A stretch of DNA of 64,000 nucleotides from Hexactinellida sp. DTS-2022 (taxonomy: Eukaryota > Porifera > Hexactinellida), in the NCBI GenBank assembly GCA_028753945.1, contig JAPNXP010000013.1, positions 930,001 through 994,000 on the forward strand, written 5' to 3'. The translations under genes and the position numbers were made by a program. A model generated the notes under the pieces. It saw only the letters and a program-made list of their open reading frames with translations, did not search any database and was not told the origin of the DNA. Below are positions 1-64,000 of this stretch, one piece after another. Within the stretch, counting starts at the first letter, position 1; the number at the start of each line of letters is the position of its first letter.

Positions 1-1
1 T

Positions 2-1157
2 CGTTAACGAATTTACAATATCTGCGCTAACTATCCAGAATATAGAAATTATACTCCGGAGTTTGTTGATACCCTTCTTACTGTTTGGAAATTATTCAAC
101 GTTAACACACCATTTAAAGGAATACGTTTGAACGATAATTTCTTTAGACCTTTGACTTTTAATGACGAGCGATTTCTATTTTTGACTCGTGTAGTTTTGG
201 TTAGATGATTGGCAAACTTTACCATAAAAAATTGGCAAACTGAGTAAACAAACAGACACCAGTTTTAGACATGCTTGTATTGCCTTACCACAAATTACCA
301 ATCATTTGACTCAATCTTGTCACTTTACATATGTGTTGTCCTCCTTTCTACAGACGGATCCTTTGGAACACCATTTCGGTCTATACCGTATGATGTCGGG
401 TTCTTATTATCACATCTCCTATCTTCAAATCCTTGAACCGAGCATCGACTTGAACTTTCTAGCATAATCAAACATATTTATTGACCAACAAGACACTTCC
501 ATTCAATCTATTCAGTCATTTGTTAAGTCATTTTATTCTCCGTATAGCGTATTCCACTACTGATGGTGAGTTCAATTTGGAGCCATTTCTTGATGCGATT
601 AATGATTTATCAACAATTGATTGTGGTTCACAGTTGAAACAATCATTAGCCTTTATTGCAGGCTATACTGTCCATCAGTACCTGAAACAAACAAAACCGT
701 GTCATGCCTGTCTACATATGCTAACAGTTGATTAAGAATTTCTCCTTGATTTAGACCTAGACCTCAGTATAAACTTCTGCAGCTAACGGGCCGTGACGGA
801 CTTAAATATCCATCTGAGCCAGTTTTAAATTCCATATTTGTTATATGGAAGACCTTTAGTGCCATCGAAAACAATAAAGAGCTGATGGCGAAGCTTGTAA
901 GTGGACCTTCTAGGAAAATACTAGTTGAACTCACGTTGATGTATTTGGATTTTGGAAGATAGCGATAATCGTGATCCACTACTTGTATTGGCTGTGGTGT
1001 GTTTAGTTGGAACATCTTATCGAAGCTCGTCTTTACCGCAGCGAATTGCTTTCTTGCAAACAAAGTTAAGAATTATAACTCGCTGGATCTTTCAAAAAGT
1101 ATAGAAAGCGTAAATTTAAGAAATTCTCTTAATTATGTGTCTACTTATTTGTATTTA
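2..1157 (+). pseudogene. P-element-type transposase, decayed C-terminal part
   Basis: Remnant of a P-element/THAP-type transposase, a nuclear enzyme that mobilises its own transposon. Pieces occur in order but in different frames: a block at 29-211 with FVDTLLTVWKLF and PFKGIRLND; a block at 252-465 with FLQTDPLEHHFGLYRMMSG, close to the DPLE.RFG.YR..SG motif of this family; then IAGYTVHQYL with CHAC at 650-710; then GLKYPSEPVLNSIF and GPSRKILVEL at about 795-930; then a tail to 1157. Stops and frame changes separate the blocks, so it is not functional. The N-terminal half lies outside the window or is lost. I see no certain terminal repeat. Family assignment rests on remembered motifs; confidence is good for the class, not for the subfamily. 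Confidence 0.75.
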
Positions 1158-2135
1158 CCATGATTTGTATTACTCTGTTATTCTTATTTCTATTATGTAG
1201 TTAAGTGTGTCGTGTGTCACTGCTAGAGCCAGAGAGAGGAAAGAAAGCAAATAATTGTGTATTATTTACTGTATATTATTAATATCAGAAACGGTCCCCT
1301 GGTGTTCGCACTAACGAGGTTCTACTGTAATTTGTTTCTTTCAACCTTGAAAAACAATTTATCTCATAATACCTGCCATTATTACCCAGTATTCGATTAG
1401 TTAACAATTCTAAATATATATCGATTTTAATACATCTATTTTAACTTAGACGGAGTAATGAAATTAGATTTTTACTATATACACATGTCCACGCCTATAT
1501 TAAGAAACTTAGCATATAAATCAATCCCCCTCCCTAAAGAATTTCTTACTAACATATTATAAGACAATCTCAAGTGCTGTAATACAATCCATTAACATTT
1601 TTCTATTATACAATTACACTTACTCCCATGATCACCGATGCACTTCTAACCCTCCTCCATAAACAGATAAATACCTGCCCAATAAAGATCATAGGATTAA
1701 TTTACTAAGGAATTTATTTCTATCCTTGATGGCAAAAATAAAACCTGAAGAATGAATTGTATTTGAGTACAAAAGTTCGTCTCAACGTTGTGATATAATT
1801 TCCAAACTCCTCCTTAAACTATTGACCTATATTCACAGAGAATTAAATTAGACTTGCCTCTCTATTTAGTTACCTACATTTGGGCTTGTTGGATTATATT
1901 CGATATCATGACACATAAAATCATCTATGTAAGAATATACTTAAACTACGTTATGTTTCCATGTAAGGTTATTATTAATATTCAAATTATCCATTAGATT
2001 TAATAGACAATGCATCAAGATACAACCTAATTCTGTGTTTTGTTTATCATCATTGTGCCATCTAAATAGACACCTACGTATTTACCGTTTCCCTTTGTTG
2101 TTTATCATTAAATTAAAACTGTATACTGTTTATAG
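1158..2135. other. Non-coding stretch upstream of the TEAD exons
   Basis: AT-rich with no supportable exon. Around 1290-1330 a segment reading GGTCCCCTGGTGTTC and ending GGTTCTACTGTA looks like one end of a pogo/Tc1-type element (CAGTAGAACC terminus next to TA); the partner end is not evident. The earlier TEA-domain exon that should precede 2136 was not found here. Confidence 0.4.
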
Positions 2136-3418
2136 GTAGAAATGAACTGATAGCAAGACATATTAAGTTGCGGACTGGCACATCAAGATCGAGGAAACAA
2201 GTAAGTGCTTTCGAATTGATAGAATCAATAATTAAGATTATCATATAACAATAATTGCTCTAAGTGGGTAGTTGAAAGTACTCTCTACTCGTTAGTACAG
2301 AGGCCACCTATTAGATTCCATGGCTAAATTGCGCAACAAGTTAACATTATGAAGTTATGTATCTGTTGCAGGCCAAATGCGTTTCCAGGCGAAACGCGTT
2401 TCGCCTAGGCCAAACGCGTTTCGCCTGAGAAAAGACGCCAAACGCGTTTCGCCTAGGCCAATCGCGTTTCCATTTTAATATAATCCTCATGGGTGTCTAT
2501 TATTAGATATTGAAATCACTATATGCTATTTATCGTTGATGTGGTAATTAGAGGCTATTATTAAGCAGTTAATTAAGATCATCCAAGCTCTTCCTTTTCA
2601 TTCATACACGTATTTAATTATTATTTATTTATACGAATTAACCTAACCTTCGTTATAGTATAGTATTTTATTATTATTATTCATTATTAATTAAGGATCA
2701 ATACAATTTACACAAATTTTAATACTGAGTACTGTGAGTAGCGAATTTTTATATCTAAGTGGCCGATTTTGTGATTAGTATCTTATGTGACTTATTAACT
2801 TATTAATTTTCCAAGTTTGGTTGATTGCTTGTTATGCTAAATGTTTGGGGCAATTGGGGCCGTCGACATTTCAAAAGTGGCCTGCATATTCCTACCATGT
2901 TCCACTTGTGGCACAGGTGGCACAAATTTAAAGTGACTAAGTTAAAAACTAATTGTAGGAATATTTATTGTAAGGTGTCTCCTCAAGTAATTTATTTGTC
3001 AACAGTATGACATTTAATGGGTGTACAACAGTGGCGTAGCCAGGGAGGGGCCAGACGGGGCCAGGCCCCGGTTAGCGCGGTTGAGGCTTGGGGCCCGACC
3101 GGCTCAGGATTTCAATCCTGGGACGCTGCTGAAATACATAGTCAGGGCCTGCTGCAAAGGCGCATCTAGGACAAGGAAACATATTCTTCGTGGATACCGT
3201 TACTTTACTGTCCTATTATTGTTCAAACCAAATACTCTCGTTCAAAATCTAATTACTCTCATACTTTCTCGAGCTTTTCTTTTCAAAAGTGTGCAACCTC
3301 TATTATCCGAACTATGTACAGTGCCCTACCAAAAGTATTCGTACGCCGCCGATAAATTCTGAATTTTAATTATAGATTTGCTGTCGAATGAAATCATACA
3401 ATTAGCTAAAGGCTCGCA

Positions 3419-3784
3419 CAAGGGTGGGGTTGGTTAACCGATGAGGCTACGGTTACAATTCGATTTCTCGCCACGGTTAACTGGTAAACCGCCCATCCTA
3501 CTCAATACTATAAATCCTTTATAAATTTTGATCAGGCTCAGCTGTATAAAGTATAACCGCATAAGTATAATAACTGATACATTTCGTGCTTTAGGTAAAT
3601 TTAAATCAATGTTTTCTAAGAAAATTTATAAGTGGTGATGAGAATAGATTTTGGACTACATATTCTGATAAAATTCAAAAAGATTTAATACTCTATACAT
3701 TAATTTCCCAATAACTCTGCTGATATTCAACAGACCGGCTAACTGGTTAATAAAATCTCTAACCGTTAACCGAATCCAGCCTTG
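3419..3784. repeat. Interspersed repeat with CAAGG...GGTTAACCG ends
   Basis: Starts CAAGGGTGGGGTTGGTTAACCG and ends in the inverse of CAAGGCTGGATTCGGTTAACC. The same repeat recurs around the Ginger1 insertion (about 18800-19015 plus 24690-24853) and at 54412-54782. No convincing target duplication is seen for this copy. It supplies the empty-site comparison for the Ginger1 insertion: the sequence at 3650-3670 has a single GGAC. Confidence 0.7.
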
Positions 3785-4139
3785 CCTGCAGGAGCAGGTG
3801 TGGCCTTGACTGCAACAATATTTTAGAAAGCCGCATCAATATTCGGGTACCATTTTGAGTCAAACTGAGATTCAATAACTCGACGTCACTTCGCCGCAAC
3901 AATAATAATTTCCTTGCTATGAGCCTGTATGAGATTGTGCTTAATAATGGAAGGTAATTAATGTATCTGTAATAACTGCACACAAATTACGAGAGTTGTT
4001 GAGATTAGTACCACAGAACAACCGTGAAGCGGTTGCTCTGTGGAAATTAGAGGTGTCGAAGCGACCGAGCAAGCGTTGTACGCTAGTATTATATAATATT
4101 ATAGTTAAAATACTTTGTTGTATGGGATGCCGTATCCCC

Positions 4140-4140
<1 letters not shown>

Positions 4141-4196
<56 letters not shown>
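4141..4196 (+). repeat. (TTA)n microsatellite
   Basis: About 18 uninterrupted TTA/ATT units inside the hAT element. A shorter run occurs at 6952-6990. Confidence 0.95.
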
Positions 4197-5007
4197 GAAT
4201 GATTGTATGACTAGTAGCAGCAAGAACAATAATGCCCTGGTTTTTACATAAACTCTATGAAAGATTTTACGGGGGGTTAGGGTCACACCCCCAAGCCCAC
4301 TCTAGATCGCTCGCTACGCTCGCTGCGATAAAATTTTGACTCCCCTAGATTTTCTTCTGGATACGCATGGGTGAGTGCCCCATGTGTGTGCCCAGGTTGA
4401 CCTCAAGGTCTGGCTACGCCACTGGTGTACTATGAGACCTATCTAATAGCTGTGTTCTGGATACACAACTAACGCAACCATGATTCAAAGCGGATCATCG
4501 CCCTGTGTAGCATCCCAGATTATACCCCCACCAGAATATACCCGGTGTATAACTAGCCCTAGCCTAGTTTGTACCCCAGGGGTTAAACTGGGCTAGCCCA
4601 GAATATTCCTCCTGTCTTCGTTTATAATAGCATGTGCAAAATATAGATTGTTTGGTGTAATCTATGATAGCATTATGTTGTATAAGTTACGGACTGTCTC
4701 ATAAATAGGAAACCGCCTCAGAGTTCATTCAGTCGACAATATATATTTACTAAGTTGATTAATCTTAAGATCGATCTTAAGTCTTAAGGTCGATCTTAAG
4801 TCTTAAGACCGATCTTAGTTAAGATCGATCTTAGTGAATACTGCAGCTGACTGTACTTGTTTACCTTATTTAACTTTTGGAAGTTAGTTATATCTCCAAT
4901 TTAAATTCGGTTTCTATTCTCCTAACGCTTTAATACAATGCGAATAACAAACACAGATGTCCTCCCGACAGCAATTATCCCATATCCTAACAGCTGACAC
5001 AGTATCA

Positions 5008-5197
5008 GGGTGTTGTCCAGGCGTGCTGCGTGCGCCCAAAGGAGCTTAATTTGGCAGGATTTTTATCTAGGCGTACAATATCGAGAGTTCCTCCCATAGA
5101 CTTAATACAAGTTGACTAATCTAGGCGTACTAAATGAAAACTGAACGAGCTCTAACAAAATCTAGGAGCGGGGTAATTTTTCCTGGATGAAAGCCTG
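5008..5197. mobile_element. Mutator-like MITE, 10-bp TSD
   Basis: 190-bp element with ends GGGTGTTGTCCAGG and CCTGGATGAAAGCCTG, flanked by CACAGTATCA at 4998-5007 and 5198-5207. A 10-bp duplication fits Mutator-like elements. An inverted relative is at 13319-13532. It is nested in the 2364-5848 element. Confidence 0.75.
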
Positions 5198-5937
5198 CAC
5201 AGTATCATGTTGAAAACTATAGAATCGCTACAATAACTACATATATTACTTACAAATCTATTTCACTAGCATCATCTTATGCCATCTCTCTAAGTCCATT
5301 TTCCGTGGCATTTTTGATGGAGGAAAAACATAGTTACTAAACAAAGACTAAAGTGATAGAAATGTATAATATTGGGATGATATGCAACACTTAAAATTAG
5401 TTGTCAGTATGTAATAGTAATGCTACATAAGTCAAATAAGTCACATCGGCCACTTAGATATAAAAATTCGCTACTCACAGTACTCAGTATTAAAATTTGT
5501 GTAAATTGTATTGATCCTTAATTAATAATAAATTATAATAATAAAATACTATACTATAACGAAGGTTAGGTTAATTCGTATAAATAAATAATAATTAAAT
5601 ACGTGTATGAATGAAAAGGAAGAGCTTGGATGATCTTAATTAACTGCTTAATAATAGCCTCTAATTACCACATCAACGATAAATAGCATATAGTGATTTC
5701 AATATCTAATAATAGACACCCATGAGGATTATATTAAAATGGAAACGCGATTGGCCTAGGCGAAACGCGTTTGGCGTCTTTTCTCAGGCGAAACGCGTTT
5801 GGCCTAGGCGAAACGCGTTTCGCCTGGAAACGCATATGGCCTGCAACATATCCATACATCTCCACAAACTAACCTAACATATATATCAGAAATTAAATTA
5901 TTTTATTAGTCACAAAATGCAATATCGATCTATTCTA

Positions 5938-6110
5938 CAGTGATATTCGCGTAATAGCAAGTCGCATTTTGCACGAAATTCGCTTGCTAATAAGCGAACT
6001 TGCTATTAGACGAACAGAATTAATATTTAATGCTCGCTTGGGGACTGAAAAAACTTGCTAATAGAGCAATATAAATATATTAAATAATATTGATATACCG
6101 AACACCCTCT
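5938..6110. mobile_element. Tc1/mariner-type MITE, worn copy
   Basis: Starts CAGTGATATTCGCGTAATAGCAAG after TA and contains GCTTGCTAATAAGCGAACTT. The right end is degraded. Better copies are at 52759-52908 and 49251-49433, and a fragment is at 59485-59545. The remainder of 5853-6195 is TEAD intron with nothing else recognised. Confidence 0.65.
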
Positions 6111-6504
6111 AACAGTTTATATTAGAATAAATTAAATAAATAAATATAACTGAATTAGATCGGCCCATTGGTAGTATTTATAATATTGTTAACAGGTGTC
6201 AAGTCAACATACAAGTGCTAGCAAAAAAGAAAGCTAGGGAAATCCAAGGGGAAATAAAGGTAAATAATTAATTATATTATTTATACTTATAGTGTATGTT
6301 TATTACAATTTATCTGAACAACAGGATCCTGTTGCAAAAGATAAAGCAATGGCAAACCTATCAAGCATGTCGTCGGCTCAGATCGTATCAGCTAGCTCAA
6401 TACACACACCTAATGTTAATATATTTCCCACGTCTTTCATGAACATTGGTGGAAACATGATACCAATTTCTTTATTTCCATATCCAACTACAATTTGTCA
6501 GGTA

Positions 6505-6963
6505 ACTTTTCGTGACAAGATGGGTACTCTTTACACATGGATACAGCCTCCCGCCCTCCCTCTCGCCGCCCTCCCTCTCGCCTCCCGCCCTCCCTCTCGC
6601 CTCCCGCCCTCCCTCTCGCCGCCCTCCCTCTAAAAATAATTTAGATATCTGAAATAGAGAATCGCTCCAATCCATTCATTCTTATTTTCTTTAGAATGTT
6701 AGCTATTTTTATGAATTTAATCGATTAGTGTAGTAGGGTTACTTTATCCGAATATTTCAGATATTTTGTTCGTACAATTAAACCATCTAAATAAATATAT
6801 TCCGAACTATTCTTCCCAAAAGGAAGTATTAAATGCATTACTACCATGCACCTAACTAAAATATTTATAAATTATGATTAAATGTGGGCTTCATTACAAA
6901 ATAATAAACATAAATATACTCATAAATATACCTACTTATAGAGTTGCTTTATTATTATTATTA

Positions 6964-6994
<31 letters not shown>

Positions 6995-7219
6995 AACTAT
7001 TCGACTCTCCATTTATATGGGAATCCGGAATACAGACTTTTCGTGACGAGACTTTTCGTGACGGACTTTTCGTGACACGACTTTTCGTGACAAGACTTTT
7101 CGTGACAGGGACTTTTCGTGACAAGACTTTTCGCGACAAGACTTTTCGTGACAAGATGGGTACTCTTTACACATGGATACAGCCTCCCGCCCTCCCTCTC
7201 GCCTCCCGCCCTCTCGCCA
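6505..7219 (+). repeat. Direct repeats and GC-rich minisatellite between TEAD and RhoGAP exons
   Basis: A block beginning ACTTTTCGTGACAAGATGGG and running into an array of CTCCCGCCCTCCCTCTCG occurs at 6505-6631, three bases after the TEAD exon donor GT begins. It recurs in the same orientation at 7141-7219, directly before the RhoGAP exon. Before the second copy, 7036-7160 is a tandem array of about eight 15-bp GACTTTTCGTGACAA units. What lies between (6640-7020) is AT-rich with a TTA run. Whether this is an LTR-like insertion or a segmental duplication is unclear. Confidence 0.7.
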
Positions 7220-7227
7220 CTAAAAAG

Positions 7228-7860
7228 ATGCTAATATTCGGCTGCACTCTCCAAGAGGTCACCAAGGAGTGGGCCACTGAGGACGGGGTCCCAATCATAG
7301 TTTTCAGAATTGCAGAGTACTTGAGTAAGTACGGGCTGGACAAGGAGGGATTGTTCAGGAAGAATGGGAACATTAGAGTTATGGACAGCCTCAGGTACGT
7401 ACTTTCCATTGCAGCACTGTGTATCTATGGACCTGTTTATTAGTTGTTTTTAGATGCAAATTTGAATCTGATGGCGACGCCAAATTAGAGAAGGCCAATG
7501 ACGTATACGCAGCCGCCTCGCTTATGAAGCAGTTCTTCCGCGAGCTGAAAGAGCCTCTCATTTCCGATCAGCTGATCGACCAGATGATCCGAGCCAAACA
7601 GGAATTCGACTCGCCTGGCTTTATACGACAGCTCCGCCTGCTCCTAGACCAGCGCAGGCAGTAAACTACACAGTGCTGAAGTACGTAGTTACCTTCCTGC
7701 TGAGAGTGGCAGCACATGGGTCCAGCAACATGATCAGCGTGCTCCTCGCTATCAGGCTCGGTCCCACTCTTTTCCGATCCGCACCAGGGATGGTGGGAAA
7801 TATATTGCTGCTGAAGTTCATCAATAACTCAAGGGAGCTTTTCAAGGACATTTCGTCTGT
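7228..7860 (+). pseudogene. RhoGAP-domain protein, partial and frameshifted
   Basis: Encodes most of a RhoGAP domain, which stimulates GTP hydrolysis by Rho-family GTPases. Exon 7228-7394 has DGVPIIVFRIAEYL and EGLFRKNG, the latter carrying the arginine finger (GxFRxxG). Intron 7395-7453 has GTACGT and TTTTTAG ends. The second exon, from 7454, has AASLMKQFFRELKEPLIS. The frame closes at a stop at 7662-7664, yet the next helix block (NYTVLKYVVTFLLRVA, then AIRLGPTLFR) continues one frame over from about 7661, so one base is missing or two are extra near 7655-7661. Downstream the sequence runs into an interspersed repeat near 7865, so the protein's ends are missing. It follows truncated TEAD exons on the same strand. 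Domain identification is confident; status as a working gene is doubtful. Confidence 0.8.
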
Positions 7861-7867
7861 TAAAAGA

Positions 7868-8060
7868 GGAATTGTTGTCTGTTTGTGTGTGTGTTTGTTT
7901 GTTTGTCCAGAATTAATTGGAAAGACTACGAGTCCCAGAAAGCTGAAAATTTGTATACAGGGGTAATTTTGTACTGCGACAACGATCTTTTGGTTTTTGA
8001 AGAGAAATATTCACATTTGAAGGTGACAAAATATGTTAGCCAATTAAATTTGAGGGTTTG
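7868..8060 (+). repeat. 5' part of an interspersed repeat (TTTGTCCAGAATTAATTGG family)
   Basis: Begins near TTAAAAGAGGAATTGTTGTC, has a GT-rich run, then TTTGTCCAGAATTAATTGG and a long stretch nearly identical to 40441-40580. A diverged relative starts at 13797. It truncates the RhoGAP remnant. Confidence 0.7.
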
Positions 8061-8252
8061 TTGGATTAGCTAACTTATTTAATAATAAATGAGCCTGCCA
8101 CTGATTGATTGAAAATAAATTCATTTAACCAATCATTTGTGCCTGTAACACATTGCATGTATTTCTTTTTAGTATGCCTGACTATAAATACTTACTTTTC
8201 ATCAGAACCTACATTTTTTTTTACATTTTTGAATTCGATTCGATTCTTATTA

Positions 8253-9063
8253 TGCCTCCAAAACGGAAGCCAGGGATTCAAGGGGGGAACAAATTTAAAA
8301 CTCCGGCTGATCGGAAGCGTTGGGAGCGAGCCAACGAGACTCCGTCTCGACACGCAAAGACAGCTTCAGTCTTCTAGACGAGATGGAGAGACGGAGAGTG
8401 AAAATGCAGCTAGGCGCCAAACGCAAAAGCAGATCCAGTCCTCTTACAGAGAGTCTCAGACTGACGGGGAAACTGCTGCGCGCCTCGATAATCAGAGGGT
8501 ATATCAGTCTGCCTATTTAGAGTCTCAGACTGACGGGGAAACTGCTGCGCGCCTCGATAATCAGAGGGTATATCAGTCTGCCTATTTAGAGGCTCAGACT
8601 GACGAGGAAACTGCTGCGCGCCTCGATAATCAGAGGGTATATCAGTCTGCCTATTTAGAGTCTCAGACTGACGGGGAAACTGCTGCGCGCCTCGATAATC
8701 AGAGGGAATACCAATCTACCTATTTAGAGTCTCAGACTGACGGGGAAACTGCTGCGCGCCTCGATAATCAGAGGGAATACCAATCTACCTATTTAGAGTC
8801 TCAGACTGACGGGGAAACTGCTGCGCGCCTCGATAATCAGAGGGAATACCAGTCTGCCTATTTAGAGGCTCAGACTGACGGGGAAACTGCTGCGCGCCTC
8901 GATAATCAGAGGGTATATCAGTCTGCCTATTTAGAGGCTCAGACTGACGGGGAAACTGCTGCGCGCCTCGATAATCAAGAGGGAATACCAGTCTGCCTAT
9001 TTAGAGTCTCAGACTGACGAGGAAACTGCTGCGCGCCTCGATAATCAGAGGGAATACCAGTCA
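8253..9063 (+). pseudogene. Arg/Gln-rich coding minisatellite, possibly a Helitron-protein N-terminus
   Basis: An ATG at 8253 starts MPPKRKPGIQGG and a KRWERANE segment; after a frame change near 8340 the reading continues as TQRQLQSSRRDGETESENAARR and then enters 23-residue repeats of the type SQTDGETAARLDNQR.YQSAYLE. The 69-bp unit runs from 8452 to 9063 in about 8.9 copies with very few differences. An extra A at about 8980 shifts the frame in unit 8. Repeats of RANET..R.ARL..QR type are known at the N-termini of Helitron/PIF1-like proteins, and I infer, weakly, that this is such a fragment. No helicase or Rep domain follows. Confidence 0.6.
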
Positions 9064-9553
9064 ATAAATACACTAACATGCCAAAAGTATTTGAACAATA
9101 CGAATATTAATTAATACCAAACAAATATTTTTTGATAATTTATTAATTTTAATCAATGAAAAATCTAAAATTACAGCTGTGCCGACACCATAATCTTTTG
9201 GAGCACTATATTTTGTTGATTGGTTGATAGTGTCACCAACACTATAAAGGTTCACTATGAATCAATATAATTATCACATGGTCAAACAATAGAATTAGAT
9301 TTAACACTTTAAATTGAACTAAAGTATTAGTAAACAAAGGAAATTAATGACTCAAATATGGCACAAACTAAGCCCAATTTTAATTGGGTGTACTTTAAAT
9401 AGGTGTAAAATGTGTCCCAAATTTTTATCAAAAATCGTATCGCGTATGGATGAGAAGGAAAGTTCTAAATGTTCATTGATATAATGTAGTCAAGTCATAG
9501 AGTGTGCGGGTATATCAGTGTGTGCCCGGACACACCATGTGCAGCTATACTGC

Positions 9554-10241
9554 GGGAAGCATGCATTCTACCAACAAAATTCATTCAAATTACCAACAAA
9601 TTTGTGACTGTCATTATACCAACAACTGTTGTCATTTTACCAACAACTGTTGTCAATTTACCAACAATAGAAAATCTATTGTGTTCTATTGTTAGTTAAC
9701 TACCGATGTGAATTTACCAACCATGTTGTCAATTTACCAACAATAGAAAATCTATTGTAGAAAATTTATTCTATCTACTCCCAGGCCCCTTAATCGTCTT
9801 ACAAATGCCCCCAGTAACGAACTAAAAACGCGAACTTTTAATTGATTTTATTGCATATCGGTGAAAACCCCAGTCGTCCGGACAATGTCTCGTGGAAAAC
9901 CAAACCTTTTAAATTGACTATTATTGAGTATAAGTTAAAACCCCAGTCGTCTGAACAGTCTCCCATTTATGCGATTGTAATTTATATAAAAATTGCACAT
10001 GTTATTCATTTGACGGGTAGGCGGAAAACATAAACTAAATGGGGAAAACATGTTAGTAAATTGAATACACTTGTTGGTATAATGACAACAGTTGTTGGTA
10101 AATTGACAACTGTCATTTTACCAACAATAGAGCACAATAGATGTTCTATTGTTGGTAAATTGACAACATGTGTTGGTATAATGACAGTCACAAATTTGTT
10201 GGTAATTTGCCTGAATTTAGTTGGTAAAATGCAGCATTCCC
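9554..10241. mobile_element. 688-bp hAT-like element with tandem repeats in its TIRs
   Basis: The ends are GGGAAGCATGCATTCTACC and GGTAAAATGCAGCATTCCC, flanked by TATACTGC at 9546-9553 and 10242-10249 (8/8). The arms hold repeated TTACCAACAACTGTTGTCA words, and an AACAATAGAAAATCTATTGT palindrome occurs near the inner ends. It is non-coding. Confidence 0.85.
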
Positions 10242-10374
10242 TATACTGCAACGGTAAATACCAAGGGAGTGAGATTAGAACTGGGCACTTTTATATAAGA
10301 TAGTCGGCACAGTAAAAAATGAATAATAGTTACTAATTATTTACTAAAATAAGGGCATCGGGTAGACGCCCAGG

Positions 10375-11164
10375 CAGAGGGGCCAGATGGATCAAAATCA
10401 TAATCCAAATCCATTCAGTATTCCATTTTCCACAGGAATATAGATCCAAATCCAATCCATATCCATATGGAATACTGATATCAAATCCATGTCCAATCCA
10501 TGAATCCATCAGTTCCATCAGATCCATCAGATCCATCAGATCCATGAAATCCATCAGATCCATGAAATCCATTAGATCCATGAAATCCATAAGATCCATC
10601 AAATCCAGTATGTATAAACTTTAATTATTATTATGTAATGCGATATCCATGTTTGAATTTTCTAATTGATTTCTTCTCACTTTACTTGTTAGAATTCTTT
10701 TCAATAGAATCTAGTATCACACATACGTTCTGGTACAATGTGTTAGTTTACGAAATGGATTTTCTATTATGTTGTAGATTTGAATAGGCGTATTGATTAC
10801 ATCGAATTTGATTCGTGTATTCTGTTAGTTCAATTGATAATAACCGTAGAAATAAATCCTAAATTACCACCTGTACCTCCGTCAGTACCATGCAGGCACT
10901 ATAATCGCCCAACATAGATACTGATAGCGCCTGCAATGGTACTGACGGATGGATTTCATGGATTTCATGGATCTGATGGATCTCGTGGATCTGATGGATT
11001 TCATGGATTTCATGGATTTCCTTGGAATTTGGAGAATCCAAATCCATCCGATGTCCATGAGTTTGGGATTTGTCAATCCAAATCCATCCAAAATCCATGG
11101 ATTATGGATTTGATGGATCATAAATCCATGAAATCCATAATCCATAATCCATCCAGCCCCTCTG
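10375..11164. mobile_element. 790-bp hAT element with GATCCAT satellite arms
   Basis: Ends CAGAGGGGCCAGATGG and CCATCCAGCCCCTCTG; perfect 8-bp duplication CGCCCAGG at 10367-10374 and 11165-11172. The arms at 10490-10610 and 10945-11160 are arrays of 9-12-bp units such as GATCCATGAAATCCAT and the inverse. The flanking repeat exists without the insertion at about 15111 and about 28730, with a single CCCAGGC, confirming the boundaries. Confidence 0.9.
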
Positions 11165-11363
11165 CGCCCAGGCATTAGAACCAACTTACCTGATAAGTTT
11201 TTATGAAGAAATGTATTAAGTTAGTAAAGCAAACTGGAATTTCAACTATTCATACTTATAAATACCTGGAAACTCAAAATTGTGGTACTACTAGAATTCA
11301 TGTTGCAACTTCAATACAGTTCATTTCGTTAAATAAGGTAAATTTAATTGAGTATTACAAGTA

Positions 11364-11488
11364 CGGTGGATGCCGGTTATAAGCACATCGTCGGGAACTG
11401 CACTTAATGTGCTTATAACCGGCATAAATTATATAGGGTATATGGCAAATGTTTTCCAACATAGTTTTCTTATATCCGACATTGACTG
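11364..11488. mobile_element. TA-target MITE (GCCGGTTATAAGCACATCG family)
   Basis: 125 bp between TA dinucleotides, starting CGGTGGATGCCGG and ending CGACATTGACTG. A second copy is at 57567-57709 and a partial one near 39845-39912. Confidence 0.7.
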
Positions 11489-11793
11489 TACTTATACCAG
11501 GGGCACAGATCAATAGTCGAGCTATTTAGGGCATCCTAAACGGCACTGTGCGCCGCGGTCGTTTTATATATAAGTGTATGATATGAAGAACAATGCGTTT
11601 GCCTTCAGTAATGACATGAATTGTTAACATCAAGATAATATTATTATCATATACAAATATACGTCAGTTAATGAAACTATTTTCTGTAGAGAGGATACGA
11701 ACCTAACAATCTTACAAAACATAATCCTTTCCAGGCACTATATTTTGGTGTCCAAAACAAAATTGTCGGCACAGCTGTAATTTTAGATTTTTC

Positions 11794-12407
11794 TTCAGGT
11801 AATCATCGCTATAGAGGTGTTAGAACATTTCAGGAAGGTGTTTCAGAAGGTAACAAGTTACAACTCTTAGTGTGTTGGGAGTTTCCTTCTAAGTTTTAAC
11901 CGACTTCATTTCACATATAATCTAATGCCAATTTCATTGATATATAGTGGGTGATGGCCACTGATGGGTCAGAATTTTAAAATGCTCAATTGAAACTTTA
12001 TTTTTATCATGCCTTATCTCCGAAATTAATGATACAGTATTTAATTAATTGTAGTCCAGCGCATAGCCGACCCTTTAAAATGTGATTTTATAAAATTATT
12101 CGAGATTCACCGTATTTACCATATAAAATATAAAATATTTTTATCAAATCACGTTTTACAGGGTCGGTATGTATATGATTATACTCAAGTAGTTGAGTGA
12201 GTCGAAAGAGGGGTCACTATGGGAGACAAGTCCGGCGAACATTATCGGACGTGGGTACTTTGGCGAGCTGTCATGGCCGATATAGACATGTTTCAATTGC
12301 CTCAATATCCAAAAAAGTTCGCCCTACATCAAAGTACACATGTACAAATTTAGTGCTTTTTTTTGTGCCACCGTACTAATGGTATCATTTAATAACTAAT
12401 TTAGATA
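11794..12407. other. Intergenic, no gene seen
   Basis: AT-rich sequence without a supportable exon. A short open frame at 12197-12379 has no recognisable motif and is not called. Confidence 0.4.
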
Positions 12408-13318
12408 CAGTCGTCTCCGCTTAATATAGTCAGGTCGCTTAACATCGATTTTGGAAACGTTGGACCAAAGCACCAAATTTTTATACGTAATCTTTATGAC
12501 CCCGGCATCAAATTTTTCCGCGGCCCCACGACGAACGGATACATTTTCGATGTTATCTTGGACTTTTAAAATTGCGGCTCTCTACTAAATCGCCGGTATT
12601 ACCCCGAACGGCAACTTTCCAAAATCAACTCTGGTCTACTTTTAAAGACCAGATTCGTTGTCCACATGAAATTCCCCGTCGTTTAAGGGGTCACTTGACG
12701 ATAGTTTATCCCTAACAACGCAATAATGTCTCAGGAATGTGACAACATTCCTTTCTCAATATTGTCCTAAACCTACCGAGTGACCCCTTGTTCGACTCCC
12801 AACAGCTATCTGAATCTAGTTATAAACATAGTGACACTCTAAATCGTTATTTGATGCTGTTACGACAATTTCCTTAGTTAGCATTACAGTATATTCTCTC
12901 TAATAGTCCACCACCACCAGTGGGTAAAAGGACCCAGGTGGACTATTAGAGAACATGGACCATTGAAGAATTTAGCCTTAAGTAACATCAAATATACATA
13001 ATATACTAACACACGTTATAGTTAAAGTATAGTAGTCCTCGACTCCTCGGTTAAGGCGTACCACCCTGGGAAACAAGAAAAGGTACCTACTAACTGAGGT
13101 AGGTCTTATCTGTACACATAATCCACAAGTCGAAATACTGACTTGTTTGATGATATAAATACTATGTAGGGCGATGAGATTAAACTATTTAGTTTTAACC
13201 TAGTCACTTAACCCAATTATTAACTGAGTTCTGCTAATAATTTTCTAGAGTACGTACTAACCGATTTAAAATAGAAGTATATTTATTTACTTGGGAATAG
13301 AAATTGGTACGTCTTATC

Positions 13319-13532
13319 CAGGCTTTAATCCAGGAAAAATTTACCGCGCTCCTAGATTTAGTTTGAGCTCGTTAGGTTTTCATTTTGTACGCCTAGATTA
13401 GTCATCTTGTATTAAGTCTATGGGAGCACCTCTCGATATTGTAGACCTAGACTTGATTTTTGCACGCCTAGATAAAAATTCCGCCAAATCACGCTCCTTA
13501 AGGAGCGCCCAGCACGCCTGGATAACACCCTG
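13319..13532. mobile_element. Mutator-like MITE, inverted relative of 5008-5197
   Basis: Starts CAGGCTTTAATCCAGG and ends CCTGGATAACACCCTG, flanked by CGTCTTATC and ACTCTTATC (7/9). Confidence 0.65.
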
Positions 13533-13796
13533 ACTCTTATCAGAGGTACGTCATATCTGAGTACGTATTAACCGAATCATTTATAGTGGATCAGATAGGA
13601 GGAAAAATCGGCTAATAGAGTACGTAGTATCCGAAAGTACGTCTTAAGACTCTTAACCCTACTTCATGCAGCTGCAGGAATACTCAATTTGCTATCGATG
13701 ATTTCGTGAGTGTGTAATTTGTCGGGACCTAGCAGCAATATTTCTAAAAACTCTGTTAAGTTAACTAAAAGATTTTAGAGCTTATGTCCAGTATAT

Positions 13797-14137
13797 CTAT
13801 TATTAAAACTCGATTGTTATTTGTTTGTTTGTGTGTTTGTCCGGATTGTATTAATTAGGGAATCGAAACCGTATTTATAATTAAGATATAAACTAACCTC
13901 CAAATGTTATAATAGGTAAACAAATTAATTAAAATTAAAAATCAACCTATAAGTTAGCTTCCAACGGGTATTATTGGTAAACAAGTTAAAACTATGGAAA
14001 ATGGTAGAAAGGTTTGTTATAACATCCACTACCATTTTGCATGGTAGCAAGGATGATGAGTAAGGCCGCATAGCGACCGTTAACTTGAGGTGTGTAGCAC
14101 CGATCCGTCGCAAAGCGACCGAGACCGAAGGGGGCTC
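13797..14137. repeat. Hairpin-rich interspersed repeat, short copy
   Basis: Begins TATTAAAACTCGATTG, then a TTTG-rich run and TTTGTCCGGATTGTATTAA, and ends GCGACCGAGACCGAAGGG. The same start and end words delimit the longer copy at about 40433-41734. Confidence 0.6.
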
Positions 14138-15700
14138 GTCACCATTACGTGTTAAGTGCCCAGCCTGTTTCTAGCTACACTCAGATCTCTCTAAACGTCC
14201 ACTTCTCTATTTGCCCACCTTAATTAGTTTCAATGTTATTTAAACTAGCGTACACATGGTCACCCTAAGTCCCTAACTACAGATGGACTAGTAAAGACCA
14301 GATTTTATTACGTATTACTTACGTACAGTTCATACTCCCTAATAGTTTATATTGACTCTATATATTCTCGATTATATTTTCTTGTACTAATATACTTTAA
14401 CTATAACGTACGTTAGTATATTATGTATATTTGATGTTACTTAAGGCTAAATTCTTCAATGGTCCATGTTCTCTAATAGTCCACCTGGGTCCTTTTACCC
14501 ACTGGTGGTGGTGGACTATTAGAGAGAATATACTGTAATGCTAACTAAGGAAATTGTCGTAACAGCATCAAATAACGATTTAGAGTGTCACTATGTTTAT
14601 AACTAGATTCAGATAGCTGTTGGGAGTCGAACAAGGGGTCACTCGGTAGGTTTAGGACAATATTGAGAAAGGAATGTTGTCACATTCCTGAGACATTATT
14701 GCGTTGTTAGGGATAAACTATCGTCAAGTGACCCCTTAAACGACGGGGAATTTCATGTGGACAACGAATCTGGTCTTTAAAAGTAGACCAGAATTGATTT
14801 TGGAAAGTTGCCGTTCGGGGTAATACCGGCGATTTAGTAGAGAGCCGCAATTTTAAAAGTCCAAGATAACATCGAAAATGTATCCGTTCGTCGTGGGGCC
14901 GCGGAAAATTTGATGCCGGGGTCATAAAGATTACGTAAAAAATTTGGTGCTTTTGTCCAACGTTTCCCAAAATCGATGTTAAGCGACCTGACTAATAGAG
15001 CCACCTCGGGACCAGGTTGTTTTGACACGATTAAGCGGAGAAACCGATTAACCGGTGGCTCTATTAAGCGGAGTTGACTGTATGTAACTTTTAATTTTTG
15101 TATTTTTTAAGGCATCGGATAGATACCCAGGCAAAAAAGCCAACTTACCTGTTTAGTTTTTATGAAATGTGTGTAAAGATAGTAAAGCAAATAGTAGGGC
15201 AGCTTAAGCCCATATTTTGGATGGATGTGGACATCCCGGACCAAAGCACCCAATTTTTTCCACGTACAGACCATTGCTTGGGCACTCGATTTTTGGTAGG
15301 ATCCACTTCCGCCGGATACATTATGACCTCCATCATGCATTTTCAAAATGGTCACTTTAATATTATTCGGACAAAGTCCGCATTCACGAACTCATGTCAA
15401 ATGACATCGTATAAGGTTATTATATGCATAGTCGTTATCAGAACAGTGTGCGCTGTTGAAAGATGGGTCACTCGGTAGGGTTGCTATCATTTTTTGAGAA
15501 TGGAATGTTCAACATTCCACCGTTGTCAAGGAAACTTTTTTAATCTAATATGGTCATGTGACCCCTCTAATTAACGGAAATTCCATGCTGATTACAAATA
15601 TCCTATTTCTTGATTGGATTAAGTATCACTTTAAAAGTTATATTACATTTGGTGGTTCCCAGGAGCACCAAAGAATCTGCTAGAGAAAAGAGTGGTAAAG

Positions 15701-15936
15701 CAAGGTTGTAACCTCTCGAACCGAATATCAGTATTCATGAATAGTTGCCCTACCGAATACGAATTTTCGGTTGAGTAACCGAATACGAATACTGATATCA
15801 GGTTGAGTAACCAAATACGAATACTGATATCAGGTTGGCAACCAAATTTCAACTATTCGGCAAATAATATTCGGTTCAACCAAATATATCAGTATTCGGG
15901 TTCAACCAAATATATCAGTATTCGGTTTCAACCTTG
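15701..15936. mobile_element. hAT-type MITE with CCGAATA repeats
   Basis: 236 bp, CAAGGTTGTAACC at the left and its near inverse at the right, flanked by TGGTAAAG (15693-15700) and AGGTAAAG (15937-15944). Inside are repeated ACCGAATAC and TACTGATATCAGGTT words. Confidence 0.7.
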
Positions 15937-16079
15937 AGGTAAAGGTATTCGAAGAAAGGTTGCTAGTAAGAATAAGCTCCCAAGAAATTGTGCTGATTTC
16001 TACGTGATCCAACTAATAAACAAGAACTGTTTGCATTTCTTTCCAACAAGATTGTCAATGTGAATTGTCCCGGAGGCAA

Positions 16080-17370
16080 ATAAATAATCATCACGACTGG
16101 TGCCACAGCTATTCTTCGAGGATTTGATCGTTCTATTGCACGATGTGATCATGGGGAAGATGACACCAGACTGCTGATCCATTTACAGAATGCCCTTCTC
16201 AATAGCTGTAGTGCGCACAATTGACACGGATGTAGTATTGGTGATCCTTGTTGGAAAGTTACACCACTTGATACCATAAGCAAAGATGTGAACATTTGGG
16301 TTAGCTTTGGTACAGGAAAGAACTTTTACATACTATAATATCAATGCTATCTACGAAGAACTAGGAAGGGAGAAATCTCTGGCCCTTCCTGTTTAGCATT
16401 GTTTCACTGGATGTGATACTACATCTGCATTCTTTGGGAGAGGCAAGAAGTCAGCATGGGATGCATCGAACTGTTATCATGATGTGACAGTTGCCTTTAC
16501 CTACATGGTACTCAACCCAGTGGTGTTTTGCCAAAAAAAGAAGTGGGGGGCGCTCCCTTTTCAAATTAAGCATTTTCTTAGAAAACATAGGTGAAAACGG
16601 CCCCAATAATGAATTCTATAGATAACTGATAGGAAGGAGCGCCCCCCCTGGGATATAAGCGCCCCCCCCTAGCGAAATAAGTGGGGGGGGGGCGCCCCCC
16701 CCCGAGCCCCCCCAAAACATCACTGACTCAACCCTTATACAAAAGTAGAATTCGATGTTCAGCATTTCCAGCTGGTGGAACGATGCACCTTATTCTTTAT
16801 GATAAAGCAAGTAATTTGCAGTATGTGGATGAAGCAAGAAAAAAAATTGTTTATCAGGAGAAAACAATGGAGAGAATACCGCTTACCCGGGCTGCACTAC
16901 TACAACAATCAAAACGAGTTGCATATCAGTCTGGAATATGGTGCACTAGTGAGCAAATTGAACAACGGGTACCTACTCCAGAAGGTTGGGGCTGAACCAG
17001 AAATGTAGCAGTCCGGAAATTTCATGGACCGGACCGGACAATAAGGATTTTTTTCTGGACAGTCAGGACCGGTCCAGACCGTATGATCAAAATATTGGAT
17101 TGGAAATAGCTGGTCCAGACCGCACTTGAAAGTAAGCAGCCCAAACCGACATGAGACCGGTCGGTCCGGTCTTGATGATAAAACCCAATCATTGGTTCCT
17201 GTATGGAACAGTTTACCTGTGGGCTGTGGCTTCAAAGGCATGCAGTGAATTAATAAAATGTAGCTTCAAGAGTAGAAGTGACTGTGGCGGTAGATGCGCG
17301 TGCAGAAAAGCGCGTTGGAAATGCACAGAATTTTGTAGTTGTAACTGTGAGAAGCAATATTTTAGTGTCA
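16080..17370 (+). pseudogene. Transposon-borne PIN/FEN-like plus Cys-rich protein, decayed
   Basis: Pieces in different frames: DDTRLLIHLQNA near 16160, VVRTIDTDVVLVIL near 16210, HCFTGCDTTSAFFGRGKKSA near 16395-16455, a segment ERIPLTRAALLQQSKRVAYQ at 16870-16930, and a cysteine cluster GGRCACRKARWKCTEFCSC at about 17285-17345. This order (acidic DTR/DTDV blocks, GCDTTSAF, a helical ALLQ..KR block, then a CXC-like cluster) is familiar from large families of uncharacterised invertebrate proteins; reading the first part as a PIN/FEN nuclease-like fold is inference. Its position between TIRs ties the family to a TA-target transposon. Stops and frame changes make this copy inactive. Confidence 0.65.
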
Positions 17371-17901
17371 TGGTACGAACCATAATTTTAGCAGTCTTCA
17401 CACAATTCTCACTTTATTACTTTTAGTAACTAATCATTAACCTCTAAATGTAATCTAACTTTTAAAGTGATATTTAATCCAATCTAGAAATAAGATATTC
17501 GTAATCAGCATGGAATTTCCGTTAATTAGAGGGGTCACATGACCATATTAGATTAAAAAAGTTTCCTTGACAACGGTGGAATGTTGAACATTCCATTCTC
17601 AAAAATGATAGCAACCCTACCAAGTGACCCATCTTTCGACAGCGCACACTGTTCTGATAACGACTATGCATATAATAACCTTATACGATGTCATTTGACA
17701 TGAGTTCGTGGATGCGGACTTTGTCCGAATAATATTAAAGTGACCATTTTGAAAATGCATGATGGAGGTCATAATGTATCCGGCGGAAGTGGATCCTACC
17801 AAAAATTGAGTGCCCAAGCAAATGGCTGTACGTGGAAAAAATTGGGTGCTTTGGTCCGGGATGTCCACATCCATTAGCAGCCTAGCTAATCTGCCCTACT
17901 A

Positions 17902-18538
17902 AAAGTAGAATCCAACTATTCATACTTATAACTACTGGGCATCTCAATATTATGGTTCTATTTCAAATAAACGTTCAGTTCTGGTAGTATGGATTCCTTT
18001 ATAATTATCCCATACTATGCGTTTCGCTTGCTAGGTATCGACACAATAGCAAATGTTATGTAATTTTAGACTACTACCTTCCATTATTATTGAGTAAATA
18101 TGCTATAAATAATAACTTTAATGATTACGTCATCATTAATTAATGATAACCAAAATTATGTGGCGCTAACAAATCCAGATTTTTATCTCGTAGTGGTTGT
18201 GATTTATTGAATTTTCGCGCTTCTCAAATGTGAGAATTACTTCATAACTTTGGGAAGAGTTTTTTGCTGAATGGAGAAGTTTGGAGAGTGTCAAGTCTAC
18301 TAAATCATTTCTGATTCTAATTAAAGAATAACCCTCTTGACAAGTTAATTATCTTAACCAGTTCACGCCCGTAGCAAGCCAATTATTATTGGTGCGGCAA
18401 AGTAATGTCACGTTATTGACTTGAAAATATCTATGAGTCTTTGTCCTTTATCCACTCTTATACTCTCTGTTTGAATTTACTCACCTATGCCGCATCTATA
18501 CCATCAATGCCACCTTATACCACACCTATGGCTGTGGG
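17902..18538. other. Intergenic, flank of a disrupted repeat
   Basis: 17902-17990 is the right half of the repeat interrupted by the 15194-17899 element (compare 11220-11290). The rest is AT-rich with no gene seen. Confidence 0.5.
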
Positions 18539-18658
18539 CAGTGGCGGCGCTAGCCAGCCGCCACTGGTGGGGTACAGGCTATTAAACTGGGGTACACTTC
18601 TACACTTAAATTCAGGTGGGGTACAGGCCCCACCTGGCCCACCCTCGCGCCGCCTCTG
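18539..18658. mobile_element. 120-bp hAT MITE (CAGTGGCGGCG family)
   Basis: CAGTGGCGGCGCTAGCC at the left, CGCCGCCTCTG at the right, flanked by GCTGTGGG and GTTGTGGG (7/8). A related copy is at 36576-36680 and a lone left end at 63264. Confidence 0.8.
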
Positions 18659-19019
18659 GTTGTGGGTGACTTAAATGTTGTGCCCGAATATGTTTGCATA
18701 TTGTTTGTGTATTCATTTGCTTAAATATAATTTATTTTCAACGAATAATTTATTTCGAAATTACTAGGGAATATTTCTTTCTACTAATAGTGGAAATTTA
18801 AATTACAATTCGGTTTCTCGCCACGGTTAACTGGTTAACCGCCCATCCTACTCAATATAATAATTCCTTCATAAAATTGATTATACTACAGAATAAGACT
18901 AAATTGTATAAAGTATAACCGCATAAGTATTTTAACTGATATATTACGTGCTTTAGGTAATTTAAATCAATGTTGTCTAATAAAATTTATTAAGAGGCAA
19001 TGAGAAATGGATTTAGGAC

Positions 19020-19147
19020 TGTTTCATGCTATTTTCACCCATATGCTAATTTCACCCAAACCATGGATATTCTATATCTATGCTGTTTTCACCCACGTGT
19101 TAAATCACTACACTGTCCTTTTAATGTTTCACTAACTTGTTGATGAT
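19020..19147 (+). repeat. Ginger1 left TIR with three transposase-site-like words
   Basis: Contains TGCTATTTTCACCCA (19027-19041), TGCTAATTTCACCCA (19044-19058) and TGCTGTTTTCACCCA (19081-19095). Their repetition within the TIR suggests subterminal binding sites for the transposase (inference). Confidence 0.85.
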
Positions 19148-19258
19148 TTGTTTACAATGGTGTTATACACATTTAATATTTATACACAATTCCTATGAAA
19201 TGAAATAGTCCTAATAAATTATTATCCCTTCAATTAAATTAATCGATTGTTTTGTCCA

Positions 19259-22200
19259 ATGGAGATTGAATTTTACGATTCTTTGTTTAAATATTTGAAT
19301 GATAATATAATCCCCGTACGAGTTCTTGAAGCAAGTTCCAGATATTCTGTGAAGAATTATAGAGCTATGGCAGCAGGTTATATGACAAAAGAAAATTCTA
19401 TTTATAAGGTAAGGATTTCAAATCAGCATTACAACCAAGCAAACAAAAATTATTGTTCAAAATTAATTAATTTCGGTTCATTTAGCTAAAAATCAATGGC
19501 GTAGCCAACGTAGCTCCCGAATTATAATAATATTTTATTATAATTCTGTATTTTTAAGATATTTGAAATAATTTATCAAAGCAAAGCCAAGTATGGCACC
19601 GCGCCACCGCCGTGGGAAATTTCTAACTAAGTCACTGCTAAGAATATAGAATTTCACATATAATTTAGTATTTACATATACACCTGTAGATCAAGAAAAA
19701 TGATGCAGAAACTAAGTTCTTAAAATGTGCTAAGAAACATGAAGTACAAGAATTACTGAAAACATTCCATGATATGTCTGGTCACGATGGCATCAACTCG
19801 ACGTTCTGCAACATTACTAGTGAATTTTACTGGAAAGGAATGTCAAAAGATGTTAAAGAATATGTGAGTGATATATATATATCATATTATATATATATAT
19901 ATATTTACTACCTCATATGCAACCAGTTTATCCAAACTTTTTGTCATTTTTAAAATCGGCCTGTCTACAGTCTACGTATACTTACAATATAGTAACAAGT
20001 ACTCTACTACCGTATATTTATATGTGAATTATATTTAATAAGTATGTATAACTTATTAATCCATACCTGCCAACCATACGTACAGGGATTCCCTGTACAG
20101 CGCAGTACAGGATTTTAACAATTTTAGCTGTTCTGTATTTATTATATTTGCACAGAGATTTTTAGTTGGAACAAAATTACTGATTGTGAGTCTAATATTA
20201 TCTAAAACAATCTGCACCCCTCAAAATGTAGCATTTTGTTTTGTGTAAATTAACAGTTCCTATTCAAACGTAAAGGGATTCCCTGTCTATATAATTCAAT
20301 GTTTTCTTCTTTCCAAAGTGATTAATTTGATATATGTCAACTTTAACCAATATAAATAACATGATAGTATATCTTGGCATGCATTAACAACAAAATGCAA
20401 TACTTGGTTGGTGTAATTCCTTTTACTATAACTTAAGTGTACATGGATTTATACCTAGCACGAGCGAGCGCAGCGATTGAGAAAAAATGTGGGTAAATAT
20501 ATAAAGAAAATTTAATTAGTAGCCCGTAGGCTAAATTGCACTTTGCATATATACTATATAATATTGCTATTAAAACCATTCCTATATATATGTTATGGGC
20601 AGTATGCGAAATTTGGCATTTTGCATAATGCCCAGGCAATATGCAAATTGCTACAAAAACCAGAATTTTGCATATTGCCTGGGCATTATGCAAAATTCCC
20701 CATTTTGCATATTGCCCATAACATAACACTAGGTACTGTAGATGTAAATTGTTTATGTACTTTTTGTTAAGGTAAAAAATTGTCATTACTGTCAAGTGGA
20801 GGCTTCAATTCCTCGCAATCACGACAGAGAATTACAACCTATCCGCCCTCCAAGTCATCCATGGAAACATTTGGGCATTGATATAATCTCAGATTTTGGA
20901 TCACACAATGATGAATTTAAGCATATTTTTGTCACAGTGTGCTATTTAAGCAAATTCGTTTGTGCCCATGCAATAAGGAGCAAAAGAAGTTCCGAGGTAA
21001 TTTGCAGTCTGAAATCCATATTTCTCGCTTATGGTGTGCCAAACACAATCCAACACGACCAAGGGCCAGAGTTTACTAGCAAGGTAGTTAAACATTTGTG
21101 AGGGTCGTAAGAATACTTACTTGCGATATATTTTGAACTTCTTTTGTCAGATAATATTTTGTATTCTTAACTATGTGTATATATCAACTAGGAATACAGG
21201 AAATTTGCGGAACAACTCAAAATTGATAATCGATCCACGGCACCATACCATCCTCAAGCAAATGGCTTGGTAGAGTCTCACAATAAAATATTGAAAAGGT
21301 AAATACAGTAGAACTCAAAATATACCTAGTTTAGTACGTACTAACTTGTATAAACAAAGTTTGTCAATTTATATGTATCTCTATGTAGTTTCAACTCGGT
21401 TAGTACGTACAGTTGGATAATACGTACTTTTTTACTAACCGAGTACTAACCGAGTTATATTGTAAGTTCAATGTTACGCTTTTAAATAAATCTGTTATAC
21501 CCATTCAATTAATGGAATAAATAAACTATAGAGTGCTAACGAAGATGACAATCCAATCTGGCAAAGGATGGTTTGAACTGCTACCTGCTGCTGTCTTTAA
21601 AATGAATTGTAGTTACAAACGATCGATTAGAACCACTCCACTTAAAATGTTTGGAAGAGAAAGCACCTGTATTAATCTACTCAAATTAATACAGTTTGAT
21701 TCAGTTGAGGAGGAAATCACATCAAGTGAAGGTGAAAATTTGCTAAGTGATGTTGAAGATGGCGATGATTTCACTGATTTTGATGAATCTAATTTCGATG
21801 AAAAAAGGAAAGTTTCACGGAATATAGCCCGAGAAAGCATTCTTCGTGAGCAAACTATTCAAAAACGTATTTTTGATGCAAAGGTCCAGCACAAGAGGTA
21901 TAACTAAGATTATAATATTTTTTAAAAATTACACTCTCTTAAATACATTTTACAACTGTTTTCATTTATAGGCCTAAAATTGAAGAGGATGATCAATTTG
22001 TCATTAGAAACATTCTCAAAGAGAAGAAGATACCGGGTACCAAAAGTCAAACAAAATATCTAGGACCATTTACTGCAGAAAGGGTATCACCTACTTTTAT
22101 CGAATATACTCCAATCAAAATTGGTAAAACCAAAACAAAGAAAATACCAAATCATCTTGCTAAAAAGTATTTTTCAAAGGAAAAGGTTATTACTAATTCT

Positions 22201-23703
22201 TATATTAAAATTTGCCTGTTCACCAGTACACTTATGTTACATCAATATATATTTTATAGAATAATACAGATTCCAAAATAGAACAAACCCCAACTGTTTC
22301 CAAACCACAAGAAAAATACAACTCTGAAATATGGCGATATGGGTTTGAGGAAGAGGAAGTAATTAGACTGCTAGATTTGTTCAAGGTACTGATAATTTAG
22401 CAATGACTTTGAATTATTTGTCTATAATTTGTGTACAAATTAGACTGATTACTACGACCACTGGAAACAAGGAGTCTATTTTTCTAAGCTCCATAAACTA
22501 CTTGATGGCGAAAAGACAAAAAAAGGATTCTTCATAGCTGACGGATTGATATGTGATCTTACCAAGGATGTTGGGAGATTGGACATGGTATGAATAAATA
22601 CCATAACAACAATATTTTTATGGATTATAATTTTTATTTTAGTTATTTAATTATCTCTATACATTTCGAGACACATTCAGTATTTTAGAAAAACCTGAAA
22701 TTACCTTTCTCATCACTCTTTTAGAAATCAAAAATTGTAAATTCCTTAATGGAACTCACACAAAGAATGAATCCTACATTGGGGGCAACAGCAACATGTG
22801 ATCATGTCTTAAAAGTTATTTATGGCGTGGTAAGTTAATCATTAAAAGCTATCAGATATAAAATTGTATAATACATGAATTCTCCCTCACATATTACGTG
22901 TGTGTATATTATACGTAATACGCGAATTATGCAACTTAGATTAGATATAACCTTCAAGATTGTGCTTATTAAAGTTGTATTATTTGTAGGCGATGGAATC
23001 TATAAATTTCTCATTCATGGGAAAAGTAGCTCCATTAAACAAGACAGCAGATCCGAATACCAAGATTATACTCCATCATAATCCTACCATAGCTCCTTTG
23101 AATGTGAATTGGCAAATGGACAAATGCTTAAAGCTTGGGATACTCTATAGACAAGCAATTGAACAACCATCAGCACTAGTAGGGTATAAACTACGTGATT
23201 ATCTTCCTTGGCAATATGAAGATATTGAAAAAGATGGGAATTGTTTATTCCGATGTATTTCGAAAATAATTTCTGGGTCTCAAGAGCACTATGCTAAAAT
23301 CCGTGGGGAAATATGCAGATTCATAGCGAAAGATGGGAGAGAGGTATTAAAGTGGTATTTTCATGCTATATCTGAAACTTCATTGAGTTACTTGACACGG
23401 ACTATAATGCAACAAGATAAAGTTTGGGGTAGTGAAGTTGAAATATTTGCTGCTTCTGCAATTTTAGAAACAGATATTTATGTTGCTGTTGAATGTGATG
23501 ACTCTAGCAAAGAATCTTCTTCATATAATATTCCTCAAAAGACCATAAGGTGGCATCGCTACAATGCATCAAACAATTACGATAATTCTTTTGCGATATA
23601 CATTACTAATTTCAAAAAACACTATGAGCCCGTAAGAACATTAATCAATAGTGGATACCCCACATACGCTGAAGACGATCAAAATATTATTTCAATAGAA
23701 TGA
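19259..23703 (+). CDS. Ginger1 transposase: integrase zinc finger, DDE core, GPY/F, OTU protease
   Basis: Ten exons join in phase: 19259-19408, 19690-19863, 20772-21083, 21192-21298, 21532-21897, 21972-22185, 22260-22385, 22444-22587, 22725-22829, 22990-23703, giving about 803 residues; all introns are GT-AG. An integrase zinc finger runs from FHDMSGHDG across an intron to NCHYCQ (HHCC). The catalytic core has WKHLGIDIISDFG, QHDQGPEFTSK and NGLVESHNK for the D, D and E residues. LGPFTAERV is the GPY/F motif of gypsy-type integrases. The last exon has DGNCLFRCI (Asp and Cys of the OTU active site) and KKHYEPV near its end, fitting the catalytic His. The enzyme would cut and rejoin the element's ends; the OTU part would cleave ubiquitin chains. 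The first ATG is taken as the start, but an upstream exon is possible. Confidence 0.9.
20591..20723. repeat. Hairpin MITE inside Ginger1 intron 2
   Basis: Near-perfect inverted repeat beginning TGTTATGGGCAGTATGCG and ending GCATATTGCCCATAACA. The TGT/ACA ends recall the 2364-5848 and 44566-44699 elements, but the 4-bp flanks (TATA, TAAC) do not match. Confidence 0.65.
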
Positions 23704-24561
23704 TCATGTCATATAAAGATTTTACAATTTAGTATGATTTATTCAATTATGCAAATTTATATTAGAAGAACAGCATGATTTTAGATTTCTTAATGCAGTA
23801 TACTCTCATAAAGTGAACACGGATAAGGCGAAATATCGGTTAAAGAACAGAAAGTTTAATTCCCCCTAACGGGCCTAACCTATACAAGTAAATGTAGGTG
23901 ACTTCGGTTAATACGAACAAATTACGACGGTCCCCTGGCTTTCCTACAACGAGAAGCTCTGTACTTGTATCTTAAGAATTAACTAAATTCATAAATTTAA
24001 CTTAGGATATATTGAGTATTGACTGACTATTAATTAATTCGAATTCCACCCAAGTTATCGACTCTCCTTATTAACTTTAAGCTACACTAATTTTATTAGG
24101 TTAAAAGTTTAAACTTAAAACGTATTTACTTTCTACAACTAAACAACATTGCAACAGGTATTTACATTATTTCGCAATATGGCATTACAATAGCATTCAC
24201 AGACAAATAATTAGACGCGTATGCCACGCTCTCAAAGAAATGGTGTTTTAATTATTTACTTATTTATATTCAGTCTAAATGTATACTAGAAACTTTGTCT
24301 AGTGCTGAAACCATTAAATTGACTAAAATGAAGACTGAGGTTATCAACATTTATTGTCGAGCTTAGGCGACTATAACTTATCCGACTATAATGGCATCTT
24401 CCAATGAATGTAATTTAGTAATTTAGTATGTAGCTTATAGTGCATTGTCAACTTGTATAGATGATCCACCGTCATATTTGTTTCCTGGACTTTCCAACAT
24501 ATCAAATTGAACTTAAACAGTGCGATTCCGTGGTGTCAAAAACGAAATAATTTGTAATCAG
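23704..24561. other. Ginger1 3' non-coding region
   Basis: Between the stop codon and the right TIR; no gene. Around 23800-23960 there are worn words (GTGAACACGGATAAG, GGTCCCCTGGC) shared with pogo-like MITE ends elsewhere. Confidence 0.6.
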
Positions 24562-24853
24562 ATCATCAACAAGTTAGTGAAACATTAAAAGGACAGTGTA
24601 GTGATTTAACACGTGGGTGAAAACAGCATAGATATAGAATATCCATGGTTTGGGTGAAATTAGCATATGGGTGAAAATAGCATGAAACAGGACTAACATA
24701 TTCTGATAAAATTCAAAAAGATTTAATACTTGAAACATTAATTTCCCAATAACTCTGCTGATATTCAACAGCTAACTGGTTAATAAAATCTCTAAACGTT
24801 AACCGATGTCAGCAACGGTTAACCGGTTAACCGGTTAACCGAATCCAGCCTTG

Positions 24854-25981
24854 CTTTCCTTTAGCGATAATTTCCATCACCTTAATTTCCTGGGGCGTTA
24901 ATTTCCATGATAATAATTTCCTCCAAATTCATACTACGTATTTAGAAAATTATACGACGAATGGAAATTTCCAATGTGCAACTGAGTTGAGAGGATGCCA
25001 TGTATCTCAAGTTGATTGGAAGCCTATTTTGGGACAATAAATAGTATTTAATCAGGATATAATAACCTTTAATATTTTTGATAAATTTATTCGCGTTAAT
25101 TTCATGTAGTAGTATATAAAAATGTTTTGCTCCAAATAGAGTTAATTTCCTTCGGGTTAATCTTCTATATTAAGGTATACTACGTCTTAGCACCAGCGGC
25201 ACTACCAAGTATTACGTCTTGGTAAGGCAACAGGAAATCATGGGGGTGCCAGGCAGGCCTAGCACCCCCCAAGTTTACACCACTGGACTTCGTTTATATG
25301 ACAGCCAACAATCAACATTTTTTCGTGTTATCCAAAATTCGTATTAACCGGATTGACTTTCAATGCATGCATTTGATTGAGCATTAGCTATGTGAATTTA
25401 AACATTTTGCTTCTTAACCGATAATCCACCTTATCTGTGTTCCTCCATACTGTTAAGTTTATATGTAAATAAAAATGGAATGCAATAAGATTTCCTAATT
25501 TTCTAATTGCTGAAATAGAATACATATATCTATTATTGCTAATTTGAGAATAATAAAAATTTAACTATGTCCTCTCCTATGACTTTATAAGTGATGTAAT
25601 ATTAGTATATAATAATCTCGATATTTGCTGAGAACATACGCAAGGATTCTGGAATTAATATTGAGACTTAAACAGTTTTGTGATTGCTAATGAAACGATA
25701 TTCATTGCATTTTTATAATTGTGCATCTCTATCTATTTATCCTAATATAACATATTAGGAAGTTTTGAGACAATACATTCGATTAGAATTAGAACCCTTA
25801 TAGAATAACACGTCAAATATTCTTCGGAGGAAGCTAAACACGGTATTCCAGATGCAGATGCGAAGCCAATCTGCAATATATTGTTATACAAGGCGAGGGA
25901 GATATATATACAGTATGCTTAAATTAAGCCCTTCTGAACATTCAACAGATAAATTTGGTCTTAAAGTTGCTTGCAGGGAAA
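24854..25981. other. Intergenic region before the glycosyltransferase gene
   Basis: The right end of the repeat hosting Ginger1 stops at about 24853. The rest is AT-rich. TTGCTTGCAG at about 25969-25978, just before the first ATG of the next gene, could be a splice acceptor for a 5' non-coding exon. Confidence 0.45.
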
Positions 25982-27781
25982 ATGAGGAACAATATATTTA
26001 AGTTTTTAGACTATTCTAAAACGATGCTAATTATACTTTTGGTGATAACAATTTTAACCTGTGTTAGGATTACTAATAGAACTAACACTGATAATCAATT
26101 GAAATTAAGTGGTAGCTATCATACTCATTATAATTCAGAGTTAGAATTGAAAAATGAAGACAATTTACTCAATGGCTTGTATATTTACACCTGGACAAAC
26201 TTTTGTCACGGTACAATGGATAGACTCAAGTCATGGATACTTTTTCCATATTATCCAATGGAACAGTCTTCAACGATAGATGATCTTGAATTCGAAGCGA
26301 AACCAATTGGAAATTATGCTCATAGAATATTTGGATATCTTAAAATTCCAAAAACTGGACACTATTGGTTTAGAACAGGAAAAATACTGAATATTGAAAT
26401 TTGGCTATCAACTGATGGCAGTCCTCTCAAAACACAACAGATTTTTTCTGGTGAGAAGGGTAAACGAGTGTTGTTGAAAAAGGACTATTATTATTATACA
26501 GAAATCTTTTTTACAATTTCAGAAATTCCTAAAACAGTGATAATTGAATGGCTCATACCGGGCCAAGTGCATTTCGAGTTAATTAAAACGGAATATTTAT
26601 TTTCATCACCCAGATTGTTGCAAAATGATAAAAAAGTTGTAGATGAATATCTACCACATTTTCAATATGAGGTAATTGAAAAACGAACTAACCAAGGGCC
26701 AAAGACAAATCTATTCAAACTTTTACCAATCCCAATTGCTGGAATCCAGTTGTATAATGAATGCGACTATTCGCCGAGTTATGGGAAGAGACGAGTAATG
26801 AATTCATTGTACCAAGGCATAAAGCTTGTTTCGAAGATGTTGCTTGCATTCTACCCTGAAGATGGTACTTCGTTGGGGAATAGATTTATTGGAAATCCAA
26901 AGGTTGGCGTAGAAGAGGTAGATAAAATATTCGAAGATTTCAAAGAAAGATTGCTCGAATCAAGGAAAGAAGTAAAGAATGTGCAACTAAGAAATTTCGA
27001 AAAACAATTCGACCCAAGAAAAGGCCGTCGCTACTTAATCGAAAGTGAAGTAACATTAGAATCGGATCACATCAAGAATTATAGTTTTTCTTATCATATT
27101 TATGCGCCAAATGGAGGTGCTTTTTGTCACCCATCTTCATTACGAATTTATTTGGACACTTTTGTTCACATAGCTGTGTCAGTTAAAAATCAAGGACCTT
27201 GGATACGATATTTTATTGAGAACATGGAAAGAATATATTACACCACGAGAGATAGGCGATTTGGGGTTCTAATTTTGGATTTCGAGAGTGAGGATGTGAA
27301 TATCACAGATTTAATTGAAAAAAGTTCTTTACCCAACAAGCATCTGATTACACTAATAGGCCCATACTCCAGGACATCATCCCTCAACACAGCAATTAAT
27401 TACGTACAAGATGACAAAGATATTATATTCATGTGTGACTTACATTTAGATTTACCCTTAAATATCATTGATGTGATACGAAAACATACTTTTATCGGAG
27501 TATCCGGGTATGCACCAGCAATGTTCCGACTTGACTGCGGGTATAGTACTAGTTATGCAGTAGGAAGGTGGGAAATGTTGACATATGGTATGTTCAGCAT
27601 GTTTAAAGCAGACTGGATGAATGTTGGTGGATATGATGAAGAAAAGTACACGTATCAATGGGGAGGTGAAGATTGGGAGTTGTTAGACAGGTTTTTGGAG
27701 AAAGGATACTTTGTGGAGCGTTTTCGGCAACCCAATCTATTTCACTATTTTCATGACCGTACGGAGATGTGGAAAACATAA
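25982..27781 (+). CDS. B4GALNT3/4-type N-acetylgalactosaminyltransferase with PA14-like domain
   Basis: Single-exon protein of 599 residues. Residues 11-30 hold a membrane anchor (MLIILLVITILTC), giving type II Golgi topology. Residues about 45-190 resemble a PA14/GLEYA carbohydrate-binding module (GYLKIPKTGHYWFRTG, IEWLIPGQ), as in vertebrate B4GALNT3/4. The C-terminal 280 residues fit the chondroitin GalNAc-transferase (GT7/CHGN) fold: FGVLILDFESEDVN, then MCDLHLDLP as the metal/nucleotide-binding motif, then WGGEDWELLDR, the acceptor-site motif of this superfamily, and FHYFHDR near the end. The expected activity is transfer of GalNAc to GlcNAc on glycoproteins. The reading frame is open through 1.8 kb. 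The start is the first in-frame ATG; the upstream in-frame codons lack an ATG. AATAAA is at 27880. Assignment to the family is confident; substrate is not. Confidence 0.88.
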   Translation: MRNNIFKFLDYSKTMLIILLVITILTCVRITNRTNTDNQLKLSGSYHTHYNSELELKNEDNLLNGLYIYTWTNFCHGTMDRLKSWILFPYYPMEQSSTIDDLEFEAKPIGNYAHRIFGYLKIPKTGHYWFRTGKILNIEIWLSTDGSPLKTQQIFSGEKGKRVLLKKDYYYYTEIFFTISEIPKTVIIEWLIPGQVHFELIKTEYLFSSPRLLQNDKKVVDEYLPHFQYEVIEKRTNQGPKTNLFKLLPIPIAGIQLYNECDYSPSYGKRRVMNSLYQGIKLVSKMLLAFYPEDGTSLGNRFIGNPKVGVEEVDKIFEDFKERLLESRKEVKNVQLRNFEKQFDPRKGRRYLIESEVTLESDHIKNYSFSYHIYAPNGGAFCHPSSLRIYLDTFVHIAVSVKNQGPWIRYFIENMERIYYTTRDRRFGVLILDFESEDVNITDLIEKSSLPNKHLITLIGPYSRTSSLNTAINYVQDDKDIIFMCDLHLDLPLNIIDVIRKHTFIGVSGYAPAMFRLDCGYSTSYAVGRWEMLTYGMFSMFKADWMNVGGYDEEKYTYQWGGEDWELLDRFLEKGYFVERFRQPNLFHYFHDRTEMWKT

Positions 27782-28948
27782 AATGTGATGTAATATTTGT
27801 GTAAATATTAAAGTTGTTATATGAATTTATCGATATGTACATCGAAGCTATCGAGAAGAAATATTTTGCAAAATTATTAAATAAAATCTAGCTTTGTAAT
27901 TATACCGTAAATTACCTAAGTTTAAATGCGAACTGTACCATAATTAGCTATTTGATATACAGGTAAACTTCTAAATACGACAAGTTGACAATCATTTAAC
28001 TGTTTGGAATTTTGAATGTATTTTCAATGCAATTTGCTTCGATTGCAAATTAATTTGCAATAACTGTTTGGTTACCAACTTGATCTAATATCCTGATGTT
28101 AATACAACATTAAATAAATAATAAATAGATATAAAACGATGTACCAGGGTATTTTACTGGAACTTTGGTATATACCCAGGATTGAAATGGCTATGACTGC
28201 TTTGTTTTTTGTTATTATAGATCTGTATCCTCTCCACAAAACAGAGTTTGATTAACTAAGAACTGAAATTTCAGGATAAGTAGTATGATTTCTTTGAAAC
28301 GCCTCCCGCTCTGCCTTCCTTGTCTCTAAAAGTCCGCATTCCCATTTCCCTACGATGCTTTTGTAATATATATTTAAGTTAAAAATTTCAATGGATATTT
28401 GATGTCTTTGTGTCTAAAAAATGTTGATATTTTCTTTAATAACTTAATTAAATTTAAAATTAATATATAAGTGAATCTATGTAAATGCAATACCATGCCT
28501 AGATTTTCTGATCTCAAAGTGATTAATTACGTCGTAGATACTCGGACTAAATGAATTTAGATGACAAGTATTGAAACATTGAATTGAAGTAGAACCATAA
28601 TATTGACTTGCATACTAGTATATGCAACTTGGTTTTACTAACTTTATACATTTCTTCAAAAAAACTTAACAAGTCTGTTAACAGGTCTGTTGGCTTCTAT
28701 GCCTGGGCATCTTCCGATGCCTTGTTTAAATAATTAATTAAGAATTCGTTACTGTGCTGAGTATAGTATTCTAGTGGCCCATGCTAAATATCATAAATCT
28801 CTTAGATGAACGAAGATGGAAACAAACATCCAATTTATCAATTGATCTTTATGCCACGTAACACCTCTACAAATGGGTCTTGACACCTTGAGGTGATGAT
28901 GACGTCGTAAAAATATGTTTTACAATTTTGTGGATTCGATATATCGAA
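27782..28948. other. Intergenic; copy of an interspersed repeat at 28580-28735
   Basis: 28580-28735 is the reverse complement of the repeat seen at 10350-11290 and 15111-15193 plus 17900-17975, here uninterrupted around TGCCTGGGCATC. No gene is seen. Confidence 0.55.
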
Positions 28949-29023
28949 GCCATCATTATTCCAGTACATGTTAGTGTTCACTTAGCTATAGTGATCACTA
29001 ACATGTACTGGAATAATGATGGC
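28949..29023. repeat. 75-bp hairpin with perfect 28-bp arms
   Basis: GCCATCATTATTCCAGTACA begins the left arm (28949-28976); the right arm (28996-29023) is its exact complement. The loop has a small TCAC/GTGA stem. It is palindromic, has no target duplication, and could be a MITE remnant or a transcribed hairpin. Confidence 0.9.
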
Positions 29024-29707
29024 TCATAACCTATTATATCCTACTGAAACTTAAAAGGAAACTTCCAGCATACTAAGGGTAGTTTCCGTCCGAAACACCT
29101 TTCTGAAATGATTTAACACCTTTATAGTGACGATGAGATTACAATAAATCTAAAATTACAGCTTTGCCGATAGCATGTTCCTTGGAGGCACTATCTTTTG
29201 ATGGTTGGTGGACTGATAGTGCCTACAATAAATGGACCTGACTGTACTTACCGTATTGCTACGAATAAGCGCCGTACTGGGTCAATAATAATGGCATTGT
29301 TATCCAAATTGAGGGGAAAAAAATCCAAATTTAGGAAAAAATTTAAACGAGTAACATGTGTCTGCTTTTCTATAGTAAATCGCCGACATTCGATGAGACT
29401 AACTTTCTCAAGTCAACTCTAATCAACTTATAATCACCTTATTTGTACTCAGCGTTAAATTTCCAGCAATGTGATATATCACATGAGCCTATTTGGAGGA
29501 ATTTTACAATAACAATGGTGGAAAGTGTCAACATTGCATTCTAAATTATGTCCCTATCCAATCGAGTGAATTTCTGTCTTATTAAAAGGGTACCAAAACA
29601 AATTGATTGAATAGTTTTATTCTGTTACTGTGACATAGAGTATATTTGATATTTTAAATTACGTTATGGGTCAATGGGTCATGGGTCACAAATACGATGG
29701 ATCTAAT
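29024..29707. other. Decayed TIR-element sequence, no gene
   Basis: 29146 onward starts with AAATCTAAAATTACAGC, the end sequence of the 9158 element. 29220-29570 is a worn relative of the CAGTC...GTCACT element family (compare ACAATGGTGGAAAGTGTCAAC with 60280). A 74-residue open frame here has no motif and is not called. Confidence 0.5.
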
Positions 29708-29876
29708 CATTGCCGGCGCTGGGAGCTTCTTTTGGGGGGGGGGGGGGGGCGGTCTTGGAGAACCGGGTTCGACACCCTAGTATTAATTGCGAATACAATA
29801 AAAACCTTGGGATATTTTGGGATTTGGGGGGGGGGGGGCGACCGCACGTTCGCCTCCCCCCCCCCGTCCGCCACTG
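29708..29876. mobile_element. hAT MITE with long G runs
   Basis: The left end CATTGCCGGCGCTGG and right end GTCCGCCACTG are flanked by GATCTAAT (29700-29707) and GGTCTAAT (29877-29884), 7/8. G runs at 29736-29750 and 29827-29838 may be unreliable in length. Confidence 0.65.
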
Positions 29877-29884
29877 GGTCTAAT

Positions 29885-30467
29885 GGGTCTAATGGGGGGT
29901 GATTAATCATTGAACAATTGCGAAAAAGGGAAACCTGAAATATTCAATCAGTCGCAAACCTATGAAATTCGATCAATTACATAATTATTAGTTGATCAAT
30001 TGTAGGTGACCTTATATTTTTGATCAATTTCAAATAATTTTTTGATCCATGCATGCGTTTCATATTTACTACCCATTTTATTGCCATTTTACAGAGTTTC
30101 CGTGGCCCGTGGGATGGGTGTTTTTTCGTGAGAATTGCTTATAAATTCTGTGGGGATTCCATGGGGATGGGAATTCTCATCTAACGACAATTTTACATTT
30201 CTGTCACCATTGTAAACTTGCACGCTTTGCTTGCTAGGTAAAGAAAATTTGGAACTAACTTAGAAGCGTCCCTTGAATATCTGTTGTGCGCCCTTATCAC
30301 CGGCCTGTCAAGACTCAAGAGGTTATATACTCTCGAGTTTGGCCAATAATACCATAAAATAAATATAAACCACAGAACGCTATGCTAAAAAAATCAAGAA
30401 CTATAAGCAAATCCAAATTACAAAAAGAACAAAGTATAGCAATTACATTAATTTCATACTAATAAGA
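29885..30467. other. Intergenic between MITE and the repeat-protein gene
   Basis: AT-rich, includes repeated TTGATCAAT words at 29960-30050. No gene seen; the 3' end of the minus-strand gene lies at its right edge. Confidence 0.4.
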
Positions 30468-33400
30468 TTAATCAGTATTTTCGACAGGAGACTTGAATCG
30501 TACTGAGATGTCAGTCAGCGGAAGAAACACAGCATAGCCAGCCTCAGCTTGGAAATATTGCTTTTTGTCACCTTTATACCAGCCATCAGAATTTCCAACC
30601 CTCTCTTGAAACTGGATGCCAGCATACTCTGTATTGCGGTGTACTGTGCTTGTAAAAACTTTAGCAGTAAAAATAACTTGCAAAATTCCACATTGATAAT
30701 CACGGTTCATAGGACGACAGAAAACCTCTCTGCCAATAAAGTCGCTGGGCTTAGCGTAACTATAAGTAGTTATCTTGCAGAGAGTTGTCTCAATTTCTTT
30801 AATTTTAACTTTGAACGCAATGCATCCAGGTTTCACCTTATTAACGTTAGTGAATAGTTCTGGGGCTTTGAGCTTTTTTATAGGCCCAGAAGTTAACTTG
30901 AATTCATTAGTCCCCCCTGTCCACTTAGCATCAGCTTCAATTTCTTTCTGAATTATTTCTTTATTAGGAGGCTGAGGTATTTCTTTTTGAATTATCTCTA
31001 CATTAGGAGGCTGAGGTATCTCTGTTTGAATTATCTCTACATTAGGAGGCTGAGGTATCTCTTTTTGAATTATCTCTACATTAGGAGGCTGATATATTTC
31101 TTTTTGAATTATCTCTTCATTGAAGGGCTGAGGTATCTCTTTTTGAATTACCTCTTTATTGAAGGGCTGAGGTATCTCTTTTTGAATGATCTCTACATTA
31201 TGAGGCTGAGGTATTTCTTTTTGAATTATCTCTACATTAAGAGGCTGAGGTATTTCTTTTTGAATGATCTCTTCATTGAAGGGCTGAGGTATCTCTTTTT
31301 GAATTACCTCTTCATTGAAGGGCTGAGGTATCTCTTTTTGAATTACCTCTTTATTGAAGGGCTGAGGTATCTCTTTTTGAATGATCTCTTCATTAAGAGG
31401 CTGAGGTATCTCTTTTTGAATTATCTCTTCATTAAGAGGCTGAGGTATTTCTTCTTGAATTATCTCTTCATTAAGAGGCTGAGGTATCTCTTTTTGAATT
31501 ATCTCTTCATTAAGAGGCTGAGGTATCTCTTTTTGAATTATCTCTTCATTAAGAGGCTGAGGTATTTCTTTTTGAATTATCTCTTCATTAAGAGGCTGAG
31601 GTATCTCTTTTTGAATTATCTCTTCATTAAGAGGCTGAGGTATTTCTTTTTGAATTATCTCTACATTAAGAGGCTGAGGTATCTCTTTTTGAATTATCTC
31701 TTCATTAAGAGGCTGAGGTATTTCTTTTTGAATTATCTCTACATTAAGAGGCTGAGGTATCTCTTTTTGAATTATCTCTTCATTAAGAGGCTGAGGTATT
31801 TCTTTTTGAATTATCTCTACATTAAGAGGCTGAGGTATTTCTTTTTGAATTATCTCTACCTTAAGAGGCTGAGGTATTTCTTTTTGAATTATCTCTACAT
31901 TAAGAGGCTGAGGTATTTCTTTTTGAATGATCTCTTCATTGAAGGGCTGAGGTATCTCTTTTTGAATTACCTCTTCATTGAAGGGCTGAGGTATCTCTTT
32001 TTGAATGATCTCTTCATTAAGAGGCTGAGGTATCTCTTTTTGAATTATCTCTTCATTAAGAGGCTGAGGTATTTCTTCTTGAATTATCTCTTCATTAAGA
32101 GGCTGATATATCTCTTTTTGAATTATCTCTTCATTAAGAGGCTGAGGTATTTCTTTTTGAATTATCTCTACATTAAGAGGATGAGGTATCTCTTCTTGAA
32201 TTATCTCTTCATTAAGAGGCTGAGGTATTTCTTCTTGAATTATCTCTTCATTATGAGGCTGAGGTATCTCTTTTTGAATTATCTCTTCATTAAGAGGCTG
32301 AGGTATCTCTTTTTGAATTATCTCTTCATTAAGAGGCTGAGGTATCTCTTTTTGAATTATCTCTTCATTAAGAGGCTGAGGTATTTCTTTTTGAATTATC
32401 TCTTCATTAAGAGGCTGATATATTTCTTTTTTATGTATTTCTTCATTAAGAGGATGAGGTATAGCTTTTTGATCTTGTGGATTATTAACATTAACTTTTT
32501 CTCTTTCAAACTTATTAATATTAGTTTGTTCTTGTATTTTGTGTTGAGCGGAAATTACTTCTTGTTTTAAGCTATCATTTTCCATTGAAGCCTGGGAATT
32601 CAGCTGCAGAGCGTTTCTTAGTTTCTTCTCTATGCTCTCATTATGAGATTGCCATAACTGTATCCCTCTCAAAATATTTGAGAGCTGAGATTTTATAGTA
32701 GCATCGCTGGTTGAATCATGGGGTTGATTTGCATTGACTGGATTAAAGAGTTCGTTAATTCGAAATATGCCTTCCTTCAACTCATTATTCTCTTTCTCGT
32801 ATTTCTTGACTTGGTTGCAGATTTTCTCCAACTCGCTAAATTCTAATAACTTACAAATTAAGGCTTCATCTAATTTAGTGCTTTCTTGCTTTAATTGTTG
32901 ATTCTTTTCCTTTAGGGAGGTAATATCAGCGTTCAGTTCGTCAATTATGTTTGTTGACCTTAATCTTAATTCTTTATAATCTTCTTGAATACTATCACAT
33001 TGTCTCTGTAGTTGTAGGAAAGTTTCATTCGCGTGTCCAGGTTGGGTGATATTTTGTTCTGCGGAAGCGCGTTGTAAGAACTGAGCCGGAAATGGAATTT
33101 TGGGGATATGAGGTGGTGACTTTAAATACAGAAGTATATTTTGTTGCTTTCCTCTTTGTTCAACGAAATATGTATGTGTTTCAAACAACTCGTGGCCTAA
33201 TATATTCAGTTGTCCAAAGTGGTTTCCAACAGTAAGGTTTATTACTGCTTCATAACAATCTGGTTGTGTTGGATAATTATTCATGATTACACTATTACCT
33301 GAGTTGTCAATGTAAACAATATTTTTTGCTTGTATCTCAAATTCTTTTTTCCAAATAAGATTAACCGTTTGTATAGAGGGATCAAGTTGGTACTCCCTCA

Positions 33401-33902
33401 TGTTAAAATCAGATGTTGATCGACACAAATTATTATGCTGAGTACTAGCTCTAGTACGTGTATTTCCACAATATTCTTGATGATCAGCATGTCTTTGAGG
33501 ACTAGAAATATGTCTAGATTGGATTGGTTGTGAAGTATCATTTAGCCTTGGGTGCCCAACATTAGTTGGGTAGTTAACAGGTAAAGGTTGAATGTAATCA
33601 TGATTGTATGGAGGAAGAGTTTGTGGCAACTGAGAATAATTGCAAGGAGCGTGTTCACGCAATCGTACATTCCAACCATCTTGTACTCTTAAAGGAACAC
33701 TATTCACAATCGGGTTTGGCAGCAATACGGTATTATCCGGATTATTAGGTAAGATGGTAACTTCATGAGAATAAGTTGGCAATTCATCTACATCTCTAGG
33801 GAGCTCATATTGTTGCTGTGGAGGAGTATAGCGTACATCTTTGTTCAATGGGATTTGAGGCCGTAAATTCATGCGATTGTCTCTACCTGTGAAACTAGCC
33901 AT
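30468..33902 (-). CDS. Coiled-coil protein with 39 tandem 13-residue repeats and CAP-Gly-like C-terminus
   Basis: Single-exon, 1144 residues. Residues 1-170 are Pro/Gln/Asn-rich and look disordered. About 170-270 is a compact segment (FGQLNILGHELFETH). About 290-490 is coiled coil rich in Glu, Lys and Leu. Then about 39 copies of a 13-residue unit, consensus KEIPQPLNEEIIQ, cover about 500 residues, with variants PFNEEVIQ, PLNVEIIQ and PPNVEIIQ clustered in runs. The last 150 residues contain YAGIQFQERVGNSDGWYKG followed by QYFQAEAGYAVFLP, matching the GxxxG.NDG...G..YF.C....G.FV pattern of CAP-Gly domains and closest, from memory, to those of CYLD. CAP-Gly domains bind C-terminal EEY/F tails and microtubule +TIP proteins, so a cytoskeletal or scaffold role is possible. 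The domain call is inference. Confidence 0.75.
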   Translation of the reverse strand: MASFTGRDNRMNLRPQIPLNKDVRYTPPQQQYELPRDVDELPTYSHEVTILPNNPDNTVLLPNPIVNSVPLRVQDGWNVRLREHAPCNYSQLPQTLPPYNHDYIQPLPVNYPTNVGHPRLNDTSQPIQSRHISSPQRHADHQEYCGNTRTRASTQHNNLCRSTSDFNMREYQLDPSIQTVNLIWKKEFEIQAKNIVYIDNSGNSVIMNNYPTQPDCYEAVINLTVGNHFGQLNILGHELFETHTYFVEQRGKQQNILLYLKSPPHIPKIPFPAQFLQRASAEQNITQPGHANETFLQLQRQCDSIQEDYKELRLRSTNIIDELNADITSLKEKNQQLKQESTKLDEALICKLLEFSELEKICNQVKKYEKENNELKEGIFRINELFNPVNANQPHDSTSDATIKSQLSNILRGIQLWQSHNESIEKKLRNALQLNSQASMENDSLKQEVISAQHKIQEQTNINKFEREKVNVNNPQDQKAIPHPLNEEIHKKEIYQPLNEEIIQKEIPQPLNEEIIQKEIPQPLNEEIIQKEIPQPLNEEIIQKEIPQPHNEEIIQEEIPQPLNEEIIQEEIPHPLNVEIIQKEIPQPLNEEIIQKEIYQPLNEEIIQEEIPQPLNEEIIQKEIPQPLNEEIIQKEIPQPFNEEVIQKEIPQPFNEEIIQKEIPQPLNVEIIQKEIPQPLKVEIIQKEIPQPLNVEIIQKEIPQPLNEEIIQKEIPQPLNVEIIQKEIPQPLNEEIIQKEIPQPLNVEIIQKEIPQPLNEEIIQKEIPQPLNEEIIQKEIPQPLNEEIIQKEIPQPLNEEIIQKEIPQPLNEEIIQEEIPQPLNEEIIQKEIPQPLNEEIIQKEIPQPFNKEVIQKEIPQPFNEEVIQKEIPQPFNEEIIQKEIPQPLNVEIIQKEIPQPHNVEIIQKEIPQPFNKEVIQKEIPQPFNEEIIQKEIYQPPNVEIIQKEIPQPPNVEIIQTEIPQPPNVEIIQKEIPQPPNKEIIQKEIEADAKWTGGTNEFKLTSGPIKKLKAPELFTNVNKVKPGCIAFKVKIKEIETTLCKITTYSYAKPSDFIGREVFCRPMNRDYQCGILQVIFTAKVFTSTVHRNTEYAGIQFQERVGNSDGWYKGDKKQYFQAEAGYAVFLPLTDISVRFKSPVENTD
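30930..32440 (-). repeat. 39-bp coding minisatellite, about 39 units
   Basis: In-frame 39-bp units (plus-strand reading GAGGCTGAGGTATCTCTTT and so on) with few differences. Alternation of ATTATCTCTTC and ATTATCTCTAC variants shows higher-order duplication of pairs. The antisense strand is also open for 1.58 kb only because the unit lacks stops there. Confidence 0.95.
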
Positions 33903-34948
33903 GTTCTTTTATATTTTATCTTAACTAAGTTATTATCAAGGTTTCTAATTTGCCTTAATATTGCAATTAATTGAAGTATACTCCATTTCTGCCACCAGTG
34001 CCACATGGAAAAACTATATGCGATTGGATATTTTATCAACAATACATTAATCATGCAATGATTTATGGCTGCAAGAACTCAAAAAATTCTTTCAAATACT
34101 TATTTCGGATACAATTACTTATATCAAATGGAAAAAATTCAAACTGAACATGTACTCTACCCGTCCAAATTTCTTTTGAAAATTGGAAATTTGTGACACA
34201 AGTGGCTCATGAGAAGGATATAGAAGTAAATCTAGATCATATCAATGTATAGCATTTGTGTCCCTATCATGAGCAACTTGTGGCACAAGTGGCACAGGAA
34301 TTCCGGTTCTTCAAATACTTTTGGTCGGTTAAAATATATCATTAAATGTTTCTCATATTTGCGGAAAGCATTATATAATCAAATTTTTAATCCTATTCTA
34401 GCGTGCTAGACACTGGTTCTAGCTTTAATTAAGCTAAATGCAGTTAGTCACAATGAAATAAGAATATTGTGAATATTGTTCTATGTATATAAGCATAAAC
34501 TAAAGTGAAATTTAATACCACACTGTCCACACACTCTTGTTCTACTACTTCCAATAAGGCGGTATGCGTAAGATTAGCAAGCAGATAATATAATATGAGA
34601 TACAGTACAATCTCGATTATCCGAACGCACCTGGCTGGTCCCATAATCCCATAATTTAGAAACCTCACACCCCTCAGAAAACCTCACACTAGGGTCCCAG
34701 AACACTTAAATTTCACAATTCACATCACTATAGTTTTATATTATATATTTAAGTGTCACATATCTTCCCAATATTGATTTATATCACATTAGTTTAGCAA
34801 CTATGTTTCCTCCATAAAAAAAGCCACGGCAAATGGGCATAAAGAGATGGCATATAATGATGTTTGAAAATAGATGTTAGTAATACATGTAGTAGCAATT
34901 CATTAGTTTTCAACATGTATCTGGGTCAAGATATGGGTTATATAATTG
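33903..34948. other. Intergenic, upstream of the repeat-protein gene
   Basis: No gene seen. At 34610 a CAGTACAATCTCGATTATCCG word is a pogo-like terminus without a visible partner. Confidence 0.45.
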
Positions 34949-35095
34949 CCGACGGGAGGACAGCTGGCCCTAGGGTGAGTAGTCCGAGTGGGGGACAGCT
35001 GACACTAGGGCCACTGGTCCGGAGTGACATCTGACACTAGGGCCACAGGTCCGGGAGGACAGCTGGCCCTAGTGTAATAGGTCCGAGGGGACATT
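34949..35095 (+). repeat. Tandem repeat, about four 34-bp units
   Basis: Units of the type GGACAGCTGGCCCTAGGG ending in GGTCCGAG, moderately diverged. Confidence 0.8.
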
Positions 35096-35806
35096 ATATG
35101 GGGGGGACCGCTGGTACTATGACAGCGTAGCCAGCTTTTTTATTCGGGGGGGGGCAAGGAAGTTCCAAATTCTACTATAGTTTGTCCTCATTAGTTAGTA
35201 TAAACTTTAGTAATAATGCAATGGTCAATCATTGACGTTTATTCAATGAGAATCAGACTAGTGTTTTTTATTTACAATACATATTTATAGTAGGGTCAAA
35301 ATCTAAGATTCCGTGACCAACCTCTGGCAAGTTAAGTTTTATGCCTGATTCTAATACTTTAGGGTATATCTCGCAATTTAAGCTCCCATGCCGGTCTCGA
35401 AAATTTGAGCAAACTTTTTTATAGCGACAAATTCAAAGGACCGGTAATTATTTTGAAAAATCAAGGTCCCTATCTGAACATTTCATAAATTGAGATTAGA
35501 GTGTTTTTGAACAGTATACAATAAGTACTAGCTGCACAGAAAATTTCAACTCAGTCGGGACTATTCTTTTAATGTAATAACCTTTTGAAGATTCCCTACG
35601 TCATTTGTCACCATGGGAGATCCCTTCTTTAAACTTTCGAAGTGAGTATTTAATGATATTGCTAATTGTGTATGTTCCTCTTATAGGGAGTTCTCCCATT
35701 AGCAAGCGAATTTCGTGCCAAATGTGACTTTGTTTTACGCGAACACCACTGTATATAGTGGTACTTGTATTGTACGACCCTGTCACGAGCGAATACGCCA
35801 TAGCAC
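35096..35806. other. Intergenic, no gene seen
   Basis: Contains GACAGCGTAGCCAGC plus a G run near 35120-35155, resembling one end of a hAT MITE; no partner end is visible. Confidence 0.35.
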
Positions 35807-36089
35807 CATAGGCGTAGCTGAGGGGGGGGCGCTGTATTTGTCCGCCCCCCCATGAAATTACGATAAATATGGAGACATCCACTAGTATTCACCTAATGCG
35901 CTATTGGAATCATTTTGAGTTAAATAAAGGTCATGGTGATAATTACGGGAAATCCACTCTACGAATAACATGCCCTATAGGGTTAATTAAGCGTCCCATA
36001 AATATAGTTAACTTTTTAAGAGACCTGGTAAGGAAGCTAAGCTTCTTTCGTCCGCCCCCCCATGGTTGGGACATGTTGCTACGCCTATG
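35807..36089. mobile_element. 283-bp hAT MITE, perfect 8-bp TSD
   Basis: Ends CATAGGCGTAGC and GCTACGCCTATG, flanked by CATAGCAC at 35799-35806 and 36090-36097. TTTGTCCGCCCCCCCATG and CGTCCGCCCCCCCATGG recur inside near both ends. Confidence 0.85.
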
Positions 36090-36575
36090 CATAGCACGGA
36101 TAGTAAATTGTCTACTAATGTGTTATAACACATATTCATCCTATGGTATGGTTCATGGGTCATTGCTATGTGACCATTGACCCACTTGGAATTTCGATGT
36201 TTGTCCAGTTATAGTACGAATCACTTGTCTTATCGTGGTGATTATGCTGATAGAAATACTAGTGATGCAAGGAACATGATCATACCTAAGAGAAACCGAT
36301 TTTACCAAGAAACAGTACAGGCTACTTTTTAGTACAGTATTAGAAGTACCAAAATTAATTGATGACTAGCATCATACATATATTGCATGTCGTATTGTGT
36401 TACATAATGTTCAGATATAAAAAAGGGATATTTAAAAGGTAAATAGGTAACTTAAATAGTATTATGATCCCATAGAAGACTGGGACTTCGGTTCTGCAAA
36501 ATTTATAGACGGTCTACAAATAATGGTCATAGAAATCACATGAGATAGCATCCAAATAATATTTGAATATAAAAG
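36090..36575. other. Intergenic downstream of the first LRR/EGF gene
   Basis: No gene. 36528-36830 (interrupted by the next MITE) is shared with 62875-63060, as duplicated 3' flank of the LRR/EGF family. Confidence 0.55.
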
Positions 36576-36680
36576 CAGAGGCGGCGCGAGGGTGGGACCT
36601 GTGCCCACCTCATTAATGTAAGTGCCCCACCTGTGACGTAATTGTGCCCCACCAGTGGCGGCTGGCTAGCGCCGCCACTG
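36576..36680. mobile_element. 105-bp hAT MITE with in-window empty site
   Basis: CAGAGGCGGCGCGAGG to GGCTAGCGCCGCCACTG, flanked by TATAAAAG at 36568-36575 and 36681-36688. The paralogous sequence at about 62920-62940 reads through with one TATAAAAG. Confidence 0.93.
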
Positions 36681-36915
36681 TATAAAAGTAACAATTTACA
36701 AATAGCAAATGCCAATGGAGATGTATTATCAAATATTAGTAAGTGTAGAAAGAATACACAATAAATAAATAAATAAATAAACAAATAAATAGATTGAGTA
36801 TAGGAAAGTGAAAAAATCAAGATAAGTTTAAAAAAACAAAAGAATAAAATTGTAAAAAAACAAAGAAGATTCGAAAGATGAAAGTCATAAATAGAGAAGT
36901 TGGTTATATACTATC

Positions 36916-38685
36916 CTATACGAGGAGTGACAAAAGCAAGAAAGAGATTATACTGAAAGATATTGAATAAGTAAGCTGACTTACTCCGGAAGTAATACAG
37001 GTTGCTAGATCGAGTTGTAAAGTGAATCCAGGTAAACAGGAACATGAATAGGAACCTACTGTGTTAGTGCAGTTATGCTCACAGTAGTTGGTGCCAGTGC
37101 ACTCGTTAATATCTTCACAGGAGTGAGGGGGGTCAAAAGTGAATCCAAGCAAACAGGAACATGAATAGGAACCTAATGTGTTAGTACAGGTATGCTCACA
37201 GTAGTTGGTGCCAGTGCACTCGTCAATATCTTCACAGGAGTGAGGGGAGTCAAGAGTGAATCCAAGCAAACAGAAACATGAATAGGAACCTAATGTGTTA
37301 GTGCAGTTATGCTCACAGCAGTTGGTGCCAGTGCACTCGTCAATATCTTCACAGGAGTGAGGTGGATTAAGAGTGAATCCAGGAAAACAGGAACATGTAT
37401 AAGAACCAAAGCTGTTAGTACAGTTGTGATCACAGTAGTTGGCACCAGTGCACTCGTCAATATCCGCACATAAGTTGTTGGTTGCATTTTCTGTGTATCC
37501 ATCAACGCATTCACAGTACGCACTGTTAGCTGTGGTAACACAGTTGATCTCCGAAGGACAAATGAAAGTATCATTAAAGCAATGGTAGGATTGATTATTA
37601 GGACAGTTAACGTAGTTGGAACTATCAGCAATTGAGTTCCCATTCAAACTGGAAGGGGTTTCACACCTGCCACCAGTAACTGTCCAACCAAGATTGTTAA
37701 CAACATGACTAACCCATGCCATCTGACAATCACAATGGAATGGAACAGAATAAGTATATATTCTGGATAATGCTTTCTGTCTTTCAAAAAAACTTTGTTC
37801 GAGTGTAGTTATAGAAGAATAGTATAAATCGAAATAAGTTAGAATAGGAAATGTTTCTTTGGAAACGAAATCTAAAGTTGTTTGCGAGTACAAAATATAT
37901 AATTGTGTCAATCCATCCAATCCGGATAGAGCGTTCTCTTCAAATGTGAAATTAGTGAAGAATCTGGACAAATACAATGTTCTCAAACATGTCAAGTTAG
38001 CAAACTGGTAACTATAGAGGTGTTGTATTCCTATCAGACTTAAATAATCAATACGAGTAGTATGCTCGAAACTGCTGGGAATAACATTATACCACTGTGC
38101 GTCTTCTAATTGATACAATTCTAACAAATTCAAGTTAGGTAGAATAAGCATTGACGGCAGAATGGTTACGACATTAGGTAGCGTGAGGTAGATGAGATAC
38201 AGGTGTGTTAAACTTGTCGAGTTTAAGTATAGAAAGCGATCGAATACAGCATTGTGTATAGTGAGTGATGTAACGCTTGGGAAATAGCTAAAGAAATCAT
38301 AAGGACAATATATAACAGCCGGACTGAGTGCATATAAATATAGAGATTGGATGTCAATTTGAGTCTTGTTGAATTCAATTGAGATTGTATCATAAGCATA
38401 CAAAGAGAATATGGTTATACCTCCAGCTATATTCAGTGTGATAGTTTGATTATTCTCCGTCAAATACACATCAAGGGTAATAGAAATTATTCCAGTCTCT
38501 GCTAATTCACCAGAACACTTCGCTATAAGGTAGCTTGTCCTGGTTCCGCTATCTGCACTGATTGTACAGGAACTGGTAGTATAAATAGTACAAGCAAATT
38601 CTGGCTCATCGCAAATTCCATGTACCACAAGGGTATAACTGCAGAGTAGCAGGAAAACAGGAATCGATAGGATCGATAGAAACAT
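36916..38685 (-). CDS. Secreted/membrane LRR protein with five EGF modules
   Basis: 589 residues, single exon. A signal peptide (FLSILSIPVFLLLCS) precedes a leucine-rich solenoid (residues about 100-320) with irregular LTHLYLIYLTLPNV-type repeats. An LRR C-terminal cap follows: FHCDCQMAWVSHVVNNLGW then CETPSSLNGNS. Next come one plain EGF module (CECVDGYTEN) and four calcium-binding EGF modules, each starting DIDECTG or DINECTG, with NCTN..GSYSCSC. The last 20 residues are hydrophobic (SFSIISFLLLSLLV), fitting a GPI signal or a membrane anchor. It is presumably a cell-surface adhesion or recognition protein. Paralogs are at 57960-59258 (one EGF) and 56137-57005 (pseudogene). The EGF modules are nearly identical to each other, so they duplicated recently. 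Confidence 0.85.
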   Translation of the reverse strand: MFLSILSIPVFLLLCSYTLVVHGICDEPEFACTIYTTSSCTISADSGTRTSYLIAKCSGELAETGIISITLDVYLTENNQTITLNIAGGITIFSLYAYDTISIEFNKTQIDIQSLYLYALSPAVIYCPYDFFSYFPSVTSLTIHNAVFDRFLYLNSTSLTHLYLIYLTLPNVVTILPSMLILPNLNLLELYQLEDAQWYNVIPSSFEHTTRIDYLSLIGIQHLYSYQFANLTCLRTLYLSRFFTNFTFEENALSGLDGLTQLYILYSQTTLDFVSKETFPILTYFDLYYSSITTLEQSFFERQKALSRIYTYSVPFHCDCQMAWVSHVVNNLGWTVTGGRCETPSSLNGNSIADSSNYVNCPNNQSYHCFNDTFICPSEINCVTTANSAYCECVDGYTENATNNLCADIDECTGANYCDHNCTNSFGSYTCSCFPGFTLNPPHSCEDIDECTGTNCCEHNCTNTLGSYSCFCLLGFTLDSPHSCEDIDECTGTNYCEHTCTNTLGSYSCSCLLGFTFDPPHSCEDINECTGTNYCEHNCTNTVGSYSCSCLPGFTLQLDLATCITSGVSQLTYSISFSIISFLLLSLLV

Positions 38686-38940
38686 GAAATGTTAGAATAT
38701 TCGAAGAATAAAGTGAAAGATGAAGTTTAATGCAAATAATTATTCAAATTTCCACATTGTAGTAAACTTGTACATTAGTGATATGGGTGTGTTGTAATAG
38801 GAATTAGTGAAGTACAGTTTCCCTATAGCAATTGCTCTATTGTTTCCATGCATTGCTCAAGTAATACACTTGACAAAAAGTCTAAATAGATTTTTCTGTA
38901 GAATTCGCCAAACTTTAAATTCTTTTCTTTTCTTGTAAAC

Positions 38941-39213
38941 ATGTCGGAGAAAATAGCAGTAGTCAAGACAACCAATTTCACAGAAGGAATGCACAAGACG
39001 CTGTACGAACAGCATCATTTGGCTGTTGAAACTTATAAAACTGAGAATAAAATAGCTGATTATATCAAGAAGGAATTTGATATAAGATGCACCCGGTTTG
39101 GAATTGTGTTGTTGGGAGAAATTTTGGTGATTATGTTGCACATGGTGTTTCTTATTTTATTTATTTATCTATAATCTATATATGACCTGTTGCTATTATA
39201 CTAAACAAACAGG
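38941..39213 (+). pseudogene. DYNLL: Dynein light chain (LC8/DYNLL) pseudogene
   Basis: From ATG 38941 the frame reads MSEKIAVVKTTNFTEGMHKT and KIADYIKKEFD, which aligns with LC8-type dynein light chains. After about 39090 the homology moves one base over: the shifted frame gives NCVVGRNFGDYVAHG and FIYL, then a stop followed by PVAIIL, matching the conserved RNFGSYVTHE and GQVAILLF segments. So there is a one-base loss near 39085-39095 and a premature stop with a small insertion near 39160-39180. There is no intron; a processed or decayed copy is likely. Confidence 0.85.
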
Positions 39214-39926
39214 TTTAGAGATAACATATTTGTTGTTGTTGTTATTTGTATTTATTTATTGCTATTTATTATATCCAAATCAAATAAACATCAAATAATT
39301 TCTATTTAAATAATTTGTATATCGGGCAACACCTTTCTAGTATGTATAATTTTTCAGCCACTATCAATTTAATAACATGGGCTTCTATATGAAACGGTGT
39401 TGGCCGATATGTGTACAGTAGAACTCGATTATAAGTACCTTAGTACGTATTACTATTTTTAAATTCGACGAGTTTCCTAACAATGAGCGCTAAAAACTGT
39501 AAGAAACATAGCAACGAGAGTTTCAAATTCCATAGTTTAACCATGCAGTTGAAGTAATTTAAGGATGCTTGCCGCCAAGAATGTATTAGCGATATGGGTG
39601 GTTTCCACAATATTTTGAATATTGCATTGAAGCTCTCTATACTAGACTGTAATTACATAACTAAGCATGTAATAACCACTGTATAACTTCCTTTGTTCTA
39701 TTTTCGGAATTATTTTGAATAACATTGTTTAAGTCTATTTACTATAACGAACACTTGCAGTCGCCCCCCTCGCCCCCCCGTAGCTACGTGCCTGAATTAT
39801 TATATAAGAAATGAATTTGATTTGAAATACAATCCAGTTTATTATATAGCAACCGTTTTACACATAGTGTTCATATAACCGGTGTGCATATATCCGACAT
39901 TTACTGTATATATAGATACAATATAC
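39214..39926. other. Intergenic with MITE fragments
   Basis: CAGTAGAACTCGATTATAAG at 39414 is a pogo-like end; 39841-39912 is a partial copy of the 11364/57567 MITE family. No gene. Confidence 0.5.
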
Positions 39927-40106
39927 AGTAAAACCTTTAGAAAGTGAATACCCTGGGGACCAGCCAAAACGTTCACTTTTGAGAGCTGTTCACTTTTCAT
40001 GGTTTATTATAATGTGTGTCTAAAGCAATGGGGAGATTTGGGAGATGTGTGAAGTTGTTTCGATATTCGACATTCGACATTCGACATTCACATTTATTAG
40101 CCTGTA

Positions 40107-40430
40107 TCATGTTGTATCACGTTGTATCAGTCTGTATCAACCCGTATCACCATGTATCAGTCTGTATCATCTTCTATCACCCTGTATCACCTTGTATCAG
40201 TCTGTATCACCCTGTATCAGTCCGTATCACCCTGTATCACCCTGTATCAGTCTGTATCACCTTGTATCAGTCTGTATCACCCTGTATCAGTCTGTATCAC
40301 CTTGTATCAGTCTGTATCACCTTGTATCAGTCTGTATCACCTTGTATCAGTCTGTATAAGTCTGTATCACCTTGTATCACCTTGTATCAGTCTATATCAA
40401 GCTATATTAGTCTGTACCAGCTTGTAATCT
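40107..40430 (+). repeat. 10-bp satellite, left array
   Basis: About 31 units of CTGTATCAGT/CTGTATCACC. A degenerate continuation lies at 41735-41815, after the inserted repeat. Confidence 0.95.
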
Positions 40431-40432
40431 GT

Positions 40433-41734
40433 ATATTAAAAGCGGAATTGTTGTGTGTGTGTGTGTGCGTGGGGATGTTTGTCCAGAATTAATTGGAAAG
40501 GGTACAAGTCCCAGAAAGCTGAAAATTTGTATATAGGGGTAATTTTGTACTGCGACAACGATCTATTAGTTTTTGAAACAAAATAACGGGATTATGACGT
40601 CACAGTTGCGAAAAACAGATATTTTGCACTAGCTTCTCAATTTTGCTCCGATTTGTGGAAAATTCAAAGCATTAGACGTACACTAAATTTCTACACCTGA
40701 TAGCAGTTCACGAATTCCCATTTTACTTCTGATTGTGACACAGTTAATTAATTAGTCCCTGCACTAATCAACCATAAATAGTGTATCGTACCAACACAGG
40801 TATAGCAAGGTGCAAAATCGATTTTCGATTGTGTTCTATTGCAAACAATTCAAGTAAGATGATTAACGAAAGTTATTAGTTCAAATGTATCATATTATTC
40901 TTAGCAATGTGGGTGATCTGATTTGTTTGGTTAACAAGAATGCACTCGAGTAGTTAACTTCTCTGATGCATTGTTTATTTATTACACCTATATTGGCTTC
41001 CTATTAATAAGACAATTAATGGAATTACGTAATTTCTAACCTATACTGAAATTATGAAATTAATTAAGTAGTTGATTCATCAAGGATTTAGGATCTGTCT
41101 AATTATGAGATTGATATGTTTATTATTACTATCAATTAAATCAAATATTTTACAACCCTGGATTTAACCTCTGCATAATAATGGTTTAATGGTGAGAATA
41201 AGACCGCGAAGCGGTCTTATTCTCATCTTTAAACCATTATTATGTAGAGATTAAATCCAGGCTAAGTAAATTACTTTGCAATATAATATACTGAAATAAA
41301 TAATTTCGTATAATTTATCAGCCACGGGTTTCAATTTATTTGAGCTAACAAGCTAACCTTTTAATGGAGCTGAAATGAGCTACCATAGTTAAGAATTATG
41401 GAGCCAATATCATATATTATTAACTAATAATTAATAACTAATAAGTAATGAGAATAACATATATAACACATCATTTCCCAAACAGATTACATTAACGAAT
41501 CACAACCCAGAATGAATTTAAGCCCGCGTTAAGTAGTGTGTGTAATATACTAGCCACAGGTTAACTTATTTATTATTTATATTACTGTCTTTTAGAGGAG
41601 GGAAAGGCCGCGAAGCGGCCGTTAATTGCATTGCGTAGTGCCTAACACGAACAAACAAAGGTCGCGAAGCGACCTTTGTGAGAGAGTGATCCGTCGCGAA
41701 GCGACCGAGACCGAAGGGCTCGTAGTCTTTAAAA
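40433..41734. repeat. Hairpin-rich interspersed repeat, long copy
   Basis: Starts near TTAAAAGCGGAATTGTTGTG, then TTTGTCCAGAATTAATTGG, and ends GCGACCGAGACCGAAGGGC. It contains strong hairpins: a 100-bp one at about 41159-41262 with apex ACCGCGAAGCGGT, GGCCGCGAAGCGGCC at 41606-41620, and ACAAAGGTCGCGAAGCGACC with its arm at 41655-41679. The relatives at 13797-14137 and 7868-8060 share the ends. Subterminal hairpins and lack of TIRs could fit a Helitron-like element; this is not proven. Confidence 0.6.
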
Positions 41735-42699
41735 GTTTGTATCAGCTTATATCAAGCTATATTAGTCCGTATTAGCTTGTCGCTGTCTGTATCAGAAGCT
41801 ATCAGTTTGTATTAGCCTATGTTTGCTCCTACAAATCGCATTGTTAATTAGTAATTAATTACCAAATACCAGTATTTCATTAACTACGCGAATTCCTAAC
41901 AATTTGGGGAAATACTGAAAGATATGCAGATGAAATCTTTTGGTGCTTTCGAAATGCTTTTTATTTTTTCACAGCTTGTGTGCTTCCATTCTAGGCACTG
42001 GTCGCACAAAATAGATCAAAATTTTCAGTGCGTTGACAGCATGTCACTACATATTTGAATTTCGCATATTTTGTTCTGGTCACTTTGTATTAAATTACTT
42101 GTTCTGATTTCTTTTGAATTATTAATGTTTTAATTCATAAGTGTTTGTATTACGTTCTTTTATCCTTTGTTATTACTAAATACCAGTCGTTACATCTTCG
42201 TTGTAATCATTTGCTCAAATCGGAAACCGGATGGCTAAGTTCCACCATGATTTGGGCAGCACAAACCATTTTGAGAAAACAGTTTAAAATGAACAATTAA
42301 TTTCAAGATACCTTATACTCACAACGAGTAACTAGTTTTAAGAGGTCACCCATTTCAGAAATAAACATTCAAATACACCATACAGGGGTAGCTCATTGGG
42401 TTACTTCCGCCTCTATTGATAGTAAAGTTCTTCTAATGGACAGCTTATATTTTGGAAAGCTAAGCATCCAATTAGAAGAACAATTAACAACGATTTATTT
42501 ATCACATGGTATGGAATTTACAACAAATGTCATCAAATGATGTTTTGATCAACAGATGCTTCGAAAGCAAAATTGAGTCGTGACTAAATTAGTATACTTA
42601 AAAGATTCTCAGGGTTTCCTGATCAAAAAGTTACCAGAACTAAAATACGCGACACCTTAGTAACTCCAACAGTGACAGCTGTCAACGCACTGAAAATTT

Positions 42700-42815
42700 T
42701 AATGACCTCATTTTGTGCGACCAGTGCCTAGAATGGAAGCACATAAGCTGTGAGAAAATAAACAGCATTTCGAAAGCACCGAAAGATTTCATCTGCCTTT
42801 CTTGCGAAAAAAAAA
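42700..42815 (+). pseudogene. PHD-finger fragment in the right arm
   Basis: The frame reads LILCDQCLEWKHISCEKIN and DFICLSCEKKK, i.e. the C..C.....H..C and C..C part of a PHD zinc finger, which in complete form reads histone tails. The first Cys pair is not convincing. A worn counterpart is in the left arm at about 41930-42030. It is probably an old coding exon of the element or a captured host exon. Confidence 0.6.
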
Positions 42816-42904
42816 AATCAGTATTTCCCAAATTGCTAGGAATTCGCGTAGTTATGAAATACTGGCATTTAGTAATTAGTAATGCGATTTGTAGGAGCAA
42901 ACAC

Positions 42905-43470
42905 AGGTTGATACAGACTGATACAGACTGATACAGGGTGATACAGACTGATACAAGGTGATACAGACTGATACAGGGTGATACAGACTGATACAGGGTG
43001 ATACGGACTGATACAAGGTGATACAGAGTGATACAAGGTGATACAGACTGATACAAGGTGATACAGACTGATACAAGGTTGATACAGACTGATACAAGGT
43101 GATACAACATGATACAGACTGATACAAGGTGATACAGACTGATACAAGGTGATACAGACTGATACAGGGTGATACGGACTGATACAGGTTGATACAAGGT
43201 GATACAGACTGATACAAGGTGATACAGACTGATACAAGGTTGATACAGACTGATACAAGGTGATACAACATGATACAGACTGATACAAGGTGATACAGAC
43301 TGATACAAGGTGATACAGACTGATACAAGGTGATACAGACTGATACAAGGTGATACAAGTTGATACAGGGTGATACGGACTGATATAGGGTGATACAGAC
43401 TGATACAAGGTTGATACAGAATGATACAACGTGATACAGACTGATACAACTGTATTACAACATGATACAG
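42905..43470 (-). repeat. 10-bp satellite, right array
   Basis: About 56 units of TGATACAGAC/TGATACAAGG, inverse of the left array. Several overlapping open frames exist only because of the periodicity. Confidence 0.95.
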
Positions 43471-43625
43471 GCTAATAAATGTGAATGTCGAATGTCGAAT
43501 ATCGAAACAACTTCACACATCTAAATTAGGGACCGAGAAAAAGTGTTCATATTTTGGAGTTGTTCATTTCTTGGAGGTGTTCACTTTTGGAGGTTTTACT
43601 GTACTATAATTAGCTGTATCTATCC

Positions 43626-46600
43626 ATGGCTACTAACTGTGCTCAGCTGCCCTCCTATCCTGTGACGCAGCCTATCGGGTTTGGTATCATAATAGTTAAT
43701 AAGTTCCAGAATATTCCTTCACACACTAGAAGAGGAGCTGAGAGAGAAATTGAGAATTTCTCAAATCTATTCTCACTCCTGGGACTCCATACCAAAGTGT
43801 ACGAGGATCTTACTAGTCACCAAATAGTGCAGCAACTGGTGAGCGTATCCAGGGACCCCGTCCTCTCTTCTCACTCTCTCTTAGCTGTAGCTATCAGGTA
43901 ATAGCTCTCTCTTAGCTGTAGCTATCAGGTTAGAGCAATAGCTCTCTCTTAGCTATAGCTATCAGGTAATAGCTCTCTCTTAGCTGTAGCTATCAGGTAA
44001 TAGCTCTCTCTTAGCTGTAGCTATCTGGTTAGAGCAATAGCTCTCTCTTAGCTGTAGCTATCTGGTTAGAGCAATAGCTCTCTCTTAGCTGTAGCTATCT
44101 GGTAATAGCTCTCTCTTAGCTGTAGCTATCTGGTAATAGCTCTCTCTTAGCTGTAGCTATCTGGTTAGAGCAATAGCTCTCTCTTAGCTGTAGCTATCTG
44201 GTTAGAGCAATAACTCTCTCCTAGCTGTAGCTATCTGGTTAGAGCAATAGCTCTCTCTTAGCTGTAGCTATCTGGTAATAGCTCTCTCTTAGCTGTAGCT
44301 ATCAGGTAATAGCTCTCTCTTAGCTGTAGCTATCTGGTTAGAGCAATAGCTCTCTCTTAGCTGTAGCTATCTGGTTAGAGCAATAGCTCTCTCTTAGCTG
44401 TAGCTATCTGGTTAGAGCAGCGTTTCTCAAACATATTTAAGCTCCGCCCCCCCTCTATCGAATTTAAAATGTTACGCCCCCTTCCAAAATATTCACACTT
44501 CAACTAATGTTATATAACAAAATTCTACATCCTCTACTGTTATAACACAAATATTTATGTGTATATGTTGTAGGCGAAATTGAGTACCAGGCGAGATTGA
44601 GTCTCATTTTCGCCTGGTACTCAATCTCGCCTAGGCGAGAATGAGTTTCAGGCGAAAATGAGACTCAATCTCGCCTGGTACTCAATTTCGCCTGCGACAT
44701 ATATATATATAAGTGTAACAAGGGCTTATGAATCTACTATATAAATCACAATTGATTAAGTTGTCCACAAAATATTTAGTGTGTTCGCCAGAGTTTCGCG
44801 CCCCCCCTTGGAAATGTTCTCGCCCCCCCTGGGGGTCGCGCCCCCCAGTTTGAGAACCACTGGGTTAGAGCAATAGCTCTCTCTTAACTGTAGCTCTCAT
44901 GGGAACGAGGAAGGACTGTTCGGGAGGAACATAGAGGAGCGGCTCCAGCTGAGCTCGGAGGGGCGGAGCTGCAGCGGTCTGAATGACGTCATATCCAGCC
45001 TTCAGATTCAAACTCTGTTCAACAGCAAGAGCTGTCCGCTGCTGGAGGGGAAGCCTAAGCTGCTGCTGCTTAATGGGTGTCGGGGCGGGGAGAAGGAGGG
45101 GCTCTACGGGTACGAGAAGGACGGGAGGGCGACTGAGGCTCTCCCGACACAGGGCAGCACTGTCTGGTCAGACTTCCTGGTCGTGTGGTCAGCTGTGGAC
45201 GGATACCAATCTGTCAGACACGTGTCTACGGGGTGTGTGTGGTATTGTTTCTATTTCTAATTATACAGCCAGGTGAAGTTAATTGCCTGGTTATTAGCGA
45301 GATTTTTCGAATATACTGACGACGCGAAATGCTGAGATTATATTTACTTTTTATTGTCAATAATTTTTCCTAAGTCAAACAATAATGATTGCTAGTTAAT
45401 AAATTAACAGAATCACTTGGCAATTCCCTATATCATAATAATCGGTTCTGTAAAATCAATATGAGAAATTGAGAATTGATTAAAAATTGATTAAAATTGA
45501 TGAGTCGTATATTAGAATATTTATAAATCATATGTAGTATGTAGGGAATTATCCAGGAGCGCGAGACGCTCCTTTTGGAATATGATTTTAGGGGGAAAAA
45601 TTATTAGGAGCGTGAAAAATTGGAATCGTCTCCTATACCGTACATTAATTTGTGATCAGACGTATGAAAATTGGGTAGTATGTACTTGTCGAGATAATAA
45701 TAAATGATATCCGAACTGAAGGTAAAAATTTGAATAGACTGAGTTGAAAACAAGTTATTTATTATATATAGCCTAATGCTCCCGCTATGTCTCCATATGT
45801 TATTCATATTAACTGCGTGTTTAGGTCTGTGTTCATCTCAGTGCTGTGTGAGGTGCTGGAGAGACTGAGTGGGTACTCTCTGGAGCAGCTGATGCCTGTG
45901 GTTAATCAGAAACTGATCGAGAGGACTACTCGCTTCTGCGAGAAGGAGAGTCGCATGGTAGCTGAGTGCTGTGTCTGGACATCCACACTAAAGAGACAGC
46001 TCTGTCTACACAGGTATATACAGACTGTTTATTCATATTTGTATTCATTCATAACTATAGGGCTTTTCATGACTTTGCATTGACTCAGTACTTTCGAATA
46101 CAGTAGAACTTAACTTGTTTACCCGACGCCCATTGTGATAAGAAAAAAGTGTCAGTTCTACTGCATACCGGATTATATAGGGTCGGATTATGCAGGTTCT
46201 ACTGTATTCGTATTTATCATGAAAAGCTCTTACAACGCATACTCACAATTTTCAAGATATCTTCCTTTGAAATACAAATATTTATTTACTGTATTTCCAC
46301 GAATAGTAATCCACCTTAAGTAGGCTTGAAATTACTAATCGCCTGGTTGACTCATCTCTTTCAAACTAGATAAATATCGATATATACTAATAGATTGTAA
46401 TTGCAATTTATTTATATGCCGATATTAAAATTATTTTATAAGTATGAAGACCAGGCTAGTACTTACACTTTATTTATCACATCGACCTAATGTCTATTTG
46501 AATTAATTCCTATCCCTGGATTACAATTGCCCACTAGTGTTGTAGGTATTATTAGTCTATGTTTAGTTCTAAGTCGAGGAGTGCTACATTCCGCCTCTCA

Positions 46601-47352
46601 TTCGAAGAAGCAGTCGACCTGGAAGTGGACGAGTTCCCTTGCATAGAGAGTCTGCACTCCATTTCTCTCAATTCTATTTCAATCGCAGACAGCCTAACGC
46701 TATCTGGAAGCGACCCTACCACTTGCATAGCTATAGCTAACACCACATTCCTGGACATCACCAAGGAAACTGCGTCTAAACTGAAGATAGGAGACAGAGT
46801 GCTGTTACTGGACATGCTGGATTCCAAGAAGAACCTTCTCTTCATTAGGAGGTACTCTCTGCACAGTGCACTGTATTCTAATTATATTCGCAACTCACTG
46901 TATTCTAATTATACTCACAACTCACTGTATTAACAGGCAATGTTTGTAGTGTATCTTCCATGGATACGGGATATGTACCCAGGAATGTGATTAAACCGGA
47001 TGAGGATCTCGAGACAGAAATCTGGTTCCGGAAAGGGATGGATAAGAAGAGCGCAGACACTATTCTGTCCCCCTGTCCCGACGGGACATTCCTGGTCCGA
47101 TCCAGTATAATAAACCCGTATCACTACCGTCTTGTCATAGTTTCAGAACACAAAGTGCATCAGTATAAGATTAAGTATCTGCCGTTTGATTGGATGTATA
47201 TTCTGTCAGTGTACCATTTCTCCTCTCTGAGTGCTATGGTGTCCTACCTGTCTCACCATAGGAGAGTCTGTTGTAAGCTTGCATATCCGTATACACAGCA
47301 GGAGTGCTATGGAGTTGCTAACAGTGCTAACAGTGCTAATAGTGCTAACTGA
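43626..47352 (+). CDS. Caspase-SH3-SH2 fusion protein
   Basis: Five exons join in phase 2 at every junction: 43626-43897, 44894-45232, 45825-46013, 46567-46851, 46950-47352; 495 residues. Residues 1-200 are a caspase large subunit: FGIIIVNKF, TRRGAEREI (Arg for P1 Asp), SSHGNEEGLFG (catalytic His) and LLLNGCRGG (catalytic Cys; NGCRG instead of QACRG). Exon 3 is the small subunit: SVRHVSTGSVFIS (second P1 Arg), LCEVLERL, ending CVWTSTLKRQLCLH. Exons 4-5 then give an SH3-like domain (KLKIGDRVLLLD, GYVPRNVIK) and an SH2 domain: DLETEIWFRKGM, DGTFLVRSS (phosphotyrosine-binding Arg), VHQYKIKYL. No kinase domain follows; it ends in a SAN repeat. The SH3 lacks the ALYDY and WW residues. It would be a caspase steered by phosphotyrosine. 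Two adjacent genes (caspase; SLAP-like adaptor) are the alternative, but the caspase exon ends at a donor with no close stop. Confidence 0.75.
43870..44417 (+). repeat. Minisatellite built from the caspase exon 1/intron 1 junction
   Basis: The last 27 bases of exon 1 plus the donor (CTCTCTCTTAGCTGTAGC then TATCAG/GTAATAG) are repeated about 15 more times in 31- and 37-bp units. Each unit contains an acceptor-like CTCTCTTAGCTGTAG and many contain a donor-like CAGGTAAT. The true acceptor at 44893 is the last, diverged unit. Confidence 0.9.
44418..44862. mobile_element. hAT MITE in caspase intron 1
   Basis: Ends CAGCGTTTCTCAAAC and GTTTGAGAACCACTG, flanked by GGTTAGAG at 44410-44417 and 44863-44870. 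The CAGTGGTTCTCAAAC end is widespread among hAT elements. A further element is nested at 44566-44699. Confidence 0.92.
44566..44699. mobile_element. 134-bp palindromic MITE, TGT/ACA ends
   Basis: TGTTGTAGGCGAAATTGAG at the left and CTCAATTTCGCCTGCGACA at the right, flanked by TATA on both sides. Inside are repeated CAGGCGAGATTGAGTCTCA words. The ends resemble those of the 2364-5848 element. Confidence 0.75.
46101..46204. mobile_element. TA-target MITE in caspase-SH3 intron
   Basis: CAGTAGAACTTAACTTG to GCAGGTTCTACTG, bordered by TA. 104 bp, pogo/Tc1-like ends. Confidence 0.75.
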
Positions 47353-47791
47353 GATAACAGCTGGTTTGTACGTTTGTGAAATTATGTTTAATTGTCAACT
47401 TATTAAATTTATTTATTTACTACTATCAACAGAGTAAGCTTTCCAGACACGAAACAATTGAGTAAGCGCTTGTACCGCATCCCTAAGGTTGATGCTTACA
47501 TTTCTGATATGTAGATAGATCATTGGTTAATTTATAAATAGTAACTCTTGAGTTGTTAAATTGGACATCATTATTATCCTGTGTCCCAAGGCTAAACTGT
47601 TGAGGTATAAGCGATATTGCCATCTAAGGAACTATGCTTAATGGGAACTATTAATATAAGTTTATCGCTATGTATTATATGAGAATGAACCCTGAATATA
47701 AACGTGGTTCAGTGAACTACAAATGTGAGTTATCTTTGTGTTTAACTTTATATGTTATTCAGTTGATAAGCAGTTAGTAGCACATCGTACA
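47353..47791. other. Intergenic between SH2 and NHL genes
   Basis: No gene. GTTATTCAG just before 47761 could be an acceptor for a 5' non-coding exon of the NHL gene, whose frame is open upstream of its first ATG. Confidence 0.45.
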
Positions 47792-49036
47792 ATGGCTAGT
47801 GCTTATGGTGTGGGAGAAGAGAGCTTCCTCTCTCACGTGGAGAGAGTGCGTAGCGAGATACACACTAAGTTCTTAAGAGCTCACGAGCTGCTACAAGCTA
47901 GAGAAGCCGATCTGATAGCAGAGTTACAGAGATTGGTAGACGAGTATACGGGAGATAAAATAACTCTACAAATCAAACAGTTGTCGATTTCTAAAGATGC
48001 TCTGAGGGACACTCTTACGGAAAATGAGAACAAAGAAATTCTCGATCTGAATTTAGCTTCAATTGATGCACGCATTGCAGAATTACAAACTAAACTCCAG
48101 AAAGCTAAAGATACTTACCAGAGTGTATCATTTGAATGGAATAGTGATTTAGAAAAGAAACTGAGTGTAGCAGGCGAGATACGACTTAATGCTGCGAAAG
48201 AAGGAATACGAGACTATAAGCAGATAGGAGATCCTATTGCGGTATTTGGGAAACACAGCAATGAAGGAACTTCACCTGGCGTGTTCTGTTATCCCAAGGG
48301 TATTGCCATTAATCCTGAGAATAATTCCATATACATTTGTGATGGAGGTAATGACCGTGTGCAAGTTTATAACAAATCATTTGAATTTTTATTTCAGTTC
48401 AGTGATAAGATGAATGGACCAGTTGGTATTTGTATCAAACAGAACAAAGTATACGTCACACAATACAGTTCTAATTGCCTCAATGTGTATTCTACTGAGG
48501 GTCAATTTCTTAACTCTGTTGGAGTGAAAGGAAAGAAAGAGTTAATGTTTGATGGACCAAGAGGACTTGATATTTCCACTGAAAAAGATAGAATATTTAT
48601 AGCTGAATCTGACAATGATAGAATTCAATGTTTGAATTTACATCTCAAATTTAACTCTTACATTTATGGTATTTATGGTGCTAAAGATGTCAATTTAACT
48701 TCTAATGAGATTATAGTATTGTCTAATCGTAATCCTTGTGTCTCTCTATACACTTATTCTCATCAATTAATTCGCGAAATGATCCCTAAAAGTGCAGGTT
48801 TTCCAGTTGATTCCCCTTCTTTTTTCATCCTAGATAAATCCTTAAATATCCTCATTACCGACTTTAAGAGTAATTTTGTTTGTATTTTCTCTTTTGCAGG
48901 AGAGCAAATACACAGATTTGGCAAAGGAGAAGAGAAGAGAGGCGGTTTCTTAGAACCCACTGGAATAACAATCGATAATGAAGGGAGGATTATCGTTGTA
49001 TCTTATAACCCAGAATATTGTATTCAGATATTTTGA
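47792..49036 (+). CDS. Coiled-coil NHL-repeat protein (TRIM-NHL-like, no RING)
   Basis: 414 residues in one exon. Residues about 10-140 are helical coiled coil (ESFLSHVERVRSEIH, LIAELQRLVDEYTGDK). Residues about 145-414 form a six-bladed NHL propeller: YPKGIAINPENNSIYICDGG with NDRVQVYN, MNGPVGICIKQNKVYV, DGPRGLDISTEKDRIFIAES with NDRIQCLN, and a last blade FLEPTGITIDNEGRIIVVS. In TRIM-NHL proteins the propeller binds RNA or protein; here RING and B-box are missing, so ligase activity is not expected unless upstream exons supply it. Proteins of this build are, from memory, abundant in sponge genomes. The start is the first ATG. Confidence 0.85.
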   Translation: MASAYGVGEESFLSHVERVRSEIHTKFLRAHELLQAREADLIAELQRLVDEYTGDKITLQIKQLSISKDALRDTLTENENKEILDLNLASIDARIAELQTKLQKAKDTYQSVSFEWNSDLEKKLSVAGEIRLNAAKEGIRDYKQIGDPIAVFGKHSNEGTSPGVFCYPKGIAINPENNSIYICDGGNDRVQVYNKSFEFLFQFSDKMNGPVGICIKQNKVYVTQYSSNCLNVYSTEGQFLNSVGVKGKKELMFDGPRGLDISTEKDRIFIAESDNDRIQCLNLHLKFNSYIYGIYGAKDVNLTSNEIIVLSNRNPCVSLYTYSHQLIREMIPKSAGFPVDSPSFFILDKSLNILITDFKSNFVCIFSFAGEQIHRFGKGEEKRGGFLEPTGITIDNEGRIIVVSYNPEYCIQIF

Positions 49037-49633
49037 TTTCTGAGAGTTATTTACTATTTTATTTTATTTGCTTTTCTAATTCTTTCTCCTACGTGGTTCT
49101 TTAGCAAATTGTTTCTCATTGTTTTGTTATAACCTGAATTGGTTGCATTATGCATTATTTGTATATTTTACCAATAATTTTATTAGAATTGTATTCCATC
49201 AATACTTGTAGTAGGGCGAATATACTATTTCCATGACTTTCTCATCCCCGCTGTGTTTGCGTAATAGCAAATCGAATTTTGCACAAAATTTGACTGCTAA
49301 TAAGCGAACTTGCTATTAGAGGAACAGAATTAACATTTAATGCTCACTTGGGTACTGAAAATAACTTGCTAATTAAAGCAAAATATTATTATTATTAGAG
49401 CAATTGCTATTAGGCGAACATCACTATATTTCATTGCACAACATACCGATTAGCTTATACTACAAATACTAGCACAGATAAGCAAAATTGATCACAAATA
49501 TGGCCATTAGCAAATAAAGTGGGCATTAACAACTAATTTATACTTATCTCCTTCGAAATACTCTATGTTATTCTAATAATCTAATTCAATAGAGCATTTA
49601 CTGTCTTCTCTCCTGTTTATGTAATGTTGGTAC
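49037..49633. other. Intergenic with a TA-target MITE at about 49251-49433
   Basis: 49257 onward reads TTTGCGTAATAGCAAATCG and ends ATTGCTATTAGGCGAACA, a worn member of the 52759-52908 family with a TTA run inserted. No gene otherwise. Confidence 0.6.
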
Positions 49634-50104
49634 ATGAGTAGTATGGCTAGCCACCCGTCTAGCTCTGACAGGAAGGTATCAGCTCAGGAGCAACTAGACC
49701 CGTTAGTGTTCCTGAAGGAATGCAAAGAAACAGCTTTGAGGAACGGAGAGACCAAGAAAGTTCAACAGATTAGAACTTTAATTTGGAAAATTCAAGACAT
49801 GAGTGACCACGAATCGAGGAAATCTGAAATAAATGGTATGCTAGCAGAAATTGGACTGATTGAAAGGAAAGTAGAAACAAATATAACCGTATCCGGAGCC
49901 GCATCAGATCCCTCATGGACTGAGAAGTCTATAAAGAATACTGAGAAGAAACTGAGAGATATCGATAAGTTAAAATTAAAACAGAAAAATGGAACAAAAT
50001 TAGAACACAACCAATTAGAGAAAATAAAACGAGAGCAGGAGTTATTGGAAGAGCTAGAGAGTTTGAAAGCTATTGTAGCCAGTGTAGATAATGATACTGT
50101 GTAA
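49634..50104 (+). CDS. Small helical protein with eIF2A/PYM-like C-terminal segment
   Basis: 156 residues, one exon. The N-terminal 20 residues are Ser-rich. Residues 20-80 are predicted helices (DPLVFLKECKETALRNGE). The C-terminal 45 residues (KNTEKKLRDIDKLKLKQKNG, KLEHNQLEKIKREQELLEEL) resemble the ribosome-associated helical tail found in eIF2A and in PYM, where a KKL..I..L...Q..G..L...Q..KI...E.L..EL pattern occurs. The rest of those proteins is absent. Function is not established; a translation-related role is only a suggestion from the tail. The stop at 50102 is followed by a GT run and an AT-rich 3' region. Confidence 0.6.
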   Translation: MSSMASHPSSSDRKVSAQEQLDPLVFLKECKETALRNGETKKVQQIRTLIWKIQDMSDHESRKSEINGMLAEIGLIERKVETNITVSGAASDPSWTEKSIKNTEKKLRDIDKLKLKQKNGTKLEHNQLEKIKREQELLEELESLKAIVASVDNDTV

Positions 50105-50262
50105 TATTTGATGTGGTGTGTGTGTGTGTAGGATAATTGTGGTCTCATTTTGTAATGTTATGAAAGAATTATATTCTAACAAAGCTACATATTTTGTATG
50201 TTTGTATTTTAACCTAGTTATTGTACATACTCTTACTCTCCACACAATCTAAAGAGTAATTA

Positions 50263-50541
50263 CAGTCAATTCCCGTTATAAGTTATAACGAAGTGCTCGG
50301 GACCGTGGTTTCATTTCCTTTTAACCGGAGTTTGTTATAACCGGAGTAAAATCAATAGATTAGAGGCTATATCATGAGATTTGAATGACTTCGTTATAAG
50401 CGGAATTTCGTTATATCCATTTCGTTGTAACCGAAGTTTAACTTTTAATAATGTAATAAGATAGAAGGATTTCCGGACCATTGAATGGCTTCGTTATAAG
50501 CAGGTACTTCGTTATATCCGACTTATAACGGGAGTTGACTG
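50263..50541. mobile_element. 279-bp TA-target MITE, pogo-like
   Basis: CAGTCAATTCCCGTTATAAG to CTTATAACGGGAGTTGACTG, bordered by TA. Internal CGGGACCGTGG and repeated TTCGTTATA words. Confidence 0.88.
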
Positions 50542-50913
50542 TAATTCCTTTTGGGGGTTTTGACCATTGGTACTAGCATTACTTGTAAAGAAATATGAAG
50601 AATATTAGAAGGGAATTGTCTTGTTCACTGCTTGTCACAGCAACTTTGCTCTAACAGCCTATTCAGTCAATAGCACAAATCCTAATTTTGCAATGAAAAG
50701 TTATGTTTGAATATAATAATCTCACTCACTTGCTTTGTATAAATATATTGAGACATTATACATCTACTTTGTAACAGGCTCAATTTGTCAACAATTTAAT
50801 TTAAGTTACTGATATATACAAACAAATATTCCAATATTGAGTAGCATGGAGAATACATAATTTTTTTGTAGAAATACTATATACGTATTATATAAAAAGT
50901 AGCAGCATTGAAA

Positions 50914-53065
50914 ATGCTCTGCATGTTTTCTCGAAACTCAAAGTTACTATTCCCCAAACAGACCTACTTTGTTAAAACTCGCACACTCAGACTCACAACA
51001 ACAACTCAGTCCCAAGCAGACAGACGTCTCTGTCTCGGATTAGGCAGTAATGTAGTGGACTATTTATACTCGGTGGAATCTCTGCCTAAAAAAGGCATGA
51101 AAGGTTTCTTCACCAGAGGAGTGTCGATCCCACAGGCGAAGAAAGCAGGCGGAGTTATATTGAACCATTTAGCTTGGGCAGCTCAGCTCGGCGTTCCATG
51201 TGGCCTGTTGGGTCTCCAGGGTAAGGACGAAGAAGGAAAGTTTCTCCGCGAGTTTCTCAGAAAAGCACAAGTTAGAACAGACTGCATTGATGTATCAGAT
51301 CTCTACCAAACTGGATTTAGTTATATATTTGTAGAGCCTACAGGTAATTGGATTGATTGCAATTGAACTATGCATTTCAAATATGTGTCAAAGTTCCTTT
51401 ACAGAAATTCTTACTCAATTACACTATACATCGAATGATATTCCCTAAAGTTATTATTTGAATTTATTAATTAACAAATTTATTTGTCATAATCAAAACA
51501 TGTTATTAACCTATGAAAATTGAAAAAAACATAATCTAGTTTATCATAATAACAGCTATTAATCAATTGAAATGGATAAAACCTAATTAATGTTAAATAT
51601 GTACTCCTAACTTTGTTCTTACTGTCAGAATAACAGATGTATTATTTAGGTGAGAGGAGTATAATAATGAATTTGGGCTCTACTGCTGAGTTAAATGCGA
51701 AGAATGTTAATCAATTCATTCCTATCATTCAAAAGGAAGCTCGTATTGTCACTTCCGAAATATCACAGGTACCCTTGAGTGGAGTTATTCGCATTTTGGA
51801 AGCGGCTAAGTCTAGTGACTGTCTGACGATCCTAGATGTGGATGTTAGTCCGAGTGTAGCGGTTAATGAAGCGAAGCTAGGCACCATAGAAGAACTGTTG
51901 AAAGCTATTTCTCTAGCGAATGTTGTGAAACCAGCTGGTAAGCTAGGCTATTTATTCTACAATATATTCGTCATACATACAATGTTATAGCTTAATTAAT
52001 AATTATTTACCATACAAGGATGTAAATGTGCATCTGGTGCAACTTTTGTTGTTGTTTCCTACGCCTTTTAATTTGTATTTCAAATCTTAATTATTATAGA
52101 AACAAACTGCAAAATATTTTATTTTATAACTTTATTACAACTAAATTTATTTGAGAATACAGTTAATAACATAATATACTAAATTATATTCCGATAATGA
52201 ACCATGTTTACTACTATCTAAATTACTTGTAATATTTATTCAACTAACATACGTATACTGTTATTGCTTCTAATTATTCATTCCATAGGGCATGTAGTGA
52301 GAGAGTTAATCAGTCTGTACACTCACGACTCAATAGCACCAGATACAGATATGCAACCTAGCCTATCGACAACAATAGCTAAACAGCTACGCAGCTTAAC
52401 ACAAGCAAATCTCCTAGCAATTACCAATGCAGCAGATCCCTGTATACTCTCTACTTGTGATTTTGATGTAGAAGTCCCTACACTTAAGATTGATAAAATA
52501 GTCGACACAACTGGTGCAGGAGATTCATTTTTAGGTACAAATACAATAAATATTGTATTATAACTAGCTATCTGTTATTAAGTGAACCTTCCTGAGAGAT
52601 TAGTTGTTGACCACTGAGTGTATCACACTAGTAATATTTGCACACTGACTATTGTACACAACAGTACGAGCAGTCAAAATAAATTTCAATATAATTAGGA
52701 GACAATACGGGGAGATTGTATCCCATTTTCGTTCTTCCCTTGTTTATAATTTGCAATACAGTCGTTTGGCGTAATAACAAGTCGCATTTTGCGCGAAATT
52801 TGCTTGCTAATAAGCAAACTTGCTATTAGAAATTAACATTAAACGCTCGCTTGGGGACTGAAAATAACTTGCTATTAGAGCAATAATCCTATTAGGCGAA
52901 CACAACTGTATATTCATTCACCTTAATACTGTAGCTGGACTCATCAAATGGATTTACGACAATGGACTTCCTACCACTCAGTCAGAATTATATTCAGTTG
53001 GTACTCTAGCTAATCAGATAGCTTCTCAGTGTGTGCAGACTATTGGTGGCGTACCAGACATTTAA
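50914..53065 (+). CDS. PfkB-family carbohydrate kinase, four exons
   Basis: Exons 50914-51343, 51650-51937, 52289-52534 and 52935-53065 join in phase to 364 residues. Members phosphorylate sugars or nucleosides with ATP. Residues 1-40 are Arg/Ser/Thr-rich with few acids, suggesting a mitochondrial targeting peptide. LGLGSNVVDYLYSVESLPKK and AKKAGGVILNHLAWAAQLGV form the PfkB N-terminal signature, followed by GLLGLQGKDEEG. TILDVDVSP and NVVKPAG lie in the middle. DTTGAGDSFLAG holds the GAGD anion hole and catalytic Asp, read across the last intron. The C-terminus TTQSELYSVGTLANQIAS fits the family's final helix. Intron 3 contains a MITE (52759-52908). Substrate cannot be read from the sequence. 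Confidence 0.9.
52759..52908. mobile_element. 150-bp TA-target MITE in kinase intron 3
   Basis: CAGTCGTTTGGCGTAATAAC to ATTAGGCGAACACAACTG, bordered by TA. The best-preserved member of the family at 5938, 49251 and 59485. Confidence 0.85.
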
Positions 53066-54411
53066 GAATAGATACTAATAAGTTAATAACAATTCTAATG
53101 AGAAGAGGAGAGTATCCTATTAGAAAAGCACTGGTCACTTTTGCAATTTATATTCTTAGATTATTTATAGATGAATTTTATTTGATGAATTCAATAGTTC
53201 TTTTCAATTTCGCATGAAGATTATAAAATTATTTTAATTTAATTTTTGACTAATTACCTCTATCTGTCAAATTGTTAATTCTATTATTTGAATATTAATT
53301 TATACATTTAAAGGGTGAAAAAGTTATACACATAGAATATGATATTAGAACTTCACATAATGTGAATCGATTTTTTCTGCAACATGTACAATACATTGTT
53401 TGCTGCAATAGATAAGATAATTTCCTACTAAAACACAATTTTATTAATTATAGTTTTTCGAGATTTTAATATATCAAACTCAGGAATTGAAAATACGAAA
53501 ATTTATAATGGACAGGACCCTCAAAAGGACTGACGGGCCTAGGGTTATTTTCTCTCTGGATAGCCTTAACGAAATTGGTTGACTCAAATTATAAAATAAT
53601 TGTAGAATACAAGATATTAGAGCTGAAAATTTCCAATTACTATGTCTGGAAGGAATTAGACTTAACTTTTCCTTAGTTTCCAAAAGAACACAAAGCAACA
53701 CTAATTTTCCACTTTTCCACGAAGAGCTCTAAATGAGTACCTCTTTCAGTGTACCAGAATTACTTTTATACTGCGAAAAGTGCCAATAGCATTTGCTCGA
53801 AGATAATTATTTAATTGGATAAATATTTGGTAGAATGGCTTCAAACAAAATTTCAACACAATTATAAGTAAACATACGACAAAGATAAATACAGTACGTA
53901 ATTTACTTCTATTGTTCTGGTCCAAATGGTCCCCCCTGGATATTTGGTACGGGGGACAATTTGGAACAAATTTCGAACCTTTTGGGCCAAATGGTCCCCC
54001 TTCTAATTATGCAACGTTTTCAATTTAAATATTGTATGATTTCACATTGCGTTAATAATAGTGCTTCTTTTGACCTCTCAAAAGGTCATACAACTTGATT
54101 CGTGTTTTACTTACGCTGATTGTAGAATAATTTGAACATATGTATACTATTATGGAACTTGTTAACCTTGTAGTTCTCCTGAACCAGCCCAAACCTCACT
54201 AGTCGGATGCCTTTGGAACACTAGATTCAGTTGTACTAGTAACTCCTCTTCATATCTAAATAGTACATCAAACTATTTAATTGCAATTCACGTCTCTCGA
54301 TTCTTATAAACACATGTCCAGTTATCGAACATAAATTAGTAATACTGTCACGCCGTTGGTTCGCCGCCATAAGTGGTCCGGGGGACCATATGGCGTGACA
54401 ATACCACTAGT
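53066..54411. other. Intergenic, no gene seen
   Basis: AT-rich. 53935-54005 carries two inverted GGTCCAAATGGTCCCCC words; 54345-54400 has TGTCACGCC and GGCGTGACA around GTGGTCCGGGGGACCA, a small inverted-repeat element. Confidence 0.45.
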
Positions 54412-54782
54412 CAAGGCTGAATTCGGTTAGCCGGCTAACCGTTTAACCACTGCTAATAGGTTGCAGATTTTATTTAGTCAGTTACCGGTCTGTTAATATT
54501 TGCAGTGTAATTAGATAATATTTATTTAAAAGAATAAAATCATGTTAATTTTATTTGAATATAATATCTTATAAGTTAAAACAAATAAATTTTAAGTACA
54601 GTAACAACATTGTTTCTAAATTATCTAAATTACGAAGTGTATCGGTTAATGTACTTGTGGGCTGACATTTTAAAAAGCTGAGTCTTATAAAGTATCAAAA
54701 GCAAAATGTTCTAAAAGACTATTACATAGTCTTTTAGAGAAATCGAATCGTAACCGTAGTCTCACAAGGGGTAATTACTCTT
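54412..54782. mobile_element. hAT-like repeat (CAAGGCTGAATTCGG family)
   Basis: Same family as 3419-3784. Flanks CCACTAGT (54404-54411) and GCACTAGT (54783-54790) form a 7/8 duplication. Confidence 0.6.
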
Positions 54783-54810
54783 GCACTAGTAAAGTTAAAT
54801 CTAAAGTGTA

Positions 54811-55720
54811 CTAATTAGTGTCTACAAAATAGCTTTCCCGTATAATTCGTATTAGTAAATATCTAATATACTTAAGTATTACTATTTCGCTATGTAACGA
54901 TAGAACTAATAATTTCATAAGATTATACGGGAGCATAGTCGAGTTTGGAAACTTTGGTCTTCTAATTCCATCGTAGTAGTACCATTCGTTTTTTTCAATG
55001 AATCTTTGGTAAAAGTGGTTTGAACTATGTACTGTATAGCCCAGTAGAGAAAATGTTATAGGTATATCTTTACGGCGAATAAAAATTGACGTGTTTATCC
55101 CTCTAGCATCATCGAGAGATAAGTGACTAACTTCCATAAAAAGAGCAAAGGATTTTCCATAAATTGGAAATCTATGTTCTCTAGAATGGCTGTACTTTGG
55201 GTGTTTTTATTTGACTGTCAATAGATATTTGACAATTCTCAACAAACTTGACACTGGTTGATAAGTTGAGACTTCTCTCATATATTGCAAAACAGTTCCA
55301 ACACTACTATTAGTATGAGACTTTATATTTATCTGAACCTGTAGCAGCCTCAAGAAATCCTAGAAGGGGCCTTTCAAAACCGAAATAATCATAAGTATAA
55401 TCATTTTGTTTGGTGACTTTGAGTTTGGAAGCTAGCCAGAGTTTAGTTGCATTGAAATCTCCGGATCCTATTAGTTGGAAGATTCTTCTGTTATAATTTC
55501 ATCATTTCTATTAATGAGATTTTGAATATCCACCATATTTAAGCTGATAAATGCCATCAAGCTATCGATTTAGCATGTATTAGTAAATCGATTTGATTTA
55601 CAGTGCCCTGCCCATTTAGGCACATCTTCTCTAATGCAGCTAGATAAGAGGTTTCCGCTTGTGACTCGGTTGAATTGATGGGAGTACCAAATTTTGTTTC
55701 CAACATAGGAACAATATTAA
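54811..55720 (-). pseudogene. Decayed mobile-element-type ORF with NHFYQRF...WYYYDG motif
   Basis: The 108-residue frame at 54811-55137 contains SSNHFYQRFIEKNEWYYYDG, resembling the HF...W.YDG ending of protease-like ORFs found in mobile elements. Upstream on the same strand (to about 55720) open fragments are separated by stops. I do not recognise the family with certainty. Confidence 0.4.
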
Positions 55721-55730
55721 TTTACTTATA

Positions 55731-55855
55731 CAGAGATCATCGGCGTTTGTTTTAAATAACCTGGCTAGTTTTTACCAATGGTGTTTTTTTATAAACATAA
55801 AAATCAATCGGTAGAAAGTAGCCAGGTTTTTTAATACAAACGCCGATGATCGCTG
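55731..55855. mobile_element. 125-bp TA-target MITE
   Basis: CAGAGATCATCGGCGTTTG to CAAACGCCGATGATCGCTG, bordered by TA; about 40-bp arms containing AACCTGGCTA. Confidence 0.9.
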
Positions 55856-56136
55856 TATATGTAAACTCGAACAATAATATCACTTATTACAGGATAAACG
55901 ATTTTTGTAGCATAGTCCATCGCTTTTTTATCCCAATAGGTCGCATGTGCCCTGTCTTCATCAGTTGTAAGCCAATATTTCACATTCGTATTCATTGCTT
56001 CTTTATACCACTGGATAAGCGTTTCAATTATGTCATAAGAATCTCAAGAAAATTTCGGGCTAATGGGGAAAAGGTTTGTTTTTAAATTTAGTGTTCTTAA
56101 ACTCGACATATTTAACCCAAACCTTTATACATAGTA

Positions 56137-57005
56137 CCAGTTTGCTAACTTGACACGTTTGAGAACATTGTATTTGCCCAGATTTTTCACTATTTTCACA
56201 TTTGAAGAGAACGCACTATCTTGATTAGATGGATTGACACAATTATATACTTGTCCTTACAAACAAATTTAGATTAGGTTTCCAAAGAGACATTTCCTAG
56301 TCTGACATATTTCGATTTAAGCCATTCTTCTATAATCGATTAAATACTTTTTGAGAGACAAAAATAATTATCCACAGTAATTGGTTCTTATACTCCATTC
56401 CATTGTGACTGCCAGGTGGCTTGGGTTAGTCATGCTGTTAACAATCTAGGTAGGATAGTTACTGGCACGTGTGAAACTCCTTCCAGTTTGAATGGAAAAT
56501 CAATAAGTGATAGTTCCAATTACGTTAACTGTTCAATCCAATCATATCTTTGTTTCAATGTTACATTCACTTGTCCTCCTGAGAGCATTTGTGTTAACAC
56601 TGCAGAAAGTGCTTACTGTGACTGTTTAGAATTTTAGATGAATACATACGAAATGCAACCAACAACTTATGTGTGGATACAAACGAGTGCACTGGCACCA
56701 ACTACTGTGAACATAACTGTACTAACACAGTTGGTTCCTATTCATGTTCCTGTTTACCTGGATTCACTCTTAACCCCCCTAACTCCTGTGAAGATATTGA
56801 CGAGTGCACTGGTACCAACATTTGTGAGCATAACTGTTTTCATACAGTTGGTTCCTATTCATGTTCCTGTTTGCTTGCACGTCTGGACTCTGGATTCGCT
56901 ATACTACTCGGTCTACTCCGCTGTCTCTCTTCCCGAGTTAGTCCGCTTACGTCTTCGATACCTTTCGCTATAGTCTGTCTCTTGCTTTTCTCACTCCTCC
57001 TATAG
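56137..57005 (+). pseudogene. LRR/EGF family pseudogene, opposite strand to its paralogs
   Basis: Starts inside the LRR region: FANLTRLRTLYLPRFF and FTFEENALS, then a stop at 56220. Scattered LRR fragments follow to 56400. FHCDCQVAWVSHAVNN with CETPSSLNGKS (LRR cap) reads from 56398. The first EGF ends early in CDCLEF and a stop at 56635. One frame over, [15 protein letters not shown] and a second calcium-binding EGF follow, then a hydrophobic tail ending at 57005. Stops and frame changes rule out a working product. It has two calcium-binding EGF modules, against four and none in the intact paralogs. Confidence 0.88.
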
Positions 57006-57034
57006 GATAGTATTGTGCTTGTCAGGATTGCTAC

Positions 57035-57063
57035 CTCTATTAGTAGTGGTACTACTAATAGAG
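57035..57063. repeat. 29-bp palindrome
   Basis: CTCTATTAGTAGT, a 3-base centre, then its complement; just downstream of the pseudogene. Confidence 0.9.
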
Positions 57064-57137
57064 AATTATGCGCAATTATTTATAGAATTGTATCTTGTTT
57101 TGCTATTAACTAACTATACATACTAGTAAAACAAGAT

Positions 57138-57193
57138 CATAAAACGATTACGAATATATACAACTAGTTGTATATATTCGTAATCGTTTTATG
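57138..57193. repeat. Perfect 56-bp palindrome
   Basis: Begins CATAAAACGATTACGAATAT; exact self-complement with no spacer, centred on CTAG at 57164-57167. Confidence 0.95.
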
Positions 57194-57959
57194 ACTTTCC
57201 ATTATTGTTTATAATTGTACTTGTCTTTTGATTAAACTAATTTTGATTGTTATGATATTGTGAATTTCCCCATTCATCTTGTCAACTTTTCCAAAACCGC
57301 GAGATTTAAGAAGCGCGCTTCTACTTTCGAACCGGACAAATAATCAGATCTTTGTAAGGTTCTTATTCAGAGATTATTTAAGTTTATGGGATCTAGAAGT
57401 AGAAGTTTCCTTTGTAAGGAAATTATTTTCGACACAGGTTGAAAAAATTATAAATAAAAAACTTTGTAGTATTTAAATTTTTTTTAATAAAATCATGATT
57501 TTTATATGTAAATCAAATCATTGATTTCAAACAACTCAGTCATATTAACGAGAATTAAATGTAATACAGTGGATGTCTGTTATTAGGCACATCGTCGGGA
57601 ACTGCACTTGATGTGCTTATAACCGGCATGTTTTTATAACCAACATAAATTATATAGGGTATATTGCAACCGTTTTCCAACATAGTGTTCCTATAACCGA
57701 CATCTATAGTATATCTGGGTTGATTAATCATATTTTAACACTTTAATAAGAGGAAACATTAATAATCCAATTTTTATTTTTTTTAATATTTGAGTAACAA
57801 ACGAAGTATAAAAGTGCAGAAACAAAATAAGTTTGAGAAATAATAAATAAGTAAAAAGTCACATGGGAATGAGTAAAGAGGTGAAAATGTTAGAGACTAA
57901 GAAGATTCGAAATAAGTAAATAATGTAGTGAGAAATAAATAAGTTAGTTATCTACTATC
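57194..57959. other. Intergenic; MITE at 57567-57709
   Basis: 57567-57709 starts CAGTGGATGTCTGTTATTAG after TA and matches the 11364-11488 family (CACATCGTCGGGAACTGCAC in both). 57840-57959 is conserved 3' flank of the LRR/EGF genes (AGAAGATTCGAAA near 57900). Confidence 0.65.
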
Positions 57960-59258
57960 CTATACGAGGAGTGACATAAGTAAGAGACAGACTATACCGA
58001 AAGATATTGAATAAGTAAGCTGACTTACTCCGGAGGAGATACAGGTTAGTAGATCAGGTTGCACTGTATATCCAGATAAACATTCACAGTAAGCACTGTC
58101 TGCTGTGTTAACACAATTAATGCCAGAAGGACAAATGAACGTATCATTGAAGCAATGGTAGGATTGATTATTGGGACAGTTAAGGTAATTGGAACTGTCA
58201 CTTATTAAGTTTCCATTCAAGTTAGAAGGGGTTTCACAAGTGCCACCAACTTGCCAACCAAGATTATTAAAAACATGACTAACCCATGCCATCTCGCAGT
58301 CACAATGGAATGGATTAGAATATGCGGATAAATCGACTAAATCTTTTTGTCTCTCAAAAAATCTTTGTTTGAGTGTAGTTAAAGAAGAATCGCTTGATGT
58401 GAATTGTGTTAGATTAGGAAAGGTCTCATTTAAAATCACATCGAAAATTGTAGGTATTACCCGAATAAATAATATTGTCAATCCATCTAATCCAGATAGT
58501 GCGTTCTCTTCAAATGTGAAATTAGTGAAAAAATAGGCCAAATGCAATGATGTCAAACTTGTATAGCTAGCAAACTGGTAACTATAGAGGTGTTGTATTC
58601 CTTCCAGATATAAATAATAATTAGGAGTATCATTATCGAAACTGCTGGGAATAACACGATACCACTGTGCGTCTTCTGATTGATACAATGATAAAATATT
58701 CAAGTTAGGTAGAATAAACATGGACGGCAGAATGGTTACGACACTAGGTAGCGTAAGCTGGTCGAGACTCAGTTGTGTTAAATTTGTCGAGTTTAAGTAA
58801 GGAAAGCGATCGAATACAACATATCGTATAGTGTGTGTTGCAACGCTTGGGAAGTAGTTAAAGTAAGCATAAGGACAATATATAACAGCCGAACTGGATC
58901 CATATAAATATAGAATTCGGATGTCAAATTGAGTCTTGTTGAATTCAATGGAGCTTGTAGTGTAAACATAGATATCGAGTCTCGTTATACCTCCAGCTAT
59001 ATCCAGTGTTATAGTTTCATTATTTGCAGGAAAATACACTTTAAGGCTAATATAAGTTATTCCTACCTGTGCTAATTCAGTAGAACACTTCTCTATAAGG
59101 TAGCTTGCCCTGTTACCGTTAGATGCCCTGATTTCACAGGAACTGTAAGTAGCGCCAGTAAAACAAGTTAATTCTGCCTCGTCGCAAATTCCGTGTACCA
59201 CAGGGGTATAACTGCAGAGCAGCAGGAAAATAGGAATCGATAGGATTGTTAGAAACAT
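57960..59258 (-). CDS. Secreted/membrane LRR protein with one EGF module
   Basis: 432 residues, single exon; paralog of 36916-38685. It shares the signal peptide (FLTILSIPIFLLLCS), the whole LRR region, the LRR cap (FHCDCEMAWVSHVFNNLGW, CETPSNLNGNL), one EGF module (CECLSGYTVQPDLLTC) and the hydrophobic tail (SISFGIVCLLLMSLLV). The four calcium-binding EGF modules of the paralog are absent, with a clean join, so module number varies within the family. The likely role is cell-surface recognition or adhesion; the hydrophobic C-terminus fits a GPI signal or a membrane segment. Confidence 0.85.
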   Translation of the reverse strand: MFLTILSIPIFLLLCSYTPVVHGICDEAELTCFTGATYSSCEIRASNGNRASYLIEKCSTELAQVGITYISLKVYFPANNETITLDIAGGITRLDIYVYTTSSIEFNKTQFDIRILYLYGSSSAVIYCPYAYFNYFPSVATHTIRYVVFDRFPYLNSTNLTQLSLDQLTLPSVVTILPSMFILPNLNILSLYQSEDAQWYRVIPSSFDNDTPNYYLYLEGIQHLYSYQFASYTSLTSLHLAYFFTNFTFEENALSGLDGLTILFIRVIPTIFDVILNETFPNLTQFTSSDSSLTTLKQRFFERQKDLVDLSAYSNPFHCDCEMAWVSHVFNNLGWQVGGTCETPSNLNGNLISDSSNYLNCPNNQSYHCFNDTFICPSGINCVNTADSAYCECLSGYTVQPDLLTCISSGVSQLTYSISFGIVCLLLMSLLV

Positions 59259-59966
59259 GAAATATTATAATATTCAAGAAACAAAGTGGAAGGTGAAGTT
59301 TATATAAATAATTATTCAAATTGGTTATTGTAGGAAACTTGTACATTAGTGATATGGGTGTATTATAATAGGAAATCTACGTGATGGTGTAGTATAATAT
59401 AATACAGTTGGTGTTTGCCAATATCAAATTGTTCTATTTGCAAGTTACTTCATTCCCGAAGCGAGCATTTGATAATTAATGCAAATTCTGTTCGTCTAAT
59501 AGCAAGTTTGCCAATTAGCAAGAAAATTTCCTGTAAATGTTACTGTACTATTCATTGCCTGAATCGTCCCCAAAGTGGGAGATTAATCTAAATGCGGGAG
59601 GCTGATGTTCCAAAAACGAGAGAAAAGTGGGTAGCCAAAAGTGGGCCAAATTTTTAGTGTTTAAAGAAATTATGACAATAATACCTTGATTATAGGCATT
59701 ATAAATAAGATTCCTTGTAAACAAACGATTTTTTAAGTAAATCAGCCATCTTCTCCATATTGTAGTATACTGAATACTATAAAACATATCAAATATGATA
59801 AAGCCTACTATCTGATAGATAATTACTGTTATTGGTTTGTAAGTGAATATCTGTTTCATACAAGTATAATGAAAACATTTGGAAGTTGGAACATTTTACA
59901 AAGTTGATGATGATGTCAATTCTATTATTCAAAATAATAACGTAAATACTACACGTATTCCTAATA
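59259..59966. other. Upstream of LRR/EGF gene, no other gene
   Basis: 59259-59380 resembles the 5' flank of the paralog (GTACATTAGTGATATGGGTG in both, near 38770 and 59341). 59485-59545 is a fragment of the GCGTAATAGCAAGT MITE family. Confidence 0.6.
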
Positions 59967-60424
59967 GTAGGGCAGATTAGCTTATGCATGTGGACATCCC
60001 GGACCAAAGCACCAAATTTTTTCACATATTGACCATTGCTTGGGCACTCGATTTTTGGTAGGATCCACTTCCGCCGGATACATCATGACCTCCATCAGGC
60101 ATTTTCAAAATGACCACATTAATATTATTCGGACAAAAGCCCGCATTCACGAACTCATATCAAATGACTTCGTATATGGTTATTATATGCATAGTTGTAC
60201 TCAGAACAGTGTGCGCTGTCGAAAGATGGGTCACTTGGTAGGGTTGCTATGATTTCTGAGAATGGAATGTTCAACATTCCACCGTTGTCAAGGAAACTTT
60301 TTAATCTGAATATGGTCATGTGACCCCTCTAATTAACGGAAATTCCATGCTGATTACGAATATCTTATTTCTAGATTGGACTAAATATCACTTGAAAAGT
60401 TATATTACATTTAGTGGTTAATGA

Positions 60425-61220
60425 TTAGCTAGTAAAAGTAATAAAGTGAGAATTGTGTGAATACTGTGATGGTATACTAAAAATTATGGTTCGTACCATG
60501 TCACTAAAAATATTTTGCTTCTCACAGTTACAACTACAAAGTTCTGTGCATATCCAACGCGCTTTTCTGCACGCGCATCTACCGCCAAAGTCACTTCTAC
60601 TCTTGAAACTACATTTTACGAATTCACTGCATGCTTTTGAAGCCACAAGTAACTGTTCCATACAGGAACCCATGATTGGGTTTTATCATCAATAGTCTAC
60701 TACAAATTACTTGCTTTATCATTTAGAATATCTGTAAAGCGTTCCAGCAGTAAAATGCTGAGCATCGAATTCTACTTTTGTATAAGGGTTGAGTGCCATG
60801 TAGGTAAAGGCTAATGTCACATCATGATAACAGTTTCAAACCTCCCATGCTGACTTCTTGCCTCTCCCAAAGAATGCAGATGTAGTATCACATCCCGTGA
60901 AACAATGGGAAACAGGAAGGGCCCGAGATTTCTCTCTTCCTACTTCTTCGTAGATTGCTATGATATGATAGTATGTAAAAGTTCTTTCCTGTACCAAAAA
61001 GCTAACCCAAATGTTCACATTTTTGCATATGGTAATCAAGTGGTGTAACTTTCCATGTCAACTCCGCGCACTAGACATTTAGTATAGTTATTGAGAATGG
61101 CATCCTGTAAATGGATCAGAAGTCTAGTGTCAGCTTCCCCATGATCACATAGTAATAGTGCCATAGAACGATCACTTCCTCGAAGAATAGCTGTGACACC
61201 AGTCGTGATGATTATTGATA
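60425..61220 (-). pseudogene. PIN-like/CXC transposon protein, decayed copy 2
   Basis: Reading minus: VNIWVSFLVQERTFTYY and GREKSRALPVSHCFTGCDTT with FFGRGKKSAWEV at 60836-61039, then ASKACSEFVKCSFKSR and GGRCACRKARWICTELCSC at 60560-60660. It has the same order as copy 1 at 16080-17370. The segment between the two blocks is shorter than in copy 1. Frame breaks remain, so it is inactive. Confidence 0.65.
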
Positions 61221-61797
61221 CTCCTGAGGATGTATATGTCCCATACTAATACTATATCAACTCTTTTTGGTGTTTGATAGTTGGTTAATGATGTATGGGA
61301 CACGTAGGCGTCAAGTTTTGGAAATATAATCAAAGATGGGGGGCCACTTGGGGGGTCTGGGGGGCCACCGGGAGGTTTACTAAATATTTCCAGATTTGTT
61401 TCTTCAGAAACTAAATCTGAATATAATGAGTAAACAAACGTGATTCTCACCCTCTATCATCCCTTGGTCGATCAAAATGACCACTTTCATATAAAATATA
61501 AATCAACCGACAGGCCCGGGAGTCGTCCCCCCCCGAAACCCCAAAATTTGCGCCTATGATGGGACAAATACTTGATTAGCATAAAGTCCGCTTTATTTTA
61601 TTTTGGCTACATAGAAAATTGAAACGAAGGGACATGATAGATAAATTTATGGCATATCCACTTTTCATTCTTAAGCTAGCTAATCATTAACCACTAACCC
61701 TAAATGTAATATAACTTTTCAAGTGATATTTAGTCCAATCTAGAAATAGGATATTCGTAATCAGCATGGAATTTCCGTTAATTAGAGGGGTCACATG

Positions 61798-61957
61798 CAT
61801 AGGCGTCGTAAATGCAAAGGTCAATCCTTCGGGCCGCCCGGAAATTCCGGGTAATGTCCGGGTAAACTCCGGGTAAACTCCGGGTATAGCATTAGTAGCA
61901 TAGGGGCAACCCTTCCGGGCCGCCCGGACATTTCCCGGGCGGGTTACGACGCCTATG
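61798..61957. mobile_element. 160-bp hAT MITE with in-window empty sites
   Basis: CATAGGCGTCGTAA to TTACGACGCCTATG, flanked by GTCACATG at 61790-61797 and 61958-61965. The paralogous arms at 17533 and 60318 read GGGGTCACATGACC (or inverse) without insertion. Internal repeats of CTCCGGGTAAA and GGGCCGCCCGGA. Confidence 0.95.
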
Positions 61958-62325
61958 GTCACATGACCATATCAGATTAAAAAGTTTCCTTGACAACGGT
62001 GGAATGTTGAACATTCCATTCTCAGAAATCATAGCAACCCTACCAAGTGACCCATCTTTCGACAGCGCACACTGTTCTGATTACAACTATGCATATAATA
62101 ACCATATACGAAGTCATTTGATATGAGTTCGTGAATGCGGGCTTTTGTCCGAATAATATTAATGTGGTCATTTTGAAAATGCCTGATGGAGGTCATGATG
62201 TATCCGGCGGAAGTGGATCCTACCAAAAATCGAGTACCCAAGCAATGGTCCATATGTGGAAAAAATTTGGTGCTTTGGTCCGGGATGTCCACATCCTTTC
62301 AAAATATGGGCTTAAGCTGCCCTAC

Positions 62326-63072
62326 TATAATTCTATTTGTAATAATTAATCTTTAATTAATTTAAACATTTAAAGTCTTCACAAATTCAAAGATTAATTA
62401 AATTATATTACACTAAGATGAAATGTAATTTGAATATTGAAATTCTACTTAGATTAAACATTGGGGAAGTGTAATCAGAAGGAGCACACACCCATCCCGT
62501 CTGTGAGGGGCTTTTTTTTCTCATAATTTTGAAACATAAAGTACTTAGAGATTATAAATAATACTCAATTAATTAACATAAGTATTTGCATTGTTTTACA
62601 AAGTTGGATTCGGGTAATAGATTTACCGCTGCTAATATCGGTTAACGGTTACAGATTTATTGACTTTCTAACCGACTTGTCAAATGATATGTGTTTTTAT
62701 ATTCTTAGATAACAGAGTAAATTACGTACTACGTGTATAGATATTGTCTATAAATTACAAAATAAATATTTTTTCTATGCTATATAATAAAGCAGCATTG
62801 TTCCGTCATATAATCAATGTACTGTAAGAATATACTATATGGGCTTTTAAACCATACAGAAATAGACAGTCTACTTAAAGAAAGTCATAGAAATCACATG
62901 AGATAGTATCCCAATAATATCTGAATATAAAAGTAACAAATAACAAGTAAGTAGATTTATTATCAAATATTAATGAGTGTAGAAAGAATAATACATAAAT
63001 GAAACAATTAAGAAGAGATTGAGCATAGGAAAGTGAAAAATTCACGAAAAATAAGAAAAATAATCAAATATT
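62326..63072. other. Intergenic; duplicated LRR/EGF 3' flank
   Basis: 62875-63060 matches 36528-36840, the region downstream of the first LRR/EGF gene, without the MITE. 62600-62690 has worn GGTTAACGG repeat sequence. No gene. Confidence 0.6.
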
Positions 63073-63196
63073 AAATCTAAAATTAGAGCTGTGCCGAGTG
63101 CATTTTCATTTGGAGGAGTGTACTACATTTGGGGTTCAATTACAAATAGTGCCTCCATAAAGAAAATACCGTAGGCACAGCTGTAATAATAGATTT
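63073..63196. mobile_element. Compact MITE with GCTGTGCC ends
   Basis: AAATCTAAAATTAGAGCTGT at the left and ACAGCTGTAATAATAGATTT at the right; short relative of the 9158-11793 element. Confidence 0.7.
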
Positions 63197-63263
63197 TTTC
63201 TTCTAAGGCTGAAATTAATTTAAATGTAGCGAGCCCTTCGTCTCGTTATAATACCTGGCCTTC

Positions 63264-63711
63264 AGTGGCGGCGCCACGGGGTGGACTGGGGTGGACTTGT
63301 CCACCCCACCTTCCCGAGGGGTTAGACTTTCTACATAGCCTAAATTTGATTTTCCACATTTGTAATACTTAGGAATTCTGTGAAAATATTGCATCTCAAG
63401 ATATATTATTTGTTTTTAACTATTTCCACATTTTATATTTATTACACTATCATTCAATTACCCTTGTTTTCGATTTATATATTAATTCGAACTTTTTCCA
63501 TCATGACATCATTTTTTGCGTTGGTCCCATTATCTATTAATTGATGTTCTGAGTTTAATTAATTAACAATTACCTTCGCGACTCAATGTCAGAATTGAGA
63601 TTGGAAAATCTTGTACAAATAAGCATTGAACGAGATATGGCAGACAGGATAGAACTTGATAGCCTCATGGAGAAATTTAAAACAGTTGGAAGTCGAAAAC
63701 TACCAATCTGA
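63264..63711 (+). pseudogene. hAT element fragment with transposase C-terminus
   Basis: A CAGTGGCGGCG end at 63264 is followed by non-coding sequence and, from ATG 63586, a 41-residue frame (MSELRLENLVQISIERDMAD) that resembles the end of hAT/ZMYM1-type transposases (ERLS.LA.LSI). The other terminus is not visible. Confidence 0.5.
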
Positions 63712-64000
63712 CAAACAATTATTCAAGAAACCTATATACGTACCTTTTAAAGTAAATAATTACTTACTAATTGAGTGGATTAAATTTTTTCGTTATTAGT
63801 TTGATTTTTTTAGGGCTTGGAAATAAGTCTAAATTTACATTACAGCTAGAAGATGGACATTTTCCGCTAATATAGAGGGGAAATACATAAATGAAACAAA
63901 TAAAAAAGGATGTTATAAATAAAAAGTTAGGGTCAATGAAATCATTGAAATAAATAAAAAGATATGGATTCGAAAAGAATAGTAACTATAAAATAAGTTT
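63712..64000. other. Probable 3' flank of a further LRR/EGF paralog
   Basis: The last 50 bases (GATTCGAAAAGAATAG, ending AAAATAAGTTT) align with 57904-57947, which lies just before the C-terminal end of the LRR/EGF gene at 57960. Confidence 0.5.

Follow-up and report, generated by a model that had tools for sequence, protein, structure and literature searches.

The caspases known to date are controlled through death-fold prodomains at the N-terminus or, from outside, by tyrosine kinases. SH2 domains recruit their proteins to phosphotyrosine sites. Caspase-8 is regulated by Src, as a Src substrate (PMC4839753, partial text). The TRADD-N proteins of Amphimedon have variable C-termini, which include SH3, SH2 or caspase domains (PMC8195603, partial text).

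We analyzed a 64,000-nt stretch of the genome of the glass sponge Hexactinellida sp. DTS-2022 (the window). We propose that positions 43626-47352 of its forward strand are probably one gene, which would encode a prodomain-less caspase with a Src-like SH3-SH2 tail at its C-terminus. As with caspase-8 and Src, caspase activity would be tied to tyrosine kinase signalling, but caspase-8 is a Src substrate without an SH2 domain of its own (PMC4839753). The Amphimedon proteins are similar in that they, too, come from death-signalling genes of a sponge in which C-terminal domains have been swapped; in the part of that report covered here, however, SH2 and caspase are alternatives and are not joined to each other (PMC8195603). 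If our proposal is correct, a caspase with its own SH2 domain has a built-in phosphotyrosine input to proteolysis. Direct phosphotyrosine control of the predicted caspase is plausible.

The initial annotation knew of no caspase with this architecture. We also found no caspase-SH3-SH2 protein in the literature searched, whose coverage of subscription papers was thin, and the portions of PMC8242945 and PMC6040629 covered contain no caspase-SH2/SH3 fusion. Among 11 pattern-matching stretches from viral_contigs and 111 from genome_contigs, two collections not designed to hold animal genomes, no relative was confirmed.

The gene model has five exons, which encode 495 amino acids and end with a stop codon. 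The features of the locus, all on the + strand except where noted, are:

43626..43897, +: exon 1, which carries the ATG and the beginning of the large subunit of the caspase; phase 2 donor CAG/GTAATA
43728-43730, +: codon of R35, in exon 1
44894..45232, +: exon 2, with His93, Cys153 in NGCRG, Asp167 and R199; on its own it matches the Pfam caspase domain at 1.1e-08
44898-44900, 45078-45080, 45120-45122 and 45216-45218, +: codons of His93, Cys153, Asp167 and R199, in exon 2
45825..46013, +: exon 3, with the small subunit as far as the final strand of the caspase; phase 2 donor CAG/GTATAT at 46014
46014..46566, +: proposed intron 3 (553 nt), with a strong donor and a contested acceptor
46095..46210, no strand assigned: short repeat element within intron 3; its inverted ends are 15 nt long
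46544-46545, +: AG of the rival acceptor (TTGTAG/G), with an exon from 46546 in the same phase; TATTAT, then the stop TAG at 46553-46555
46559..46561, +: in-frame ATG that precedes the proposed acceptor by 8 nt, with T at -3 and T at +4; a separate SH3-SH2 gene might start here
46567..46851, +: exon 4, with a linker of about 54 residues that includes LEVD (residues 285-288), then the first part of the SH3-like domain
46950..47352, +: exon 5, with the end of the SH3-like domain, the SH2 domain (47023-47247) and the stop
47098-47100, +: codon of Arg betaB5 (FLVRSS) of the SH2 domain, in exon 5

All four junctions are GT-AG, and all are in phase 2, the latter as originally described. In 25 housekeeping introns from the same genome, phases 0, 1 and 2 occur 18, 6 and 1 times, so four of four in phase 2 is more than chance. 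The least certain boundary is intron 2, whose donor (GGG/GTGTGT) scores low: exons 2 and 3 can be joined in six stop-free ways, and the one that we chose aligns to caspase-3 without gaps. A minisatellite at 43874-44419 of the window (37 nt unit, 15.9 copies) begins inside exon 1 and continues into intron 1. Because it starts inside the exon, its copies repeat the exon end and the donor-like site through intron 1. The repeat element in intron 3 has at least 39 further copies in the same genome (40 of 182 candidates were scored).

A domain search of the spliced protein bore out the caspase and SH2 assignments. Residues 21-244 match the Pfam caspase domain (PF00656, 2.8e-28), and the start codon lies just a few residues ahead of this domain. 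Against PDB, the best match for the caspase part is caspase-3a (2.2e-23). The SSHG and NGCRG motifs and both P1-binding arginines (R35 and R199) are all present, and the two arginines align with the S1 arginines of caspase-3. Asp167 aligns with the inter-subunit aspartate of caspase-3. Caspase-3 itself has the motif QACRG, with glutamine as the third S1 residue; because the motif of the window protein is NGCRG, its third S1 residue is Asn151. In an alignment of the window caspase with its four closest single-frame paralogs, asparagine is found at this position in all five rows, and His93, Cys153, R35 and R199 are invariant. The window protein shares the domain order, the His-Cys pair, the two S1 arginines and the inter-subunit aspartate with effector caspases (caspase-3/6/7, C14A), but it differs in having NGCRG instead of QACRG, an SH3-SH2 tail, and no long prodomain in the model.

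The SH2 domain is secure (Pfam 7.3e-10, residues 387-461). The predicted structure of exon 5 is an SH2 fold (mean pLDDT 68.4, with 78-85 in the core), and in a Foldseek search with this model, the best 50 rows are all SH2 domains or SH2-containing proteins (best PDB match, an SH2, 3.1e-06). Arg betaB5 is conserved in 14 of 14 aligned rows. The betaD4 histidine is replaced by glutamine in the window, while the 13 other rows, from 11 distinct loci, all have histidine. The SH3 assignment, part of the original description along with SH2 and FLVRSS, held up less well: Pfam made no SH3 call in the 495-residue protein at E 1, and the SH3 stretch by itself has Src SH3 as its best PDB match with E of just 0.071. 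When the tail is searched from inside the SH3 through the SH2 (phmmer against PDB), Src comes out on top (1.9e-12), and Src-like adapter 2 matches at 2.7e-05. The PxxP-binding motifs of SH3 domains are ALYDY, WW and SNY, and at these positions the spliced protein has AIANTT, NLLF and RNV. We view this region as a weak, eroded SH3 domain, which probably does not bind PxxP ligands in the standard manner. The tail shares the SH3-SH2 order and the linker with the Src-family cassette and with SLAP-type adaptors, which consist of SH3 and SH2 only; it differs in having no kinase domain, lacks the SH3 ligand residues and His betaD4, and sits behind a caspase.

Whether the caspase and the tail belong to one protein rests on the junction 46013/46567. 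We built splice models from 32 introns of the same genome (14 from chaperonin/CCT genes, 11 from proteasome or myosin genes, and 7 from caspase paralogs). Two myosin stretches, one proteasome intron and four CCT exon pairs were left out of training as unusable or because of gaps, and two more were left out for missing sequence. A genome-wide SH3-SH2 search gave six weak SH2 matches outside the window (best 4.9e-5), so there is no close SH3-SH2 paralog in the genome for comparing splice sites.

The donor at 46014 is good. With a score of 8.9 to 9.4 bits, it ranks first among the 34 GTs in 45901-46560; this score is reached by 3 of 25 housekeeping donors and by 9 of all 32 training donors. A random 60-nt stretch contains a donor this good in 1.9-2.3% of draws. 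The caspase part does end at this donor, as the initial annotation noticed, but its remark that there is no nearby stop was loose: if the donor is not used, the frame continues for 23 residues and meets a stop at 46081-46083.

The acceptor is contested. Position 46567 restores the frame, as first claimed, but the rival acceptor 21 nt upstream has the same phase and leads to a stop, so that the caspase would end with ...LHRYY. Each of these two acceptors leads in three of six splice models. Under the 21-intron model, 46567 is the best of the 37 AGs in 46041-46700, with a score of 7.35 versus 4.71 for 46546; with the 14 CCT introns alone, 46546 scores 6.03 and 46567 scores 2.22. The models that prefer 46567 contain the 7 caspase-paralog introns or skip the first exon base. 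A random one-frame stretch of 170 nt matches the score of 46567 in 36% of draws under the CCT-only model and in 4.8% of draws under the 21-intron model. For the true acceptors of the 32 introns, the nearest upstream AG is at least 11 nt away (18 of the 32 have one within the 40 nt examined, and the rest have none). The AG at 46554-46555 lies 11 nt before 46567, which equals the shortest of these distances, and the nearest AG upstream of 46546 is 8 nt away.

So we also considered that there might be two neighboring genes: a stand-alone caspase, ending at 46083 or via 46546, and an SH3-SH2 adaptor that starts at ATG 46559 or in a further 5' exon, similar to the SLAP-type adaptors that consist of SH3 and SH2 only. 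This would explain the in-frame ATG just ahead of the proposed acceptor, although its sequence context is poor. It also fits with the rival acceptor, which leads to a stop and is ahead in half of the models as well as in the CCT-only model; however, an mRNA spliced to 46546 would still hold the SH3-SH2 exons, with the stop 296 nt before a further junction. If the caspase instead ended by read-through, nothing would be left for the donor at 46014 to do. The gap before the SH3-SH2 exons contains ATTAAA (at 46424), which is also found after the final stop (at 47402), but it lacks AATAAA. The gap between the final stop and the first ATG of the next gene (47352 to 47792) is of similar size, so distance is no argument for an intron. 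Neither poly(A) hexamers nor gap length separates the two readings, and we dropped them as discriminators. Finally, as a point against two genes, C-terminal extensions do occur in other members of this caspase clade (see below). Overall, we think that two genes are rather unlikely. A single protein is the simplest reading in which both the SH3-SH2 frame, which is intact, and the strong donor are used. The domains, coordinates and frame of the proposed fusion all stand; splicing into one transcript is only probable, because 46546 competes with 46567 and ATG 46559 allows a separate gene.

The rest of the genome provides context for the fusion. We found at least 64 caspase matches and at least 62 SH2 matches. 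The caspase and the SH2 of the window are 2 kb apart; among the other matches listed, no caspase lies within 30 kb of an SH2, and 33 kb separate the next pair, so there is no second close pair among them. The window caspase shares 46% identity with its nearest paralog. In a midpoint-rooted tree of 21 rows selected from the 52-64 caspase matches (not included were L035, L049 and the first of the caspases on C10, L046, 6152-6745, reverse strand), the window caspase falls in a clade of 12 rows with single-frame and multi-exon paralogs (support 99/97); the tree gives no order for the window within the clade. Four paralogs in this clade (L018, L019, L021 and L022) stay in one open frame beyond the end of the caspase. 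Pfam identified NHL repeats in three of these four tails and made no call in the fourth (L022). The three caspase-NHL paralogs, each in a single open frame, are:

C1:880k: L018
C2:2151k: L019
C1:892k: L021

These proteins resemble the window protein in their caspase clade, in NGCRG, and in having a partner domain behind the caspase. They differ in that the partner is an NHL propeller and in that the caspase and its tail form one uninterrupted frame. One paper in the literature searched that brings together caspase, NHL and sponge genome does not describe a caspase-NHL fusion in the part covered. If our proposal is correct, caspases in this clade are gaining new inputs via the swapping of C-terminal exons. 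The variety of C-terminal partners supports the earlier suggestion that phase-2 introns would allow exon shuffling.

Multi-exon paralogs share intron 1 of the window gene (seven were recovered with both sites) and are missing intron 2. In 9 of the 10 multi-exon paralogs examined, a GT in phase 2 lies past the caspase domain, and the tenth is in phase 0. These donors score from 1.2 to 10.5 bits (21-intron model). In 7 of the 10, the site begins with GTAA, so that TAA is read in phase 2, and an eighth has TAG one codon on; in the two copies on C10, the site is GTTAGT and no stop follows directly. Because the GTAA doubles as an in-frame stop, those genes may simply end there. Conservation of GTAA is weakened as proof of a donor, as in phase 2 it always reads TAA.

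Several paralogs have lost the active-site cysteine or its motif (NGNRG or NGWKEG). This raises another explanation, in which the fusion frame is present but there is no working regulated protease, and the window copy, one of a family that is expanding, is in decay or has altered catalysis. The eroded SH3, the change from histidine to glutamine in the SH2, and NGCRG in place of QACRG would fit with this. But the catalytic pair and both S1 arginines are intact and are invariant across the five aligned rows, and all five exons are open. We consider decay to be very unlikely.

Under our preferred explanation, one fused gene, the caspase would come from a local expansion of NGCRG caspases. A phase-2 intron would mark the boundary of their domain, and various partners would have been added after it: three paralogs gained NHL propellers, and the window gene gained SH3-SH2. 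By analogy with other SH2 proteins, we infer that the SH2 domain would dock the zymogen on phosphotyrosine proteins, which would place or cluster it and raise its local concentration. Cleavage between the subunits, at Asp167, would then activate it. The main task of the eroded SH3 would be to brace the SH2, and LEVD in the linker could let the protease free itself. Because the acceptors at 46546 and 46567 are 21 nt apart and share a phase, they could also be a switch. We speculate that, in a clade that swaps C-terminal partners behind a phase-2 intron, splicing to 46546 would give a free caspase and splicing to 46567 would give a phosphotyrosine-docked caspase that could release itself by a cut at LEVD; as a whole, this scheme seems quite unlikely.

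We also noticed other arrangements of caspases in this genome. At C11:722-730k (L045), there are four tandem caspase copies, one of which has NGNRG replacing the cysteine motif. At C4:881388-891500 (L008, L048, L047), a large frame ends in a caspase, and L002, L003, L005, L006 and L007 are similar. The C4 frame starts with a GTPase stretch (Roc at 26.3 bits, cut-off 27), and there was no call for a COR domain in this frame. Upstream at C4, a phase-2 donor belongs to a small caspase and a phase-2 acceptor to a frame of 504 aa; possibly, these are parts of the same gene. Pfam found no known domain in the C4 piece beyond the caspase (L047:1-606), the would-be next exon. Directly behind the SH3-SH2 exons of the window is an intact NHL-repeat gene (47792-49036, 8.7e-21). 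And on C10 (L046 and L080), a frame on the reverse strand (8024-8314) appears by eye to be NHL-like and lies about 1.3 kb past a caspase copy.
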